A stretch of DNA of 64,000 nucleotides, taken from Bdellovibrio sp. NC01 (lineage in GTDB: Bacteria > Bdellovibrionota > Bdellovibrionia > Bdellovibrionales > Bdellovibrionaceae). Positions 1 to 64,000 of this stretch are shown piece after piece. Within the stretch, counting starts at the first letter, position 1, and every line of letters starts with the position of its first letter. The notes below the pieces were generated by a model. It saw only the letters and a list, made by a program, of their open reading frames with translations. It searched no databases and was not told the origin of the DNA. The translations under genes were made by a program, and so were the position numbers. The stretch is from assembly GCF_006874625.1 (NCBI RefSeq), contig NZ_CP030034.1, positions 1,302,001 to 1,366,000 on the forward strand, given 5' to 3'.

Positions 1-543
1 AGGCTGATAGTTATCAACGATCGACCATGTGGACCCGTTGTTGGTGCTGCGATAAATAGCGGTCCATTCCCAGCCGCCTGCTGAGTCAATATACGTGCTA
101 CCAAATAACATCGTGCCGTTGGCTAACTTAGTTCCAGCCTCGGGATAGTTTTGATCGCCATAAGTTTGAGGAGTTTCCATAATGAAAGACTCATCAAGGC
201 CGTCAATTTTAATAGGAATATTCTGGGTGCCACCGTCTTCATTAGTTGCAAGAAGCTGCACCGTTCGCGAGTTCAGATTTTTCGGAATAATTAAAGAGTT
301 GGTGTTTGAGTCATAGTATCCATCGGGACTTGAGAAAGTGATGCCTGCAACTTCGGAAGGATTGAACATTGAGGTTAGTGATAGTGATTCACCAGAATAA
401 ATATTAGTTTGGGATGGCACGAGGCTTGGTACCGTCTTGTCGACTTTGGAATTAAGCTCTTCAAGAATATTTGCATCAATCTGACAGGCGGTCAGAAGAG
501 CGGCTGCGATACAGGAAAGTGCGAAGCGCCAAAATTGGTTCAT
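1..543 (-). CDS. Asp-box (BNR-like) lipoprotein, C-terminus outside window
   Basis: Only the first 181 codons are present; the gene runs off the left edge. Translation from the ATG at 543 gives a short hydrophobic signal ending in a lipobox (LLTAC, Cys20), so the product should be a lipid-anchored envelope protein. A beta-rich linker follows. At residues ~168-175 there is an Asp-box-like motif, STNNGSTW, which marks the turn of a beta-propeller blade in BNR/sialidase-fold proteins. More blades would be expected beyond the window. No catalytic residues can be judged from this fragment, so I do not call it a sialidase. Confidence 0.75.
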   Translation of the reverse strand, partial: MNQFWRFALSCIAAALLTACQIDANILEELNSKVDKTVPSLVPSQTNIYSGESLSLTSMFNPSEVAGITFSSPDGYYDSNTNSLIIPKNLNSRTVQLLATNEDGGTQNIPIKIDGLDESFIMETPQTYGDQNYPEAGTKLANGTMLFGSTYIDSAGGWEWTAIYRSTNNGSTWSIVDNYQP

Positions 544-634
544 ACCTCATTATCGGAGTGAACCGCAGTGGTTTGAAACGATCATCCACAAAATTCTTCC
601 AAAGTGTGGCTCGTACGACAGCCATGTCGCGAAG

Positions 635-672
635 TTAAAATAGATCGTTTCGAAATGAACCGATCTATTTTA
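635..672 (-). terminator. Inverted repeat at the 3' end of the deacetylase gene
   Basis: A perfect 12-bp stem (636-647 pairing with 661-672) encloses a 13-nt loop. One arm overlaps the last codons and stop of the deacetylase gene. The outer stem is A/T rich, so transcription leftwards would place U-rich RNA at the stem base. This is a likely intrinsic terminator, but there is no separate T-run after the stem. Confidence 0.55.
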
Positions 673-2281
673 CTTCTTCCGTGCCTAAAGAATACGGACT
701 GCTAGCGATATGAAAATTGAGTTTCAAAAACGGAACGTCAGAATAGGAATTAAAGCTCAACGGCAGGAAGAAATTATTCAAGCCAAGGTCTTTGAGCTTT
801 TTATAATTTTCTGGGATCCCAGCTTCATTTTTCGCATCCAACGATGCAATCATTTTTGCATCTTGAAACTTGCGCAGAGTTTTCGCCAGTTTTGTTTTTG
901 GCGAACTCAAATTGAACTCTTTGATGACATATTTAAATGCATCCGTGTTCACTGAAGAGCGTCTGCCGATGAATCCATAGCTCCAGAATTGTCTAAGTTC
1001 TGAACCTGTTTTCATCGCAAGCTCAATGAGCTTTTCATCTTTCTTTGCATCGATACCGCGAGCATCAAAGAAGATTCCATCGATGTCATTGTAAAGAGCA
1101 AGATCATGAATCAACTGTTTTGTATTCGCAGCGTTTTTCAAATAGTGAAGTGGAATTGTTGCGTAAACTCTGTCAATGCGTGCGCGATTTTGTAGAACGT
1201 GTGCAACGCGGCCAAAGAAATTCGCTTTCACAGGCAATTGCGTTGTTGGGAAGTAAGCCTCACCATGAGCGCTGATAGCTTGGATCAAAGCCAGATTCGG
1301 TCTGACATCTGCGGCCTTATCATTCAACTTACCCAGGTGGGCGTTTGACTCTTCTTCTGAGCCAGCCCAAACAGAATCCAGATCAATCGATACCGCTCGA
1401 ACGGGCGCACCTGAAACGAATGATTTTTTCAAACCTTCTGTGAAGTCAGAAAACGAAAAATGAGTGAGAACCATCGTGCGATTCACCAACGTCATATTGC
1501 TGGCGTTGTTAAGTCCATGTTCGACTGAAAACTGCATTGGCATTCCCAATTCAGTAGCAGCTTGTCGAGAAAGGCCGTTGTAAGTGCCGTAAGGCCAAAC
1601 GATCAGCGGGTAGTTCTTGCCAATATGTTTAGTGATAAGTCTTTCGTTTTCCGCCAAGTCTGTTTTGACTCTGGCGAAAAATTCCTTTTCAGTCTCGTAG
1701 GATTTCGTCTCGTGGTTGTACTTTAAAAATCCTGCAGAAGCTTGTTCATTGCCTTGCGGATTAAAGACATGACCGTGGTGCATGTCGTAAGTATGAGACA
1801 CAACGGCAACCAAGCCTGAGTCTGACATCTCTTTCAACTGCGCCCAGCTCGTCATCGGAGGGTTGACGTCAGCATACCCATAATCCGGAGATTTGCCGTC
1901 TTCAATCCACTTACCAACAACCGCGAAAACCGCTGGGAACTTATAGCGTTTCAAAAGAGGATAAGCTAACTCGTAAAAAGAGGCCAAGCCGTCGTCAAAA
2001 GTGATAAGGACTGCTTTAGGGGGAAGGGTTTTCTTCCCCTTAGAAGCCAAAATAACGTCGTCGATGCTAACGATGTTGTAGTTTTTTTGGAGGTATTCGA
2101 ATTGTTCTTCCAACTGAGTTAGCGTCACACCGTAGGCGTCGCCAGGGTGAGTTTTGCTGATGTCATGATAGCATAAAACATCGAAATCATTAGGGCTTCC
2201 CAGGCTCTTAAGGGGAGTCGAAGCGATAAGCAACGCTACTGCAAAACTAAACGCCTGAGTGAAACCTTTAAACAAATTCAT
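665..2281 (-). CDS. PgaB-like polysaccharide N-deacetylase with C-terminal glycosidase-like domain
   Basis: This 538-aa exported protein has a signal-like N-terminus (residues 1-28). A carbohydrate esterase 4 domain follows: CYHDI (37-41), FDDG (95-98), SHTYDMHH (162-169) and PYG (230-232). The Asp97-His163-His168 spacing matches the metal triad of PgaB. The C-terminal half (about 300-530, with DGIFFDARG) resembles the PgaB glycoside hydrolase-like domain. PgaB removes some acetyl groups from poly-N-acetylglucosamine during export. No pgaA, pgaC or pgaD lies nearby, so the substrate could be another N-acetylated glycan, self-made or from prey. The divergent neighbour is a surface acyltransferase. 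Confidence 0.85.
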   Translation of the reverse strand: MNLFKGFTQAFSFAVALLIASTPLKSLGSPNDFDVLCYHDISKTHPGDAYGVTLTQLEEQFEYLQKNYNIVSIDDVILASKGKKTLPPKAVLITFDDGLASFYELAYPLLKRYKFPAVFAVVGKWIEDGKSPDYGYADVNPPMTSWAQLKEMSDSGLVAVVSHTYDMHHGHVFNPQGNEQASAGFLKYNHETKSYETEKEFFARVKTDLAENERLITKHIGKNYPLIVWPYGTYNGLSRQAATELGMPMQFSVEHGLNNASNMTLVNRTMVLTHFSFSDFTEGLKKSFVSGAPVRAVSIDLDSVWAGSEEESNAHLGKLNDKAADVRPNLALIQAISAHGEAYFPTTQLPVKANFFGRVAHVLQNRARIDRVYATIPLHYLKNAANTKQLIHDLALYNDIDGIFFDARGIDAKKDEKLIELAMKTGSELRQFWSYGFIGRRSSVNTDAFKYVIKEFNLSSPKTKLAKTLRKFQDAKMIASLDAKNEAGIPENYKKLKDLGLNNFFLPLSFNSYSDVPFLKLNFHIASSPYSLGTEEVK

Positions 2282-2474
2282 ATATCCTACGATTCATGCA
2301 TTGAATTGAAACTGACTCTTCATAGTAGACTGTCCAATTCAGGTCAAGAAAGACCCCTTATTATTCGGAATTTCTGAGAGCTTTTATAGGGTTTTTAATA
2401 ACCTCAAAATTCAATTCTTACTTTAGTGAATATGGACTATAACAGAGTCAGATTAATCCTTAAGGTTTTTTTAA

Positions 2475-4442
2475 ATGAGTAAACTACGTTTTATCCCAGA
2501 AGTAGAAGGCTTGAGAGGCATTGCTGTCCTTTCGGTCCTGTTATTCCACTTAAATAAAAGCTTCTTACCCGGTGGCTATCTTGGCGTAGACATCTTCTTT
2601 GTGATCTCAGGATTTCTGATTACTAGCATTTCTCTTTCCGAGTTCGCGGCGACGGGATCTATCTCAATTTCCGAGTTTTATCGTAAAAGAATCAAACGTA
2701 TCCTGCCATTGTTCTGCTTGGTCGTTTTGGTGACTTTGACGGCGGGTTACTTGCTGTTTTTGCCAGACTATCTTTTGCTTTTGGGTCGCAGTATCGCAGC
2801 GTCGCTCACGTTTACTTCGAATTTCTTTTTTAGCCAAAGCCTGGACTATTTCGCCAATAACTCGAACGAATATCCACTGCTGCACACGTGGTCGCTTTCG
2901 ATTGAAGAACAGTTTTATTTTATCTGGCCCTTGGTGCTTATCTTTACTCTGCGCAAATTTGATCTGAAGAATATTTTGAAAGGTCTTATTGTTGGCATTC
3001 TTGCAAGTCTGATCTTTGCCGATGTTTTGCGTCTGCTGGATGCCTCTTCGTCGGGTATCTACTTCAATTCCATTCCGCGTTTTGGGGAAATCGCCATCGG
3101 TGCGGGGCTAGCGATTCTGTTTAAACTGACGGATGCAGATTGGAACAGACAATATCACCGCCGTGCGAGCATTGCCGGCCTTGTGTTGCTTGCAGTGTCG
3201 TTTGTGGTTATCAACGATAACTTCTGGTTCCCAGGTTTGTTGTGCTTGATTCCTTGTGGTGGTGCAGCCTTGGTTATCTGGGGAAGCCGCTCTCAAGAAG
3301 GGCATGCGGGTTCACGCTTTTTAAATAATAAGTACTTAAGAAAAGTGGGCGACTTTTCGTACTCGTTGTATCTGTGGCATTGGCCGGTATTGGCTTTCAC
3401 AAGATACTTGACGGGTGCTTATGATATTCCAGTGCATTTGTTAGCTATCGATCTTGTTTTGATGTTTGGTTTGTCCTACATCACAAGATACTTTTTCGAA
3501 AACAAGTTTATTGCGCTTAAGTGGAACTTCGCAAAGTCCTTCGCAATTCTTTTGTTGTTGCCGTTTGGTGCCTTTTGGCTGGCGACTTCGTCGATTGAAA
3601 AGTACGAAGGCATGCCGCAAAGAATTTCTAACGTTCAGCAATTTGAAACTGAAACTTCGTTCATTGACGATAAATACTGCCACAACCTAGAAAATGACGA
3701 CTGCGAGTTTGGTAATTTGAAGTCGAAAAGACGCGTTTATCTGATCGGCGATTCCAACGCGGGACATTTCACGCCATTCATCGTTTCGGCGCTAGGCAAG
3801 TCCTATCATATCGAAGCGAAAACAGTTGATACATGTCCACCACTTTTGAGTCTGACAAGCACGACAAAAACCGATATCAAAAATGTTTCCAATGCGCATT
3901 GTTTGGCTCTTTTGGATCAATTCAAAGAAGATCTTGAAGACCAAGATATCATTGTGCTTGCGGCAAATTGGGGAAATTATTTTTCTAGCTTCAAAGATTT
4001 TGAACAGGACTTCAGAAAAACTTTGCAGCTGTTAGCAGGTCACAAAGTCCTGGTGATCGGCCGTATTCCGGGAGTGGAAAGTGCGCAGTACAATCAATAT
4101 TTGCGCGAAACATACAGTCCTCTATATCAAAAATTTGAATTGAAGAGTCACGTTAGTCATGTGGATTTGCACAATGTCTTGAAACCGCAAACGGGTAGCA
4201 ATGCCAAAGTGAAAACGATTGTTTCCGAATTTAGCTATGTCAAATTTTTGGATCCGTTAGAGATCAATTCGGACTTCTGGAAAACAGCACCGTTTTCTAG
4301 CGAACACATTCTGGTGTATAAAGATGGCGGGCACTTGAACCAGTACGGTTCGGATCTATGGGGAAAATTATCTTCAGCGAAAGTCCAACATATCTTCAAA
4401 GAGCTTTCGAAGATCAAAAGCAACAACGAATCTATCAACTAG
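2475..4442 (+). CDS. OafA/YrhL-type acyltransferase with C-terminal SGNH domain
   Basis: The 655-aa integral membrane protein opens with the classic acyltransferase-3 signature (PEVEGLRGIAVLSVLLFH, then GVDIFFVISGFLIT) and continues through about ten membrane segments to residue ~375. The periplasmic tail is an SGNH hydrolase-like domain with GDSN (Ser427) and a C-terminal DGGH (Asp617, His620), so its catalytic residues look intact. Proteins of this build O-acetylate LPS O-antigen, peptidoglycan or exopolysaccharide: the membrane part moves the acyl group across and the SGNH part transfers it. The gene diverges from the deacetylase and ends at a strong terminator. Confidence 0.9.
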   Translation: MSKLRFIPEVEGLRGIAVLSVLLFHLNKSFLPGGYLGVDIFFVISGFLITSISLSEFAATGSISISEFYRKRIKRILPLFCLVVLVTLTAGYLLFLPDYLLLLGRSIAASLTFTSNFFFSQSLDYFANNSNEYPLLHTWSLSIEEQFYFIWPLVLIFTLRKFDLKNILKGLIVGILASLIFADVLRLLDASSSGIYFNSIPRFGEIAIGAGLAILFKLTDADWNRQYHRRASIAGLVLLAVSFVVINDNFWFPGLLCLIPCGGAALVIWGSRSQEGHAGSRFLNNKYLRKVGDFSYSLYLWHWPVLAFTRYLTGAYDIPVHLLAIDLVLMFGLSYITRYFFENKFIALKWNFAKSFAILLLLPFGAFWLATSSIEKYEGMPQRISNVQQFETETSFIDDKYCHNLENDDCEFGNLKSKRRVYLIGDSNAGHFTPFIVSALGKSYHIEAKTVDTCPPLLSLTSTTKTDIKNVSNAHCLALLDQFKEDLEDQDIIVLAANWGNYFSSFKDFEQDFRKTLQLLAGHKVLVIGRIPGVESAQYNQYLRETYSPLYQKFELKSHVSHVDLHNVLKPQTGSNAKVKTIVSEFSYVKFLDPLEINSDFWKTAPFSSEHILVYKDGGHLNQYGSDLWGKLSSAKVQHIFKELSKIKSNNESIN

Positions 4443-4451
4443 TTTCTAGAA

Positions 4452-4492
4452 TAAAAAAAAGCCCTGAGTTCATCAGGGCTTTTTTATTATTA
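4452..4492. terminator. Bidirectional intrinsic terminator
   Basis: A perfect 8-bp stem (AGCCCTGA/TCAGGGCT) with a 5-nt loop is flanked by an A-run on the left and a T-run on the right. It sits between the convergent acyltransferase and protease genes and should stop transcription in both directions. Confidence 0.9.
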
Positions 4493-5395
4493 AAAACTAG
4501 CAGCCGTATCTTTGATCCAAGTCAGATAACTTAAAATATTTGTATAGACGATATCTTTGTTACAGCCCAAACCGCTGCGGCTTGTGGCGCCGAAGAGTTG
4601 GTATTGATCGCCCACTTTAAGGTAAGCGGGACCACCTGAATCACCCGAACAAGCCGCGTGACCGTGAGCCTCATCCAAAATCACTTCCGAATCGTTTGCG
4701 ATGTCAGTGATCTGAACTTGAGTCGCCTTCAAAACCGCAGGACCATCAAGTTCTTCTTTGATACAACGTTTCGCTTTTTTCGCGTCTTGGGAATCACAGA
4801 ACACTTCATGCTGATCGATCAACTTTTGCAGGCCCGGAGTTTTTGGACTGACCGGAACAACTTTGTCAGAACTGACGCCGTAACCAGCAAGCATCGCCGT
4901 TGCACCCACTTTGATCAGACTTGCATCTTGAAGCAGAGTGGCCGGAACATAACCCGCAGGAGTTGTGCCTTCATATTTCATTAAGCCGATGTCGTTACCT
5001 GGCTGAGAAGGTTGAACTTCTGTCGTCCATTTCTCATGAGCTTTTAACGCAGTGACACGTCTTACCTGAGGAGAAGTCGGGAAGTCTTTCCCTGAATTCA
5101 GCAAAGTTTCCATATCAGGAGCGAAAACGATGAACACGCCATCCGCTTTTTCACCGATACAGTGGGCCGCTGTCACAACCAGGTTGTTAGGAAGTAAGGA
5201 ACCCGTACACGTAAAGCCTTCGTTATCATCGTAGATACCAACGATGCTTTTCGAAACCGGAGAAGATGCTGGAACCAGAACTCCGCCAATAATACCGCTG
5301 GTGTGAGTGTTATCGTTTTCGATGTTTTGTTTTGAAGAGCCGCAACCCATAAGAAGTGCGGTAGCTAGTACGATGGAGATTCCTGAAATTTTCAA
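4490..5395 (-). CDS. Trypsin-like (S1) serine protease, lipoprotein
   Basis: This 301-aa protein has a type II signal sequence (ALLMGC, Cys18). A chymotrypsin-fold domain follows with an IIGG start at residues 36-39, matching the IVGG end of trypsin zymogens. The triad is complete: TAAHC (His78), NDIGL (Asp135) and GDSGGP (Ser253). Cysteine pairs are placed as in secreted S1 proteases. The ~17 residues between the lipid-bound Cys and IIGG could serve as a short propeptide; cutting there would release the protease from the membrane. Its role is inferred to be breakdown of prey or surface proteins. No inhibitor gene is adjacent. Confidence 0.92.
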   Translation of the reverse strand: MKISGISIVLATALLMGCGSSKQNIENDNTHTSGIIGGVLVPASSPVSKSIVGIYDDNEGFTCTGSLLPNNLVVTAAHCIGEKADGVFIVFAPDMETLLNSGKDFPTSPQVRRVTALKAHEKWTTEVQPSQPGNDIGLMKYEGTTPAGYVPATLLQDASLIKVGATAMLAGYGVSSDKVVPVSPKTPGLQKLIDQHEVFCDSQDAKKAKRCIKEELDGPAVLKATQVQITDIANDSEVILDEAHGHAACSGDSGGPAYLKVGDQYQLFGATSRSGLGCNKDIVYTNILSYLTWIKDTAASF

Positions 5396-5584
5396 CTCTG
5401 TGCCCTCGATTTTTAAAAAGTGAAGGTCCTTTTATAGAAAAAATCCGGCAATTCAAGAAAAATTATCAAAAGTTAATACATTTTTTTGGCCTGGAAACGG
5501 TGACCACAACTCTTGATTTACATTAAGGCTTACTTGAGGAATAAAGGAGCCCAGCGTTCATTCCCCAATTTGATAGGATAATAA

Positions 5585-6001
5585 ATGAAAAACAAAAAAT
5601 GGTTCGCCGTTAAAACTTTATATGTAACTCGTGCAGTAGGACGTTCTAAAGCGAAGGCAGCATTCGCTGAATTGTTAGAAGAGCGCGTAGTTCTTTTCCA
5701 AGCGGCGACTCCGGTAGCGGCAGTTAAAATGGCTGAAAAAGACGCTAAAGAGTACAGCAAGTACACGTACAAAAACTTCGACGATCAAGCTGTTCAAACT
5801 GAGTACCTAAATGCTTGTGACGTTTTCGAACTTTACGAAACTCTTGAAAGCGGCGTCGAGCTATTTGCTTCGACAGAAGTTTTGACTAAAAAGGTTTCAA
5901 AAAACGATTTGATCGCACGTCGTATGGGCAAAATGGAAACGAACGGCACTATTAAATTGCGCAAGAAATTCTTGAGCAAAGAATTGGGCGCGTTCCTTTA
6001 G
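5585..6001 (+). CDS. DUF4288-like small protein
   Basis: This is a 138-aa protein without a signal peptide. The opening KKWFAVKTLYVT, the following ERVVLFQA and the later pattern of aromatic residues resemble DUF4288, a small alpha/beta family of unknown function. The C-terminal ~40 residues are basic (KVSKNDLIARRMGKM) and end in GAFL. The start follows GATAGGATAATAA, a plausible ribosome site. It stands alone, convergent with the next gene, so context gives no role. The family assignment is by eye. Confidence 0.6.
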   Translation: MKNKKWFAVKTLYVTRAVGRSKAKAAFAELLEERVVLFQAATPVAAVKMAEKDAKEYSKYTYKNFDDQAVQTEYLNACDVFELYETLESGVELFASTEVLTKKVSKNDLIARRMGKMETNGTIKLRKKFLSKELGAFL

Positions 6002-6018
6002 TCTTTTAAATGCAAAGA

Positions 6019-6055
6019 TCGCGGGCAGTCATTTCGAATGATCGGCCCGCGTTTA
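6019..6055. terminator. Long GC-rich hairpin between convergent genes
   Basis: An outer stem GCGGGC (6021-6026) pairs with GCCCGC (6045-6050), and the inner TCATT/AATGA also pairs, giving a long interrupted hairpin. The T-tract after it is short (GTTTACT), so termination is likely but may be inefficient. Confidence 0.5.
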
Positions 6056-6065
6056 CTAGAACGAA

Positions 6066-6512
6066 TTAGAATTTGCAGCCCTGAACGATTTCATTTTTTT
6101 CGATCAATGAGCAACGGAACTTCTCGCGGATGATGATGCCGTTCTTATAGACCTCGAGTGTCTTTTTATAGCCGGAAATAAAATCATAGTCTCCGCAGGC
6201 CGAGCCACCTGGGCGTTTGCCACTATCGCTCAATTGATAGATCACAGCGCCGCCACTTTCAATGCGCGTGCTGCCGTCAAGATGCGCGACAGGTGTGAAA
6301 TAAGAGACCGAATTGATTTGGATCGAAGAGTCTCCATAAGGAGAAAGCTCAATTGAACAAGCCGTTCCCGATTCATGTTGTGTATCTGTGCCGTTGTAAG
6401 TGGAAACGAAGGTCCCTTGTTTGCCCATCAGTTTAGAGATCTCTACTGGCACCTTTGCAAAAGCAGAGCTGCAAATGACTGACAACGAAACGACTAAAAA
6501 AGCATTCTTCAT
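6066..6512 (-). CDS. Small exported protein of unknown function
   Basis: I chose the ATG at 6512. It follows GGAG on the minus strand and gives a clean signal peptide (MKNAFLVVSLSVICSSAFA) and a 148-aa product; a longer reading starting at 6689 would bury that signal inside the protein. The mature part is beta-rich and has four cysteines (TACSIEL, SACGDYD, FRCSL and QGCKF), probably forming two disulphides in the periplasm. I do not recognise the family. Confidence 0.7.
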   Translation of the reverse strand: MKNAFLVVSLSVICSSAFAKVPVEISKLMGKQGTFVSTYNGTDTQHESGTACSIELSPYGDSSIQINSVSYFTPVAHLDGSTRIESGGAVIYQLSDSGKRPGGSACGDYDFISGYKKTLEVYKNGIIIREKFRCSLIEKNEIVQGCKF

Positions 6513-6776
6513 AAATTCTCCATTGTTAATGTTTTGATCGTTCACAAAGTTTTGGCCTGCAGCTGTGTCTGATGCGATAAGCATTCCTCTTCGAAATGGA
6601 CTTAAATTTTTTAGGAAGCTGTGGCTATTGTCTAAGCCACGCTGGACTGACAACATTTGTCTCACGCCATGGATGGCGCGTGTTTGCACAAATGCATTCG
6701 CACCTGGTCTTGTTTGTCGCGCTTGAAGCGAAAGATAATTGCAGTAGTAGTGGATTACTCAACAAGGGAGTCTGTC

Positions 6777-7043
6777 ATGAAATTCGTTTTTAAAAACTCA
6801 CTGCTAAAAGCGATGATTTTAAGTTTAGTAGGCTCTTCGTTTTTAGGTCCTGCTGTATATGCGACGCAAAGAAGTAAGGTTCGTCAGGAGTCTCGCGATA
6901 CCAGACAGACGGGACGGGATGACGCGCGAACTGCTAAGCAAGAATGTCGCTCTGCTGATGATAAAAGCAATGCGGCTTGCCGCCGGGATAAGCGCCAATC
7001 AAAGGGTGAAAACCGTGAAGAGGCTCGCGATATAAAGTATTAA
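6777..7043 (+). CDS. Small exported basic, highly charged protein
   Basis: This 88-aa protein starts at an ATG preceded by AAGGGAG. A signal peptide (KAMILSLVGSSFLGPAVYA) is followed by a mature part that is almost entirely Arg, Lys, Asp, Glu, Gln and Ser, with only two cysteines (QECRS, AACRR). The sequence suggests a long, extended or disordered periplasmic peptide. Function is unknown. Confidence 0.65.
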   Translation: MKFVFKNSLLKAMILSLVGSSFLGPAVYATQRSKVRQESRDTRQTGRDDARTAKQECRSADDKSNAACRRDKRQSKGENREEARDIKY

Positions 7044-7111
7044 TTTCGAGCGCGAGTGGAATAGTCACATTGGGCTGTACCAAATATGGGTAATGCGGTA
7101 AGCATTGGCCA

Positions 7112-7720
7112 ATGAACCAGCCCTTTTCTCGAAAACGCAAAACCATCAATCCTTGCCCGACGTGTTTCTTACATCGTCAGCGTTGCATTTGTGATTCAAT
7201 TCCCAAGCTGGATTTAAAGACGCGTTTGAGTTTAATTATTCATGCAAAAGAAATGAAGCGTACGACGAATACGGGGCGCTTGGCTTTGCAGGCGCTAACG
7301 AATTCGCAAATGATTGTCCGCGGCAGTACGACGGAACGAGTGGATTTAAGTTCATTATTAGATCCAAACTATGAAACGTATGTCCTGTTTCCCTCGGATG
7401 ACGCCCTAAATTTGGAAGATCTTCAGCCGCAAAAGCCGGTTCAGCTGATTGTCAGTGATGGTAATTGGCGCCAAGCTAGCAAACTCAATACTCGCCATCC
7501 AGAGCTTGGCCATTTGCCACGCGTGAAGATTGGTGCTGCCAATACGGCAAAGTATCATCTCCGTAAAGAACATTTCAGTGAAGGACTATCGACCCTCGAG
7601 GCTATTGCTTTGGCCTTTCGAATCGTTGAAGGGGAGGCTGTCGGTGATAGTTTATTGGCGTTGTATCACAAAAAACTGACGGCGACGCTTGAAGGCCGTG
7701 GCGTAAATTTAGAAAAATAG
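7112..7720 (+). CDS. DTW-domain tRNA-uridine aminocarboxypropyltransferase
   Basis: This 202-aa protein belongs to the DTW family (E. coli TapT/YfiP group), which uses S-adenosylmethionine to place a 3-amino-3-carboxypropyl group on tRNA uridine. An N-terminal zinc-binding motif (CPTCFLHRQRCIC, residues 14-26) is followed by the family's NTGRLA segment. The signature near residue 115 reads VSDGNWRQA, with Asn where many members have Thr. The C-terminal LSTLEAIA motif is also typical. It may be translated together with the next gene, 30 bp downstream. Confidence 0.85.
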   Translation: MNQPFSRKRKTINPCPTCFLHRQRCICDSIPKLDLKTRLSLIIHAKEMKRTTNTGRLALQALTNSQMIVRGSTTERVDLSSLLDPNYETYVLFPSDDALNLEDLQPQKPVQLIVSDGNWRQASKLNTRHPELGHLPRVKIGAANTAKYHLRKEHFSEGLSTLEAIALAFRIVEGEAVGDSLLALYHKKLTATLEGRGVNLEK

Positions 7721-7750
7721 TTAAGCTTAGTGCAGAATAAAGGAACCACC

Positions 7751-8230
7751 ATGAAGCTCGCCGATATCGTTAGCGTTATTGCAAAAGAACTTGGGACATC
7801 TGACATCAAAGAAATTAATAAGCTTTTAAAAGCAGAGCCTGCTGTGAAGTTTCGCATCACAAGTAAAGCATTGGCGCACTTTGGCTTTACCGGTCACATT
7901 AAAAGTATTTCTGAAGAAGGCATCAAAGTCTTCATGGCCAATAAAGTATCCTTAATTCGTTTGGCAGAGATTGAAACTTTCGAAAAAGCCAAGCCCCGCG
8001 AAGAGCGCCCGGTCAGAACCGGGAAACCGGCAGAGAAAGTCGTTTCAACAAAGCCTGCTTTAAAAAACAAAAAAGCCGCCGCAAAACTTGAAGACGATAT
8101 CGATGATGAGGACGACGACGAAGCCGAAGGATTCGATGACGACGACGTCGAAGAAAACTTCCGCGCTAAAAAGAAGAACAAAGCAAAAAGCGTCGGCAAA
8201 AGCGGCAGTAAATTTATTCCTAAGAAATAG
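7751..8230 (+). CDS. Small protein with acidic run and lysine-rich tail
   Basis: The start is the ATG at 7751, behind AAAGGAACC; an upstream in-frame start at 7730 lacks a ribosome site. The 159-aa product has a compact N-terminal domain of about 80 residues (MKLADIVSVIAKELGTSD onwards). A low-complexity part follows: a basic stretch, an Asp/Glu run (EDDIDDEDDDEAEGFDDDD) and a Lys-rich end (AKKKNKAKS). The charge pattern suggests nucleic-acid or ribosome contact, as in other tail-bearing bacterial proteins, but I recognise no family. Confidence 0.65.
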   Translation: MKLADIVSVIAKELGTSDIKEINKLLKAEPAVKFRITSKALAHFGFTGHIKSISEEGIKVFMANKVSLIRLAEIETFEKAKPREERPVRTGKPAEKVVSTKPALKNKKAAAKLEDDIDDEDDDEAEGFDDDDVEENFRAKKKNKAKSVGKSGSKFIPKK

Positions 8231-8237
8231 GAGTTTG

Positions 8238-8876
8238 TTACTCTTTGGATTTGTTGCCACCGTTAAACATATCAGAAATCAAGCCACTATCGCCGCGAAC
8301 TTCAGCGGCGATGACTCCAGCAATATGTGCCACGATAAATGCATAAAAGAACCAAGCCGCCGCTTCATGAAGCTCTTGCAGACCATCTTCTAACGTTTCT
8401 GAAAGTTTCAGTGCGTCTTCAAAGTAAAGAGTGATGCCCGATAGCACCATGTACAGGAGCACAATGTAAAACAAGGCATACGCCGTTTTGACAAGGGTGT
8501 AGTGGCTTGCTTTAAACTTTGATGGTCCCGTCAAAGTAGGGATTTCTTTGACTCCCGTTAAGATTTGATTTTTTAAGCTGGTATTTTTATTTCTAACAGC
8601 AACACAAATCCGCCATAGAAGAAGAAAGCTTAATACAAATCCCAGATAATAATGCCAATCCCACATTTGATCGCGAAGTGATTTTGCGATGGTGTTTGCG
8701 ACATTTGCATCTAAGACGTGGTTGGATTTTTCTTGGATGATCTGGCTGTTCGCCCGCCAACTTAGAAATGTTTTTCTAAGTACAACAGTTGCGACCAAGC
8801 CGAAAATCGTAAGTGCGTTCAGCCAATGCCATAAGCGCAAGCTTAACGGTTGATATTGTTTAAAGCTGTACTTCAT
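8238..8876 (-). CDS. Cytochrome b561-family membrane protein
   Basis: The ATG at 8876 is chosen because GGAG lies 5 nt upstream; a GTG two codons earlier overlaps that site. The 212-aa protein has four or five membrane helices. Candidate haem ligands are the histidines in RLWHWLNAL (helix 1), WDWHYYLGF (helix 2) and the final helix (FIVAHIAGV). This is the layout of Ni,Fe-hydrogenase/b561-type quinone-linked cytochromes. About 40 residues between helices 1 and 2 would face the periplasm. No hydrogenase or dehydrogenase partner is encoded nearby. Confidence 0.85.
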   Translation of the reverse strand: MKYSFKQYQPLSLRLWHWLNALTIFGLVATVVLRKTFLSWRANSQIIQEKSNHVLDANVANTIAKSLRDQMWDWHYYLGFVLSFLLLWRICVAVRNKNTSLKNQILTGVKEIPTLTGPSKFKASHYTLVKTAYALFYIVLLYMVLSGITLYFEDALKLSETLEDGLQELHEAAAWFFYAFIVAHIAGVIAAEVRGDSGLISDMFNGGNKSKE

Positions 8877-8992
8877 GAGCACTCCAAGGACGATTGAGTT
8901 TCACTCATAATATATCAACTTTAGTTGCCTGAAAATATGATCTAAATCATGTCCAAAGAAAAAGTCGAATTGTCCGTTGGCTAACGTGGTTC

Positions 8993-11900
8993 TTAACCAC
9001 CCAAGCGGCCCCAGAATCTATTGTAATGGCAGTCGGTGTAAGTCGCACCAGAGCCCATCGTGTAGTAAATGGACATGGTTTCGCCGACGTTCATGTAAGT
9101 AGAAATGGTTCCTTGAATCGTTTGCCACGTACTGGCTGTCGGTTTCTGCGTAATAATACCGTCGTAAAGAGCATTGTTTTTAAAGAACTCATATCTGAAT
9201 TCGCCGGTTGCGGCGTTGTTTAACAGAGTGTTGAAACCAAATGTGTAAACGCCTGCAACGGGAGCGGTGAATACTCCAGTTGCGGCATTGTAGCCATTGC
9301 CGATGTTGCTTATCACAGTTTCCCAAATCATAATGGCCGGAGCATTAACCACGGAACTGCAGAGCTTGGCTTCAAAGAAAGTTTGGCCAGGAGTCAGAAC
9401 GTTGCCATCACCGCGAACATTCAATCTTGTGTTGCCATTAGCACGAACATTTAAAACATTGGTCGCTGGATCTGTCGACGCCGTATAAATTTGTACGCCG
9501 TGCGCATTAGCTGATGTTCCCGAGTTAAAGAGGTTCGCAACGTATCCAGCGGCTGTCGCTTGCCAGCTCATACCACCAGGGCCAATTCCGTTACCAGCAA
9601 TCGCACCGATTGTTCCGCCATCACCTAAATTGGTACTCGTATTACCGAACATACCCGCAGGGTTGTTTGTGTTAACACCAACTGCACCCGTTGTCGCTAA
9701 CACAAGCTGATTGCTATTCGTGGCAGACTGAAGTTCAAGATTTTTTGGTGTGGTTCCAGTGGAAATAATTCGATAGCCAGATGCCGCATAGCCATTATCG
9801 ATGGCTAAATAGGAACCGCTTAGATTGGTGTCAGTGATTCTGAACAGTGGTGTGCTACCTGCATTTTGATTCGCACCATTGATATGCAATCCCGCCGTAG
9901 GAGACGCCGTACCTACACCCACAGAGCCCCCGGCAGAATTGATAATGACGTTACCTGGTGTCACATTGCTAGTTCCCGCCAACGTCAGAGTATTACTTCC
10001 GGCTGTACCACCATAAAGAGTTTGTCCACCAGCACGCCCCGCAAGCAAAGCATACTGAGTAAAATTATCTCCAGAGATCGCGGCAAAAGAAGGCACACCG
10101 GAGCCATTCGTTAACAACACCGAATTGTTCGCCGTCGCAAGTCCACCGACAACGTTATTCGCAGAAGAATACAAAAGCTGATTCGCCGTCGTCGTAGCAG
10201 GATAACTTGCAGTAGAAAAGACAGGTCCCGTCGCACTATATTGCAGAATCGAACCGTTGACTGTTCCCGGCACCGAAGTCAAAGCTGTGCCAGCAGAGTT
10301 CGATGCAATCACACTGTAGTTTGCAAAACTATTTGTATTGGTACCACCACTCGCAACAGGAAGCACACCGCTGACATCAGCAGTCAAAGCGACAGAATTG
10401 CCGCCTGATAAAACTCCCGCGGCTGTATTTTTAACGATACCCGCAGTGCTAAAATTTGAAAGAGTCAGTCCCGCAAATGTTGGCGTTGCCGCTGTATGAA
10501 TATTTTGTGGTGTTGATAATGTCACAGATCCCGCAGCATTTGCGACCGTGATTTGGTTTGCAGTGCCGTTCAAGGATTTATATTCGTAACCGGTTGCTCC
10601 CGAATTCATTCCTAAAATCTGATTAGCAGTGCCAAGACCAGACAGTCCACCCAATGAAAGAGTAGGGGTCGCACCACCCGTAGAACTCAGCGGCGACGTT
10701 GCACTGACAGAAGTCACTGTGCCGCTGGTTAATGTTTGCCATGATAAATTTCCAGAGCCATCATTGATCAACGCTTGTGTTCCCGAACTCTGTGATGTCG
10801 GAAGTTTTAAAACATAGCTTGTGCCAATCGCGCCAGCAGGTCCTTGGATAGTTGCAGTGTTAGCACCTGATCCCGCCGTAAAAATATCGCCCGTATTCGC
10901 GCTATGAGTGATATTGCTTGCAGCAAAATTGCCAGAGCCATCGCGTTTAACCAAGGTCGAAGGTGTATTTGCATTGGTCGCGGCATTCGCAAGTAGTTCG
11001 GCATTATGAATGTTCGCCGCCGTTGAACCGCCTACGGCATTCACTGTCGCAGCAACAGAACCCGAACCACTTGCAGACACGTCGCTTGTTAACGCCGTGA
11101 TGGTGCCACCAGTACCATTGGCGGTTGCAAGAACTGCCCACGCACCGGAATTAAATTGATAGATTTTAAAAGTATCCGTCGCAAAATAGATGGCGCCAGC
11201 TGACGGGGAACCAGGCTTCGCAGCATCAAGACCTGTTTGGATAGATGGAGTTCCACCCGCGTTACTCACAAGTGGATCGTTAATACCATAGCCACTTAAA
11301 GAGTTCGGTTTGCCCGTCGTGATTTTTGCCCAATCCAGTGACGGAATATCCGCAGCAACAAGAGAGCTAGCTCCGGAAGTCACACGACCTTTAGAGTCCG
11401 TTGTCACCTTATAGTAAGTACCTGCAGTTCCCGTTGCCGCTAATGTCAAAGTTGCTGAGCCCGCACTTGAAGTCACATCTCCGGTAAATGCGGGAAGATT
11501 TGCAGCCGGAAGAGTTCCACTTAAGTCACTCGCCGCTAACGGAGAGTTCACAAACGCCGTCCCATTGAATTTTAAATAGTCCTTATTAGCAGGCGCCGTC
11601 AAAGTCAGAGTAGATCCCTGAAGTTTCGCGACCGTCGCCGCTGCGGAACCAGGCCCACTTGCTGTCACATCACCTGTTAAAGCAGTGACATAATTACCCG
11701 CAGCTTGCTTGCCATTAAAAGTGTTCCAATCGGAAGAAGACAAGTAACCACTCGTTGAAGTTGTTGCTTGGGCAATCGTTATCGAAGGCGTCGTCGTTGC
11801 ATTCGTTACAGACAAAGGAGCCGACGCACTGACCGAAGTCACAGTTCCAGCAGGAATATTCAGCGTCGCTGGAATCCACTTAGAACCATTCCACTGTAAA

Positions 11901-13108
11901 ACTTGATTTGTTGTTGGTGCCGTCGTGTCGACTGGATTGTTTTGCAGCGCCACAACTTTGGCAGCGCCAATAGAACCTGTGACGTCACCAGCAAGACCGA
12001 CGTTAATCGCCTGACACAAAAAACTTCCAGACACAGAATTCCAATACATCGTCTGACTTGTTGAACAACTTGCCGAAGCGACGTAGCCATTAAACGCAGA
12101 TTGTGAAACGTAATTCGAAAGCGTTGAAGAAAGATTTGAAACATCAGCGGTTGTTAAAGTATTCGCTGACCAATTCGTACCGTTATATTTTAGAACTTGT
12201 CCCGAGGTCGGTGCAGCGGTACTAACGCTGACGCCTTGAAGGGCTGCAACCTTTGGATTCGGATAACTTCCTGAAAGATCGCCACCAGCCGAAGCACCTG
12301 TTTGCAGGGCATTGGTGATACGCGAGTCATTACCGGCAGCAACAGTGTTGGCTGTCGTACCAACATTCAAAGTTAAATTGGGTGTTGAAGTTCCATTTGT
12401 CACGGTCAAATAAGAATTTGCGGAAGTGACATCGGTAACCGTACCGCCGTTAGCTCCAGAAATTCCAGAGCAGCTTAACGCAGACCCATTCCACGATAAA
12501 AAAGTTCCCGCAGCACACGTCGGGATTCCCGCTTTCGTAAGAAAGTCAGACGCGATATTAGTACCAAGTTTTTCCGCCGCTAAAGCATAACCCGCAAATG
12601 GTACAGATCTAACAACGCTATCAGGAGAAATAGTTTTCCACCCTGAGCCATCATGAAACGACACACGAAGTTTTCTAATATCGCCCGCCGTTGCTTGATA
12701 GGTGCTTGAAGTATTCGCGCAAGAGTAAGTCGCGCCGCTCGAGGTACAAGTACCGCAATTGAAAAGAGTCGTGTTGTTAAAGGCATCAAGAACACTGCTT
12801 AGACCTAATGGGAACTGAATGGAACCCGTGCCGATAGGAATATCGAACACGCCACCAGAATTCACCATGTTGTAACCAGAAATTTGTTCTTGATAGATGA
12901 TGCAACTGCCAGCCGGATTTAAAATCTGAAAAACGAAAGAGACGTTGTTGTACTCAAGTGGTGTCCCGCTGGTATTGAGGATGCGACCTTGATACGTCAA
13001 AGCCGAAGGAGAAGCTTGAGCTGTCGATGAAATTGCAAAGATTGCCAACAAGGCTGTATAAAGCCCAACAAAAAGCTTTGGCAAAGAAGGACGCGTAAGG
13101 CGTTTCAT
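8993..13108 (-). CDS. Mosaic fibre (MAT-type) adhesin with C1q-like tip
   Basis: This exported 1371-aa protein is rich in Gly, Ser, Thr, Ala and Asn. A signal peptide ends near residue 32. A conserved N-terminal domain (33-180, beginning ALTYQGRILNTSGTPL and ending VPFAGYALAAEKLG) carries paired cysteines. The shaft (180-1240) is built of degenerate tail-fibre-like repeats such as GDVTGS..VALQ, SGQVLKYNGTNW and YYKVTTDSKGRVTSG. The last ~130 residues look like a C1q/TNF-fold trimer domain (GYNAATGVFTAPVAGVYTFGF, ending NRFWGRLGG). Mosaic adhesive trimer proteins with this plan are known in B. bacteriovorus and coat vesicles that contact prey. No phage genes lie nearby. The trimer state and ligand are inferred. 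Confidence 0.85.
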   Translation of the reverse strand: MKRLTRPSLPKLFVGLYTALLAIFAISSTAQASPSALTYQGRILNTSGTPLEYNNVSFVFQILNPAGSCIIYQEQISGYNMVNSGGVFDIPIGTGSIQFPLGLSSVLDAFNNTTLFNCGTCTSSGATYSCANTSSTYQATAGDIRKLRVSFHDGSGWKTISPDSVVRSVPFAGYALAAEKLGTNIASDFLTKAGIPTCAAGTFLSWNGSALSCSGISGANGGTVTDVTSANSYLTVTNGTSTPNLTLNVGTTANTVAAGNDSRITNALQTGASAGGDLSGSYPNPKVAALQGVSVSTAAPTSGQVLKYNGTNWSANTLTTADVSNLSSTLSNYVSQSAFNGYVASASCSTSQTMYWNSVSGSFLCQAINVGLAGDVTGSIGAAKVVALQNNPVDTTAPTTNQVLQWNGSKWIPATLNIPAGTVTSVSASAPLSVTNATTTPSITIAQATTSTSGYLSSSDWNTFNGKQAAGNYVTALTGDVTASGPGSAAATVAKLQGSTLTLTAPANKDYLKFNGTAFVNSPLAASDLSGTLPAANLPAFTGDVTSSAGSATLTLAATGTAGTYYKVTTDSKGRVTSGASSLVAADIPSLDWAKITTGKPNSLSGYGINDPLVSNAGGTPSIQTGLDAAKPGSPSAGAIYFATDTFKIYQFNSGAWAVLATANGTGGTITALTSDVSASGSGSVAATVNAVGGSTAANIHNAELLANAATNANTPSTLVKRDGSGNFAASNITHSANTGDIFTAGSGANTATIQGPAGAIGTSYVLKLPTSQSSGTQALINDGSGNLSWQTLTSGTVTSVSATSPLSSTGGATPTLSLGGLSGLGTANQILGMNSGATGYEYKSLNGTANQITVANAAGSVTLSTPQNIHTAATPTFAGLTLSNFSTAGIVKNTAAGVLSGGNSVALTADVSGVLPVASGGTNTNSFANYSVIASNSAGTALTSVPGTVNGSILQYSATGPVFSTASYPATTTANQLLYSSANNVVGGLATANNSVLLTNGSGVPSFAAISGDNFTQYALLAGRAGGQTLYGGTAGSNTLTLAGTSNVTPGNVIINSAGGSVGVGTASPTAGLHINGANQNAGSTPLFRITDTNLSGSYLAIDNGYAASGYRIISTGTTPKNLELQSATNSNQLVLATTGAVGVNTNNPAGMFGNTSTNLGDGGTIGAIAGNGIGPGGMSWQATAAGYVANLFNSGTSANAHGVQIYTASTDPATNVLNVRANGNTRLNVRGDGNVLTPGQTFFEAKLCSSVVNAPAIMIWETVISNIGNGYNAATGVFTAPVAGVYTFGFNTLLNNAATGEFRYEFFKNNALYDGIITQKPTASTWQTIQGTISTYMNVGETMSIYYTMGSGATYTDCHYNRFWGRLGG

Positions 13109-13190
13109 GGACGTTCAAGAACCTTTCAAAGCAGGTATTCCCTAATAAAATCGGCATTTTTATTTGTTTTCTGAAGTGTTCCTAGGGGCA

Positions 13191-13216
13191 TTCCTGCCCC
13201 TTTTAGCATTACGAAT
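13191..13216 (+). terminator. Terminator-like hairpin in a divergent intergenic region
   Basis: A perfect 7-bp stem (AGGGGCA 13194-13200, TGCCCCT 13205-13211) with a 4-nt loop is followed by TTT. It lies upstream of the rightward gene at 13300 and not behind any rightward gene. It could be an attenuator, the end of a small RNA, or the 5' leader of the leftward fibre gene. Confidence 0.45.
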
Positions 13217-13299
13217 GATTTAGCCTTTCAACCGTACACTGGCTTTTTTTGAGACAAGCTGTTATGGTCCCCGCGATTCAAAACCATTAGGAGAACCCA

Positions 13300-14091
13300 A
13301 TGAAAGCTCTAATCAAAAAGGCTGTTCCGTTCGTGTTTGTTCTTTCTTCTGTCGCAGTCGCTGCAGGTGTTATCACTAAAGACGCCGTCAATGCGAAGGT
13401 TGCGGCTTTAGCATCTGCTTACAATGACGACTCGACAAATATTCAGGTCGTGTTCACTGATCTGAATGTTGATTCAGTTCGTGCTTTGGATTTCGGCGTT
13501 AAAGGTTCAGTGAATAAAAAAGGCACTGAAAATACTTTGAATCTCAACGTTGAAGGCGTGCAGTATCACTACGGTAATGGTGCAAATCCAACGGTGACAG
13601 GCAAATTGACTGCGCAATTGGATTTACTAAAAGCATTTGGCCAAACATTCTTAAACAATGCCGGCACTGAATTCGAAGAGCTTGCGAAAAACGCGGCTGC
13701 AACATTCGGCCAAAGCTATGGCGATGCTTTAAGTGTTGATGCTAAACTAGTTGATTTGACGAAAGACCAAGCTGGTAACGTTGTATCAGCGAAAGTTTCT
13801 GTTCTGGCCGTTGTCGATTTCAGTAAGTTACCAGCGACAATCAAAGTTGAAGATGTTGAATTCAAATCTTTGCAAGTTGAATTAGCAATCAATCGCGCTG
13901 GTGCAGCAGGTGCATTCAGAGTCGTGATGAATCCAGCCAACAAAAGCTTCAATCAAGATCAAACAGGCATGAAAGAAGTCATCGAAAAGATTTTGAGCGA
14001 AGATGCAGAAATGTATCAGCATATTAATGGCTTTATGAAGTGGTTAAATGATGTTGCCACTGAACTCGTAAATCAAAAAGCTCAGCAATAA
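13300..14091 (+). CDS. Exported protein of unknown function
   Basis: This 263-aa protein has a signal peptide (residues 1-21, ending VAVAAG) and starts behind TTAGGAG. The mature protein alternates beta-rich stretches (FGVKGSVNKKG, LNLNVEGVQY, VKVEDVEFKSLQVEL-like) with amphipathic helices, and it has no cysteine. The C-terminal helix (EMYQHINGFMKWLNDVATELV) is well conserved in appearance. The overall look is of a periplasmic lipid- or ligand-binding beta sheet, but this is a guess and I do not recognise the family. A strong terminator follows, so it is probably monocistronic. Confidence 0.7.
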   Translation: MKALIKKAVPFVFVLSSVAVAAGVITKDAVNAKVAALASAYNDDSTNIQVVFTDLNVDSVRALDFGVKGSVNKKGTENTLNLNVEGVQYHYGNGANPTVTGKLTAQLDLLKAFGQTFLNNAGTEFEELAKNAAATFGQSYGDALSVDAKLVDLTKDQAGNVVSAKVSVLAVVDFSKLPATIKVEDVEFKSLQVELAINRAGAAGAFRVVMNPANKSFNQDQTGMKEVIEKILSEDAEMYQHINGFMKWLNDVATELVNQKAQQ

Positions 14092-14097
14092 AACTAC

Positions 14098-14130
14098 CTA
14101 AAAGGCCGCTGTTAAAAGCGGCCTTTTTTA
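14098..14130 (+). terminator. Intrinsic terminator
   Basis: A 10-bp stem (AAAGGCCGCT/AGCGGCCTTT) with a 6-nt loop is followed by TTTTA, directly behind the exported protein gene. Confidence 0.92.
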
Positions 14131-14226
14131 TTTTAGGCGCAGTTCTTGCTCTTTTATAATTAAAGTCAACTAACTCCGGGTTCTCGGGGGCAGTTTCCCT
14201 CGAGCATTCAAAGCGAAGGGGCAATT

Positions 14227-14739
14227 ATGGACTTACAAAGAAACCAACCAGATAAAAGAACTGCACCAGTCACTGGTGGCAGTCCTGAAGCAGAGCTTCG
14301 TCAATTCGTCGATCACTTCGTAGAAGCCATTCACGATCAAGATCTTGAAGCAATCATGGCTTGTTATGCCGATGATGTCGTTGCGTTCGATATGATGACA
14401 CCGCTTCAATTCGTCGGCAAAGATGCATATCGAAAATCCTGGCAAATGGCCGTGGAAAATACCAACCCAGACGCCGAGTTCACTTTACATGAAACAAAAA
14501 TCACAGCCAGCGACAGCGTGGGATTTTGTCACAGCCTTTGTCACTGTGTCGGATCAATGAAGGACGGGCAAAAAATGGACATGTGGATGCGCTGGACGGA
14601 TTGCTTCGAGAAAATTGATGGCAAGTGGCTGATTACTCACGAACAAGTCTCGGTACCGGTCGACATGGAAAGTGGTAAAGGTGCTTTCAATTTAAGACCG
14701 GAAGGCAATGTAGTTGACCCAGGCTTATATTATACTTAA
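14227..14739 (+). CDS. SnoaL/NTF2-like (ketosteroid isomerase-like) protein
   Basis: This is a 170-aa cytoplasmic protein of the NTF2 fold. It has the family's helix followed by a pocket: LRQFVDHFVEAIHDQDLEAIMACYADDVVAFD, then KDAYRKSWQ and a C-terminal sheet with DMWMRWTDCFEKIDGKWLITHEQ. Such proteins bind or convert small hydrophobic compounds, or act as stress-related DUF4440-type proteins. The Asp-rich pocket (YADDVV) and a His in SLCHC may be active-site residues. The start follows AGCGAAGGGG. Confidence 0.8.
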   Translation: MDLQRNQPDKRTAPVTGGSPEAELRQFVDHFVEAIHDQDLEAIMACYADDVVAFDMMTPLQFVGKDAYRKSWQMAVENTNPDAEFTLHETKITASDSVGFCHSLCHCVGSMKDGQKMDMWMRWTDCFEKIDGKWLITHEQVSVPVDMESGKGAFNLRPEGNVVDPGLYYT

Positions 14740-14769
14740 AACTGGCAAGACTTAACCAAACGAGGCTCG

Positions 14770-15297
14770 ATGCTTTACCGCTTTCAAATTGAACTTTCCG
14801 ATATCGATCGCGGTGTTTACGAATCCTTGGATTTCCGCGTGGCGCAACATCCTTCGGAAACGTATCCGTATATGCTCAGTAGAGTCCTGGCTTATTGTTT
14901 GGCTTATCAAGATGGACTTGAATTTACACCCGGTGGATTGGCTGATCCCGATGCACCGGCGTTACGCAAGCTTGGTGGTTTAAATACCATCGACCTATGG
15001 ATCGAAATCGGCAATCCTTCGGCTCGTAAACTGCATAAAGCAGGGAAGAGTGCCAAAGAAGTGATGGTCTTCACTTATAAAAATCCTGAAGTTCTTTTGA
15101 CGGAAGTTAAAAATGGCGATGTTCATCGCGCCAGCGATCTGCAGATTTCTGCGTTCGATGCAAAATTCTTAGATTTATTAGGCGAGAAAGTCGAAAAGAA
15201 CAATACCTGGTCACTGCTTGTACAACAAGGACAGATGGACATCACGGTGAAGGGTGAAACCTTCACCAGCGACGTCGGTCAGTTTTCAGTGACGTAG
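14770..15297 (+). CDS. YaeQ family protein
   Basis: This 175-aa protein matches YaeQ over its full length: FQIELSDIDRGVYESLDFRVAQHPSET near the N-terminus, then RVLAYCLAY, LADPDAPAL and LWIEIGNPSARKLHKA. YaeQ adopts a nuclease-like alpha/beta fold related to PD-(D/E)XK enzymes, with candidate residues in DLWIEIG. It was first linked to RfaH-type phenotypes, but the biochemical role is not established. The gene is 30 bp behind the NTF2-like gene and converges with the methyltransferase gene one base away. Confidence 0.88.
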   Translation: MLYRFQIELSDIDRGVYESLDFRVAQHPSETYPYMLSRVLAYCLAYQDGLEFTPGGLADPDAPALRKLGGLNTIDLWIEIGNPSARKLHKAGKSAKEVMVFTYKNPEVLLTEVKNGDVHRASDLQISAFDAKFLDLLGEKVEKNNTWSLLVQQGQMDITVKGETFTSDVGQFSVT

Positions 15298-15298
15298 A

Positions 15299-15853
15299 CT
15301 AAAACAACTGATTTTGTACCGCCACGGCAGTCAGAACTTTGGGTGTGCTCTCTTCAATAAATTTTATATCGAATTCTTTATCTTTCAGAATTTTCGATAA
15401 TTCTTCTTCTGTGAAGAAATGAGTGCTATCCGCTCCGTGCATGATTTCTGTTTCGCCGTGTTCACTTTTTCTTGGCACTGTTAAGAACAGAACTCCCTGT
15501 TCAGGAAGCATCATGTGAATGATTTCAAGCGTGTGCTCGAAATCTTCGCCTGACATATGTTCAAAGGCGGCTCCACCCCAGATGCCTTGTAATTCGTTGG
15601 GAACTTTTGTGGAAGCGAGTTTTTTAAAAGTACCTTGAATCATTTCGATGCCTTCGGCCTGCCATTTTTTGCAAAGCTCGGGATCTTGTTCGACACAGAT
15701 CACGTGAAAACCGTTGTCTCTGAATTTCTTAAGCAATTCTGTTTCGCTCGCGCCGAGGACCAGAACAGTTTCGCCGGGCTCCAGGTAAGTTAAGAAAGTG
15801 GTAACGGCATCACGGTATTCGCGCGGAATAATTTCGTTGGTTACAAGTTCCAT
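15299..15853 (-). CDS. Class I SAM-dependent methyltransferase-like protein
   Basis: In this 184-aa protein, motif I reads VLVLGASETELLKKF (residues ~29-43), followed by an acidic residue at the end of strand 2 (VICVEQDPEL). The motif IV region reads GIWGGAAFEHM and the later strand reads GVLFLTVPRKSEHG. This is the layout of a small methyltransferase similar to type 11/23 enzymes. The usual GxGxG is altered to GASET, so SAM binding is probable and not certain. It lies 21 bp downstream of ppk2 in the same direction. Confidence 0.75.
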   Translation of the reverse strand: MELVTNEIIPREYRDAVTTFLTYLEPGETVLVLGASETELLKKFRDNGFHVICVEQDPELCKKWQAEGIEMIQGTFKKLASTKVPNELQGIWGGAAFEHMSGEDFEHTLEIIHMMLPEQGVLFLTVPRKSEHGETEIMHGADSTHFFTEEELSKILKDKEFDIKFIEESTPKVLTAVAVQNQLF

Positions 15854-15874
15854 ATATTCTCCTGCCTTAATAAT

Positions 15875-16699
15875 TTATCCAGCACGGTCAGCAACGATGT
15901 GAACCTTGCCGATGTTTCCGGAAGGATCTTTGATCTTTCTTTTAGGAAGTGTGATGGATTTGTGTTTTAGTTTCTTGTATTCAATTTTTTCTAAAATGTG
16001 ATTGATAATATTTAAGCGAACCCTGCGCTTGTCCTCAGAGATCGCGACGTACCACGGAGCCCACGAACTGTTTGTCGCTTTAAACATTTCATCGCGGGCT
16101 TTGGTGTATTCATCCCACAGATCATACGATTTGATATCCATGGGTGAAAGCTTCCAGATTTTTCGACCATCATGAATGCGATCATGCAAACGGCGTTCTT
16201 GTTCTTCGGGACTGACTTCAAGCCAATACTTTAATAAAATGATTCCAGCGTCGACCATCGCGCGTTCGAACAACGGCACGGCTTTCAAAAAAGATTTCAC
16301 CTGTTCTTTCGTACACCAACCCATGACATTCTCAACGCCAGCACGATTGTACCAACTGCGATCAAAGATCACCACTTCACCAGCGGCGGGAAGATGCGCG
16401 ACATAGCGTTGAATGTACATCTGACTGTTTTCTCGCTCTGTGGGCGCGGGCAGGGCAACAACCCGAAATACACGTGGGCTGACTCTTTCAGTAATGGCTT
16501 TGATGGTGCCACCTTTGCCTGCGCCATCGCGGCCCTCAAAGATAATGCACACCTTAAGTCCCTTATGAGCGACCCACAGTTGCAAATTGACAAGTTCGAT
16601 ATGGAGTTTTTTAAGCTCTTGTTCGTAGACTTTAGAGCTTAAAGATTCTTTGGCATGAGCTTTTTTTTCGATTTTGCTTAAGCTTTTTTTAGGGGCCAT
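15875..16699 (-). CDS. ppk2: Polyphosphate kinase 2 (PPK2, class I-like)
   Basis: This 274-aa enzyme transfers phosphate between polyphosphate and nucleotides, usually making ATP or GTP from the diphosphate. Visible features are Walker A GRDGAGKGG (56-64), Walker B IFDRSWYNRAG (Asp113) and the lid segment with RLHDRIHDGRKIWKLS. It has a single P-loop domain, with an Asp (GRDGAGK) in the position usual for class I or III. The N-terminus is basic (KKSLSKIEKKAHAKE) and the C-terminus has another basic run. In a predator it could help recycle prey nucleotides. It probably shares a transcript with the methyltransferase. Confidence 0.92.
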   Translation of the reverse strand: MAPKKSLSKIEKKAHAKESLSSKVYEQELKKLHIELVNLQLWVAHKGLKVCIIFEGRDGAGKGGTIKAITERVSPRVFRVVALPAPTERENSQMYIQRYVAHLPAAGEVVIFDRSWYNRAGVENVMGWCTKEQVKSFLKAVPLFERAMVDAGIILLKYWLEVSPEEQERRLHDRIHDGRKIWKLSPMDIKSYDLWDEYTKARDEMFKATNSSWAPWYVAISEDKRRVRLNIINHILEKIEYKKLKHKSITLPKRKIKDPSGNIGKVHIVADRAG

Positions 16700-16800
16700 A
16701 CACTTCTCCGAAATGAATAACCTCTAACCAGTTTAAATTTGAAAATTTCGAATAGAAACAAGTTCGTCGGCGCTCTGTTGCGACACATCCGCCTTACGTG

Positions 16801-17556
16801 TTACTTAGCAACTGAAAATTCAACGCTGATGGTGTGACCTTGGGCTGTGCCGCTCATCGTAGCAAAGGGGCCTGCTTGCAGACGCTTGACTCCGGATTGG
16901 CCGATAGTTGTTGGAAAGGGCGTGTTTGCTTGCAGGTACATGCTGGAAGAGTACGACGACAATTCATTTTTACTATCGAGGCGATATGCATACATCTGAA
17001 TCGACATATTTAATTTATAGCGCGCGACCAAATTCGCTGGTGCTTGGTAACGGGTGAAGTAGGGCGCTAGTTCTGAATTGATATTGCAGATGAATAGACT
17101 TTGTTCGCGTGAATAAATCGTCGTTTCGCAGTCGTTATCGACACACCATCTTGCATGCAAAACGATATCGGGTGGTGTCGCCGGTGGAATGTCGGGCTCC
17201 ATCGTTTTGTTGGTGCGAGAATAAGGTGTGCAACCACTGACATCGTTGCAGATCTTCAAAACATCGTTTTCAACCGCGTATGAATAAGAAAAAACCGTGC
17301 GAGCTTTTACATCCAGAAATTTTACGGTTTTCCCGTCATCGCTTAAGATTTGCAATTTCTGTTTATCGTAGTGCGCACCTAAAGTGATAATGGCATCCAC
17401 TGTCTTATCAGAAACAAAGTACCAGCCCTTATAATAAGCTCCGTAACCACCGTCATCGGCAACGATGTGTTCATTCAACCAAACGCCTTGCGGAAATGCC
17501 GCGAACGCAGAACTGAACGAAAGAGTAGCAAAAATTAAAATGAGGACTTTATTCAT
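16801..17556 (-). CDS. Exported protein of unknown function
   Basis: This 251-aa protein carries a signal peptide (MNKVLILIFATLSFSSAFA). The first half repeats short beta-strand and aromatic motifs (YGAYYKGWYFVSD, VFSYSYAVENDVL) like a small beta-barrel or lipocalin-like sheet. The second half has cysteine pairs (ICNDVSGC, WCVDNDC) and a beta-rich end (HTISVEFSV). The family is not recognised. It lies 87 bp downstream of the glycosidase-like gene in the same direction and could be co-transcribed. Confidence 0.68.
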   Translation of the reverse strand: MNKVLILIFATLSFSSAFAAFPQGVWLNEHIVADDGGYGAYYKGWYFVSDKTVDAIITLGAHYDKQKLQILSDDGKTVKFLDVKARTVFSYSYAVENDVLKICNDVSGCTPYSRTNKTMEPDIPPATPPDIVLHARWCVDNDCETTIYSREQSLFICNINSELAPYFTRYQAPANLVARYKLNMSIQMYAYRLDSKNELSSYSSSMYLQANTPFPTTIGQSGVKRLQAGPFATMSGTAQGHTISVEFSVAK

Positions 17557-17643
17557 AGGGTGACTCCGGACCCACCCAATCTGCGCTGGATGTTCCCAGG
17601 AGTCAAGAACGCTTGGTTTTTATTTGGTTTGCAAAAAGACGGC

Positions 17644-18558
17644 TTAGCGAAGCGCTTTTGCCGTCAAATCGAACAGAACTTTCTTTGTAAGCGGATATTC
17701 GCGAGTACCCATGACGTACGTATCAACACCACGAAGCGTTTCGCGGTGGTTGGCCCAGGCGTAGTTATCAAGGCCGATGATGCGTGAATCGTTGGCAGCA
17801 AAATCAAAGTGCATTTGCATGCGCTTTGCCATGATCACATCACGATCAGCAGGCGAAAACTGCTGCAAGAACTCATCTGTACCATCAGGCACAAGGACGA
17901 TCGGTTTATCAGTCACGCGTTTTAAACGCTCGACCGAATCTACAACTTGGGTTTTGAAATCCACATCGTCAAAAGACGGATCGCGACGCAGGTACCAGTC
18001 AAAACCAACCCACGTTAAACCGTCCGGAATACCACGCTCGCCCGGCAAGCCACAGCGTTTGTCCAATTCCGCAGAGCTATCAAAGCACAGATAATTCCAA
18101 ACGATGTAAGTGGGAATGCCCGGAAAACGTTTGTTCAGCGCTTTGATCACAAGATTCAAAGACGTGCGCGTGATGCCCCAGCCGTTTGGTTCGTCAGCGA
18201 TATAAAAAGCCAAAATAGTTTTCTCATAACCATCGATATACTTCGTGCCTAAGAGTTCAATAGTCTGTTCGTAATTAGGCAATAAACTGCCATCTTCGAA
18301 ATTAAAAAGTTCGTCAGCTAAATCGAAAATCACTTGTTGCGGTTGTAAAGAATCGCGCACAGAACCAAAGTATTCCGGTCCCAAGTGCACAGTCGTTAAG
18401 CCTTCAAAAACTTCATGCAAATAATTTTGATCGGGGTGAGTCGTGCCCGGTTGCAAGTACGTCGCAACAAATTTCAGGTGATCGTTTTTTGCGAATGACA
18501 GTGACGAAGCAAGCACGACAATCACTGCGATAAGAACCTGGTGAAGTCCCAATTTCAT
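17644..18558 (-). CDS. Exported TIM-barrel, glycoside hydrolase-like protein
   Basis: The start is the ATG at 18558, behind TTGGAG; it gives a clean signal peptide (residues 1-24) and a 304-aa product. The mature sequence alternates helices and strands as in a (beta/alpha)8 barrel. AFYIADEPNGWG near residue 115 looks like the strand-4 acid/base region of GH-A clan enzymes, TYIVWNYLCF and LTWVGFDWYLRRD like later strands, and IGLDNYAW like the last strand. A second catalytic Glu is not obvious, so an inactive or different chemistry is possible. The enzyme class is inferred from pattern only. Confidence 0.6.
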   Translation of the reverse strand: MKLGLHQVLIAVIVVLASSLSFAKNDHLKFVATYLQPGTTHPDQNYLHEVFEGLTTVHLGPEYFGSVRDSLQPQQVIFDLADELFNFEDGSLLPNYEQTIELLGTKYIDGYEKTILAFYIADEPNGWGITRTSLNLVIKALNKRFPGIPTYIVWNYLCFDSSAELDKRCGLPGERGIPDGLTWVGFDWYLRRDPSFDDVDFKTQVVDSVERLKRVTDKPIVLVPDGTDEFLQQFSPADRDVIMAKRMQMHFDFAANDSRIIGLDNYAWANHRETLRGVDTYVMGTREYPLTKKVLFDLTAKALR

Positions 18559-18658
18559 AAAACGCTCCAAGGTTAAAGGAGGCTGAAATATAGTAGGCAC
18601 ACACAGCAGTTTCAATAAAAACCGTGAATGGGTCGTTCTAGGAACGCTGATAAGGGAT

Positions 18659-19543
18659 TTAGAGCAGGTTCGGGTAATATTTTTTCATCAGTGCGCGCCG
18701 AGGGTCACCTAAGCGTTGGCGATCTTCTTTGGTCAGCCACTTATCGACACCGTCTGAAATGTGCTCAAGAAGTTCTTTATTGTTTAGAACTTTGTCCACA
18801 TCGGCGATAATTTTCTTTCCCCATGGACTTTTCGGACACGCGACGACGACATTCGTGAACGGGCGATTGTCAGTCAAAGGAATATGAATCACTGAATCCT
18901 GAATATCGAGCAGTTTGTTATAATAGACCGCTTCAAACGGATATCCCAGGGTGTATTGAATACGATCGCTCGCGATCATCTGGTGCACTCGCAAGCTTGT
19001 AGTGATCGTCACGATTTTTGGATTCTTCAAATAATTGTTCTTAATAAGAACGTCATCAATGCCTTCGCCGTACAAGCGACCTACACCTAATTTCCAATTT
19101 GGTTTTTGATCTAAAAATTTTTGTAAAGAGTAGGGTTGAAGATTTCTAATATCTTTTAAGCGGCTTTCTCTAAGCAGGACACCATTTGAAGGAATCACGG
19201 TGAACGGTTTCGAGAAATAAAATACCTTCGCCCACTCTGCGGTATCAAGCCAACCGGCATTGCAAACTTCAGCTTTACGTTCTGCTTCTTTTAAAACGCG
19301 TGGAACAGTGCCATCGGTTCTGTTATGCTGATATTTCGGTAAAGCTTTTTGCACAAGGGCTTCAACGTTGTCGAGCAATCCCAAACCTTTAAACGGGCCC
19401 GAGTTAATAAAAATCGGAGGATCATCCCAGCGAATCCAAGTGATGACCGGACGAGATTTTGTGTTATCAGCTGCATGCCCCTCAGCGGAATAGAACGCCA
19501 TTGAAAAAAATAAGATGCAGCAAGCATGCACAACGAACTTCAT
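18659..19543 (-). CDS. Periplasmic solute-binding-like protein (TIGR02285-type)
   Basis: This 294-aa exported protein has a signal peptide of about 24 residues and a type 2 periplasmic-binding fold, as in SBP_bac_3 relatives. It has the ITWIRWDDPPIFI opening, FYFSKPFTVIPSNGVLL in lobe 1, a hinge (GVGRLYGEGID) and a return segment (RIQYTLGYPFEAVYY). No permease or ATPase is adjacent, so it is more likely an orphan sensor or scavenger than part of a transporter. The family name is from memory of similar deltaproteobacterial proteins. Confidence 0.7.
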   Translation of the reverse strand: MKFVVHACCILFFSMAFYSAEGHAADNTKSRPVITWIRWDDPPIFINSGPFKGLGLLDNVEALVQKALPKYQHNRTDGTVPRVLKEAERKAEVCNAGWLDTAEWAKVFYFSKPFTVIPSNGVLLRESRLKDIRNLQPYSLQKFLDQKPNWKLGVGRLYGEGIDDVLIKNNYLKNPKIVTITTSLRVHQMIASDRIQYTLGYPFEAVYYNKLLDIQDSVIHIPLTDNRPFTNVVVACPKSPWGKKIIADVDKVLNNKELLEHISDGVDKWLTKEDRQRLGDPRRALMKKYYPNLL

Positions 19544-19785
19544 CGCTCTAACCTAATTGTTCGAAATCACATTGGCTAGATTTTTATTTCGCAAATGAAC
19601 TCAGTCCGCATTGCCCACGCTCTAATTTGTTGCTGATTCTCAGAATTCGTAGACAGTATTGCGCAAGATTTCTGCTTTTAGGCAACAGCCACATTCTTTG
19701 TTCGAGATTTTCAAAATTAACGAATCAAATACTTTGGACAAAAGTCGATGCGACTTCAAAACAACCAAATTGAAAGGACTCGAAA

Positions 19786-21069
19786 ATGAGACGTCATTGG
19801 ATGCAAGGTATTTTATCGTCAGCAGTTTTGGTAGCGGGTGTGGCTCACGCACAAGCACCTATCACTTACCAGGAATACGGTTACACGCCATTGGCAGCCG
19901 CCGATGCGCAACCTGCTTTTGAAGGCATTGGGAAAATCACAGACGTTACACGCAAAACCGGCGGGGCTCTTTATCAATTAGATCTGTCGAAACCCTTGCC
20001 GCTGTCTTCGCTGAAGGCTAAAGCAAAACTAGGTAAAGCGAAAATTTTAAGCGTCAACCTTGTCACTGATAAGAGTGAACGCATTCCTGTAAAAGCATTA
20101 ACGAACGTGGTCCTTGCTGATGCGGATGCAAATCCCGTCGTGTCAGAAAATATCAGCGTGCAATCAAATATCGTTGCGATTGAAATTCAAGCTGAAGCGA
20201 TGGGCGGCAGTGCCAATATCGACATCATCGCCGTTTCAAGTAAAGAGATTCCACAACTAGCTTTGCATGAAGAGTTTTCGTGCAGCAAAAAATTTGATGC
20301 CTTGTTGAAAGAGAAATTGGATGTCGTTCAAACATGGGCCGCGCGCGCAGAACAAAGTGCGCCAGGTTCTTGGCAGGAAAAATACGCAAGCAAAGAGTTC
20401 TCGAAATACGTTGCTGATTTCGTGACGACTTTGAAAGCAGATAAATCAGCCGTCGCGTCAACGGACTACACATTGACACTTTTGAACTTCTTTACAGAAC
20501 GTCAAAATGCAAGCCGAGCGGACAGTGCAGCTGACATTGGTTACAAAACAATGGCGACTGAAACTTTTGAAGTATTCTTGGCATCTTTCCAGGCGGAACA
20601 AACGTGCCGTGTGGTCACAAGTGATGCTTTGATCACGATTGCTCTGGATTTCCAAAAACGCCAAGAGGCGAATAAACCAGACAGCCGCGCACGCAAAATG
20701 TATGAAATGATGATCACGAAAATCGGTAAGTTGATTCCAAATCAATATCGTAAAGAGTTGGCGACTAAAAATCTTTCATTCCGTCAAGCTGACAATGAAG
20801 GCTACAAAAACTATAAGTTGTTCAACACAAGCAAGCCTGAAAGCTTCTTGAAGCCAACTTATCAAGAAATGAGTTCAAATGCGTATGCACTTGCTGAACA
20901 GGCGCTAGCTCGTGAAGTAAAAGCATTGGACAACGAGCAAACTTATCAGCTGATCGTTGAATACCAAGCGAAGTACAACGATGCTGCGAACTATCCGCAA
21001 GATGTGATGATGAGATATTTGACTGTACTTTCTGAGCACAGCTACTTCCTAAATAGCCAGCAGAAATAG
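19786..21069 (+). CDS. Large exported protein of unknown function
   Basis: This 427-aa protein starts behind AAAGGACTCG with a signal peptide (ILSSAVLVAGVAHA). Residues ~25-150 form a beta-rich domain (FEGIGKITDVTRK, AKILSVNLVTDKS, NIVAIEIQAEAMGG) that resembles a jelly-roll/discoidin-like binding sheet. The rest is helical (HEEFSCSKKFDALLKEKL to the end), with two cysteines likely bridged (FSCSKK, QTCRVV). It suggests a periplasmic or surface binding protein, but no family is recognised. A long inverted repeat follows. Confidence 0.68.
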   Translation: MRRHWMQGILSSAVLVAGVAHAQAPITYQEYGYTPLAAADAQPAFEGIGKITDVTRKTGGALYQLDLSKPLPLSSLKAKAKLGKAKILSVNLVTDKSERIPVKALTNVVLADADANPVVSENISVQSNIVAIEIQAEAMGGSANIDIIAVSSKEIPQLALHEEFSCSKKFDALLKEKLDVVQTWAARAEQSAPGSWQEKYASKEFSKYVADFVTTLKADKSAVASTDYTLTLLNFFTERQNASRADSAADIGYKTMATETFEVFLASFQAEQTCRVVTSDALITIALDFQKRQEANKPDSRARKMYEMMITKIGKLIPNQYRKELATKNLSFRQADNEGYKNYKLFNTSKPESFLKPTYQEMSSNAYALAEQALAREVKALDNEQTYQLIVEYQAKYNDAANYPQDVMMRYLTVLSEHSYFLNSQQK

Positions 21070-21090
21070 ATAGTTAGCAATACATCTAAA

Positions 21091-21130
21091 CTCAGGACCC
21101 GTGACTAATTAATCACGGGTCCTGTATTAA
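21091..21130 (+). terminator. Long inverted repeat, probable terminator
   Basis: A perfect 12-bp stem (CAGGACCCGTGA 21093-21104, TCACGGGTCCTG 21113-21124) with an 8-nt loop lies 24 bp behind the stop. The tail (TATTAAAG) is T-poor, so termination may be weak or the hairpin may stabilise the mRNA end. Confidence 0.6.
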
Positions 21131-21283
21131 AGTTCGACATAAAAACCACACTTCTAAATAAACAAAAATAACTCTCGAAAAATACAAGCCTATCAACGAG
21201 TCATTTTGAAGAAATTCTGATTCTCCTATCGTGTTTCTGAAAAAATTGACCGAAAATATGTGAGTAGAAACGGGAGTTCAGGA

Positions 21284-21415
21284 ATGAAAAAAACACGAAT
21301 CAAGGGTTTTTTAGGAATCTCAGTGTTGTATCTTGTTGTGTGTTTGTTCTATTCAAACTGCGCGATGCGCGAAGAGCCCACAGCAACTGGTTCACTGACG
21401 ACGTTAGGGAAGTGA
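21284..21415 (+). CDS. 43-aa putative small lipoprotein
   Basis: The ATG follows GGGAGTTCAGGA, a good ribosome site. The product begins with KKTRIKG, then a hydrophobic run (FLGISVLYLVVCLFY), then SNC at residue ~25 and a short polar tail of 18 residues. This is the build of very small bacterial lipoproteins such as entericidin-like peptides, though the residues before Cys (YSN) are not an ideal lipobox. The last 12 bases overlap the 3' end of the opposite gene. No terminator lies between them. Confidence 0.6.
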   Translation: MKKTRIKGFLGISVLYLVVCLFYSNCAMREEPTATGSLTTLGK

Positions 21416-22446
21416 TTCCCAAACGTACATGACATCAACGTAGTCCTTGCCATTGATAGGCCCGATCTTTTCTTTACCACTTAGTTTTGCACCACTTGAT
21501 TCATAAAACTTCGCCGTAAGATTATCTTTCAACATCCAACAGTAAGCTTTATTGAAGCCTTTGCGTTTGATGGCTTCAAAACCAGCCAGCAACAAATGCA
21601 AGCCGATCTTTTTACCTTTGAATTTCTGCAAAAGGTAAATCGCTTGCACCTCTGCCCATTCCGGCATGTCTTCATCACGCCCAGGGGCATTCACGGAAAT
21701 AAATCCGACAATCCCGTGCTTGCTTTCTGCCACATAGACATTTTCAGGATGAGTCGGGATGTATTCTTCCCAGTGATCTTTGCGACGCTTAAAAGAGAAA
21801 TGCAGGTCATCTAAAAAATCTTGATCCAATTGTCCCGCATAAGCTTCACGCCAAGAATTTAAATGGGCATTTGCAATTCCGGCAGCGTCGCTGACAACGG
21901 CACGGCGAATTTTTACGCCGTCAATTTCGATTAAAATTTCCGGCGCAGTCAGTGGGTGAGTATGTAAGTTTTCCGTATACCATTTAATCGCACGCTCATA
22001 ACCGTCATAAGATTTTTCGGGCATGTCTAAAGTTGACTGCAATAAGATCTCGACAGCTTTTAACTCTTTGCCCAGCGAATGGAGTGTGAAAGCATAGAAG
22101 ACTTTCAGCGCCGGGTAGTGCGGAAAGTGGGAAATACCTTCGCGCAAGATTTTTTCTGAATCTGAAAATTTAAAATTATTGCGAAGTGTGCTGCCAAAGC
22201 CCACGAAAAATCCCGGCTGCTCGTGAGCGGCCAATTTGTTCCAGCCCAAGTGATACGTCTTCCAATAGCAGGCTCTGCTTCTTTTTCGAACCCGCAGAAG
22301 TCGTAACAGCCGGCCAGGTCATACCACGCAACGGCGTCGTCGGGATGAGTGTTTAAGTAGTCATGAAGTAAAGGAATGCACTGCTTGCGATCGGCTTCTG
22401 ATTTTGAATCTTTAAGTTTTTCAATAAGAGCTTTTTGATCGTCCAT
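21404..22446 (-). pseudogene. TPR-GNAT fusion gene split by a one-base frameshift
   Basis: The reading frame from the ATG at 22446 (behind AAAGGACG) encodes a tetratricopeptide-like start (LLHDYLNTHPDDAVAWYDLA, FCGFEKEAEPA). It then runs into nonsense near 22268. A second frame continues the same domain (YWKTYHLGWNKLAAHEQPGF, then GLG-type TPR helices) and ends in a GNAT acetyltransferase domain (VKIRRAVVSDAAGIANAHLNSW; EVQAIYLLQKFKGKKIGLHLL; FYESSGAKL). Adding one base after GAGCCTGC would restore EPAYWKTYHLGW and a single protein of about 347 aa. Either a recent deletion or a read error explains this; the C-terminal GNAT may still be made from the TTG at 22249. Confidence 0.75.
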
Positions 22447-22652
22447 AAATGCGTCCTTTGCTACAAGCCAAAATCTTATTTCACTCTTGAATATCTTCAA
22501 GGACTATTCTTGCTAAAACTCAAAGAAGAATTGCATGGCAGATAGAACAGCTAAGATTGTTAACATTTCCCGGACCTGAAATTCTCTTAGCCATTCAAAA
22601 ATGTTCGCTGAAATGTACAGTGGGGGAGAAACCTAAAGAGGAGGATGCACCC

Positions 22653-23030
22653 ATGCAACCACAAAGCAATGTTCTAGAGGTCGGTAAAAAATTAGTCGAC
22701 TATTGTAAGCGCAACCAGCCGTTAAAGGCCGTTGATGAATTGTATTCCGAGCAAATCGAAAGCCAAGAAGCCATGGAAACGCCAGGAATGCCTGCCAATG
22801 TTCGTGGCCTGGAAGCGATCCGGAAGAAAAACAAACAATGGGAAGAGACGATGGAAGTTCATTCATCACAAGTCGATGGCCCATTCCCATTAGGTGATCG
22901 ATTTGCCGTGCACTTTAAGTACGATACGACTGATAAAAAAACCAATCAGCGTTGGCAGATGGAAGAGGTCGGTCTTTATACCGTGAAAGACGGGAAAATT
23001 ATCAAGGAAGAATTCTTCTACACAATGTAG
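22653..23030 (+). CDS. SnoaL-like (NTF2-fold) protein
   Basis: This 125-aa protein starts at the ATG 8 nt behind GAGGAGG. It contains the SnoaL pattern: KKLVDYCKRNQPLKAVDELYS, then NVRGLEAIRKKNKQWEETMEVH, and a curved-sheet end with EEVGLYTVKDGKIIKEEFFY. Family members are small-molecule-binding or isomerase-like proteins of the cytoplasm. It is distinct from the NTF2-like protein at 14227, with little similarity by eye. Confidence 0.82.
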   Translation: MQPQSNVLEVGKKLVDYCKRNQPLKAVDELYSEQIESQEAMETPGMPANVRGLEAIRKKNKQWEETMEVHSSQVDGPFPLGDRFAVHFKYDTTDKKTNQRWQMEEVGLYTVKDGKIIKEEFFYTM

Positions 23031-23035
23031 AAATA

Positions 23036-23068
23036 AAAAAGGCTCAAGTCACTTGAGCCTTTTCTTTT
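23036..23068. terminator. Bidirectional intrinsic terminator
   Basis: AAAAGGCTCAAGT pairs with ACTTGAGCCTTTT around a tiny loop. It is flanked by A and T runs and lies between convergent genes. Confidence 0.88.
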
Positions 23069-23741
23069 AACTTTTTGATTTAATCCATTTGCGATATTCC
23101 GCATTCAGATCTTTAAGATTGCAGTAAGTATCCAGGTAGCTATCCATTTTTCGACCGACACTTAAACGCAATAAATTTCTAAGATCGCATTTCGCCGCAA
23201 TCATCTCTGCCAATGCTTGCGAGGCTTCGTAATGATAGCGCAAGTAATCGTCATCGCCACTGAACGGATGGGTTAATTCGCGAACATCGTCGGGAAAAGG
23301 TCTTGATGCCAACCATTTATAATTCACGCTGCCATTTTTAGCGACGTAATTTGCAAGGCCTTCTTCAAGCCATTTCGGAATGGCGTCTTTATATTTTTGG
23401 TAAGAGATAACATGGACAAGTTCATGACCAAAGATGCGATCGAAGTTTTCTTCAGTCACTCTAGGGCCGACAAGGATTTTATTTTCACTGCGACGGGAAA
23501 CCGCCAAAACTTTAGGGCCCAGCTTGTGCGCATTTTCGAAACTTGCTGGATCTTTGTACCACACAACAGTGACGCGGTGGATGTCCCACTCCATAAACGA
23601 TTGAATACGTTCTGTGGTGCGATCGATTTTGCCTTTCGTCACCCATTTCGGGACATCGGCTGAATAAGTGGAATTGGTTTGCAGCTCCGCCGCGAATGTC
23701 GGGCTTAATAGTGACAGAACCACTAAGATTTTAAACATCAT
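23067..23741 (-). CDS. Exported zinc metallopeptidase-like protein (peptidase MA type)
   Basis: This 224-aa protein has a signal peptide (residues 1-18). The zinc motif HELVH (106-110) is followed 16 residues later by WLEEGLANY, the gluzincin glutamate helix seen in peptidase MA-like proteins. No fused TPR or membrane segment is present. Two ATGs are adjacent at the start; the second (23738) has slightly better spacing from AAGGAG. The predicted site is the periplasm or outside the cell, and substrate proteins are unknown. Confidence 0.82.
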   Translation of the reverse strand: MMFKILVVLSLLSPTFAAELQTNSTYSADVPKWVTKGKIDRTTERIQSFMEWDIHRVTVVWYKDPASFENAHKLGPKVLAVSRRSENKILVGPRVTEENFDRIFGHELVHVISYQKYKDAIPKWLEEGLANYVAKNGSVNYKWLASRPFPDDVRELTHPFSGDDDYLRYHYEASQALAEMIAAKCDLRNLLRLSVGRKMDSYLDTYCNLKDLNAEYRKWIKSKS

Positions 23742-23755
23742 CGACTCCTTGATGA

Positions 23756-24595
23756 TTATTTTTTCTTCTGTGTTTTTTTGCGTGCGACGACTTTCTTTTT
23801 AGCAGCTTTCTTGAGCGTCTTCTTTTTGGCGCCTGCTTTTTTATCCGGGGCCAAAGATTTGACGAACTGACGTGCTGCTAATTTGTCGTCCTCTGAAATA
23901 AGATTCCATTCTTTGTTTTGTAATGCACCAATTAATGCATAGGCGAAGATCGAATGACGATTCTTTGGATTTACTTTAACAAGCTTTACCATCGCTTTTT
24001 GCCAGCCCATGTCGATAAATTTGGGTGCCGTCTTAATGCCGGCTTTAATAAATTCAAGCTCAGCGACGGGGCCTAGGTTTTTTAAATCCGAAATCTTTTG
24101 TGCTCGATTTAGTGCTACCGACGCTGGTTCATCAGAAAACATACGGGGTGTGCGGGTGTCGATTTTTTCATTAACGGCTACTGACTTTTTAGAAGTGCCA
24201 GCGCTCGTTTTTTTGCCGCGAGCTTTGGGAATGCTGCCCCAATAGCTATTGGGACGGGTTGCTTGTTCGACAACCTCTGTGACCAATTCATCGAAGCCTT
24301 CAGTGTCGACTGGGATATACAACCACTTAGGTAAAATAGGATGTGAAACTAAGAAGGGGAAGCGCGCCAGCGCCTTGTCTTGCAGTTCACGCTCGACCGG
24401 GAACATGCAGCCATCCCAAAGTTCAAATTCGTATTGTTGACCTTGGTAAGAGCGGCTGCCGGGACTTTCAAAAATAAGCAGAACAATTTTTTCGCCAATG
24501 TAGTAAGCAAAGCCACCGAACATCGCTTTACGACGATATTGCTCTTCGGGAAGAAGACTTTCGACCCATTTGAGTTGTTGGGGTTCTTTTGCCAT
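23756..24595 (-). CDS. TfoX N- and C-domain protein with lysine-rich tail
   Basis: The 279-aa protein carries a TfoX N-terminal-like domain (EEQYRRKAMFGGFAYYIGEK, residues ~17-110). A linker and a TfoX C-terminal-like helical domain follow (ISDLKNLGPVAELEFIKAGI, DMGWQKAMVKLVKV, residues ~168-245). It ends in a histone H1-like tail of Lys and Ala (KKTLKKAAKKKVVARKK). TfoX proteins regulate competence in gammaproteobacteria; in other bacteria the role is open. The basic tail suggests DNA binding. The gene is 14 bp downstream of the metallopeptidase gene start region in the same direction. Confidence 0.78.
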   Translation of the reverse strand: MAKEPQQLKWVESLLPEEQYRRKAMFGGFAYYIGEKIVLLIFESPGSRSYQGQQYEFELWDGCMFPVERELQDKALARFPFLVSHPILPKWLYIPVDTEGFDELVTEVVEQATRPNSYWGSIPKARGKKTSAGTSKKSVAVNEKIDTRTPRMFSDEPASVALNRAQKISDLKNLGPVAELEFIKAGIKTAPKFIDMGWQKAMVKLVKVNPKNRHSIFAYALIGALQNKEWNLISEDDKLAARQFVKSLAPDKKAGAKKKTLKKAAKKKVVARKKTQKKK

Positions 24596-24616
24596 GACAA
24601 AACCTTTTAGAACAAA

Positions 24617-25405
24617 TTAGAACTTCATCTTAAAGCTGAAGCCAAGTTTCAGCGGTAAGATCGTGTCGGACTTATTTGTAGGACACGTCCCATTAGTAGG
24701 GCATAAATCCTTGGGCATAAACAAGTCAACTTCGAAGCTTTTATTCGTGATGTCTTTGATTGAATTATTAAGACCCTCAAGAATATTTAATGATGATAAG
24801 GCTGTTGATTCTTCGCCACCAGGTTTTTCCGAAGTATGTCTGATACGAATACGGCGCACCATTCTTTCAGCCATCGCCTTTTGTTGCGGTGACAACGACG
24901 CTGGCAATTTTTTAAAAATGAAAGAGATCGCAATATTTGGCATGTGATAGTCTTCAAGCAAACTTAAATCTGACAAACGCAAGTGCGCAACCGAACGTTC
25001 TTTCTTTAAGGCTACACGCAGTTTGTTGTCAGAGTCGCGAGCATCGGGAAGCAAAAACAAAACGCCGCCGTCAGTATTCGACACAAAACCTGCCGGATGC
25101 GACATAATATTTCTTGGTGCTTTCCGAGACATATCAATCTCGGCCATGAATTCCCATTCGTCCACCGCTGTTGTCACAACGATCACGCTCAATGGATTGT
25201 ACGAGTCGCTCTTACAGATGTCTTCCTTGTAGGTCGGTTCAAGAATTTTAAGATAAGTCTTAGTGCTTTCGCAGGCGGCGTGATCCCGCGTATCGACGGC
25301 TAACATGATCCCGCGCGAGAAGGATTGATCGTCGGCAGTCTTTGCAAACAATGCCGACGTAGAACTCATAATCGCACCAAAAATAATGAGAGCTTTAATC
25401 TTCAT
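24617..25405 (-). CDS. Exported protein of unknown function
   Basis: The ATG preceded by AGGAGG-like sequence on the minus strand (near 25405) gives a signal peptide (MKIKALIIFGAIMSSTSALFA) and a 262-aa product; an upstream TTG is less likely. The mature part has cysteines at AACES, DICKS and a CPTNGTCPT pair. It ends in alternating hydrophobic residues and a final Phe (PLKLGFSFKMKF), compatible with an outer-membrane barrel strand. The family is not recognised. Confidence 0.65.
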   Translation of the reverse strand: MKIKALIIFGAIMSSTSALFAKTADDQSFSRGIMLAVDTRDHAACESTKTYLKILEPTYKEDICKSDSYNPLSVIVVTTAVDEWEFMAEIDMSRKAPRNIMSHPAGFVSNTDGGVLFLLPDARDSDNKLRVALKKERSVAHLRLSDLSLLEDYHMPNIAISFIFKKLPASLSPQQKAMAERMVRRIRIRHTSEKPGGEESTALSSLNILEGLNNSIKDITNKSFEVDLFMPKDLCPTNGTCPTNKSDTILPLKLGFSFKMKF

Positions 25406-25516
25406 AAGGAGGTTGTAACACATTCCTTTGGCCTTCAAAGAAGACAAGAACGTGCCTCATAAACTTTTCTGAGGCCGTCCACTCTTTAGACAGTTAAAAT
25501 TTGAATGAAAACAGAG

Positions 25517-26377
25517 CTATGCGGCTTTATCGCGCAATAGACCTTCACAGCGATTTATAATCGTCGCCTTGATGTTTTCCTTGTGTTTAAGGAACTCTGG
25601 GTCCTTGGTTGTTTGGACGATGTTATAAAGCCTAATCGTGCGCTCTAAATCAATAAGGCGCTGCTTTTGTGGCCCCCGTGACAGAGGGAACTTAGGCAGC
25701 TGCGTATTTGCATCTAAGGCTTTTAAAATACCGATGGTCCAATCGATTTCTGTCTGAGTCAGGTAAATCGTCGGCATAAAAGCGGGACGACGATCCTGCT
25801 GTTGCAGTTCTTCGCTTTTTAGCTGAGCTTGCAGCCATTCCAGCTCTCTTAAAATCTTTTGAAATTCGGAATCGTATTTGCGACCGAAAAGATTAAAGAC
25901 GATCTTTTTCCAAGCATCACAGAAATCTTCAAACTTAATATCTTTGGCTTTTTCAAACAGGGGAGGATTGGTGATATAGCGCAAAGTCTTCACCAACACG
26001 TCCTCTGAAATCACCAGGCAATCGGTTTTTTGAGCCACTCGCATCAGATGATGAGCCCAATTCGCTAGATTCAAAAGCGAACGATTGTCGACAACGGCAT
26101 TGCGGAAATTCAATTCGAAATCTTCAAACAGATGCGTATGCAATGGCGCATTCAAGAAAACATCGACATGACTTTTTCTTCTTTCTACTTTTGGCAGGGC
26201 GAAGAATTCGTTCAGATGCTTCTGGAATTTTTCAAAGCTATCCTGCCACAGATTTTCATTCTGGCAGACCTTGTATAGCTGAAACGCTTTGGCCGGTGTT
26301 GGCTCCGCCTCGTCCAGTAAGGCGTTGATTCTTTGTTCTAATGTCCTAGGAAAAGAATGCCACAACTCTTTAATCAT
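25517..26377 (-). CDS. Helical cytoplasmic protein of unknown function
   Basis: This 286-aa protein has no signal peptide or membrane segment. The sequence is mostly amphipathic helix, with many Leu, Glu, Lys and Trp (KELWHSFPRTLEQRINALL; FEDFCDAWKKIVFNLFGRK). The C-terminal part is basic (RGPQKQRLIDLERTIRLYN). No motif is recognised. It stands alone, divergent from the DUF72 gene. Confidence 0.65.
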   Translation of the reverse strand: MIKELWHSFPRTLEQRINALLDEAEPTPAKAFQLYKVCQNENLWQDSFEKFQKHLNEFFALPKVERRKSHVDVFLNAPLHTHLFEDFELNFRNAVVDNRSLLNLANWAHHLMRVAQKTDCLVISEDVLVKTLRYITNPPLFEKAKDIKFEDFCDAWKKIVFNLFGRKYDSEFQKILRELEWLQAQLKSEELQQQDRRPAFMPTIYLTQTEIDWTIGILKALDANTQLPKFPLSRGPQKQRLIDLERTIRLYNIVQTTKDPEFLKHKENIKATIINRCEGLLRDKAA

Positions 26378-26505
26378 TCATTTATAGTACCATGGGCTAG
26401 GTGTAAAAAACGAACTTCGATTTTTCGTCAAAATTGTAGACAGTCCCTAGCAAAAGACAAATTGTGATGGGCATCAGCTCTTTTTATTCTATGAAAGAGG
26501 TGACG

Positions 26506-27387
26506 ATGGAAACGCGAATAGGCATATCGGGCTGGCGCTATCCTCCATGGCGCGGAACTTTTTATCCTGAAGACTTAGCGCAAAAGAATGAGCTGTACTT
26601 CGCAAGTCGTCAGCTCAGTTCCATAGAAATCAATGGTTCATTTTATTCGACGCAAAGTCCGGCAAGTTATAAAGCCTGGTATAGCACGACACCGGATCAT
26701 TTTATTTTTTCAGTCAAAGGACCACGCTATATCACGCATATTCGCAGGCTGAACGATATCGCATTGCCGCTGGCGAATTTCTTTGGCTCGGGAGTTTTAC
26801 ATTTAAAAGAAAAGTTAGGACCATTTTTATGGCAGTTTCCTCCCAGTTTTCGTTTAGATGAAGATAAGCTTGCCAACTTCTTCGCGCACTTGCCGAAAAC
26901 GGAAAAACAGGCTGTGCAATTAGCAAAAAAAGCAGATCGGTTAGATCCCGACTATCCTGCGGCGGCCGCGACTTCGCAGCGGCATCTGCGCCATGCGATT
27001 GAGGTTCGCCATCACTCTTTTGAAAATCCTGATTTTATAAAACTGCTTCGTGATTTCAATATTGCCCTGGTCTTGGCGGATACTGCGGGCAAGTGGCCGT
27101 ACATGGAAGATGCAACGGCGGATTTTATGTATTTGCGTTTGCACGGTGATGAAGAACTCTACGCCAGCGGGTATGCACCAGAAAATTTGAATTGGTGGAG
27201 TGATCGTATTAAAAAATGGCAAGCGGGCAGTGAACCCCGCGATGCTTTGACCATGGCAGGACCTGATCCCCATCCACAAAAACGCGATGTCTTCGTGTAC
27301 TTTGATAATGATCTCAAAGTTCGTGCGCCCGTTGATGCCAAAAGTTTGATGCATCTTCTGCATGTCGACTGGAAGCCACAAGATTAA
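26506..27387 (+). CDS. DUF72 (YecE-like) protein
   Basis: The start at METRIGISGWRYPPWRG is the conserved DUF72 beginning; two upstream in-frame ATGs (26464, 26491) would only add unconserved residues. The product is 293 aa and shows the whole family pattern: FYPEDLAQKNELYFASRQL, IEINGSFYSTQS, FSVKGPRYITH, FLWQFPPSFR, AIEVRHHSF and DFMYLRLHG. It has a TIM-barrel-like fold of unknown activity. The gene overlaps the 3' end of the convergent glycosylase gene by 4 bp. Confidence 0.9.
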   Translation: METRIGISGWRYPPWRGTFYPEDLAQKNELYFASRQLSSIEINGSFYSTQSPASYKAWYSTTPDHFIFSVKGPRYITHIRRLNDIALPLANFFGSGVLHLKEKLGPFLWQFPPSFRLDEDKLANFFAHLPKTEKQAVQLAKKADRLDPDYPAAAATSQRHLRHAIEVRHHSFENPDFIKLLRDFNIALVLADTAGKWPYMEDATADFMYLRLHGDEELYASGYAPENLNWWSDRIKKWQAGSEPRDALTMAGPDPHPQKRDVFVYFDNDLKVRAPVDAKSLMHLLHVDWKPQD

Positions 27388-28025
27388 TCTTTAAGTTTTA
27401 AAAACTTCGCGGCTAGTTTCAGGTCCTTGACTAATTGGGCTCTTTTCTGTGCGGAATCTTCGCGGTCAATGCTTCGTAGAATGGCTGACGGATGCCACGA
27501 GATCACGACCGGTTTACCCAGTGTTGATTCTGGTAAAATCGCGCCGCGTTCTTTCGTGATTGCGACAGCACGGCCTAAAACACTTTGTGCTGCCGTCGCG
27601 CCTAAGGCGACGATAATTTTTGGTTTGATCGCTTCTGTTTGTTTTTCTAACCACGGGCGACAGGCATTCATTTCGGCGCGGTTGGGCTTTTGATGAAGCC
27701 GGGCCTTTCCCGGTGTTGCGATCCATTTAAAATGTTTCACGGCGTTTGTAAGATAGATGTCTTTAGAACTCAGGCCGGCTTCTTCAAGGCAGTGACGAAG
27801 AAGCTCTCCCGCTGGGCCGACGAAGGGCAGGCCTTGCTGATCCTCTTTATCGCCGGGCTGTTCGCCGACAATAAGGACTTGCGCTTTTGCAGAGCCATCA
27901 CCGAAAACGACCTGAGTCGCGTTTTTATACAAATCGCAACCTCGGCATTTTTCCGCAGCGGCTTCTAAAGTTTTTAAGCTCTTCGTGTCTGGAGGTTTGG
28001 CCCCAGGATATTTTTTCATCGCCAT
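27384..28025 (-). CDS. UdgX-type uracil-DNA glycosylase (family 4-like)
   Basis: The 213-aa enzyme removes uracil from DNA. It has four Fe-S cysteines (CRGCDLY near the start plus NACRPWL), motif A GEQPGDKEDQQGLPFVGPAG and motif B HPSAILR. It also has the UdgX-specific loop after TNAVKHFKW, reading GKARLHQKP where mycobacterial UdgX has KRRIH. The histidine that covalently captures uracil in UdgX is kept; one Arg is changed to Ala. I chose MAMKKYPG at 28025 because upstream codons look non-coding; a start at 28145 cannot be excluded. It diverges from the next gene. Confidence 0.85.
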   Translation of the reverse strand: MAMKKYPGAKPPDTKSLKTLEAAAEKCRGCDLYKNATQVVFGDGSAKAQVLIVGEQPGDKEDQQGLPFVGPAGELLRHCLEEAGLSSKDIYLTNAVKHFKWIATPGKARLHQKPNRAEMNACRPWLEKQTEAIKPKIIVALGATAAQSVLGRAVAITKERGAILPESTLGKPVVISWHPSAILRSIDREDSAQKRAQLVKDLKLAAKFLKLKD

Positions 28026-28193
28026 ACGCTCAGGGTGAAAGCGGTGGTTCGACAAGACAACTTGGTTTCCGACAACAACAAAGCAAGTGGCGTCGAATCT
28101 TGCAAAATTACAAACTCTTCGTTTTAATAGAGGGATATAAAACATAAGGCATTCGCTAGAATTGCAGAGCAAAGAATCTAGAATAGAGGAAGC

Positions 28194-28616
28194 ATGAAAG
28201 ATCAAATCGAACTTTCCGTCACAGTCAGAGCAACAGCCGCTGAAATTTGGCGCGCCCTTACTGATGAGACCGAAGATTGGTGGAGCGAAGACGTTGTTCT
28301 TGAGCCCAAAAAAGGTGGCATCTTTAAAGAGCCATGGGAAGACGATGCGGGTCGCAAGATGCTTGCTTCAGGAAAAGTATTAGACGTGCAACCGAACAAG
28401 ATGATTAAGTTCACTTGGAAAGAAAAAGACTGGCCTGCGAATGCGCAAACGGAATGCACATTTGAAATTTCAGAAGAGGCTGGCAAAAGAGTGATCAAAG
28501 TGGTGCACACAGGTTGGGATTCTCTTCCTGAAGCGAAACGTCAGTCGACGATTAAAGATTTTCATGTGGGTTGGAACTATCATTTAAAGGAATTGAAATC
28601 TTACCTGGATGACTAA
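28194..28616 (+). CDS. SRPBCC/AHSA1-family protein
   Basis: This 140-aa protein has the AHSA1 pattern: IELSVTVRATAAEIWRALTDE at the N-terminus, EPKKGGIFKEPW, VLDVQPNKMIKFTWKEKDWP and a C-terminal helix (DFHVGWNYHLKELKSYL). Such START-like proteins bind hydrophobic ligands or stimulate HSP90. Its stop is directly followed by the next ATG, so the two genes are translationally coupled. Confidence 0.87.
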   Translation: MKDQIELSVTVRATAAEIWRALTDETEDWWSEDVVLEPKKGGIFKEPWEDDAGRKMLASGKVLDVQPNKMIKFTWKEKDWPANAQTECTFEISEEAGKRVIKVVHTGWDSLPEAKRQSTIKDFHVGWNYHLKELKSYLDD

Positions 28617-29867
28617 ATGGAAAATGTCCTTGAGCAACTGCATCCTTATCTTGCAGGTTTGCTTATCGGGTTTATCATCGGCATTGAACGGGAACGGGCA
28701 AACAAGCCCGGCACTCAAGCTTATGGACTTAGGACTTTTTCTTTCTTTGGACTTTTAGGAGCATTTACCGGAGCTGCCGCATCAGAAGTGATGGCGGCAC
28801 TGTTAACGATATTCGTCATTGCTTGCATCCTTATTGGATACTTACGAAGCACAAGAAGTTCTGGCCCAGTCGATATTGGATTGACCACTGAAGTCTCTGC
28901 AATGGTTGTTTTTGTACTGGGTTATATCAGTACACGCGATCGCAATGTGGCATTCATCTTAGCGGCCTTAACTTTGGGATTACTGGCTGGCAGACAAGTG
29001 CTTCACAATTTTACGCGCGAACGAATTACACAAAAAGAAGCCGATGCCTTTGTGACATTGATCATTTTAGGTGTGGCGATCTTGCCTTTTTTGCCAAGCG
29101 AAGCGCTCGATTCTTGGGGTATCTTTGTGCCAAGGAAATTGGGTGCGTTAGTTTTCATTTTGGCACTCATTCAATTCTTGTCATATGCTTTGTTAAAAAT
29201 CTTCGGTGAAAAAGCAGGATCATTTATCGGCGGACTTCTTGCGGGCTTTGCCTCTAGCACGGCAGCATTTGTAAATATCCGCCAAAATCTGAATAGCAAG
29301 CGCACAGTTTCGCGCACGGATATGATTGCATTTGGCATGATGGCGATTTTAGCCAGCGCCTTTCAATCTTTAGTCATTATTGTCGTGAACTCAGGCGAGC
29401 TTGGCAAAGCTCTGCTGCCTAGTTTTGGTGGAGTGTTTTTAGCCTGCATCATTTTCGGTGCTATTTCTTTTTTTAAGAAGAATGAAGAAACCAAAGTTCA
29501 GCAGGAATCCGAACAAGAAGATCCGTTGAACTTGAAGAAGCAGTTTACTTTTGCCTTGGTTTTGTTTTTGGTGATGTGTTTGACCAGTCTTGCGAAGAAA
29601 TTCGTCGGTGATACAGCATTTCTTGGGGTTAGTTTTGTCAGTGGATTGTTTGAACTGCAAGGGGTGACCTTCGCGATTAGCTCGCTGAAGTATTCGGATC
29701 AAACCGTCTTTGCGATGTGTTTGGCCTTTATCGCTTCATTAGTTTCTAAGTCTTTGATTATTATTTCTGCGAAGTGCCTCTTCGCTGACAAAATGATGAT
29801 CTTAATTGCTTTACTTATTCTTGCTGTGGCATTCGTAGCGCCCATCGTTCCCATGATTTGGGCATAA
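28617..29867 (+). CDS. MgtC/SapB and DUF4010 membrane protein
   Basis: This 416-aa protein has about eleven membrane helices. An N-terminal MgtC-like domain (LIGFIIGIERERANKPGTQAYGLRTF) is followed by a DUF4010 domain (from about residue 180: FGEKAGSFIGGLLAGFASSTAAF, VSGLFELQGVTFAISSLKY). MgtC proteins are linked to Mg2+ limitation and intracellular survival; this two-domain form is widespread and its transport activity, if any, is not known. It is directly coupled to the SRPBCC gene upstream. Confidence 0.9.
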   Translation: MENVLEQLHPYLAGLLIGFIIGIERERANKPGTQAYGLRTFSFFGLLGAFTGAAASEVMAALLTIFVIACILIGYLRSTRSSGPVDIGLTTEVSAMVVFVLGYISTRDRNVAFILAALTLGLLAGRQVLHNFTRERITQKEADAFVTLIILGVAILPFLPSEALDSWGIFVPRKLGALVFILALIQFLSYALLKIFGEKAGSFIGGLLAGFASSTAAFVNIRQNLNSKRTVSRTDMIAFGMMAILASAFQSLVIIVVNSGELGKALLPSFGGVFLACIIFGAISFFKKNEETKVQQESEQEDPLNLKKQFTFALVLFLVMCLTSLAKKFVGDTAFLGVSFVSGLFELQGVTFAISSLKYSDQTVFAMCLAFIASLVSKSLIIISAKCLFADKMMILIALLILAVAFVAPIVPMIWA

Positions 29868-29894
29868 AAAAAGCCCCGCTTGCGCGAGGCTTTC
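29864..29894. terminator. Intrinsic terminator between convergent genes
   Basis: AAGCCCCGC pairs with GCGAGGCTT, with one C-A mismatch. It follows an A-run and is partly followed by a T-run. It overlaps the stop codon region of the MgtC gene. Confidence 0.7.
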
Positions 29895-29897
29895 CAA

Positions 29898-30485
29898 CTA
29901 GGTATGAGGGTGGATATTTCTATCGCCCTTCACTTGTGGCGGAGCTTTTTCTTCACCTGTAGAGGCGATGTCATGAGCGCCACCCAGTTTCAAAATCTTT
30001 TCGGCGCGGTCTTGCCAGTCACTATCGTCAACATGCACTGACAATAGCATTCCGCCGCCTTTAATAAGTTCTTCATAGCGTTTGGCTTCGTATTCAGGAA
30101 TTCCTAAACCGACAAGTGCGCCCGCAATACCACCAACAGCACCACCAATACCAGCACCAGCGATGGCTGCCACAATGGGACCCGCTGCTACGAAAGGCCC
30201 GATGCCGGGAATAGCAAGAGCACCGATGCCGGCAAGCCATCCGAGGACGCCACCAATTGCCAAGCCACCTGTCGCGCCGGTCGCAGCGCCTTCAGGAGCT
30301 TTGGTTGATTTTTCATGCGCGAAGTTTTTAGTGCTTTCAGAACTCGGCATCAGTACTGAAATATCAGTATTGCGAAAGCCATCACTTTTTAAACTATCAA
30401 CTGTGCTTTCAAGTTGTGATTTGCTTTCGAAAATGCCGAACACTGCCTTATGTCCTTTTTCTCCATGATCATGACCGATTGCCAT
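29898..30485 (-). CDS. YflT-domain-like protein with glycine-zipper
   Basis: This 195-aa protein begins with a general-stress (YflT) like domain (KAVFGIFESKSQLESTVDSL; NTDISVLMPSS, residues ~12-50). A very Gly/Ala-rich hydrophobic stretch (75-130, with repeated GxxxG) looks like a glycine-zipper membrane insert. A C-terminal BON-like or ferredoxin-like alpha/beta part follows (GGGMLLSVHVDDSDWQDRA). Similar proteins appear among stress and desiccation genes. It lies 11 bp downstream of the BON protein gene, so the two likely form an operon. Confidence 0.78.
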   Translation of the reverse strand: MAIGHDHGEKGHKAVFGIFESKSQLESTVDSLKSDGFRNTDISVLMPSSESTKNFAHEKSTKAPEGAATGATGGLAIGGVLGWLAGIGALAIPGIGPFVAAGPIVAAIAGAGIGGAVGGIAGALVGLGIPEYEAKRYEELIKGGGMLLSVHVDDSDWQDRAEKILKLGGAHDIASTGEEKAPPQVKGDRNIHPHT

Positions 30486-30496
30486 AAGTGCTCCTC

Positions 30497-30898
30497 CTAT
30501 TTTTTGATGACTTCAATTTGGTTATCGACGTTTTTTGTGCCAGAAACCGATTTCGCGACTTGCTCAATTTTTTGTTTTTCTTTGGCGTTGTCGACAGGAC
30601 CACGCAAAGTCACGTGACCATTAAGTGTGATAATTTTCACGTTCTGTGCATTGGTTGAAAGTGTTGAATCCGCTGTCAATTGCGAGCGAATACGACGAGT
30701 CAACTCAACATCGCTTGTGCTGCCGCGTGCTTGATCGGTCGGCGTCAATGTATTCGTTGTCGCATCCCGCTGATTGATTGCGGTGTTATCGGGTTGTTTA
30801 ACTGGTTGCGTAGGACGGGTGTCCACGGCGCCAGCCAAAGACCCAGCCAAAATTAAAGAGGCAGAAATGAATGCAAAATTCAACTTAGAGTGATTCAT
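30497..30898 (-). CDS. BON-domain exported protein
   Basis: This 133-aa protein has a signal peptide (residues 1-25), a Thr/Gln/Pro-rich linker and one BON domain (68-132). The BON domain shows ELTRRIRSQLTADSTLS, VKIITLNGHVTLRGPVDN and GTKNVDNQIEV. BON domains bind phospholipid in envelope-stress proteins such as OsmY. It is first in the two-gene unit with the YflT-like gene. Confidence 0.88.
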   Translation of the reverse strand: MNHSKLNFAFISASLILAGSLAGAVDTRPTQPVKQPDNTAINQRDATTNTLTPTDQARGSTSDVELTRRIRSQLTADSTLSTNAQNVKIITLNGHVTLRGPVDNAKEKQKIEQVAKSVSGTKNVDNQIEVIKK

Positions 30899-31111
30899 GG
30901 TTATGTCTCCTTCATTTTTTTGAATTGCCAGAAGCGGGCCAAGGTTTAAAGGCCGCTCCGATTAGTCAAGGCATTGTAGGGGGCAAAATACCTGAATTTG
31001 GCTCTGGAAGCGGGGAGACTTTCCTCTGCAAGGCGACATTCTGCCGTGACAATTTAAGCAAAATAGTGGCATACTAACTGGTCACCTAAATTTGGGTGAA
31101 AAAGGATCTAA

Positions 31112-34100
31112 ATGTTTCTAGCGCCCATGACTCTTTCTGCTATCAGTCAGCTTCGCACTCCAAGCGAGCGCGTGCCTTTGGGTGAACGTTATCCTTATGA
31201 AGATGCAATGGCTTTGGTAGAGGGCGGCGCCTTTGAAGGTTACGAACTGGCACAGAGTCTCGCAAAAACGATGAAGTTGGATGTCTTTTGGAAAGATCCC
31301 AATGCTAGCAAAGGTGTGAAGGTAACGGTTCTTGAAGACGGTGGCAATGGGGCGCTTGATTTCCAATGCGATCATTGCGGAACTTCAAACGGTTCACGCA
31401 ATACCTGCGAACATCAATGGGGTTCGTACATTATTTTGTGGCAAGCGCTGACACTTGAAACTGAAACGATTGAAAATCATAAACTCGCTGAACTTTCGAC
31501 TAAAGTGCAAGAGCTTATGAAGACCGGCAGTCTTGATAAAGCAGAGGACGTTGATTCAAGTCTTGCAGCGACGAAACTGGATTCTGTCAGTTTGATTCTT
31601 GACGATCCCTTTGTTCTTAAGGGCATGCCACTGGCTGCACTTTTGGAACAAGATCTTTCCAAATACAAATTCCAAGAAACTTTTAAAGAGAAAGAATTCC
31701 TTTCACCACGTCTGTGGAATATGCCTGAAGTGTTCAGAAGAAAGCTGACTGCTTTTTCTGAACACTACTTCAACGAGGTGAACGAACAAAACCGCTTGGC
31801 GGGAATGATTCGTTATAACTTCAGCAATGGCATGCAGATCAGTGCCAAAGAAATTTTACGTCATCCTTTGCAGCGCCAAGTGCCGCGTGAAATCTTGCCG
31901 CAACCGAAAGGACCGAATGAGGTCTTTTCACAATGGCCCCTGACACAACAAAAAGAAAATATTTTTGTCAGCCAGTCCCTTCGCGAAGTGGAAGAGATTG
32001 TGCAGTCGTTACTCGCGGCGGTTGCGAAGTCGGCACGCCAGGGGAATTTAGATATTTTCCTGCAAACAAAAAATGCGCCTAACAAAGCCATGCTTATTCA
32101 AAGCATTGAGTTTGATCCCAACAATGAACTTGATTGGCGCGTGGAGTTTTCTGAAAAGAAAGAACTCGAAACCGAGTTTAAACTTATCAGTTTCAGAAAA
32201 GAACCATTCTATTTCTTCGAATCATTCGCTGTAGAAAAAAAATCTGGAACTTTGCTTGTGCACCCATGGTTGCGCGAATGGAGCCAACTTCTTGAAACAC
32301 TAACATCGATTTCACAAAAACATTCTGAAGTGAGTTTGACGGGTGAAATGCCAACAATTCACGTCGTTGGTGAAGTCGAAACGAAAATTCTTTTAAGATA
32401 TCTGCGTGGTCGTAGTATCGCCGTAAAAATCACAGGCGAGTCAATCACCCTAAGCCCCGGCCAAAGCCAGATGGAAGTGCATCTTGAAGAAAATGGCGAA
32501 TTCTTCATTAAACACGATGCCCGTGTGCGCGATCAGAAAAATCTGTCACGTCGCGGTTGGACTCCCAGAGCTGAATTGTATTTACAGACTTTGTCGCAAG
32601 GTCTGCCTTATTTGCTTAGTACCGATGCGAAAGACATCGCAACACGTGCTCGCGGTAAACGTGATTGGGATCTAAAACTGCTACGCAATTTGGGTATCCT
32701 GCAATATTTGACTTTAGAAATCTTGTCGTTCCATTTTGACGGCACATTAGTTGACGGCACTGTGGTTAAGAAAGATGAAATTTTCTCTTCCCTTCAGGAT
32801 AAGATTCAAAACCTGTTGGTGTCTGGCGCAGGAGTTATGCTTGCGCGTGATATGTCACTGACAGAGCTGTGCTCAAAGCCCGTGCTTTTCTATTTTGAAG
32901 ATTACGTGACACGCACTTTGGAATCGCTTGCGAAAAGTGAATCGTTCTTTTCTGAGCAAGGCGAAGTGATCTTAGAAGGCGTGGTCGAACGTGAATTCCG
33001 TCTGATTTACGAGCTGTTAAAAAAGCTCGCGTTGAATTCAGGTGGTGAGGCCTTTAAAAAGTCTCGGACGTCATTCTTATCAAAAATTTCTAATGCCAAA
33101 GAAGATGCGAATCTGACGGATGCGACTTTTCATTTCCCGGCAGGTGGAAAAGGGGCTGCGACTTTGAATGATTCTTTGGAATCCGTTCAAACGTTGATTC
33201 CTTTTGGCTATCGCATTTTCTTTAACGGACAACCCCTTCAAGAATTAAATGAAGACGAATTCCACATCGACTTTGTTTTACAAAGTGATGCGGCAGAAAA
33301 ATACTTCAACTGGTTTGAGCTAAATCCAAAGTTCTTCCTGCGCGGTGAAGAAATCGATCCTGACAACATGGGAAGCTTCGGCGGTAACGGTGTTGTTGAA
33401 TACGGTGGTAAGTTGTTCTTAGTTCCTAAGAAACAAATGCCATCACTACGTCGTCTTGAAAACTTCTGGTTGAAGCTACAAAAAGGTAAAACTGAATCCG
33501 CGCGCAAACTGAAAGGTGACAAGTTTTATAAACTTCCACGTCATCAGGTTTTAGAACTTCTGGCGTTACGCGCTTCCGGCGTTGGTATTCGTGGCGATCA
33601 CGAATGGCAAAGACTGTGTGCGTTTTATGATCAATTGGGTTCATCCGCACGTGAATTGCATTTGCCTGAAACGGTGAAGGCGCAATTAAAACCTTATCAA
33701 GAAACAGGCGTGCAGTGGTTGCAAGATTTGTATCAATTGCGTCTTGGCGCCTTGCTTGCTGATGACATGGGTTTGGGTAAAACTCTGCAGACGTTGACGT
33801 TCTTGGAAGGTTTGCGCGAAAAAGACGAATTGGGACAAGTTCTTGTGGTTGTGCCGTCGTCATTGATCTTTAACTGGCAAAGTGAAGTTGAAAAGTTCGT
33901 TCCGAATTTGCCGTTGGCCGTATTCTCGAACAAAGACCGTGATGCTGTGGCAAAACGTCTTGAGCGTAAAGAGCCTTTAGTTGTTATTACGACTTACGGG
34001 TTGCTACTCGAACACGGACAATTCTTAAGTCAGTATAAATGGAAAGTTCTGATCTTCGATGAAGCTCAGAATCTAAAAAATATTTCGACGAAACGTACAA

Positions 34101-35098
34101 GTGCGGCGCGTTCTTTGACGGCACAATTTAAAATCTGTCTAACAGGAACGCCGATGGAAAATCACTACGGTGAGTTTTATTCATTGGTTGATATCTTAGT
34201 GCCGGGCAGTCTTGGTTCGATTGAAGATTTCCGTCGTAACTTCGTGAACACTGAAATGGTGACACGCGAAGAAATGGACGATTTGAAGTTGAAAATCAAA
34301 CCGTTGTTGTTACGTCGTACAAAAAAAGAAATTTTGGATCAGTTGCCAGAAAAGCAAGAGACAAAAGTCAGCATCGCCTTCGAAGATCGTCAAAAAGAGA
34401 TCTATCGCGATATCGCCTTGTCTTACAATCAGAAGGTGCAAGAAGGCATTCGTATTCAAGGCGAAGCCAGCGTGCAATTGCAGATGTTGACGGCCTTACT
34501 GCGTCTGCGTCAGGCTTGTTCTGATCCTGCGGCTTTGCCAAACGTACGTTATGAAAAAGTGCCGCCAAAATTGGAAGCCTTGCTTGATTCCGTCCAAGAG
34601 ATTGTTGAATCAGGCGAAAGCGCTTTGGTGTTTACGCAATTCATTCAAACGTTGGAACATACGGAAGCTATCTTGAAAAAAGCGGGCATCCCAGTTTACG
34701 TTTTGCACGGAGCGATCCCAACGAAACAACGACAAAAGATTTTAGCGGATTTCACGAAAAACGAAAAAGGCGCTGTTCTTGTGATGACTCTGAAAACGGG
34801 TGGGGTGGGCTTGAATTTGACGAAAGCCAGTTATGTCTTCCATTTGGAACCATGGTGGAATCCGTCAGTAGAAAACCAAGCAACAGACCGTGCGCACCGT
34901 TTAGGTCAAAGCAAAGCAGTACAAGTATTCCGCTACATCATGCATGAATCGTTGGAAGAAAAAATTGAAGTTTTGAAGGATCGTAAAGACCGTAAATTCC
35001 AAACGCTATTTACGAACACCGAAAAAGACGCCGACATTTCTGCCGGCAACGCTTCACTATCGAAGGACGACTTCGACATGCTTCTTGGTTTGAAATAA
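31112..35098 (+). CDS. SNF2-family DNA helicase/translocase
   Basis: This 1328-aa protein carries the complete SNF2 motor in its last ~460 residues: LLADDMGLGKTLQTL (Walker A near 884-891), IFDEAQNLKN (box II near 982), LTGTPMENH, then helicase C with LVMTLKTGGVGLNL and ATDRAHRLGQ. The first ~880 residues are a long helical and beta region with an unusual zinc-like cluster (FQCDHCGTSNGSRNTCEHQW, residues ~89-108), which resembles a SWIM finger (CxC..CxH) with a shifted first pair. Bacterial members remodel DNA-protein or transcription complexes (RapA-like). No restriction gene is adjacent. Its stop lies one base from the next convergent stop. Confidence 0.9.
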   Translation: MFLAPMTLSAISQLRTPSERVPLGERYPYEDAMALVEGGAFEGYELAQSLAKTMKLDVFWKDPNASKGVKVTVLEDGGNGALDFQCDHCGTSNGSRNTCEHQWGSYIILWQALTLETETIENHKLAELSTKVQELMKTGSLDKAEDVDSSLAATKLDSVSLILDDPFVLKGMPLAALLEQDLSKYKFQETFKEKEFLSPRLWNMPEVFRRKLTAFSEHYFNEVNEQNRLAGMIRYNFSNGMQISAKEILRHPLQRQVPREILPQPKGPNEVFSQWPLTQQKENIFVSQSLREVEEIVQSLLAAVAKSARQGNLDIFLQTKNAPNKAMLIQSIEFDPNNELDWRVEFSEKKELETEFKLISFRKEPFYFFESFAVEKKSGTLLVHPWLREWSQLLETLTSISQKHSEVSLTGEMPTIHVVGEVETKILLRYLRGRSIAVKITGESITLSPGQSQMEVHLEENGEFFIKHDARVRDQKNLSRRGWTPRAELYLQTLSQGLPYLLSTDAKDIATRARGKRDWDLKLLRNLGILQYLTLEILSFHFDGTLVDGTVVKKDEIFSSLQDKIQNLLVSGAGVMLARDMSLTELCSKPVLFYFEDYVTRTLESLAKSESFFSEQGEVILEGVVEREFRLIYELLKKLALNSGGEAFKKSRTSFLSKISNAKEDANLTDATFHFPAGGKGAATLNDSLESVQTLIPFGYRIFFNGQPLQELNEDEFHIDFVLQSDAAEKYFNWFELNPKFFLRGEEIDPDNMGSFGGNGVVEYGGKLFLVPKKQMPSLRRLENFWLKLQKGKTESARKLKGDKFYKLPRHQVLELLALRASGVGIRGDHEWQRLCAFYDQLGSSARELHLPETVKAQLKPYQETGVQWLQDLYQLRLGALLADDMGLGKTLQTLTFLEGLREKDELGQVLVVVPSSLIFNWQSEVEKFVPNLPLAVFSNKDRDAVAKRLERKEPLVVITTYGLLLEHGQFLSQYKWKVLIFDEAQNLKNISTKRTSAARSLTAQFKICLTGTPMENHYGEFYSLVDILVPGSLGSIEDFRRNFVNTEMVTREEMDDLKLKIKPLLLRRTKKEILDQLPEKQETKVSIAFEDRQKEIYRDIALSYNQKVQEGIRIQGEASVQLQMLTALLRLRQACSDPAALPNVRYEKVPPKLEALLDSVQEIVESGESALVFTQFIQTLEHTEAILKKAGIPVYVLHGAIPTKQRQKILADFTKNEKGAVLVMTLKTGGVGLNLTKASYVFHLEPWWNPSVENQATDRAHRLGQSKAVQVFRYIMHESLEEKIEVLKDRKDRKFQTLFTNTEKDADISAGNASLSKDDFDMLLGLK

Positions 35099-35099
35099 T

Positions 35100-36491
35100 T
35101 TATTTCATAATTTTGATTTGGAATTTTTGGCCTTTGATTTTGCCGTTGCGAAGACGTTCGAAAGCGTCTTTCGCTGCACCTTGGGCCACGGCTACATAGG
35201 CATAGCGATCGTGAACTTCGATCTTGCCGACGTCGGAACCTTTCAGGCCATCACTGCCTGTCAAGGCTCCTAAGATATCGCCGGGACGAAGTTTGTCTTT
35301 GCGACCGCCCGAAATACCAATCGTTTGCATCGTTGGTTGAAATGCAAATTTGTTCAAACCCAATTGATTTTTAAAACCCAATGTCGGGCGCTCAAAAGCT
35401 CCACCAGTCAATTTCTCGAACTCTAATAGCTTCATGGTGTCGCGGGGACCTGCCAGAGTCACCGATGTGCCTGATTTGCCAGCGCGACCCGTGCGCCCAA
35501 TACGATGCACGTAAGTTTCAGTTTGATTTGGCAGATCATAATTCACAACCAGTTCAAGATTTTCAATATCCAAACCGCGCGCGGCTACATCTGTCGCAAC
35601 TAAAATTGGCAAGCTGCCGTTGCGAAACATCGTCATCACACGATCACGATCGCGTTGTTCAAGATCGCCGTGCAGGCTGCCAACAACAACGTCACGTTCC
35701 GCAATAGCTTCCGCAATTTCGTTTACGGTATTCTTCATATTGCAGAAGATGATCGTTGATTTCGAAGGATGCTGTTGCAAAACACGCATCAAAGTTTCTA
35801 ATTTGTGTTCAGGTTCTGTGTCGTAAACAACTTGCTGAATGGAAGCACTTTGGCCTTCGGCTTCTTCAACGATAATCTTCATGGGATTGCGTTGATAACT
35901 GCGGCTCAGGCTTTGGATACCTTCTGGGAAAGTTGCAGAAAACAAAGCCGTTTGGCGTTTAACTGGAAGCTCTTTCATCAAGGCTTTGATTTCTTGTTCA
36001 AAACCCATCTCAAGCATTTTATCGGCTTCGTCTAAGACTAAAACTTGTAAGTCACCCAGTTCAATACGCTCACGTGTGATGTGATCCAAGATACGACCTG
36101 GAGTGCCCACGGCGATGTGCACGCCTTTTTCCAAGGACTGTGCTTGTTCGCGACCTGATTGGCCACCAGTCAGTGCCAGAATTTTTAAGCCTTCATGTTT
36201 GCGACCCAGTTTGCGCATCTCGGTCACAACTTGATTGGCCAACTCACGAGTTGGACAGATCACCAAGGCTTGAATGTTTTCAATTTCTAAATCGATTTTA
36301 TTTAAGATCGGCAGGGCGAACGCTGCGGTTTTTCCAGATCCCGTTTTTGACTGACCGATAAGATCTTTACCTGTTAGCAGATAAGGAATGGCCTCCGCTT
36401 GAATGGGAGTCATTTGCTCGTAGCCAAGTTCTTTGACGACAGCGATTAATTCAGGGGCAATTTCTAACGAAGAAAAATCAAGGGACTTCAT
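35100..36491 (-). CDS. dbpA: DbpA-like DEAD-box RNA helicase
   Basis: All DEAD-box motifs are present in this 463-aa protein: Q motif, GQSKTGSGKTAAF (motif I), VLDEADKMLEMGF (motif II), SATFPEG (motif III) and HRIGRTGRAG (motif VI). The C-terminal 75 residues form a DbpA RNA-binding domain (RPGDILGALTGSDG, DVGKIEVHDRYAYVAV) that recognises 23S rRNA hairpin 92 in E. coli DbpA. The role is in large ribosomal subunit assembly. Its start follows an AAAGGGA-type site. Confidence 0.92.
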   Translation of the reverse strand: MKSLDFSSLEIAPELIAVVKELGYEQMTPIQAEAIPYLLTGKDLIGQSKTGSGKTAAFALPILNKIDLEIENIQALVICPTRELANQVVTEMRKLGRKHEGLKILALTGGQSGREQAQSLEKGVHIAVGTPGRILDHITRERIELGDLQVLVLDEADKMLEMGFEQEIKALMKELPVKRQTALFSATFPEGIQSLSRSYQRNPMKIIVEEAEGQSASIQQVVYDTEPEHKLETLMRVLQQHPSKSTIIFCNMKNTVNEIAEAIAERDVVVGSLHGDLEQRDRDRVMTMFRNGSLPILVATDVAARGLDIENLELVVNYDLPNQTETYVHRIGRTGRAGKSGTSVTLAGPRDTMKLLEFEKLTGGAFERPTLGFKNQLGLNKFAFQPTMQTIGISGGRKDKLRPGDILGALTGSDGLKGSDVGKIEVHDRYAYVAVAQGAAKDAFERLRNGKIKGQKFQIKIMK

Positions 36492-36546
36492 AGTCCCTTT
36501 TGTAGCAGAAACCCCAAAAATGTCCTGGGATTTCGCATTAATAGCA

Positions 36547-37017
36547 TTATTTTCCTGCTGTGATTTTCAAAGAAGCGGCTGGAGCTTCCAAAGAATGCTC
36601 GTCTTGACCCGCGGCTGGAATATCAAACCAGTCGATATGGCCTTTTTCGCAAACCTGAGCCACTTTGAAGTACAAAGTGCTACCGGCTGGAGCTGCGATT
36701 TTTCCTCTGAAAATGAATTCCTCGTAAAAAGCATCGGGAAGATTGCCACCCGAGTATTTGATCTCAGTCACGTTGCCAGCGGCATCGTTTGCGATATCAA
36801 GATTCCAACCGGCCTTGGGCATTGGTTTAGCCAATAGGAACTTGTTTGGAAGCTGGATTGTGATCGAGTTGGTGGCAGTGCCATCGCAACCGTGTGGAAT
36901 GCGCAGGACCGCTTTGTAATAGCTGCCAGTCTCTGCCGTTGGGGATTCTAAAGAGACATGGGCAAAGGCCGTCGTGGAAAGCAAAGATAACAGAGTCGTC
37001 GCAATAAGTTTTTTCAT
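36547..37017 (-). CDS. YcnI-like (DUF1775) exported copper-binding protein
   Basis: This 156-aa protein has a signal peptide ending in AFA, and the mature chain starts with His20 (HVSLESPTAETGSYYKAVLRIPHGCDG). That N-terminal His is the copper ligand in B. subtilis YcnI. The DUF1775 fold continues with SITIQLPNKFLLAKPMPKAGW. The C-terminal membrane anchor of many family members is missing here; the protein ends SLKITAGK and is likely soluble in the periplasm. No copper chaperone or CopD gene is adjacent. Copper binding is inferred from the family. Confidence 0.88.
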   Translation of the reverse strand: MKKLIATTLLSLLSTTAFAHVSLESPTAETGSYYKAVLRIPHGCDGTATNSITIQLPNKFLLAKPMPKAGWNLDIANDAAGNVTEIKYSGGNLPDAFYEEFIFRGKIAAPAGSTLYFKVAQVCEKGHIDWFDIPAAGQDEHSLEAPAASLKITAGK

Positions 37018-37182
37018 GGGTTTCTCCTTGAAGCCTCTAAATAATCCAGAAAAAGTGCTACCGACAATGCACCAAATGGTTGCATGGAGGACGGAATCTT
37101 ATGGAAATTTGTGCTAGTCGCACGGCCTTTCCTCCATTCCATTTTTTTGACATATTAGGTAGGATGAAGGCCAGGAGTTCTT

Positions 37183-37368
37183 ATGGGCGCAGAAGCTTGG
37201 ATTATTGGGGGCATCATTGTTATTTCGATCTTTAGCATTCTTGTATATGCATGCTTGGCAGTCTTTTACCCGGAATGGGTTGGTATCACAGGCAAAGTCG
37301 CATTGAACGCTGAAATCAGCCATCGTGAGGGCGAAACGCCGGCGCCTCATCCTACTGACAAGCTTTAA
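37183..37368 (+). CDS. 61-aa single-pass membrane protein
   Basis: The ATG follows CCAGGAG. One membrane helix (WIIGGIIVISIFSILVYACL, residues 6-25) is followed by a polar tail (EISHREGETPAPHPTDKL). No family is recognised. Its stop overlaps the convergent regulator gene by 4 bp. The strong ribosome site and typical composition support a real gene. Confidence 0.65.
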   Translation: MGAEAWIIGGIIVISIFSILVYACLAVFYPEWVGITGKVALNAEISHREGETPAPHPTDKL

Positions 37369-38210
37369 TTCTTTTTCAGCGCTCGCTGTCTAAACTGTTG
37401 AGCGCTGACTTTTAAGTTCTGTTTTAAAAACCGACTGAAATAGTTCGGATCATCAAAACCTAATTCGTAGCCAATCTCTGACACCGATAACGTTGAATAA
37501 GATAACAATCTTTTAGCCTCTAAGAAGCAACGCTCTTGAATGACTTCTTTTGCGGGCTTACCCAAAACGCGCTGAATTTTTGCTGACAGCGCCTTCGCAG
37601 AGATCTTCAGTTCTTGCGCATAAAACGCGAGCGAATGTTCTTCGCGGAAATGCTCTTCGAGTAAATCTGTGAAGGCCATAATCAGATCTTCTTGTTCATG
37701 ATTGTCAGCCTCTTTGGCTTTACTTAAGCGCAGAAGGTCTAATACTAAAATGCTCAAATAATTTTGCAGAATACTCTGTGAGTGTATTTGCGAGTGACGG
37801 AATTCCTCTTCCATCAGCTCAAAGAATTTACCATTCACAAGTTTGCTTTTACCAAGCTTCATCATGTCGGGCAGGGCGCGGCTGCGACGAGTGATGTGAT
37901 TTTCCAGAGTCATATTTTTTGGAAATGAAGCATCTGTATATTCGATGACGTAACCGCGTGTATTCTTCGCAAGCTTCCAACCGTGAACCTGACCGGGCTT
38001 GATGATATAGATCTGATTTTTACTAACCGTGTGGCGAGTGAAGTCGACTTCATGCCAGCCGCTACCAGAAAGAATCACGACAAGCTGATAGAAATCATGC
38101 TTGTGCGGAAAAGGAATTTTTGGCGTCGTACGATGCTCGAGTTTTTCTACGCGGATGTCAGAAGCTATTGCGGGAATGACGCCTAAAGAGCTCATCGAAT
38201 GTCGTTTCAT
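37365..38210 (-). CDS. AraC-family transcriptional regulator
   Basis: This protein of about 281 aa has an N-terminal cupin effector domain (HKHDFYQLVVILSGSG, IYIIKPGQVHGWK) and a C-terminal double helix-turn-helix (LAFYAQELKISAKALSAKI; SVSEIGYELGFDDPNYFSR). The signature is the usual GFDDPNYFSRFFK-like turn. The start is uncertain between the ATG at 38210 and one at 38195; a TTG at 38225 sits next to GAAAGG. Its target is not clear; the divergently placed exported-protein locus begins 417 bp away. Confidence 0.88.
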   Translation of the reverse strand: MKRHSMSSLGVIPAIASDIRVEKLEHRTTPKIPFPHKHDFYQLVVILSGSGWHEVDFTRHTVSKNQIYIIKPGQVHGWKLAKNTRGYVIEYTDASFPKNMTLENHITRRSRALPDMMKLGKSKLVNGKFFELMEEEFRHSQIHSQSILQNYLSILVLDLLRLSKAKEADNHEQEDLIMAFTDLLEEHFREEHSLAFYAQELKISAKALSAKIQRVLGKPAKEVIQERCFLEAKRLLSYSTLSVSEIGYELGFDDPNYFSRFLKQNLKVSAQQFRQRALKKN

Positions 38211-38627
38211 GGCAGTTGTTATCAACCTTTCTAAACAGAAAAACCAGCTTGAAAACCGCGTCCATGGCTTAGAACAGATGTTCTAGGAATCGTACAAACG
38301 CGGACTTGTTTTTATTTAAATCTTGACCAAGTCTATGGGGTTCCATCACGTCCACCGTGAATTTAATACAAAGAAGTGAAGACAAGAAGCATCATTTTTG
38401 TCTGATTTTTAAATGGGACTACTTAGAGAATTGGAAGAAAACCTCGTAAACCCGCGATTGTTGGTTGGGCAAGATTGCAGCTCCAAAATATTTAAAGATT
38501 CTTTGATTACAGCTCTTTTATTTTAAGAACAGGTGCTCTACAACTCCTCAACACAAAAAAGCATCTTTCAAAGTTCTACCTAGCACGTTTGTACCAACGG
38601 ACCTTGAAGGAAACACTCGGAGAAAAA
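38211..38627 (+). promoter_or_regulatory. 417-bp intergenic region upstream of the exported-protein locus
   Basis: No convincing gene is present. It separates the AraC-type gene (leftward) from the seven-gene exported locus (rightward) and should hold promoters for both. I could not pick a clear sigma-70 pair: TTGACC at 38323 has no good -10 at the right distance. The final CTCGGAGAAAAA is a good ribosome site for the first gene. The length leaves room for a regulator site or a long mRNA leader. Confidence 0.5.
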
Positions 38628-39173
38628 ATGAAGAAGAATATTTTTGCGGCTCTTGGCGCGCTCATGGCTTTTGCTTGCCTTTCAACTGCTGTCGCAGGTG
38701 AATTTGATGGTGGATCAGGCGAATTCGATCCTCGTCCAAACCCAACTTACAACGAAGCAGAGATCCAAAAGAAAATTGCGCAAGAGATGGAAATCGCATG
38801 CTCTGGCAACCTTTGCAAAATCGTTGGTACTGATGGCCAAGGTCAAGGTTGGACAGTTTCTTTCAACGTTGGTTACGGCAACAACAATAACAACAACGGC
38901 ACAGCGATCTACATCGGCGACAACCCAAATAACGCTAACAACATGAATTGGAACGCCGGCATCACTGTGACTTACAAAAACTACACTTGCCAATCAAGTC
39001 TTCGTGTTACGCCAGCGGTTTATCGCTTCGTGAATACATACATGTACAACATGGTGAACAGCGACGGTTCTACGAAAAGAAATTTCTCTCCAGCAGATCA
39101 AACTGTGATTTTGTTCTACACGACGATGTTGAACAAAGTTGAGTCTTGCGGCAACAACACGGGCGCAAAATAG
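38628..39173 (+). CDS. Exported protein, first gene of the seven-gene locus (A)
   Basis: The ATG behind CTCGGAGAAAAA gives a signal peptide (residues 1-23) and a 181-aa product. A Gly/Asp-rich start (GEFDGGSGEFDPRPNP) precedes a two-cysteine motif (ACSGNLCKIVG, Cys58 and Cys63). A Gly/Asn-rich beta stretch has six Asn in a row (85-90), and a second cysteine pair lies near 121 and 174. Asn is coded almost always by AAC, unlike most neighbours, which suggests high expression. No family is recognised. Confidence 0.75.
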   Translation: MKKNIFAALGALMAFACLSTAVAGEFDGGSGEFDPRPNPTYNEAEIQKKIAQEMEIACSGNLCKIVGTDGQGQGWTVSFNVGYGNNNNNNGTAIYIGDNPNNANNMNWNAGITVTYKNYTCQSSLRVTPAVYRFVNTYMYNMVNSDGSTKRNFSPADQTVILFYTTMLNKVESCGNNTGAK

Positions 39174-39233
39174 TTCGTTTTAGATTTCTAACTCCGGTAT
39201 TCCGCCGGAGTTAAACCAACTGCGGGACAACCC

Positions 39234-42005
39234 ATGAGCGTTTTAAAAACAGTAAATACATTCTGTCTTTTTGCAGCACTTGTGTTGTCTTCGTCATTGG
39301 CCTTAACGCAAGTTAACACGAATCAAACGTTGAATAACTTGCGCATCACAAACCGCGCACAATGTGCGTTGGATTCTGATATCCCAACAGATTCTGCATT
39401 TATGATCCTTGATGGTTATAATGCAGGTAAATTAGGAAACTCTTTAGCGAAGAACATGGGCCTTGATGAGGCGTCAATGTCTTCGGATATGATGAAAGAG
39501 TTCCGCCTGTCTGTCAGTCACTTGACGCTGACAATCGTTAACAAACTTCTGACTGGTAAATTGCCTTTGTTGCCGATGAATTTGAAGGACGCAAAACTTC
39601 TGCGTTACAAATCTTTGGCTGATAAATGTGGCGACAAAGTTTATTGCTCTGATATTTCAAACTTCCTTAGCCAAGCCTGGGCTTTGTCAGAACAATCCGG
39701 TATCACTTCAAAAAGCCCCGAGTGGAAGTCGCTTGATAACATCACGACGGCCAATTTCATGTCGGACTTAGGCGCGCGTCGTGTTGGCTGTTATTATTTA
39801 AAACGTTTCTCTCCTCTTCAAGGTCAATTGCAGAATTCAACTATCGATGCAGCCGCTCTTCAAGAAATGGCTGTCGCTTACCTTGAAAAGGAAAAATACA
39901 TCACAAGTTGTTACGACCAAGATGAGACTTTGGATTCTCGTAACGTCGCTTTGCAAATCGACCTTAAAACGGGTGACCAAGACAATTGGAACGCAAAAGG
40001 TTTCGATTTCTGGAATAGCGTAAAAATCTATCTTTCATGGGCTTGGAGAAACACCCAAGTTCCCAATCAAATGAGTCAACGTTTTGGCGAAGTGTTCAAG
40101 TCTTTGGCTCTTGAAGAATCCATGATGTTCATTCCAAACGGCTGTAAATCAATTACGAAGCCCGGGTGTGATATGGAACATCTTTCTTTGAACAACCTTC
40201 GCGAGCTTGCGAAACAAGATCAGTCACAAAACAACACAAGCGCCCAAGTTCCACAAAGCCCGGAAAAAACGGCTTTAGAACGTGGTGCCCGTGGCGTGAA
40301 CAATGACTTCTTGAACACTCGTGGCTACATGACAGCGTCTGAGTGGGTTGATAACTTCCGTAAAAACTTCGTCGCAACTCGTGGTTCGATCAAAAACCGT
40401 CTGCAAAGCTCTGTGCAATTCATGAATGTCATGACCGACACAATGAATGCGGCGACTTTGGCAGAGTACGTAAAACCTTTGGCACTTGCTTCAAATCAAA
40501 CGTCAATCCAAAGAGATGAATTGTACTATCTGTGCACAGAGATTCGTCTTGCTGGTGATAAACGTTTGGATTTCATGAAAACAGACATCGACAACATCGG
40601 TGGCCTGAAAAATATGACGAAGGCGTTGGATAATTCTAAATACACGATCCAAGACTTCGTAGGCTACTTCGATACGTTGTCTAAAACGGTATTGCCATTG
40701 TGTGACCAGTTGGAAAAGACCAACATGTGGCAAGCTGCGAACTATACGGTGAACAAACAAGGCTTTAACCAATGGGCTAAAGAAGTTTTGAATATCGTTC
40801 CTGAACAAACTCAAGGCGCGGATGCGACGGTTCCAGCTTACACTCCACAAATTTATGGCGGTTCAGCACTTCTTGTTTGGAATGCAGATCTTGGCAACCA
40901 AAGTGGTAATATCATCTGCGCTTCAGGTATCGATTGTGCACGTGGTGTGGTTAAGGCGTTGGTTGATTTGTATGCGGTTTCTCAATACGCGGATGCTTAC
41001 TTGCCAGTGTCTTCAACAGCGGCTTCACCCGATGTTTTCAATCCGTATTCAGAATTGAAAGCCTGCAAGATGTACGATCCTTGGTACCAAACAAAACGCG
41101 CCAATCGCGTGTTCATGGCGGACCTTGCAAGTACAGCGCTCTTTGGTTGGAACTTCATGCCGATTTATATCGACGCTGATTATACTCCGCCGAAAGTAAC
41201 TTCATTCCAACGTCTTCTGAAAGACGGTGTGATTAAGTTTGATCCAAATATCGAAAAATCCAAAATGGTGGCATCTGTCGTTGCTGACTTCGGTCCGTTA
41301 ACGGGTGCTCCTTGCGCGGTTTCAATCGCGCCGAATGCGAAGGAATTTAACTTCCTGGCATTTGACGGTATCACCGTAAATTATTGTGATGCTCGTACAA
41401 AAACAGGTGCGACTTCGAGTGGTGCAAACAACATCACGTACGATCCGAACAAAACTCGTTCTTATTGCGGTGGTTGTTCGTTGAATTTCGTAGGTGTGGC
41501 TTCGGGTGTGGCATCATCGACGGCGGCAACGTCATTCAATCCAATCAAGATGGGTGTGTACTTATTCCGCGCGGTTTATCGCTTTGTGACTGCGAAAAAA
41601 GATCCCGTCAACGTGCCTAAGGCCTTCAACGTCGATCTTGCAAAAGTAGCGGACACTTATCGCCGTTACGGAACGATTCCAAAAGATTGTGTCGATCAAT
41701 TAGGCCAAGGTTTGAAGTGCTTCCAAGATATCTGTTCTGCCAAAGCAGCTGATTACTTCGAGCGTTTGACGGGTGGTAAAGTTACAGAAATTACGATTCA
41801 GGACGCGACTCAAAGTAATGAGCGTCAGTTCAATAATAATTCTTACTCTCGCAGAGCATGGGTGAAGTCTGACTTGTGCCAAGGCGAAACGATTTTTAAT
41901 TTTTACTGCCGAGACAATGGATCAGGTTTCCAAGTTCCTTCTGAGCGCCTTTACGGTTTCAGCGGTACTTGTAAGCGCATCATCAAAGAAGGGAACTGGA
42001 AATAA
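39234..42005 (+). CDS. Large exported protein of the seven-gene locus (B)
   Basis: This 923-aa protein has a signal peptide (residues ~1-24). It is rich in helices up to about 500 (KFRLSVSHLTLTIVNKLL-like, SWAWRNTQVPNQMSQRFGEV). After that it is mixed, with many spaced cysteines (CGDKVYC, CKSITKPGC, CASGIDC, CGGCS, CFQDIC), so several disulphides are likely. No catalytic motif or known domain is visible. Its TAA shares an A with the next ATG (TAATG), so gene C depends on its translation. The size and gene order suggest a scaffold for the other products; this is inference. Confidence 0.72.
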   Translation: MSVLKTVNTFCLFAALVLSSSLALTQVNTNQTLNNLRITNRAQCALDSDIPTDSAFMILDGYNAGKLGNSLAKNMGLDEASMSSDMMKEFRLSVSHLTLTIVNKLLTGKLPLLPMNLKDAKLLRYKSLADKCGDKVYCSDISNFLSQAWALSEQSGITSKSPEWKSLDNITTANFMSDLGARRVGCYYLKRFSPLQGQLQNSTIDAAALQEMAVAYLEKEKYITSCYDQDETLDSRNVALQIDLKTGDQDNWNAKGFDFWNSVKIYLSWAWRNTQVPNQMSQRFGEVFKSLALEESMMFIPNGCKSITKPGCDMEHLSLNNLRELAKQDQSQNNTSAQVPQSPEKTALERGARGVNNDFLNTRGYMTASEWVDNFRKNFVATRGSIKNRLQSSVQFMNVMTDTMNAATLAEYVKPLALASNQTSIQRDELYYLCTEIRLAGDKRLDFMKTDIDNIGGLKNMTKALDNSKYTIQDFVGYFDTLSKTVLPLCDQLEKTNMWQAANYTVNKQGFNQWAKEVLNIVPEQTQGADATVPAYTPQIYGGSALLVWNADLGNQSGNIICASGIDCARGVVKALVDLYAVSQYADAYLPVSSTAASPDVFNPYSELKACKMYDPWYQTKRANRVFMADLASTALFGWNFMPIYIDADYTPPKVTSFQRLLKDGVIKFDPNIEKSKMVASVVADFGPLTGAPCAVSIAPNAKEFNFLAFDGITVNYCDARTKTGATSSGANNITYDPNKTRSYCGGCSLNFVGVASGVASSTAATSFNPIKMGVYLFRAVYRFVTAKKDPVNVPKAFNVDLAKVADTYRRYGTIPKDCVDQLGQGLKCFQDICSAKAADYFERLTGGKVTEITIQDATQSNERQFNNNSYSRRAWVKSDLCQGETIFNFYCRDNGSGFQVPSERLYGFSGTCKRIIKEGNWK

Positions 42006-42616
42006 TGAAAACGGTTTCTTTGCTTCTGGTGGGTGCAGGCATTGTCCTGAGTGGTGTTGCTCACGCTTTTTCTGTGAATTCTCGTTATACGACGAATGCA
42101 GCAGGTGCTTACGTTAAAGAAATTCAAGTTCTTTGCGATGCCAATGAAGGTGAGTACTGCCAAGTTTTGTGCAAACAAGAAAAAGAGTGCCGCCGTGTCG
42201 AGCCTTACTGTTTGAATTGTGCAGGAACTGCTTCGTCAGTCATGCGCTCACTCTTCACACAGATTTCTCAGAATTACATTCCGACACAAAACGAAATTCC
42301 TGTTTCTTCATTAGTAAAATATATGGTCACGACGTCATACATCTTGATCGGCGCAAAGAGTGTTTACAATTACTACAAGCCACTCAACTCGGGTGAGTTC
42401 TTGAGTAACTTGCAAGCACTTTGTCCATCCGAGACGGAGGATCCATTGCTCGCAATTAAGCTGACTTCTGAACAGCAACCCGAGAAGTTGAGCTTCATTT
42501 TATGCAAAGACACAAACGGTACTTCACGCGCTTACGATGTGGCGTTGCGCTCGCCAGTCGTCGGAGGCACTCCAGTATTTGATGTGAAGATGAATTTAAA
42601 TTTGAAACTAAAATAA
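42005..42616 (+). CDS. Cysteine-rich exported protein of the seven-gene locus (C)
   Basis: This 203-aa protein has a signal peptide (residues 1-21). A dense cysteine segment (residues ~39-77: VLCDAN, EYCQVLCKQEKECRR, YCLNCAGTA) comes first, followed by a hydrophobic helix (YMVTTSYILIGAKSVYNYY) and a final beta part with two more Cys. The start overlaps the stop of B by one base. No known family is seen; the Cys spacing could form a small disulphide knot or bind metal. Confidence 0.72.
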   Translation: MKTVSLLLVGAGIVLSGVAHAFSVNSRYTTNAAGAYVKEIQVLCDANEGEYCQVLCKQEKECRRVEPYCLNCAGTASSVMRSLFTQISQNYIPTQNEIPVSSLVKYMVTTSYILIGAKSVYNYYKPLNSGEFLSNLQALCPSETEDPLLAIKLTSEQQPEKLSFILCKDTNGTSRAYDVALRSPVVGGTPVFDVKMNLNLKLK

Positions 42617-42666
42617 TTTAGGAACCAATTAACAAAACCCCCAGCAAGGGAAAAATAGGAGAAACT

Positions 42667-43713
42667 ATGAAAAAACTTATGTTGATGCTTTCAGCGATCA
42701 CAATGTTCGCTGTAGCTCAAAATGCAAACGCAATCTCTTTGCGTTTCAAATTCAAAACGTTCAGCTCTGGTCCAAGCATGTACGCGTGTAACGCGGGTAT
42801 CATGACACCACAAGTTGGCGCGAAAGTGTGCTACTTCGAAGGCACTAAAAACACTTGTACTCCAACGACATGTGATAACACTCAAGCAGTGTGTGACACT
42901 CGTTGCGTTTGTACTGGTGACAACGGTGGCGACTACTTGATGAACTACGGTAAAGTTGATTATCAAGACTGGAAAGACAACGGCGACACAACTGCTGCAA
43001 CTGGTAAAGGTTCAGCGACGTTCTCTTCTTCAGGTTCAACTTCTGCGTGGAACCAAGCTTACGATGATTCTCAATCTTGGGGTCGTTCAATCTCTAACCT
43101 TTCTTTCAACTTGGGTTCTGAGCTTTACGGCGCGAAATACTTCGTTGATATCTGCTACCGTGGTCCTCAAATTGAGTACTTCGAAGACGGCGTAACTGCT
43201 AACTTCAACTTGAAAGCACAAGCTAACGCGACTGATTTCTTGGCAAACGGTGTTAACGGTGGTGACAACAACCGTGACGGTCTAGTTATCCCTGGTACAG
43301 TTGATGGCAAGAAATACACTGAGCTAGCTGGCTTGAAAGTACAAGCTTTCGTAGTTTGCGATAAGCAAGGTGAAGGTTCTTACAAATATGCTCGCAACAA
43401 CCAAGGTCAATACAACACAACTGCTAACGAAGCTAACTTCGTATTGAACAACCAAACTGGTTTGCCAACTTCTGGTGGCGACTTGTTCGTTCTTGGTTCA
43501 ATCGCTAACTTGGGTACAGGCAACGTATCTTTGGTTGACGGTTGGGTTAACCAAAACACTCACACACCACGTTTCTGCAAAATCCGTTATGTATTCACAG
43601 AAACAAATGCAACTGCAACTTTGCCAAACTTGCGTAAATGGCAACGTCACGGTGCTGAAATGTGTACTTTCACTGATATCGAAGAAGCATCTGACGCTTC
43701 TGGTTTGAACTAA
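42667..43713 (+). CDS. Abundant-type exported protein of the seven-gene locus (D)
   Basis: This 348-aa protein starts behind AAATAGGAGAAACT with a signal peptide (residues 1-22). Shared landmarks with gene F are CNAGI (41-45), a CVC pair (80-82), YGAKYFVDICYRGP (154-167) and PRFCKIRYVFTE (301-312), so they are paralogues. I count only two AAT codons among roughly thirty Asn codons, and TTC and TAC also dominate, a pattern of very highly expressed genes. The mature protein is Asn/Gly-rich and beta-like, suggesting a main structural component. No known family is recognised. Confidence 0.8.
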   Translation: MKKLMLMLSAITMFAVAQNANAISLRFKFKTFSSGPSMYACNAGIMTPQVGAKVCYFEGTKNTCTPTTCDNTQAVCDTRCVCTGDNGGDYLMNYGKVDYQDWKDNGDTTAATGKGSATFSSSGSTSAWNQAYDDSQSWGRSISNLSFNLGSELYGAKYFVDICYRGPQIEYFEDGVTANFNLKAQANATDFLANGVNGGDNNRDGLVIPGTVDGKKYTELAGLKVQAFVVCDKQGEGSYKYARNNQGQYNTTANEANFVLNNQTGLPTSGGDLFVLGSIANLGTGNVSLVDGWVNQNTHTPRFCKIRYVFTETNATATLPNLRKWQRHGAEMCTFTDIEEASDASGLN

Positions 43714-43743
43714 GCAGTGAATCTTTAAGTTAGGAGAATGACA

Positions 43744-45330
43744 ATGAGTAGAATCGGTTTTTTAAATAAAAGTGTAACTGCCGTTATCACTCTCCTAGCT
43801 ATTGTACTTCAAGGAAACGGGGCGCTTGCAGGTTGCAAGATGTCCCGTGATCCTAAAATGAATTTTGCGATTTCGACTGAAACTCAGTCAATTACAGGTT
43901 TCGGTGAAGCCGCGGATACGCCGCAGGCTCCTTCGGTTATTGAACGCTGCCAGACAGATTCTGGTAAATATTTGATGTTCTCTTTGGGTGTACGTCGTCC
44001 CACTTTAAATTCTGACGTGGCGGATGTTTCTTTTGACGGGCAATTGATCGATACAAAATGCTCTGTCGCAAACTCTTTCCTGAAAGATCAGCCTGACTAC
44101 CAAGAACGCGCACAAGTTATCGATAAACAGTACAAAGCACTGCGCGCTTGTACTTTCCTTCAAATTTACGATTTAGATAATAAACCTATTGATTTCACGC
44201 CATCTCAAGATCATTGCCAAATTTCGCGTCAGCAAAATGGCACTTTGAAAATGGAAGGTGATTACTGCTTCCTTCGTATTCGTCCAAACAATCGTTTTGC
44301 GGTTACGACAATCATTAAGGATGAGTGCCGTAATGCTGCTTACATGAGCGCTCATGGCATTGAGCCACAAGATATCGAAGCCTCTTTGAATGCTTACGTC
44401 GTGGGTGATGCTTCTGGTATCAGCACTGACGTTGATCCAATTGGTGCCACGAAAACTCGTATCTATATTGCTCCCCACAGCAAACTTTTGAAACTTTCTG
44501 AAGACTTCGGTGCCGAAACTCCACGTTTCCCAACGGAATTCAATGCCGATGTTCATATGGGTGAATTGAAAATCCGCGGTGCTAACGAAACTTTCACCGT
44601 CGATATGTCTTTGCTGGTTGATAACCGCTCTAAAAAATCTTGCTACAATGGTATGTGTGCGAGTCCAAGTGACTTCGACGTTCCCGTAGTAGGTGAGGTT
44701 GAACTTTCTGAAGTTCGTCGTGATGGTACTTTGAATTACATGGATTCTTGGTGGCACGCAGGACTTGCGAATCCTCGTTGGATGGGTTTGATGAAAAGTG
44801 GCCCACATATCTTGAATGAAACTGAATTAAAACCGGGCATGCGTTATCACATGACCGTGACTTTCGTGGATCCACTTGAGGACTTCACGCTGTTCACGAA
44901 AGACATTCAACAGATGGTGATCGATCTTAAGACTCTTCAAGGAACAGCAGGTCTTGACGTGATCACGCCGCTGGCATCGTTGGGTAATTTGACCGGCCTG
45001 GTTGGTTTGGACAATCTTCCTTCAATGTCTTCTCCAAACATGGATACAGAGATGGAGCGCATCCTTAAGACTTTGGAAAAGTTAGGTAAAGACCGTAACT
45101 GGCCATCGTACTTTGACGACATTTGCAATTCGTCTCGTGCATCTTGTGTAAAAGCGGGTAAGTCAAAATTCTATTCTAAACTGTCTGTGGAGTTCACTAT
45201 CGGTGAGCTTGATCCAAACGAAGGTATCTGGACTTTGAAGGACTACGTCGTGAAAAGAGAATCACCCGTATTTGGAAACTACACGACAAGACCTGAAGCT
45301 TTGCCAACGGTTACTTGCGAGGCTCAATAA
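43744..45330 (+). CDS. Exported protein of the seven-gene locus (E)
   Basis: I start at the second ATG (43744), 7 nt behind TAGGAG; the first ATG (43738) overlaps that site. The 528-aa product has a signal peptide with a long polar lead. It is mostly beta-strand with spaced cysteines (GCKMSRD, ERCQTDS, TKCSVANS, CTFLQIYD, DHCQIS, DYCFLRI, SCYNGMC, ICNSSRASC). It suggests several Ig-like or jelly-roll units held by disulphides. The last codons overlap the start of F (TAATG). No family is recognised. Confidence 0.73.
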   Translation: MSRIGFLNKSVTAVITLLAIVLQGNGALAGCKMSRDPKMNFAISTETQSITGFGEAADTPQAPSVIERCQTDSGKYLMFSLGVRRPTLNSDVADVSFDGQLIDTKCSVANSFLKDQPDYQERAQVIDKQYKALRACTFLQIYDLDNKPIDFTPSQDHCQISRQQNGTLKMEGDYCFLRIRPNNRFAVTTIIKDECRNAAYMSAHGIEPQDIEASLNAYVVGDASGISTDVDPIGATKTRIYIAPHSKLLKLSEDFGAETPRFPTEFNADVHMGELKIRGANETFTVDMSLLVDNRSKKSCYNGMCASPSDFDVPVVGEVELSEVRRDGTLNYMDSWWHAGLANPRWMGLMKSGPHILNETELKPGMRYHMTVTFVDPLEDFTLFTKDIQQMVIDLKTLQGTAGLDVITPLASLGNLTGLVGLDNLPSMSSPNMDTEMERILKTLEKLGKDRNWPSYFDDICNSSRASCVKAGKSKFYSKLSVEFTIGELDPNEGIWTLKDYVVKRESPVFGNYTTRPEALPTVTCEAQ

Positions 45331-46202
45331 TGAAACTCCTGTTGCTTCTAGCGCTTTTTGCTCCCTCATTTTCATGGGCAGTGACGATCAGACCTTCAGT
45401 CAGCGAAGGGTTTTTCGTGTGCAACGCGGGGATTGCCCATAAAGTAGCAACTGGTACGACTTGCGCTGATCAATATACAGGACTTGCTTGCAACGCGAGC
45501 GATGACACTTCTTGTGTATGCTCGGATTCAACAGCTGGCGAAGATACTTTGACAGCTTCGTGGGACGATTTGACGGTGGCGGAATCAAGCCCACTACGTT
45601 CTCGCGGCAACACTCTTAAATCTAATACAGCGGCGACATATAATAACTTGTTCACGGATTTAAATGCGTGGAACAACAATGTGACTTCAATTGAAATCGG
45701 AACGTCATCAGAAACATACGGTACAAGTTACTTTGTCGATTTCTGCTATCAAGGTCCGGTTGAAAAGATTCAAAAGAAGAACGGAAAAAACCAAGACGTT
45801 TCTGAAGGTATCTATACAATCACAGCCAACGTTGCGGCAGCGAACCAGGGCAGTGGTTTGATTTATCAACAAGATTCAAACTTGGGTATGACTCTGCAAG
45901 TGAACTGCGATCTTCGTGATGTTGGTAAAAGCAAAGATGCAAGAAGCTCAAATGAGTTTGCACCATCAGGCAATGCTTTAGAAGCCGATGTGACGTTTGC
46001 CTCTTCAGGTTACCCACGTTCTAGCACTTTGAGCATGAGCCAACGTTTAAATTCAAAAACAAACTACGTTCCGCGTTTCTGCTCTGTGCGCGCAATTTTC
46101 ACAGAAATGGCCAATTCGTCTTCGGTGAAAGTTCGTCCGAATTCGGCAAGTCCGACAGAGTTCACGATTGATCTTGATATCACGAACGGGGACTTGCTCT
46201 AG
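45330..46202 (+). CDS. Exported paralogue of D in the seven-gene locus (F)
   Basis: The ATG overlaps the TAA of gene E and gives a signal peptide (residues 1-17); the 290-aa product is a shorter relative of D. Shared landmarks are CNAGI (31-35), CVC (62-64), YGTSYFVDFCYQGP (130-143) and PRFCSVRAIFTE (248-259). Most landmark Cys line up, suggesting the same disulphide fold. Codon use is ordinary, unlike D, so F may be a minor or tip version. The gene end is 3 bp from the next ATG. Confidence 0.8.
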   Translation: MKLLLLLALFAPSFSWAVTIRPSVSEGFFVCNAGIAHKVATGTTCADQYTGLACNASDDTSCVCSDSTAGEDTLTASWDDLTVAESSPLRSRGNTLKSNTAATYNNLFTDLNAWNNNVTSIEIGTSSETYGTSYFVDFCYQGPVEKIQKKNGKNQDVSEGIYTITANVAAANQGSGLIYQQDSNLGMTLQVNCDLRDVGKSKDARSSNEFAPSGNALEADVTFASSGYPRSSTLSMSQRLNSKTNYVPRFCSVRAIFTEMANSSSVKVRPNSASPTEFTIDLDITNGDLL

Positions 46203-46205
46203 TTC

Positions 46206-47417
46206 ATGTCCAAGCTATTGGCACTTTTCATTCTGATTCTGAGCACAACTGCGCACGGTGCAGTTTGGACAGTGACTCGGTCATGGACGCCCGCAGATGA
46301 AGATCGTTTTGCAGTCTTTTTGGAAAAAGAATGGCAAACGGACGTTTTCACGAATCCTCAATCTAAATTGTATGGCATTAAAACGGATTGTGCCGATGCA
46401 GTTTATGCAGCTCGTGCCGTGTTTGCTGCGCGCGAAGGTTTGCCTGTTCAGTTTAGTGATGTGACCCGTTCGGGAAGTTACTTTACGCAAGCCATGACTC
46501 GTTGGGATTCACAACCGCAAGATCAGCGTGTGCGTAGTTTTATTATTTATATCTCTGACATGGTGTCGACTTATACTTTGGAAAGTGACACCTATCCGGT
46601 CACCATCGATAAACAATACTTCAAACCGGGCGTGATTTTTTTAAGTCCGATTCTGACTGAAAGCCAAAGACGTGCGACTGGTTTTCATGGTGGTCACGCC
46701 GAATATATTAAGAGTATTGATGATATCGGTTTTAGTGAAGCGATCTCTTCAACTTCGCCGAAAGCAGTTCGTACTTTAAGCTTGAATAAAAATCCTTATA
46801 TGGCGCCTTTCACTTTAAACGGTGGTTTTCGTAAGTGGCGTCAACCGGGCCAGTTTGGCGTTTCGAATAGCGCTCTTCCAGGTTACGGGATGGACCAATT
46901 TAAATTGGCTGATTGGGCACCATTAAAACTTATCACTCGTCGTCAGATCTATCAGTGGCATGAATCGATTCGTCGTCTTATGCGCACGCGTGTTCCGTCT
47001 TTTGACGAGCGTGTGGATATCGTGGTCGATAGCATTTGTTCTTTACTTACAACGCGTGCAGAGCTTGTGATTGACGGGTGGAGCAAGGTTACGAAGAACG
47101 GTAATCAATGCCTGCCACCGGATCTTGCCGATGAATACTCAACAGACACGCGCGATCAACGCATTCGTGGTTCTTATTTTCAATTAGGCGATCTTTACGA
47201 CTGGAAAAAACGTGAAGATGGTGACGATATTATGGGCTCGGTCGAAGATGCCCAACCGAAGCTAGAAAAATGCCAGATTCAATATTGGCCGGGTCGTTTT
47301 ATGAATACGTGGGAACTGTGGGCGCGTGTGCGTGACGGGCAATTGGCGTCATCTGCATATTATGCCCCAGCAGTGCGCTGGGGATTCAGAGCGCCAAACG
47401 GAAAAGACTGCCGCTAA
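46206..47417 (+). CDS. Exported papain/NlpC-like protein, last gene of the seven-gene locus (G)
   Basis: This 403-aa protein has a signal peptide (residues 1-18). The motif YGIKTDCADAVYAAR (Cys62) looks like the N-terminal Cys helix of papain-like/NlpC-type enzymes. FHGGHAEYIKSID (His161/His164) matches the strand carrying the second catalytic residue, and SSTSPKAVRTL follows. This suggests a thiol peptidase, amidase or transpeptidase of the periplasm, but a third catalytic residue is not clear. The last ~100 residues contain one more Cys pair. It ends one base from a convergent gene. Confidence 0.65.
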   Translation: MSKLLALFILILSTTAHGAVWTVTRSWTPADEDRFAVFLEKEWQTDVFTNPQSKLYGIKTDCADAVYAARAVFAAREGLPVQFSDVTRSGSYFTQAMTRWDSQPQDQRVRSFIIYISDMVSTYTLESDTYPVTIDKQYFKPGVIFLSPILTESQRRATGFHGGHAEYIKSIDDIGFSEAISSTSPKAVRTLSLNKNPYMAPFTLNGGFRKWRQPGQFGVSNSALPGYGMDQFKLADWAPLKLITRRQIYQWHESIRRLMRTRVPSFDERVDIVVDSICSLLTTRAELVIDGWSKVTKNGNQCLPPDLADEYSTDTRDQRIRGSYFQLGDLYDWKKREDGDDIMGSVEDAQPKLEKCQIQYWPGRFMNTWELWARVRDGQLASSAYYAPAVRWGFRAPNGKDCR

Positions 47418-49022
47418 TTATTGGGCAGTCACCGGTTTTTTCTTTTCAAGATACTCATCGTAAGTAATATCGTTCATGTCTTCCGTCACTGTCGTATCGA
47501 TTTCAATGATGCGGTTTGCAACTGTTTGCACGAACTCGTGATCGTGAGAAGTAAATAGCACTGTTCCTTTGAAACGTTTCACGCCTTCATTGACAGCAGA
47601 GATACTTTCCAAATCCAAATGGGCTGTTGGTCCATCGAACAACAAAACATTCGCGCCAGACAACATCATTTTCGCAAGCATGCAGCGAACTTTTTCGCCC
47701 CCCGAAAGAACTTTCGGTTGTTTCATCGCATCGTCACCACTGAAGAGCATGCGACCTAAGAAGCCACGTAAGAACGACTCATCTTTGTCTTCAGAATATT
47801 CGCGCAACCAATCAACCAAGGAACGAGCATCGACGTTGAAGTATTTGCTATTGTCAGTCGGGAAGTAACTGCGAGTCGTCGTGATGCCCCAAGTGACAGT
47901 TCCAGAGTCCGGTTCCATCTCGCCAGCTAAGATATCAAGCAAAACTGTTTTTGCGACGTCATTGCGACCAATGAACGCGACCTTGTCGTTCTTTTTGATC
48001 GTGAAGCTGACGTTTTTCAAAATCACTTCGCCATTGATTGTTTTGTTCAAGCCTTGCACAGTCACAAGATCGTTACCGGCTTCACGTTTTGGATCAAAAC
48101 CCACAAACGGCGAACGGCGACTTGAAACGGGAAGTTCGCTAAGATCCAACTTCTCTAGTTGTTTTTGACGAGAAGATGCCTGACGCGATTTTGAAGCGTT
48201 AGCACTAAAGCGTGCGATGAACGATTTCAACTCTTCAGCTTTGTCTTCGTTTTTGCGTTGTTGATCTGCTTTCAAGCGTTGCGCAAGATCGCGAGCTTCA
48301 CGCCAGAATTCATAGTTACCCGTATAAACCGTCACTTTGCCGAAATCGATATCCGCCATGTGAGTGCAGACTTTATTCAGGAAGTGGCGATCATGCGATA
48401 CGACGATGACTGTGTTTTCAAAATTATAAAGGAACTCTTCAAGCCATTGGATCGCGTAGATGTCCAAGTGATTCGTCGGCTCATCCAGAAGCAAGATATC
48501 AGGTTGACCGAATAGAGCCTGAGCTAACAAAACTTTTACTTTGTCGCCAGCATCAAGTTCGCTCATCAGTTTTTGATGAAGGCTGTCAGTGATACCAAGA
48601 CCCGCTAACATCACGCCGGCTTCCGATTCTGCTTCCCAGCCGTTCAATTCTGCAAACTCTGTTTCAAGTTCTGATGCGCGAACACCATCGGCTTCGCTGA
48701 AATCAGGTTTTGCATAAAGAGCGTCTTTTTCCTGCATCACTTTGAAGAGGCGATCGTTGCCCATCATCACAGTCTGAAGAACTGTCACGCTGTCGTAAGC
48801 GTAGTGATCTTGCTTCAATACTGAAAGGCGCAGGGCCCCTGGAATGATGACTTCGCCCGTATTCGGCTCCAGCTCTTTAGAAAGGACTTTAAGGAAAGTG
48901 GATTTGCCGGCGCCATTGGCACCGATCAGGCCATAACAGTTGCCTGGAGTGAATTTCACATTCACTTCATCAAAGAGTTTTTTACCACCGAAACGAAGGC
49001 TGACATTGGACGTTGTAATCAT
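47418..49022 (-). CDS. ABC-F family ATPase (YbiT/YkpA-like)
   Basis: This 534-aa protein has two ATP-binding domains on one chain and no membrane segments. NBD1 is intact: GANGAGKST (Walker A), DEPTNHLD (Walker B). The linker carries the KSRQASSRQKQLEKL helix. NBD2 keeps LSGGEKVRC but has FIGRNDVAKTVLL in place of a normal Walker A and LLFDGPTAHLD where the catalytic Glu is replaced by Gly. ABC-F proteins act on the ribosome (translation regulation, antibiotic protection). I use the internal ATG that gives MITTSNVSLRFGGKKLF. A terminator lies just upstream of it. Confidence 0.88.
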   Translation of the reverse strand: MITTSNVSLRFGGKKLFDEVNVKFTPGNCYGLIGANGAGKSTFLKVLSKELEPNTGEVIIPGALRLSVLKQDHYAYDSVTVLQTVMMGNDRLFKVMQEKDALYAKPDFSEADGVRASELETEFAELNGWEAESEAGVMLAGLGITDSLHQKLMSELDAGDKVKVLLAQALFGQPDILLLDEPTNHLDIYAIQWLEEFLYNFENTVIVVSHDRHFLNKVCTHMADIDFGKVTVYTGNYEFWREARDLAQRLKADQQRKNEDKAEELKSFIARFSANASKSRQASSRQKQLEKLDLSELPVSSRRSPFVGFDPKREAGNDLVTVQGLNKTINGEVILKNVSFTIKKNDKVAFIGRNDVAKTVLLDILAGEMEPDSGTVTWGITTTRSYFPTDNSKYFNVDARSLVDWLREYSEDKDESFLRGFLGRMLFSGDDAMKQPKVLSGGEKVRCMLAKMMLSGANVLLFDGPTAHLDLESISAVNEGVKRFKGTVLFTSHDHEFVQTVANRIIEIDTTVTEDMNDITYDEYLEKKKPVTAQ

Positions 49023-49072
49023 GGGGTTTAAATACCACTTTAGACCCATTTTCCGCAATAGGATGCCTCAAT

Positions 49073-49110
49073 AAAAAAGGCCTCTTTCGGTGGGAAAGAG
49101 GCCTTTAGGT
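49073..49110 (-). terminator. Intrinsic terminator downstream of the barrel gene
   Basis: A perfect 12-bp stem (AAAGGCCTCTTT/AAAGAGGCCTTT) with a 7-nt loop sits between the leftward barrel gene and the leftward ABC-F gene. On the minus strand the stem is followed by a T-run. Confidence 0.92.
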
Positions 49111-49140
49111 GTAGGTTATTTAGGCAAATGGTCGGGAAAA

Positions 49141-50031
49141 CTAATAAAGAGCTCGGATGCTGACGCCGCCAATAAACTGATCGTAAGACGACACGTTCAT
49201 ATCAGATTTATCCATCACGGTCGTGTAGGCTAGGGTTGGCCAAATTTCAAAGTTAGGATTCATATTAAAGCGCAATGAAGCTTCTGCGCTAATGGTTGCA
49301 TATGGAGAACTTGAAGTACCAGTTATGCCATTATATTCGAAATGTTCGGTATAATAGCGATTGTAAAGCACTTTTAGGTAAGGATGATAGTCCGACTCTA
49401 TTTCCCCAAAAACGTAAAGCGACATTTGGCTTCCGTCTTTCACAGTCACATTGACCGTTGTCGTTGAGTTGATGACGTAATCACGATTGCCTTCAAGAGC
49501 CATATTATATGATCCACCAAAGCCCAGTGAATAACTTTGTACGGGGAAAACCAAACCGGCTTCGATGAAAGGAACTAAACGGCCTTCAGAGGGATTGCGT
49601 TCCATTGTTACTTCGTCGACTTTACTTTTTTCTAGGGGAATAGATGTTCCTGCGCTAGAAAAGAAAGTTGCACCCATAAAGTCATAGTTACCTTTGTAAC
49701 CGATTTTTGCGTCGTTGAACCCTTTGTTTTTTGATGTCGTATCAGAAAAGCCCGCTTGAGCGCTTTTTGTTTCCGTAGAAATGTATCCCAGTGTTAGTCC
49801 GAAAGAGTCGTTTTGATTCACGCCGTAATAAAAACCAACAGGTAAGACATAACCCGTTAAATCTGATTTAGCACCAGTGTCGCTGAACTTTACGCTGCTG
49901 GAAGCGTAAGCTGCTGCCGCTAGAAACTCCATTTGTCCTGCGTCTGGGCTAAGATTGGCGCTGGTTTTAATCATACCGAATGCGAAGTTTGATGACGACA
50001 AAATCAAAGATGCGATTACTATGTGTTTCAT
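49141..50031 (-). CDS. Outer-membrane beta-barrel-like protein
   Basis: Starting at the ATG behind AAAGGGAATTC gives a signal peptide (residues 1-18) and a 296-aa product. The mature chain is a row of alternating hydrophobic strands with aromatic residues at the ends (VLPVGFYYGVNQND, SFGLTLGYISTE, YSLGFGGSYNMAL, MSLYVFGEIESDYHPYLKVLYNRYY), ending GGVSIRALY. This is typical of 10-12-stranded barrels. The role could be a porin or a surface protein; no family is recognised. Confidence 0.8.
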   Translation of the reverse strand: MKHIVIASLILSSSNFAFGMIKTSANLSPDAGQMEFLAAAAYASSSVKFSDTGAKSDLTGYVLPVGFYYGVNQNDSFGLTLGYISTETKSAQAGFSDTTSKNKGFNDAKIGYKGNYDFMGATFFSSAGTSIPLEKSKVDEVTMERNPSEGRLVPFIEAGLVFPVQSYSLGFGGSYNMALEGNRDYVINSTTTVNVTVKDGSQMSLYVFGEIESDYHPYLKVLYNRYYTEHFEYNGITGTSSSPYATISAEASLRFNMNPNFEIWPTLAYTTVMDKSDMNVSSYDQFIGGVSIRALY

Positions 50032-50155
50032 GAATTCCCTTTCGTACACTTAATAATGTTTATAGATTGTTGAATGAAAGAGAATCACTTCGGGGTCGGG
50101 GTGCAGGATAACCGGACTTAGGCTGCGAAAGTTGTAAAGCCACGGTTAAAAAAGC

Positions 50156-50190
50156 AAAAGCCCGCTCTTTGGGAGCAGGCTTTCGTTGAA
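50156..50190 (-). terminator. Intrinsic terminator of the small Thr/Lys-rich protein gene
   Basis: AAAGCC...GCTC pairs with GAGC...GGCTTT (one C-A mismatch, small loop). A-runs on the left become a T-run on the minus strand, just past the stop of the 88-aa gene. Confidence 0.8.
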
Positions 50191-50216
50191 GCTAGTTTTT
50201 AGCCACGCTGAAAAAA

Positions 50217-50483
50217 CTATTTCGTTTCTGTCGTGGTCTCAGTCTCAGTTGTGGTTTTTTTCTTACCGTCTGAGTGAGTTTTAGTTTTTTGTTTTACTTC
50301 TGTTTCAGAAGACGCGTGTTCGCCCTTCATTTTCTTTTTTGTCTTATGAGTTGTTGTTTCAGTACCAGTGATTGGATTTTTTGAGTGGTCCGTAGTTGAC
50401 TCAGTTTTATTTTCCATATCAGCAGCGAATGCCAATGAACCAGCTAAAACAACAGCAGATAGCAACATAGTTTGTTTTTTCAT
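50217..50483 (-). CDS. Small exported Thr/Lys/Glu-rich protein
   Basis: This 88-aa protein starts behind AAAGGAGGA with a signal peptide (residues 1-21, ending SLAFA). The mature part is almost all Thr, Lys, Glu and Ser (THKTKKKMKGEHASSETEVK, then TETETTTETK) and looks disordered, with short repeats. Such peptides are often envelope-stress or adhesin-like fillers; function unknown. Confidence 0.75.
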   Translation of the reverse strand: MKKQTMLLSAVVLAGSLAFAADMENKTESTTDHSKNPITGTETTTHKTKKKMKGEHASSETEVKQKTKTHSDGKKKTTTETETTTETK

Positions 50484-50588
50484 CTAATCCTCCTTTGGAT
50501 TTAGTATGTGAATCGTTGACAGGTTGATTTTGTCATTGGTTTATGAAAAATAAATTTACAAATCTGTAAGTGGCTTGCTGCAACAAAT

Positions 50589-51236
50589 TCACACATCCAC
50601 TTCGAAAATTTCTTTCGGAGTCACGGCAAAAATTCTTTTGCCCTTGTCTTTACGAATGACGTATCCACCGGTCAGAGAGCCAAAGGCAGGAATCGTCAGC
50701 GCGTTTTTTTCAAGAACAAAGCACGGTAGCTTTAGTCGCGTGGGGCCTTCGTGGATACTGACAAGGGGATGGGTATGTCCTTGAATCTGGAACAATTTGG
50801 ATTTTGCGTTTTTATGTCCGTGAGTCATAAGGAATGGACCGATTTGCATTTCTTCCTCTACCAAATGGAAGGGAAGTTTATTAAGAATTTCGACACTTCC
50901 TTTTTCATGATTGCCTAATAGCAAGGTCCAATGGACATGGTCATGAGCTTTAAAGAATTCACGAAAATCCTGAACGATGATTTCACTCAACGAAAAACGG
51001 TTGTGTATCCAGTCGCCCAAAATCATGACTTTGCGAATTTGATAACGATGGATCAGATCGCTGATAAGAAGTAAATCTTCGCGATGCGAACCTGAAGGTA
51101 TTGGCACACCAGCAGATTGATAGCTTTCGGCTTTACCCAAATGCACGTCGGAAAGCCCTAGCAGATGTTCGCGCTGCCATAAGAAAGCTTTTTCTGGAAG
51201 AAGCTCAATGTCTTCGTTCGCGACTTGTATCTTCAT
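50589..51236 (-). CDS. pdeM: Ligase-associated metallophosphoesterase PdeM
   Basis: This 215-aa calcineurin-like phosphoesterase shows all metal motifs: LSDVHLGK (near 28-35), LGDWIHN, LLGNHE and MTHGHK...QGHTHP. In bacteria, PdeM is the fourth gene of the ligase-associated DNA repair set and is thought to be a nuclease/phosphodiesterase. It overlaps the 3' end of the helicase gene by 32 bp, so translation is coupled. Confidence 0.92.
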   Translation of the reverse strand: MKIQVANEDIELLPEKAFLWQREHLLGLSDVHLGKAESYQSAGVPIPSGSHREDLLLISDLIHRYQIRKVMILGDWIHNRFSLSEIIVQDFREFFKAHDHVHWTLLLGNHEKGSVEILNKLPFHLVEEEMQIGPFLMTHGHKNAKSKLFQIQGHTHPLVSIHEGPTRLKLPCFVLEKNALTIPAFGSLTGGYVIRKDKGKRIFAVTPKEIFEVDV

Positions 51237-53652
51237 TTTTCTTTTCCCAGCCGCGTTTAAGGCGTGCGATTTTCATTTCAAGGCTTTCGTTAGACAGATT
51301 GCTTGTCGCGATCGTTTCAACCACTAGTGGGAACGATAACGGCGACGGGGTATCAATTTCGACCCATTCAATTTTCATTTGCGAAAGACGCTGCAAAGTT
51401 TTGCGCATGCGCCCACTTTCCAAAGAGTTCGCAAGAACTTCGTCAAAGCTTTGGCGGATGAGTAAATTATTAGGTTCGTGCTTGCGAAACACTTCATACA
51501 ATAATGAAGAGCTGATCTGCATTTGTCTGCCGGTTTTGGCAGCGCCGGGATAACCGGTAAATACCAGCCCTGCGATTTGTGCGATTTCGCGAAATTGACG
51601 CTGGCTGAGTTGCCCGATTTGCAGGGACTGACCGATTTCTTCAACCAAGTTGTGATCAGAAAAGAAGTCGTCATCAAAAAGAGCCTGAAAGTCATAATCT
51701 TTAGGTCCCACGATTTCAAAACCATAGTCGTTCACCGAAAAGGAAAAGGTCGAAGCTTGACGTTGGGCAAAGCGATAGCCCCACAATTGAGTCAAACCTT
51801 CATGAACGGATTTTCCTTCGAACGGGTAGACGAAAATATGTTCGCCTTGTTTTGAGCTCCATTTTTCAATCAATAAAATTTCAGGAGAAGGCAAAACTGA
51901 AATTTTCTTTTGCGTACCGAGCAGGGGCTCAAGAAAACGATCAAGTCCGGGATGTTTTTCATTCAGGGTTTCACGAAATGCTTGCCCTAAGGTTTCAGAA
52001 ATAGGGAAGCGGCCTCCATCCCAGGAAGGAATAGTATTGGTCGGTGCTTTTGAAGCTTTCACATAGGCGGTCATATCTTTTAAAAGAACGAATTCGAGTT
52101 TTTTACCAGCGAACTGAAAGACGTCACCTCTTTTTAGTTTTGAAATGAAACTTTCTTCGACCGAACCAATGCGCGAACGATTGGTATAACTGACACGCAC
52201 GGATTCGCGTGAAACAATGGTTCCGATACTCATGCGGTGAAGTTTTTCAACACGGGGATTGGCGGGACGATATTTGCCCGAAATTTCGTCGATTTCTAAT
52301 TTATGAAATTGTGGATAGGCTTGCAGTGTTTCTCCACCGCGAGTTAAGAACTGACGACACCAGTTGATTTCTTCTCGAGTGATTTCACTGAATGAGTAGG
52401 TCTCTTTTAAAGATAACCACAACTCATCCATCTTAAGCCCAGGCCCGCAAGCAAGAGTCATCATATGTTGCAGTAAAACGTCGATCGGTTTTTTCAAGGG
52501 CCTGCGTGGTTCGATGTGTTTATTCTTTAAAGCTTTTTTAACGGCTTCAAGTTCCAGTATTTCCCACGAGTTCGTCGGAACAAAAAGCAAACGACTTTTA
52601 CCACCGGGTCTATGAGCAGAACGCCCCGCACGTTGAAGCATGCGTGCAATCATTTTAGGACTGCCAATTTGTACGACGCGCTCGACCGGTTGAAAGTCGA
52701 CACCTAAATCCAAGGAAGAAGTGCAGACCACCCATTTCAGGGCTCCGGTTTTGACGGCTTCTTCGACAGCTTCTCGTTCTTCGCGTTCAAGAGAGCTATG
52801 GTGCAAAGCCATGTGCTTTTCCATGTCAGGTTTTAAAACCGAGATCGCTTCATACCAGCGTTCTGCCTGTGAACGTGTGTTAGTAAAAATCAGTGTAGAG
52901 ACATCAGGATCAAGTTCTTTAATCAGACTTTCGCGTAAAGCGAATCCCAAATGTCCCGCCCAGGGGAAACGATCAATTTTTTCCGGCAACAAGCAATCTA
53001 AATCCAGATTGCGATCGGAACCACCAGAAATAATTTTTGCTTCTTGCCCGCGACCGACAGCGACCTTTGCGGCTTCTTCTAAATTTCCGATAGAGGCCGA
53101 CAAGGCCCACGTTTGCAGTTCTGGATTGATCGAGCGCAAATAAGAAAGCGACAGCTCGCAAAGACTTCCGCGTTTGCTGGCCATGAGTTCATGCCATTCA
53201 TCCAAGATCACGACTTCGAGATTTTTAAAAATATCTTCGGCATCGGGCTGTGAGATCATCACCGCTAAAGATTCAGGAGTAGTCAGTAGCAGATCGGGAG
53301 GATTAAGCATTTGTTTGCGTTTTTCTGCAGTGGCGGTATCACCAGTGCGCGAACCGACTTTAAGAGGCCATTGTTCTTGCAGCAGCGGTTCTTTAATTGC
53401 CGTTTCCAAGTCGCGAGTGAGTGCGCGCAGTGGTGTCAGATAAAGCGCTTTTAAACCTTTGCGTTTTGGTTGTTGCGCCATCATTCGTGCGAAGGGTCCC
53501 ATCACGGCCGCATATGTTTTCCCCGAACCCGTAGGCACATGCAGCAATCCCGATTCGCCCGACAAATACGCTTGCCATGCCTCTTCCTGAAATGGAAAGG
53601 GCTTCCATTTGCGATTTTTAAAAAATGCATGGATGGGTTTAAGCTCGTCCAT
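51205..53652 (-). CDS. lhr: Ligase-associated Lhr-type DEXH helicase
   Basis: This 815-aa superfamily 2 helicase shows VPTGSGKTYAAV (motif I), VVILDEWHELMASKRG (motif II, DEWH), ALSASIGN (motif III), FTNTRSQAERWYEA (motif IV) and QRAGRSAHRPGGKSRLLF (motif VI). The Lhr-specific winged-helix and C-terminal core domain follows. Lhr-Core helicases unwind RNA:DNA hybrids and 3'-tailed DNA. The gene overlaps the ligase gene by 14 bp and pdeM by 32 bp. Confidence 0.92.
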   Translation of the reverse strand: MDELKPIHAFFKNRKWKPFPFQEEAWQAYLSGESGLLHVPTGSGKTYAAVMGPFARMMAQQPKRKGLKALYLTPLRALTRDLETAIKEPLLQEQWPLKVGSRTGDTATAEKRKQMLNPPDLLLTTPESLAVMISQPDAEDIFKNLEVVILDEWHELMASKRGSLCELSLSYLRSINPELQTWALSASIGNLEEAAKVAVGRGQEAKIISGGSDRNLDLDCLLPEKIDRFPWAGHLGFALRESLIKELDPDVSTLIFTNTRSQAERWYEAISVLKPDMEKHMALHHSSLEREEREAVEEAVKTGALKWVVCTSSLDLGVDFQPVERVVQIGSPKMIARMLQRAGRSAHRPGGKSRLLFVPTNSWEILELEAVKKALKNKHIEPRRPLKKPIDVLLQHMMTLACGPGLKMDELWLSLKETYSFSEITREEINWCRQFLTRGGETLQAYPQFHKLEIDEISGKYRPANPRVEKLHRMSIGTIVSRESVRVSYTNRSRIGSVEESFISKLKRGDVFQFAGKKLEFVLLKDMTAYVKASKAPTNTIPSWDGGRFPISETLGQAFRETLNEKHPGLDRFLEPLLGTQKKISVLPSPEILLIEKWSSKQGEHIFVYPFEGKSVHEGLTQLWGYRFAQRQASTFSFSVNDYGFEIVGPKDYDFQALFDDDFFSDHNLVEEIGQSLQIGQLSQRQFREIAQIAGLVFTGYPGAAKTGRQMQISSSLLYEVFRKHEPNNLLIRQSFDEVLANSLESGRMRKTLQRLSQMKIEWVEIDTPSPLSFPLVVETIATSNLSNESLEMKIARLKRGWEKKNEDTSRERRH

Positions 53653-55270
53653 GTTTGGTCACCGCATTTAAAAGTTCTTGGGCTGATTGCAGATTGTCTG
53701 CATCTTGGGCTTTTTTGTCTTTGCGCCAACGAAGAATTCGGGGAAAGCGCACCGCAATTCCTGACTTGTGGCGATTGGAAGCGCCAATACCTTCAAAGCC
53801 AATTTCAAAAACCTGTTCCGCATCGACAGAGCGCACGGGACCAAATTTTTCTTTCGTGTGCCGCCGAATCCACGCGTCGAGTTCGTCAATTTCCGCTTGA
53901 TCTAAACCAGAGTACGCTTTGGCAAAAGGTATCAGTTCTTTATTTTCATTCCATAATGCAAAAGTGTAGTCGGTATAAAGATTGGAACGTCGACCTGTTC
54001 CTGATTGTGCATACAATAAGACCGCATCTAATGTCAGTGGATCGACTTTATATTTCCACCAATTCCCAGTCTTTCTGCCAACCGTGTAAGTGCCTTCCCA
54101 GAGTTTAATCATCAGACCTTCGGCGTCCAGTTCGCGCGCCTTTAAACGACAGTCATCAAGCTCTGCCAAATCGTGAACGGTCACGATCGGAGAAAGAACG
54201 ACTTGGTCGCAGTCAAGCGCGGTGACGATTTTTGCAAGCTGATCTTTACGCTTGCGCAGACTTTTATCGCGTATATCTTCGCCGTTGTATTCCAGACAAT
54301 CGTAAGCGAAGAACCCCACGGGAAGATCTTTCAGCATTTGTGCAGAAACTTTCTTGCGACCCAAGCGCTTTTGCAATTCTTGAAAGGGCAGAATCTGATT
54401 GTCTTTATAAACTAAAATCTCGCCGTCTAAGACCGTTCCATTGGGAAGGGCAGAGAATATTTTTGCGAGCTCTGGAAAAGTATCCGTGATTTGTTCTTCA
54501 CCTCGGGACCAAATCCAAGTTTGATTTTCGCGATGTATGACTTGCGAGCGAATGCCGTCATATTTCCATTCAATACACCATTCACTGGCGTCAAAATTCT
54601 TTTCGCTGCGCTCGTTCCAGGGATGAGCCAGGCAAAACGGATAGGGCTGGCTAAAATTCGCTTCAACGGGTTCTGGTGAAATGATTCTTTCAAAAGCTTC
54701 GATTCCTGATTGCACATCACCCGTTAAGCGATGCGCGACTTGATCCGTTGGTAAATTATAAACTTCGGCAATAGCCCGGATAACAAGTTTATCGCTGACA
54801 CCCACGCGGAAAGCACCCGTAATGAGTTTATTTAAAATGAAGACTTCCTGATAAGTCAGATCTTTCCACCACGCGATAAGCTGGTCACTTTGTGCCAGCT
54901 CATCTTTCATTTTTGCGAGGGCCGGAATTTCTTCCTCCATCCACGCTGTCAAAGTTTTGTTATCCGACGTACTGGTTTCGCGACACAGGTTTAAAGAATG
55001 CGCGAGCAGGCTTAAGGTTTCAGCTGTATCACCCACATGATCGTAACACTCATCTAAAAGCCATTCGGGATAATGGGTGGCGGAAAGAAATAGATCACGT
55101 AAGGTGCGCGAGGTGATGACCCGCTTAGAAATCTTCCCAGTCAGAACCAGAATCGTCCACATGGCATCAGCGGGCGGGGCACTAGAGAAATAATTTTTAA
55201 GGGCCGTGACTTTTTCATTGGTTGAGGTTGTTGAGTCTAAGTCGTCGAAGAGTTTGGCGAAGGCTTTCAT
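53639..55270 (-). CDS. ATP-dependent DNA ligase (ligase-associated repair type)
   Basis: This 543-aa ligase has an N-terminal all-helical DNA-binding domain (1-200), the nucleotidyltransferase core with the Lys236 motif (EWKYDGIR), TVLDGEILVY (motif III), GFFAYDCLE (motif IIIa), EGLMIKL (motif IV) and TGNWWKYKV (motif V). The C-terminal OB domain ends in VRFPRILRWRKDK. It seals breaks with ATP, distinct from NAD-dependent LigA. It overlaps the exonuclease gene by 4 bp and the helicase gene by 14 bp, so all are read as one unit. Confidence 0.93.
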   Translation of the reverse strand: MKAFAKLFDDLDSTTSTNEKVTALKNYFSSAPPADAMWTILVLTGKISKRVITSRTLRDLFLSATHYPEWLLDECYDHVGDTAETLSLLAHSLNLCRETSTSDNKTLTAWMEEEIPALAKMKDELAQSDQLIAWWKDLTYQEVFILNKLITGAFRVGVSDKLVIRAIAEVYNLPTDQVAHRLTGDVQSGIEAFERIISPEPVEANFSQPYPFCLAHPWNERSEKNFDASEWCIEWKYDGIRSQVIHRENQTWIWSRGEEQITDTFPELAKIFSALPNGTVLDGEILVYKDNQILPFQELQKRLGRKKVSAQMLKDLPVGFFAYDCLEYNGEDIRDKSLRKRKDQLAKIVTALDCDQVVLSPIVTVHDLAELDDCRLKARELDAEGLMIKLWEGTYTVGRKTGNWWKYKVDPLTLDAVLLYAQSGTGRRSNLYTDYTFALWNENKELIPFAKAYSGLDQAEIDELDAWIRRHTKEKFGPVRSVDAEQVFEIGFEGIGASNRHKSGIAVRFPRILRWRKDKKAQDADNLQSAQELLNAVTKHGRA

Positions 55271-56259
55271 GATGCCTCCTCTTGATCTTCGTACTCGGTT
55301 TGAAACAGACGTACCGCTTTACCTTGTTCTTCTAAATATTGTTTAAGAACGTCCGTGCGCCCGTGAGTCAGAAACACCGTTTCTGCACCTGTTTCATTGA
55401 TAGTCTGTAGAAGTTCATTCCAGTCAGCGTGATCGGAAAGTGCAAAACCTTTTTCGTAGCCTTTGCGACGACGCGTGCCGCGGACCTGCATCCATCCGGA
55501 AGCAAAAGCCGTTTGTGGTTCTTTAAAACGTTTCATCCAAGGTGAACGGTGTGCTGAAGGCGGTGCCAGTATCAGATCACCCTTAAAGGAATAGGTTTTC
55601 TCTTCATCAAAGACGGAACGGGTTGGCAGCATTTTAACACCGTGATGACGATAAACCTCCGTCAAAGATTCGATGGCTCCATGTTGATAAACGGGGCGGT
55701 CAGTAAAGCGAGTTAATTCCGCCAGAATTCTTTGCGCTTTTCCTAAGGCATAACAAAATATCAAAGTCGGCCGTTCAAGATCGCTTTGCCACCAATCGTA
55801 AATCTTATGCGCGGTCACTTCACTAGAGTCCCATTTATAAACGGGCAGTGCGAATGTTGCTTCAGAAATAAAGGTATTGCATGGGACAACTTCAAAAGGA
55901 TCACAGGATAAGTCGGAAGTACGCTTGTAGTCGCCGGATGCGACCCATACTTTGCCTTTATATTCCACGCGAACTTGTGAAGAGCCCAGAATGTGACCGG
56001 CGGAATGAAAGCTCACCCAGGTGTCGCCCATCTTAAATTTTTCGCCCCATTTTTTTGCGACGATAGGAATTCCTTCACCCAGACGATGTCGGATCAACGG
56101 AACGCATTTTTCATGAGCATAATAAAGACGTGAACCCCAACGGGCATGATCGGAATGGGCGTGAGTGATCACCGCATTTTTCACAGGTCGCCATGGGTCG
56201 ATATGAAAATCGCCCGCAGCACAGTACAAACCTTCTGTGGTTGCTTTGATCAAATCCAT
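55267..56259 (-). CDS. Ligase-associated DNA exonuclease (MBL fold)
   Basis: The metal-binding motif HAHSDHARWG (near 33-42) of the metallo-beta-lactamase fold is present, with HSAGHILGS later and a beta-CASP-like C-terminal helicase-free part (FLTHGRTDVLKQYL). The length is 330 aa. It processes DNA ends in the ligase-associated set. It is the first gene of the operon, with the ATG overlapping the ligase start by 4 bp (ATGA). Confidence 0.9.
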   Translation of the reverse strand: MDLIKATTEGLYCAAGDFHIDPWRPVKNAVITHAHSDHARWGSRLYYAHEKCVPLIRHRLGEGIPIVAKKWGEKFKMGDTWVSFHSAGHILGSSQVRVEYKGKVWVASGDYKRTSDLSCDPFEVVPCNTFISEATFALPVYKWDSSEVTAHKIYDWWQSDLERPTLIFCYALGKAQRILAELTRFTDRPVYQHGAIESLTEVYRHHGVKMLPTRSVFDEEKTYSFKGDLILAPPSAHRSPWMKRFKEPQTAFASGWMQVRGTRRRKGYEKGFALSDHADWNELLQTINETGAETVFLTHGRTDVLKQYLEEQGKAVRLFQTEYEDQEEAS

Positions 56260-56318
56260 TCTCTTACTTTAACATCGCAAGAGAATGGAAAAAAATAATC
56301 AAGGACTGTGTTTTACCA

Positions 56319-56870
56319 TTACTTCGTCGAAGGTTGACCTGGAGCCGGTGCTGAGGAAGCCATCGATGATTGAATTTGTTGGGCTTTGCTGAGATGCTCT
56401 TGCACATGCGTGCGGGTTTCTTCAAGGAATGATTTAAATTCCGCATTGCTTGCTTGAGGAATGAATTTAGAATCCAGATCATTTAACAATTGCTGGTGCA
56501 TTGCCACTTGATTATCGATGTAAGCCTTGTCGAATTCAGATCCTTTTTTCGTTTTCAGCTCTGCCATCTGATCTTTAGCACTTTTCTTAAGGTCTTTGGC
56601 CGTGTCGTTATTTTCAGGTTTAATTTTTTCCTTTTTCGCAACTTTCTTACCGTCTTTCATATTCGATTCGTGAGCCGAAACCATGTGCTTCGCGAAGTCT
56701 TTCACTTCCGAATTAGAAGCTTTAGACTTCGCCATTTTGCCGGCATCAATTTCAGCTTGATTTGCGGTTTTCATAATTTCGGCGATTTCTGAATCGCTTA
56801 ATGCAAGCGCGGCCGGACCGACAAGCATGCTAAGAAGGGCAGATGATAAGAAAAGTTTTTTGAAGTTCAT
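56319..56870 (-). CDS. DUF4142 exported protein
   Basis: This 183-aa protein has a signal peptide (residues 1-23). The mature part is a four-helix ferritin-like DUF4142 domain: SDSEIAEIMKTANQAEIDAG, EVKDFAKHMVSAHESNMKDG and MHQQLLNDLDSKFIP. It ends in a Pro/Ala/Ser tail (SMASSAPAPGQPSTK). The His and Glu near HxxM may bind metal, but the function in bacteria is not settled. The start lies behind AAAGGAGC. Confidence 0.9.
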   Translation of the reverse strand: MNFKKLFLSSALLSMLVGPAALALSDSEIAEIMKTANQAEIDAGKMAKSKASNSEVKDFAKHMVSAHESNMKDGKKVAKKEKIKPENNDTAKDLKKSAKDQMAELKTKKGSEFDKAYIDNQVAMHQQLLNDLDSKFIPQASNAEFKSFLEETRTHVQEHLSKAQQIQSSMASSAPAPGQPSTK

Positions 56871-56971
56871 GAGAAGCTCCTTTGTGATTTAAAATTTTGA
56901 ATCCAAAGGGTCTCGAGAATTAATGATCGTGACAACTTACGCTTGCGCAATGGGGGAGAGAGTGTGCCGAA

Positions 56972-57005
56972 ATAAAAAAGGGCATCGCTTCCGATGCCCT
57001 TTTTA
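56972..57005 (-). terminator. Intrinsic terminator of the YceI gene
   Basis: An 11-bp stem (AAAGGGCATCG/CGATGCCCTTT) with a 4-nt loop and an A-run on the left, which is a T-run on the minus strand, lies just past the YceI stop. Confidence 0.9.
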
Positions 57006-57027
57006 AATCAAAATCGAGTGCGAAAAA

Positions 57028-57618
57028 CTATTTTTTTGCAACCAATTTAAGATTCAATTCAAATGTATCATTGATGATTTTATCGGCCGTCAATGATTTG
57101 AAGAAGTTGCCTGAACCGTATTTCAAATCCCAATTTGTACGGTCGATTGTTACGTTCGCTTCGCCAGTTACTGTGCCTTTAGCAACAGTTACTTTTGCTG
57201 GGAATTCGATAGGTTGAGTTTTACCAACCATCGTCAATTCACCTTTAACCAAAACTTCGTCTTTTGCTTTTGGAGTGATGCTAGTCAATTTGAAAGTTGA
57301 AGTTGGGTATTTTTCAACGTTGAAGAAATCACCTGAAGCCAAGTGACCTACTAATTTCTTTTGGTAGTCAGGGCTGTCTTTCAAATCATTGTTAGTGATA
57401 GTCGTCATATCAACAGTGATTGTACCGCTTGATACTTGGCCTTTATCAACTTGCACTGAACCTTCTTTAACTGCGATGCCACCGTCATGAACGGCGCCAA
57501 CTTTGTGCGCAGCTTTCCAAGTTACTGTGCTTGCTTTAGTGTCGATTTTATAAGTGTCCGCTGCGTAAGCAGAAGTTGCGAACACAAGAACGAATGCTGC
57601 GAAAACTGACTTCATCAT
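57028..57618 (-). CDS. YceI-family periplasmic lipid-binding protein
   Basis: This 196-aa protein has a signal peptide (residues 1-19). The YceI lipocalin-like barrel is complete: YKIDTKASTVTWKAAHKVGA, GTITVDMTTI, LVGHLASGDFFNVEKYPTSTF, VKGELTMVGKTQPIEFPAKV and TIDRTNWDLKYGSGNF. YceI proteins bind polyisoprenoid chains and are induced under stress. Two ATGs are adjacent at the start; either fits the AGGAGA site. Confidence 0.93.
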   Translation of the reverse strand: MMKSVFAAFVLVFATSAYAADTYKIDTKASTVTWKAAHKVGAVHDGGIAVKEGSVQVDKGQVSSGTITVDMTTITNNDLKDSPDYQKKLVGHLASGDFFNVEKYPTSTFKLTSITPKAKDEVLVKGELTMVGKTQPIEFPAKVTVAKGTVTGEANVTIDRTNWDLKYGSGNFFKSLTADKIINDTFELNLKLVAKK

Positions 57619-57759
57619 GTTGTCTCCTTTGACAAATCAAATGTCGTTTGCCAGTAAAGACTATTAAAGCCATCGAAACAGATCAACTGATTCTGCAAAG
57701 AAATAAACTTTGGCCGAAGAAGCATTTACAGGTGTGAGGATTAGGACTGAGGTCGTAGT

Positions 57760-59076
57760 CTAGCTAAGGTCTTCCATAATTTGCTGCGCGCATCGGACGC
57801 CTGAGTGAATTGCCCCATGAACCGTGCCCTGATCTGAACCTTGCGAAGTGCCTTCGCCACCAATCAGAATTCTTTTTTCAAATGGTTTGCGAAGTTGGGA
57901 ATTTTCACGTCCTTTTAATACGCCCTGATAGGAACATGCACCAAGACTAAACGGGTCCTGACTCCAGTTGTGAGTAAAGTGACCAAGGTAGTGCTCTTGC
58001 AAGTAGGCTAAACTTCGCCCGGTCATTCGCGATAGACTTCGCAGCGCCATGACAACACGTTTTTTCTCACTCCAAAAACTCATTTCGTAAGCTTTGGGAC
58101 CACCTTGCCACGCATTTAATATATTCGTGCGTTGAGGCATTTGCGTCCACCACGTCGGGAAATATTCTTCGGCACCTGAGTGTAAGAAGCCTATCGGTTT
58201 TTTAGATAAGCTTTCCCAAAATCGTTCCGAGAATTCAAAGTTAATTCTTTGCACGTGACCCATATGCACAGATGAAAGCGAATTGAAAAGAGCGGGAATA
58301 GCAGGGCTGATTTTCATTTGAGTTTTAAGAACGGAAATGGGTACGGTGATCACCACATAATCGCAGTGAAAAGTGCGACGAGAATTTTCAGTTGTCGAGC
58401 GAATCGCGATGCCATTTTCATCCCAAAGAATTTCTTGGACCTTGTGATTAAAGTGAATGTGTTCTTTACGCAGACCGGTTTCTTTTAACAACGCCTGCAT
58501 GACGGTGGAATATCCAGCGCTAGGACGGAACTGACTTTGAGAATTTAATTCGGGCTCGTCATCTTTTTCGGCAATGGCCAGAGCGCGCTCGCCAATCAAG
58601 CCCAAATCGGCAGCTTGAAATCCTTCAATGTAAGCTTTGTAAAGCTGAGCCGTGTCCTGACGAATTTTTTTGTGATGCGCTTTCATGAAGTCTTCCATGT
58701 TGCGATCATGCACAAGAGTTTTACTTAAAAGACTGTTCACTTTATCAAGCTTTTCCCAAAAATCGGGAAGCTCGTGCAGCTTGCCTTTACGCCAGAAGAG
58801 ATGATTATCACACAGGTCTAAGAAGGCTAAATTGTGACGATGCAGAAGATCGATCAAGACGGGTTGCGCCCCGTGGATGAATTCAGCCCCGTATTCGATT
58901 GCGGGAAAATGATTGGCAACAGAATAAGCTCTACCGCCGATACGTTCGCGGGCCTCAAGAATCGTGCAACTGACATCGGCGTCACGAAGTTCGCGCGCGC
59001 AAGCCAGACCCGCAGCACCAGCACCAATAATGATGACGTGGGCTTTACGGGGCCGCCGTAGGAAATTGTTTTTCAT
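57760..59076 (-). CDS. FAD-dependent amine oxidase-type protein
   Basis: This 438-aa protein opens with a Rossmann motif (HVIIIGAGAAGLACARELRD) and GRAYS (FAD-binding GG motif: RIGGRAYSV). It continues with AGYSTVMQALL, substrate-domain strands (VVITVPISVLK) and the C-terminal FAD cover (RILIGGEGTSQGSDQGTVHG). It is similar to polyamine/monoamine oxidase and histone demethylase-like enzymes. The substrate is not clear. The start overlaps the end of the OsmC gene by 32 bp. Confidence 0.88.
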   Translation of the reverse strand: MKNNFLRRPRKAHVIIIGAGAAGLACARELRDADVSCTILEARERIGGRAYSVANHFPAIEYGAEFIHGAQPVLIDLLHRHNLAFLDLCDNHLFWRKGKLHELPDFWEKLDKVNSLLSKTLVHDRNMEDFMKAHHKKIRQDTAQLYKAYIEGFQAADLGLIGERALAIAEKDDEPELNSQSQFRPSAGYSTVMQALLKETGLRKEHIHFNHKVQEILWDENGIAIRSTTENSRRTFHCDYVVITVPISVLKTQMKISPAIPALFNSLSSVHMGHVQRINFEFSERFWESLSKKPIGFLHSGAEEYFPTWWTQMPQRTNILNAWQGGPKAYEMSFWSEKKRVVMALRSLSRMTGRSLAYLQEHYLGHFTHNWSQDPFSLGACSYQGVLKGRENSQLRKPFEKRILIGGEGTSQGSDQGTVHGAIHSGVRCAQQIMEDLS

Positions 59077-59503
59077 TTGTCAGCATTCTGATTTCAAGAC
59101 TGACTTCAGCTTTCATCAATTTTGAAATCGGGCAGTTGGCTTTTGCACCTTCGGCAATCGACTGAAATTTTGCGTAATCCAAACCGGGAACCACGGCTTC
59201 AAGACAAAGATGCGAAGATTTTATTTTCCAACCTTCTTTACCATCTTGAACAAGCTGTACATGGGCTGTGGTGAAGAGCTCTTTGGGTTCGAAATGAATT
59301 TTTGTAAGTTCAGCAGCAAGGGCCATGGAAAAACAACTGGCGTGAGCGGCCGCGACAAGTTCTTCAGGATTAATTCCAGTTTTCCCATTAAAGCGGGTCG
59401 CAAATTCATAAGAGGCGTGATCTAAAGACTGGCTGCCAGTTGAAATTTCACCGCGACCTTCTTTTAAATTACCTTCCCAGTGCACTTCCGCAAGTCTCTC
59501 CAT
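59045..59503 (-). CDS. OsmC-like peroxiredoxin
   Basis: This 152-aa protein matches the OsmC/Ohr family: AEVHWEGNLKEGRGEIST, TGINPEELVAAAHASCFSMAL (with Cys57 region) and NCPISKLMKAEV (second Cys). It is a thiol-based hydroperoxide reductase. It is upstream of and coupled to the amine oxidase gene, whose reaction releases H2O2, so the pairing may be protective (inference). Confidence 0.88.
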   Translation of the reverse strand: MERLAEVHWEGNLKEGRGEISTGSQSLDHASYEFATRFNGKTGINPEELVAAAHASCFSMALAAELTKIHFEPKELFTTAHVQLVQDGKEGWKIKSSHLCLEAVVPGLDYAKFQSIAEGAKANCPISKLMKAEVSLEIRMLTNEKQFPTAAP

Positions 59504-59584
59504 CCGTCACCTCCACAGACATTAGAATGCCGGAGACTGGGGAGGGCTCGACAGCGAAAGTGCAAGCCTTTGCGCAAAGACACG

Positions 59585-60370
59585 TTAGCGTGTGCAGCGT
59601 TTCAATATGTCTTGCTTGATAAAGTTAAATGCAGGTGAAGTGTTTGTCAGATTCCACTGCCATTTGAAATCGCGGCAGTCCATCCAATGCGGATACATCA
59701 TGCGACCAAAGTGTTCGTCGCCATCATCTTTTTTAAGTGCTTTGTAAATCAGCTTTTCCATTTTCGGATAGACGGAAGCAGGCAAAATATTTTTGCTGAT
59801 CAAATCAATCGTGACTTCAAATGAAGTGACGAACCCCACTTGCCCCGGAAGAACCGGCAAGATATCGGCACCTTTCGAAGAGTAAGCTTCACGGATATAA
59901 GTGACTTCAGGAATAGATTTAAATTCCTGATTCATCTGGCGATACACGACCGTATCGAATTGCCCGTTGTCGCCAAAATAGATAACCAATTCCGGTTTCT
60001 TTTCGGCCAATAATGCACGGATGGTTTTTTGTTTGTACTCTGGATCTTGTTTCCAGTTGGGGTTTGTATGAAGGGCTGTCAGTGGGAAGTGGTTTTCTTT
60101 GATGAAGTCTTCATGTTGTTCAAACATCAGGGCCTTCGGAGCCAAGCTGACATAGTGGAATTCGATGTCGTTATAGGAAGCCTGTAAAGCCTGAAACAGC
60201 TCAGGCATACCTTTAAAAAGACTGCCGTCGTCGAAAAATGAAGAGCCCGCACCGGCCTTAGATCTCACATTTGTGACTTTTAAAGTGTCATCGATATCAG
60301 AGATCACAAGGACTTTTGCCTCTGCCGCGAAGGAAAGTAACATTCCAAGAACGACTAAGATTTTGTTCAT
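59585..60370 (-). CDS. App1/DUF2183-type phosphatidate phosphatase-like protein
   Basis: Starting at the ATG behind GGAGCTTGCT gives a signal peptide (residues 1-17) and a 261-aa product. The HAD-type motif ISDIDDTLKVTN is followed by FHYVSLAPKALM, NHFPLTALHT and VIYFGDNGQFDTVVY (the second and third HAD regions). DUF2183/App1 proteins act on phosphatidate in yeast. The exported form here suggests action on periplasmic or prey lipids; the substrate is inferred. Confidence 0.85.
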   Translation of the reverse strand: MNKILVVLGMLLSFAAEAKVLVISDIDDTLKVTNVRSKAGAGSSFFDDGSLFKGMPELFQALQASYNDIEFHYVSLAPKALMFEQHEDFIKENHFPLTALHTNPNWKQDPEYKQKTIRALLAEKKPELVIYFGDNGQFDTVVYRQMNQEFKSIPEVTYIREAYSSKGADILPVLPGQVGFVTSFEVTIDLISKNILPASVYPKMEKLIYKALKKDDGDEHFGRMMYPHWMDCRDFKWQWNLTNTSPAFNFIKQDILKRCTR

Positions 60371-60577
60371 AGCAAGCTCCGTCTCTGTCAAGAAAGTGTT
60401 CAGGTGCCATAGAGGGGCGCTCCTTGTAAGCCCATAGCTTTTAAAGAGGTCCTCAAGACTCCGAATTTGTTCGAGTCCTTAAAAATGCAAACGCAGGGCC
60501 CATTGCAGCACAGTCAGACTTCTGTTGTACGGGCTAAAAGGTTTCGCTAGGATTCTTTGAGAAGACGGAGTTTCCAC

Positions 60578-61525
60578 GTGTTAAAACAGGTTATTGTTCT
60601 TGCGATTTTAGGTGTGAGTGGGGCAGCCCAAGCTGCTATGGATTTGCCTTTTGATAATTTCAGCGGACCACTTTCTAATAAAATCAAATTGGAATATTCC
60701 GGTTTTACAGAGCCCGTTGAGCCGATGAATTTTAATAGCATTAACGGCACGGTTCCGGTGTGGTCGCGTGATAAAGATATCCTGACAGTGTCGGTGAAAG
60801 GCAGTCACTTATCGGTGCCTAAAGGAATCAATATTCCTGGCAGCACATTGATTGAAGTTCCTGAATCACTGTCTTCGTTGGAAGGCGGCATTCAATACAA
60901 ACGCAGTCTTGAAGGCGAGCGCATTATCGGTGGTGGCGTGACTTATGGTTCTGCCAGCGACAGTTTATTTTCAACCAAAGAATCAATCGCGATCAGCGCG
61001 AATTTAGTTTATAGCTTTCCATCTGAAAAAAATGATCGTTGGATTTGGGCGCTGTTTTATTCGAACAACAATCCGGTCTTTGCGGGATTGCCGGTGCCTT
61101 CTGTCGCTTACTTCTTTAAACGCGATACGGTGATGGGAGCCGTGGGACTGCCGTTTATTTTCTTGCGTTGGACTCCATCAGCAGAACCGTGGGCGTTTAC
61201 GTTGTTTGACCTTGCGACCATCGTGAAAGCAGAAGTGTCTTATGGTCCTCCGGTTTCACAGTACATGATGGGTTTTGATTGGAATCAAAACACGTGGCTT
61301 CGTCATGACGTGAAGGACACTGATAATAAATTATACTTCGACGAAAAAAGAGTGTTCGTGGGTTCGCGCTTCTTGCTTGCGAAATTTGTATTCACAGAGT
61401 TGCAAGTGGGGCAGGCCTTTGATCGCTCCTTTTATGAAGCGCAAGGCATCGGCAGAAAAGAAACGGGAACAGCATTCATTCCCGCTTCTTGGTATGCAAA
61501 TTGGAATTTCAAGGTGCAATTCTAA
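60578..61525 (+). CDS. Exported outer-membrane barrel-like protein
   Basis: A GTG start behind ACGGAG gives a signal peptide (LKQVIVLAILGVSGAAQA) and a 315-aa product; an upstream TTG at 60557 adds Arg-rich residues without a ribosome site. The mature chain has regular beta strands (NKIKLEYSGFTEP, AISANLVYSFPSE, VKAEVSYGPPV, GSRFLLAKFVFTELQVGQAF) and ends WNFKVQF with a final Phe, the mark of outer-membrane barrels. No known family is recognised. It overlaps the next convergent gene by 4 bp. Confidence 0.72.
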   Translation: MLKQVIVLAILGVSGAAQAAMDLPFDNFSGPLSNKIKLEYSGFTEPVEPMNFNSINGTVPVWSRDKDILTVSVKGSHLSVPKGINIPGSTLIEVPESLSSLEGGIQYKRSLEGERIIGGGVTYGSASDSLFSTKESIAISANLVYSFPSEKNDRWIWALFYSNNNPVFAGLPVPSVAYFFKRDTVMGAVGLPFIFLRWTPSAEPWAFTLFDLATIVKAEVSYGPPVSQYMMGFDWNQNTWLRHDVKDTDNKLYFDEKRVFVGSRFLLAKFVFTELQVGQAFDRSFYEAQGIGRKETGTAFIPASWYANWNFKVQF

Positions 61526-61911
61526 TCACCCTCTTCGTAGCCAGAGCCCATCAAGTGGAATAGATAGTCACCGATGCTGGCTTTGACACTCAGTTCGCCA
61601 GTGAAATCACCTGTTGCCGTGGGCTCAAAGATCACAAAGATGTGACATGTTTTTCCTGCCGGCAAAGTGTCGGGACAGTTGTGTGCTACTTGAAACATAT
61701 CGCCTGTCAGTGCGATTTCTGAAATTGTCATGTCTGTGTCGCCCGCGACAACATCGATATCGTCATAAACATAATCGCCAACATAAACTTCGCCGAAATC
61801 CATCGTTTCTTCATTCGTATCCATTGGAAGCATGATATCGCTTTTCGCAAATGAAGATGTCGTGAACAAAGAAAGTGATGCTGCCATCAGTACCGGTGCA
61901 AGTGCTTTCAT
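61522..61911 (-). CDS. Small exported ASH/choice-of-anchor-D-like protein
   Basis: This 129-aa protein has a signal peptide (residues 1-22). The rest is one immunoglobulin-like ASH domain (MDFGEVYVGDYVYDDIDVVAGD; NCPDTLPAGKTCHIFVIFEPT; GELSVKASIGDYLFHLMGSG) with one bridged Cys pair. Such domains mediate adhesion or assembly in secreted proteins. It stands alone. Confidence 0.82.
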   Translation of the reverse strand: MKALAPVLMAASLSLFTTSSFAKSDIMLPMDTNEETMDFGEVYVGDYVYDDIDVVAGDTDMTISEIALTGDMFQVAHNCPDTLPAGKTCHIFVIFEPTATGDFTGELSVKASIGDYLFHLMGSGYEEGD

Positions 61912-62092
61912 AAAGCCCTCCGAAAAAGGTTGTTAGCATCATTCTGAACTCCGCCCATTTTGTGGAGTAGTACAGTCGCAGAAGTACAAACACCCAGCCC
62001 AGAGTTCGGTTTCATTTTGAGATTTCTGTTATTTGCCTCTGTCGTCTTGTCCAGAAGTCAAAGAACAGACAAAAAATCATCCAATGGTCTCG

Positions 62093-62119
62093 TGAAGCCC
62101 AATCAATGTTTCCCGAAAA
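62093..62119 (+). promoter_or_regulatory. Sigma-28-like promoter for the flagellin gene
   Basis: TGAA (62093-62096), a 15-base spacer and CCCGAAAA (62112-62119) match the flagellar sigma consensus TAAA-N15-GCCGATAA at 9 of 12 positions with the right spacing. Transcription would start near 62126 and give a leader of about 85 nt. This is a visual match only; the 300 bp between 61912 and the flagellin ATG hold no other gene that I see. Confidence 0.5.
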
Positions 62120-62211
62120 GTTGGAATCCCAATGATGGGACAGCGGACTCGGATGTCTGCGGCAACAATACACGGAGGCTTGGCTATGAAGAAAACTGAT
62201 TAGGAATTGCT

Positions 62212-63045
62212 ATGGGAATGAGAATTAATACAAACATTGCTGCACTTAATGCTCAAAGAAACCTCGTTGGAACACAAAGAGTTGTGAACGATTCGATGGC
62301 GAAATTGGCAAGTGGCAGTCGTATCAATAAAGCTGCTGACGATGCTGCAGGTTTAGCGATTTCTGAACGTTTGAAAGCACAAATTCGCTCTGCAAGCCAA
62401 GCTCAACGAAATGCAAATGATGGTATCTCGATGATTCAAACTGCCGAAGGTGGATTGAATGAAGTCGGCAATATCATTGTGCGTTTACGTGAATTGGCCA
62501 TCCAAGGTTCATCTGACACTGTTGGTGAAACTGAACGTGGCATGCTCAATAAAGAGGTTGTGCAACTTCGCAGTGAAATCGATCGTATTGCGAAATCGAC
62601 AACTTGGGGTACAACGAAACTTTTAGATGGTTCCGCTCCTAAATTTGATTTCCAAGTGGGCATTAATAATAATGCCGACACTGATAGAATTTCTTTCGAA
62701 GCCGGTGCACACTCTGCGACTTTGGCATCGTTAGGTCTTGAAGGTTTGGATTTCTCGTCGAAGGAAGGTTCGCGTGAGGCTTTGCAAAAGCTTGACGACG
62801 CACAAACGAATGTCAATGGTACAAGAGCGTATCTAGGCGCCTTGCAAAATCGTCTGACTTCGACTTCTGACAACTTAGGTGTGATGCACGAAAATCTTTC
62901 GGCAGCGAACAGTCGTATTCGTGATACCGATGTTGCAGCGACATCTTCAGAGATGACCCGCAACAATATCTTGATGCAGGCAGCAACATCTGTTCTTGCA
63001 CAAGCAAATCAATCGAATCAATTGGCACTTAAACTTATCGGTTAG
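62212..63045 (+). CDS. fliC: Flagellin
   Basis: This 277-aa flagellin has the conserved N-terminal helix (RINTNIAALNAQRNL, LASGSRINKAADDAAGLAIS, ANDGISMIQTAEGGLNEVG) and C-terminal helix (NRLTSTSDNLGVMHENLSAA, RDTDVAATSSEMTRNNIL, ending LALKLIG). The variable D2/D3 region is nearly absent, so the filament should be thin and smooth. Bdellovibrio species carry several flagellin genes; this is likely one of them. The start MGMRINTN is used; a start two codons later is possible. A terminator follows. Confidence 0.95.
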   Translation: MGMRINTNIAALNAQRNLVGTQRVVNDSMAKLASGSRINKAADDAAGLAISERLKAQIRSASQAQRNANDGISMIQTAEGGLNEVGNIIVRLRELAIQGSSDTVGETERGMLNKEVVQLRSEIDRIAKSTTWGTTKLLDGSAPKFDFQVGINNNADTDRISFEAGAHSATLASLGLEGLDFSSKEGSREALQKLDDAQTNVNGTRAYLGALQNRLTSTSDNLGVMHENLSAANSRIRDTDVAATSSEMTRNNILMQAATSVLAQANQSNQLALKLIG

Positions 63046-63055
63046 TGCTGCGCTC

Positions 63056-63098
63056 GGTGATCCTTCTTTTGCGGAAGGATCACCACTCTATTTTTTCC
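63056..63098 (+). terminator. Intrinsic terminator behind the flagellin gene
   Basis: A perfect 11-bp stem (GGTGATCCTTC 63056-63066, GAAGGATCACC 63074-63084) with a 7-nt loop is followed by ACTCTATTTTTT. Confidence 0.93.
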
Positions 63099-63157
63099 AA
63101 CTGCTTGATAACTTTTTGAATTCCGCGCAAACTATCTGAAGTTTTCAAGGAGTGTTC

Positions 63158-64000
63158 ATGAAAGTCATCGGCTATCTCGAGTCCTTAGATATTGAAAATC
63201 CAGAATCTCTTTTAAATCTTGATCTGCCAACACCAGAGCCAGGGCCGATGGATATTCTTGTGCGAGTCAAAGCTGTATCCGTCAATCCAGTCGATACAAA
63301 AATTCGTAAGAATACAAAACCCAATCCCGGTGAACCAAAAATTTTAGGATGGGATGCTGCGGGGATCGTTGAAAAGATCGGCAGCAAAGTTCAACACTTC
63401 AAAGTTGGCGATGCCGTTTATTACGCCGGCAGTTTAACTCGCCCAGGAACGAATGCGGAATTTCATTTAGTTGACGAGCGCATCGCAGCTTTAAAACCGC
63501 AAAAGCTTTCCTTTGAAGAAGCGGCCGCTTTGCCACTGACAAGTATTACGGCCTATGAAGCGTTATTTGATCGCATGAACGTATTGGTGAACGATCAGGA
63601 GTATTTATTGATCCTGGGGGGATCGGGCGGAGTTGGGTCCATGGCGATTCAATTAGCAAAAAAAGAAACACGCCTGAAAGTGATTGCGACGGCATCGCGC
63701 GCCTCTTCGCAAGAGTGGTGTCGAAAACTTGGCGCTGATATCGTGATTGATCATAACAAAGACCTGCATCAGCAATTGCGTGAACATGGTATCGACACGG
63801 TCAAATATATTTTCAGTACCACTCACAGTGATGTGCACCGTGAAAGTATTGAAAAGATGATCGCGCCCCAAGGAACTTTTTGTCTGATCGATGACCCACC
63901 AAATTTTCCGATTAATGGCTTTAAACGAAAAAGCGTCGGTGTGCATTGGGAGTTTATGTTTACGCGCTCGATGTTTGAAACGCCTGACATGATTAAGCAG
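63158..64000 (+). CDS. Zinc-type alcohol/quinone dehydrogenase family, C-terminus outside window
   Basis: The first 281 codons are present, starting behind CAAGGAGTGTTC. It shows the MDR pattern: PEPGPMDILVRVKAVSVNPVDTKIR, LGWDAAGIVEKIGSKVQHFKVGD, AAALPLTSITAYEALFDR and the NAD(P) motif LILGGSGGVGSMAIQLAK. The catalytic-zinc Cys at the usual place is replaced (GWDAAG), as in zinc-free quinone-reductase-like members. It is expected to reduce quinones or enals with NADPH; the substrate is not known. Confidence 0.85.
   Translation, partial: MKVIGYLESLDIENPESLLNLDLPTPEPGPMDILVRVKAVSVNPVDTKIRKNTKPNPGEPKILGWDAAGIVEKIGSKVQHFKVGDAVYYAGSLTRPGTNAEFHLVDERIAALKPQKLSFEEAAALPLTSITAYEALFDRMNVLVNDQEYLLILGGSGGVGSMAIQLAKKETRLKVIATASRASSQEWCRKLGADIVIDHNKDLHQQLREHGIDTVKYIFSTTHSDVHRESIEKMIAPQGTFCLIDDPPNFPINGFKRKSVGVHWEFMFTRSMFETPDMIKQ

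Follow-up and report, generated by a model that had tools for sequence, protein, structure and literature searches.

Seven exported-protein genes without a catalogued family are very probably inherited as one system in the Bdellovibrionota

The exported set of F-type conjugation systems (TraH, TraN, TraU, TraW, TrbC and TraF) consists of several exported cysteine-rich proteins. In the TasA/TapA fibres of Bacillus (tapA-sipW-tasA), TasA polymerises through an N-terminal donor strand that joins the subunits (PMC9674648). The locus described here covers positions 38628–47417 of a window of 64,000 nucleotides (the whole stretch of DNA that was analysed; NZ_CP030034.1, 1302001–1366000) from Bdellovibrio sp. 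NC01. The products of its seven genes, A to G (Table 1), are probably parts of a single machine, hitherto unrecognised, of the envelope or the extracellular space. The locus is like the F-type set in that several exported cysteine-rich proteins are encoded together, but differs from it in having no TraH, TraN, TraU, TraW or TraF family match and no associated motor or coupling ATPase.

Table 1. Genes and putative control elements of the locus, with positions in the window.
Feature	Positions	Strand	Length	Mature Cys	Description
21-bp element	38548..38568	+	21 bp		TCAACACAAAAAAGCATCTTT; upstream of A
A	38628..39173	+	181 aa	4	predicted signal peptide; mature protein of ~158 aa; Asn/Gly-rich
A–B hairpin	39174..39233	+			AACTCCGG-tattccg-CCGGAGTT; dG -22.3, z -3.2
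B	39234..42005	+	923 aa (mature ~900 aa)	22	large, predicted exported protein
C	42005..42616	+	203 aa	8	predicted exported protein
D	42667..43713	+	348 aa	11	predicted exported beta-sandwich protein
E	43738..45330	+	530 aa	12	predicted exported protein
F	45330..46202	+	290 aa	8	shorter paralogue of D
G	46206..47417	+	403 aa	5	predicted exported candidate thiol hydrolase; optional member

The earlier note had described seven consecutive genes on one strand, all encoding signal peptides, and both the open reading frame calls and the signal-peptide rule agreed with this. The TAATG overlaps at the B/C (42005) and E/F (45330) junctions and the 3-bp gap between F and G are likewise present in the letters. 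The description of all gaps as tiny or negative held for these three of the six junctions and not for the other three, at which ordinary gaps of 60 bp (A–B, with a hairpin), 50 bp (C–D) and 24 bp (D–E) are found. The gene after G is convergent. Upstream, an AraC-like regulator gene, judged so by eye, lies on the minus strand (37365–38225), divergent from A; as a part of the module it was dropped, because the flanking genes differ between families. Also a small exported low-complexity protein with Thr/Glu/Lys-rich repeats is encoded in the window, on the minus strand at 50217–50483.

All seven proteins passed the signal-peptide rule, a simple rule on N-termini, compared with 35% of 245 neighbouring open reading frames; from this background rate the chance of seven passes in a row is approximately 6e-4. 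The same rule was passed by 142 of the 155 homologues. Mature proteins A–F contain 2.4–4.4% Cys and G 1.3%, the corresponding value of the neighbouring proteins being 0.93%, and the characterization of most of the proteins as cysteine-rich is thus true for six of them. The number of cysteines is even in five of the seven proteins (A, B, C, E and F), as disulfides would predict, and the module proteins may undergo oxidative folding with disulfide formation in the periplasm.

Scans against Pfam, NCBIfam, PHROGs and PADLOC gave nothing above cut-off for any of the seven proteins. The locus had been presented as one with no recognised family, and these scans bear this out; the contrary expectation, that each protein would match an unrelated known family, failed. 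Pfam searches with the homologues (25 of B, 26 of E and 41 of D/F) produced chance-level matches only, and PDB sequence profile searches with B, D/F, E and G produced no match. The main-text literature search found no reports on function, expression, mutants or imaging of the module, and the module genes are unmentioned in the main texts searched (tag ranges bd074x/bd075x and bd292x–bd294x, estimated from anchors).

Separate profile searches of 144 Bdellovibrionota genomes detected D and E in 31 genomes each and B in 29, and every genome with B also had D and E. D and E were found without B only in G117 and G137, where B is missing because the module lies on small, fragmentary contigs (3.1 and 13.6 kb) with sequence missing. 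When a single D sequence was used as the query, D was found in 30 of the 144 genomes, with F usually about 2.5 kb away. In the scan of 84,980 species genomes, which relatives of B outside the phylum with diverged motifs would escape, B was found only in records that are named as Bdellovibrionota groups or are unclassified MAGs; as far as these sequences were searched, the module is restricted to the Bdellovibrionota. Within the genus, B is found in 17 of the 24 genomes, at one to three copies per genome. The seven genomes that lack it include G083, putatively that of the predatory strain W, which retains a G homologue, and the system thus appears dispensable for predation as such.

Gene neighbourhoods were compared at 26 loci of a first set and at 38 further loci from the scan. 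D and E are adjacent in nearly every copy, and so are B and C. In Bdellovibrio the genes run A-B-C-D-E-F(-G), in Bacteriovoracaceae D-E-(F)-A-B-C. Homologues of A are present at all 26 loci of the first set. A usually lies near the other genes, and in some copies (L064, L073 and L078) it is detached from B-C or encoded on the opposite strand. In Bacteriovorax sp. DB6_IX, A is tandemly duplicated (L138:8436–8987 and 9026–9553). F is frequent among the copies, not universal, while G is missing in the second copy of strain HD100 and in many Bacteriovoracaceae copies. Across families no gene outside A–G recurs beside the module, other neighbours being shared by close relatives only. The synteny comparison proposed in the earlier note thus showed the gene order to be preserved in other Bdellovibrionota, and the module genes, rather than being scattered in relatives, travel together across the phylum.

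Pairwise distance matrices agreed well within A-B-C (Spearman 0.78–0.88) and within D-E-F (0.82–0.93), and better within these two blocks than between them. A is the most conserved member between copies, and D, E and F diverge faster than A and B. The locus is very probably one single inherited system, with A, B, C, D and E as its core, F as a paralogue of D and G as an add-on.

Two copies of the module are present in the type strain HD100, which is genetically tractable, the first copy with and the second without G. Copy 1 (L067, HD100 702001–722000) lies beside bd0742 (GGDEF+FHA), bd0743 and bd0745. The product of bd0742 has been named DgcB (PMC11025332), dgcB being an invasion-linked regulator gene, and published RT-PCR primers for bd0743, which encodes an RpoE-like sigma factor, match L067. 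Copy 2 is located approximately 21 kb below secY (bd2955). Just upstream of it, a protein of 1051 aa with collagen triple-helix repeats is encoded (L080:15298–18453).

Strain kdesi has three copies of B, and one of its module copies, L109, is a hybrid. The A, B and C proteins of L109 are 93, 73 and 63% identical to those of HD100 copy 1, and E and G 33 and 43%, respectively; with the G of NC01 the identity is 59%. The tree test of B rejected a clade of kdesi and NC01 (p-value 9e-30), and those of E and G rejected a clade of kdesi and HD100 (p-values 0.04 and 0.025). The D of L109 groups with HD100, unstarred. Judged from these comparisons, A–C of L109 come from the lineage of HD100 copy 1 and E and G from the NC01 lineage, so that at least one recombination event within the module is probable. 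A mosaic origin of the NC01 locus (A–C from HD100 copy 2, D–G from copy 1) was hinted at by the identities, and was dropped as the AU tests gave it no support. By the sequence evidence, complete copies have been duplicated and, in part, passed from one lineage to another.

The 21-bp element is common to the regions upstream of A in L081, L084 and L103. Allowing at most one mismatch, it has one match per genome in three Bdellovibrio genomes (four loci), always upstream of A; these matches are only suggestive, because the search pattern had itself been built from the loci concerned and L062, the closest relative, is without the element. Strong hairpins or terminators directly after A, such as the one in NC01, are found also in L111, L113, L076, L079 and L128, in all of which A precedes B-C. 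They suggest that A may be produced separately from B-C or in larger amounts, and that A may not always be co-transcribed with B.

The model of B (pLDDT 85, pTM 0.83) is largely helical and has a beta region around residues 620–730 of the mature chain, and 24 columns are invariant across 44 homologues. Fold searches against PDB gave no match for B (best Foldseek E 0.41, best VIA Z 4.7), the weak matches including START/Bet v 1/TULIP-like folds; as large models can hide domain matches, a new fold is not claimed. A relationship of E to D or B was ruled out by profile comparison.

D was modelled as a beta-sandwich (AlphaFold2, 55 sequences; pLDDT 87, pTM 0.89). Directly after the predicted cleavage site, the mature protein begins with a conserved alternating strand, ISLRFKF in NC01 and I/V-x-L/V-x-F-x-F as a general pattern. 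Among 51 D/F sequences the alternate positions of the strand are hydrophobic in 88, 82, 88 and 69%, while the intervening positions are polar (6–14% hydrophobic); nearly every D sequence shows the alternation. Residues 1–14 of the D model are coil, leaving the N-terminal strand unplaced. The alternation together with the coil in the monomer model constitutes a likeness to a donor strand. F, earlier proposed to be a paralogue of D, is a genuine but distant one (E 7e-9, 27% identity), and is without the clean strand pattern.

In Foldseek, the D model matched weakly a virus VP2 (E 7e-4, TM 0.2) and, at rank 6, TasA (8aur; E 0.027, TM-score <0.3). The VIA comparison of D with TasA gave Z 5.0 over 159 residues with 15% identity, also a weak match and one that glycan-binding modules equal. 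Other weak VIA matches (Z 4.3–5.8) included sialidase jelly-rolls, CfaE (4.7) and the CanA cannula, the sialidase and glycan-binding modules having Z 5.2–5.8, equal to or above TasA. Fbs1, SGBP-B, CBM61 and the FedF fimbrial lectin domain were also among the weak matches.

The proposal of G as a candidate thiol enzyme stands at the level of motifs: D61-C62-A63-D64 and H164 are invariant in 29 of 29 homologues, and C62 is the odd one among the five cysteines. By this motif G may be a thiol hydrolase-like enzyme. The nearest Pfam score of G, that of DUF4846, is 20.7 bits and thus below the cut-off of 37 bits; of 15 G homologues, 4 had a weak match to the same family (best E 3e-4), and the NlpC/P60 profile did not match G. 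Homologues of G include proteins of approximately 1000 aa outside the module. Across the phylum, proteins of 900–1090 aa (L089–L097) contain, outside modules, a domain resembling G in which DCAD and the His recur, their remaining ca. 500 residues having no Pfam match. NC01 itself has a second G homologue of 437 aa far from the module (L088:9995–11308, near 2.823 Mb).

The earlier note had likened the locus to the parts list of an envelope or extracellular assembly, with scaffold, main subunit, minor subunit and processing enzyme. A multi-protein exported system with the D/F paralogues bears this out in part; the assembly and the four roles are hypothetical, and G is not a constant member. A polymer built by donor-strand exchange is put forward tentatively, its probability being somewhat short of even. 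D would be the repeating beta-sandwich subunit of an extracellular or surface polymer, in which the mature N-terminus of one D would be the donor strand completing the sandwich of the next. F would start or cap the polymer, and B, together with C and E, would be an envelope platform or assembly factor. G would be an accessory enzyme of thiol peptidase, amidase or transglutaminase-like type, either processing the product or loosening the wall. Several observations count against the polymer. D has weak fold matches only, with sialidase and glycan-binding modules reaching Z values equal to or higher than that of TasA; B has no interpretable fold match; the module encodes neither an exporter of the outer membrane nor an ATPase, usher or anchor; and B is absent from seven of the 24 genomes of the genus. 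That the module represents a new class of disulfide-locked secreted surface polymer of predatory bacteria, with a donor-strand D, a B platform of unseen fold and no usher, ATPase or dedicated peptidase, is conceivable, if doubtful.

The products might instead form a soluble complex that is released into the prey (bdelloplast) or onto the prey surface for invasion or digestion, with B as the core, D and F as binding proteins and G as the enzyme. All the products look exported and rich in disulfides, G resembles a thiol hydrolase, the closest fold matches of D include glycan-binding modules, and one HD100 copy lies beside the invasion-linked dgcB, in a phylum rich in prey-directed secreted proteins (PMC11656739). 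Such a complex is nevertheless unlikely, as the module products have no known secretion signal beyond Sec, B is missing in strain W and in other predators, and the paper on the stage-resolved proteome makes no mention of it in its main text within the searched tag ranges.

The same weak matches of D (sialidase jelly-rolls, Fbs1, SGBP-B, CBM61 and the fimbrial lectin) would fit also a complex for uptake or adhesion, in which the jelly-rolls of D and F would bind sugars on prey or matrix and B and E would hold them at the cell surface; the faster divergence of D, E and F is what might be seen in prey-facing proteins. However, jelly-rolls are common and the D matches remain below Z 6.5, the module includes no transporter, lipoprotein or TonB receptor, and conserved sugar-binding residues were not identified, which makes this reading quite improbable. 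It is still less probable that the module is a locus for competition or polymorphism between predators, its exported structure being exchanged for antigenic or rival-recognition variation. The patchy presence, the one to three copies per genome and the kdesi hybrid (A–C from the HD100 lineage, E and G from the NC01 lineage) are in line with this, but A and B are conserved and not polymorphic, and the family scans of the seven proteins found no toxin or immunity family. The most improbable reading is that the module forms the exported part of a secretion machine, conjugation-like (F-type TraH, TraN, TraU and TraW) or other, whose inner-membrane motor lies elsewhere. In its favour is the resemblance of the operon to the F-type parts list; against it, neither the seven proteins nor the homologues of B (25), E (26) and D/F (41) had a Pfam match, and no motor gene or ATPase recurs beside the module.

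The locus adds seven exported families without catalogued relatives, inherited as a unit across a predatory phylum. The two HD100 copies may be redundant, in which case single-gene screens could miss the module; the authors of a Tn-seq study have warned that redundancy hides pathways (PMC6561027). Should the products indeed build something on the cell surface, this would represent a bacterial assembly of a new kind, which might serve in prey handling, biofilm or contact between predators.

In comparison with known systems, G alone has likenesses to NlpC/P60, papain-like thiol hydrolases and DUF4846, namely the invariant DCAD followed further on by a Gly-His-like motif; it differs from them in scoring below the Pfam cut-off and in having approximately 200 C-terminal residues without a known match. 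For the donor-strand polymer reading the closest systems are pili and fibres. Chaperone-usher and type V pili share the donor-strand idea, and CfaE (Z 4.7) and the FedF lectin domain are among the weak matches of D. The seven proteins have no Pfam match to an usher or a PapD-like chaperone, and B is modelled as mostly helical and not as a barrel, unlike the usher of the chaperone-usher pili. From the TasA/TapA fibres the module differs in its many disulfides, its Gram-negative host, and four additional exported proteins, A, B, C and E, that have no counterpart. Sequence matches are also lacking: neither D nor the 41 D/F homologues matched the TasA/camelysin family of Pfam above chance, TasA was not found in the PDB profile search with D/F, and in Pfam and the other family scans no SipW-like signal peptidase was found among the seven products. 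Common to the module and the TasA/TapA fibres (PMC9674648) are, along with a weak fold match between D and TasA, an exported subunit (D, predicted to be a beta-sandwich), an amphipathic strand at its N-terminus and a related minor subunit encoded in the same operon.
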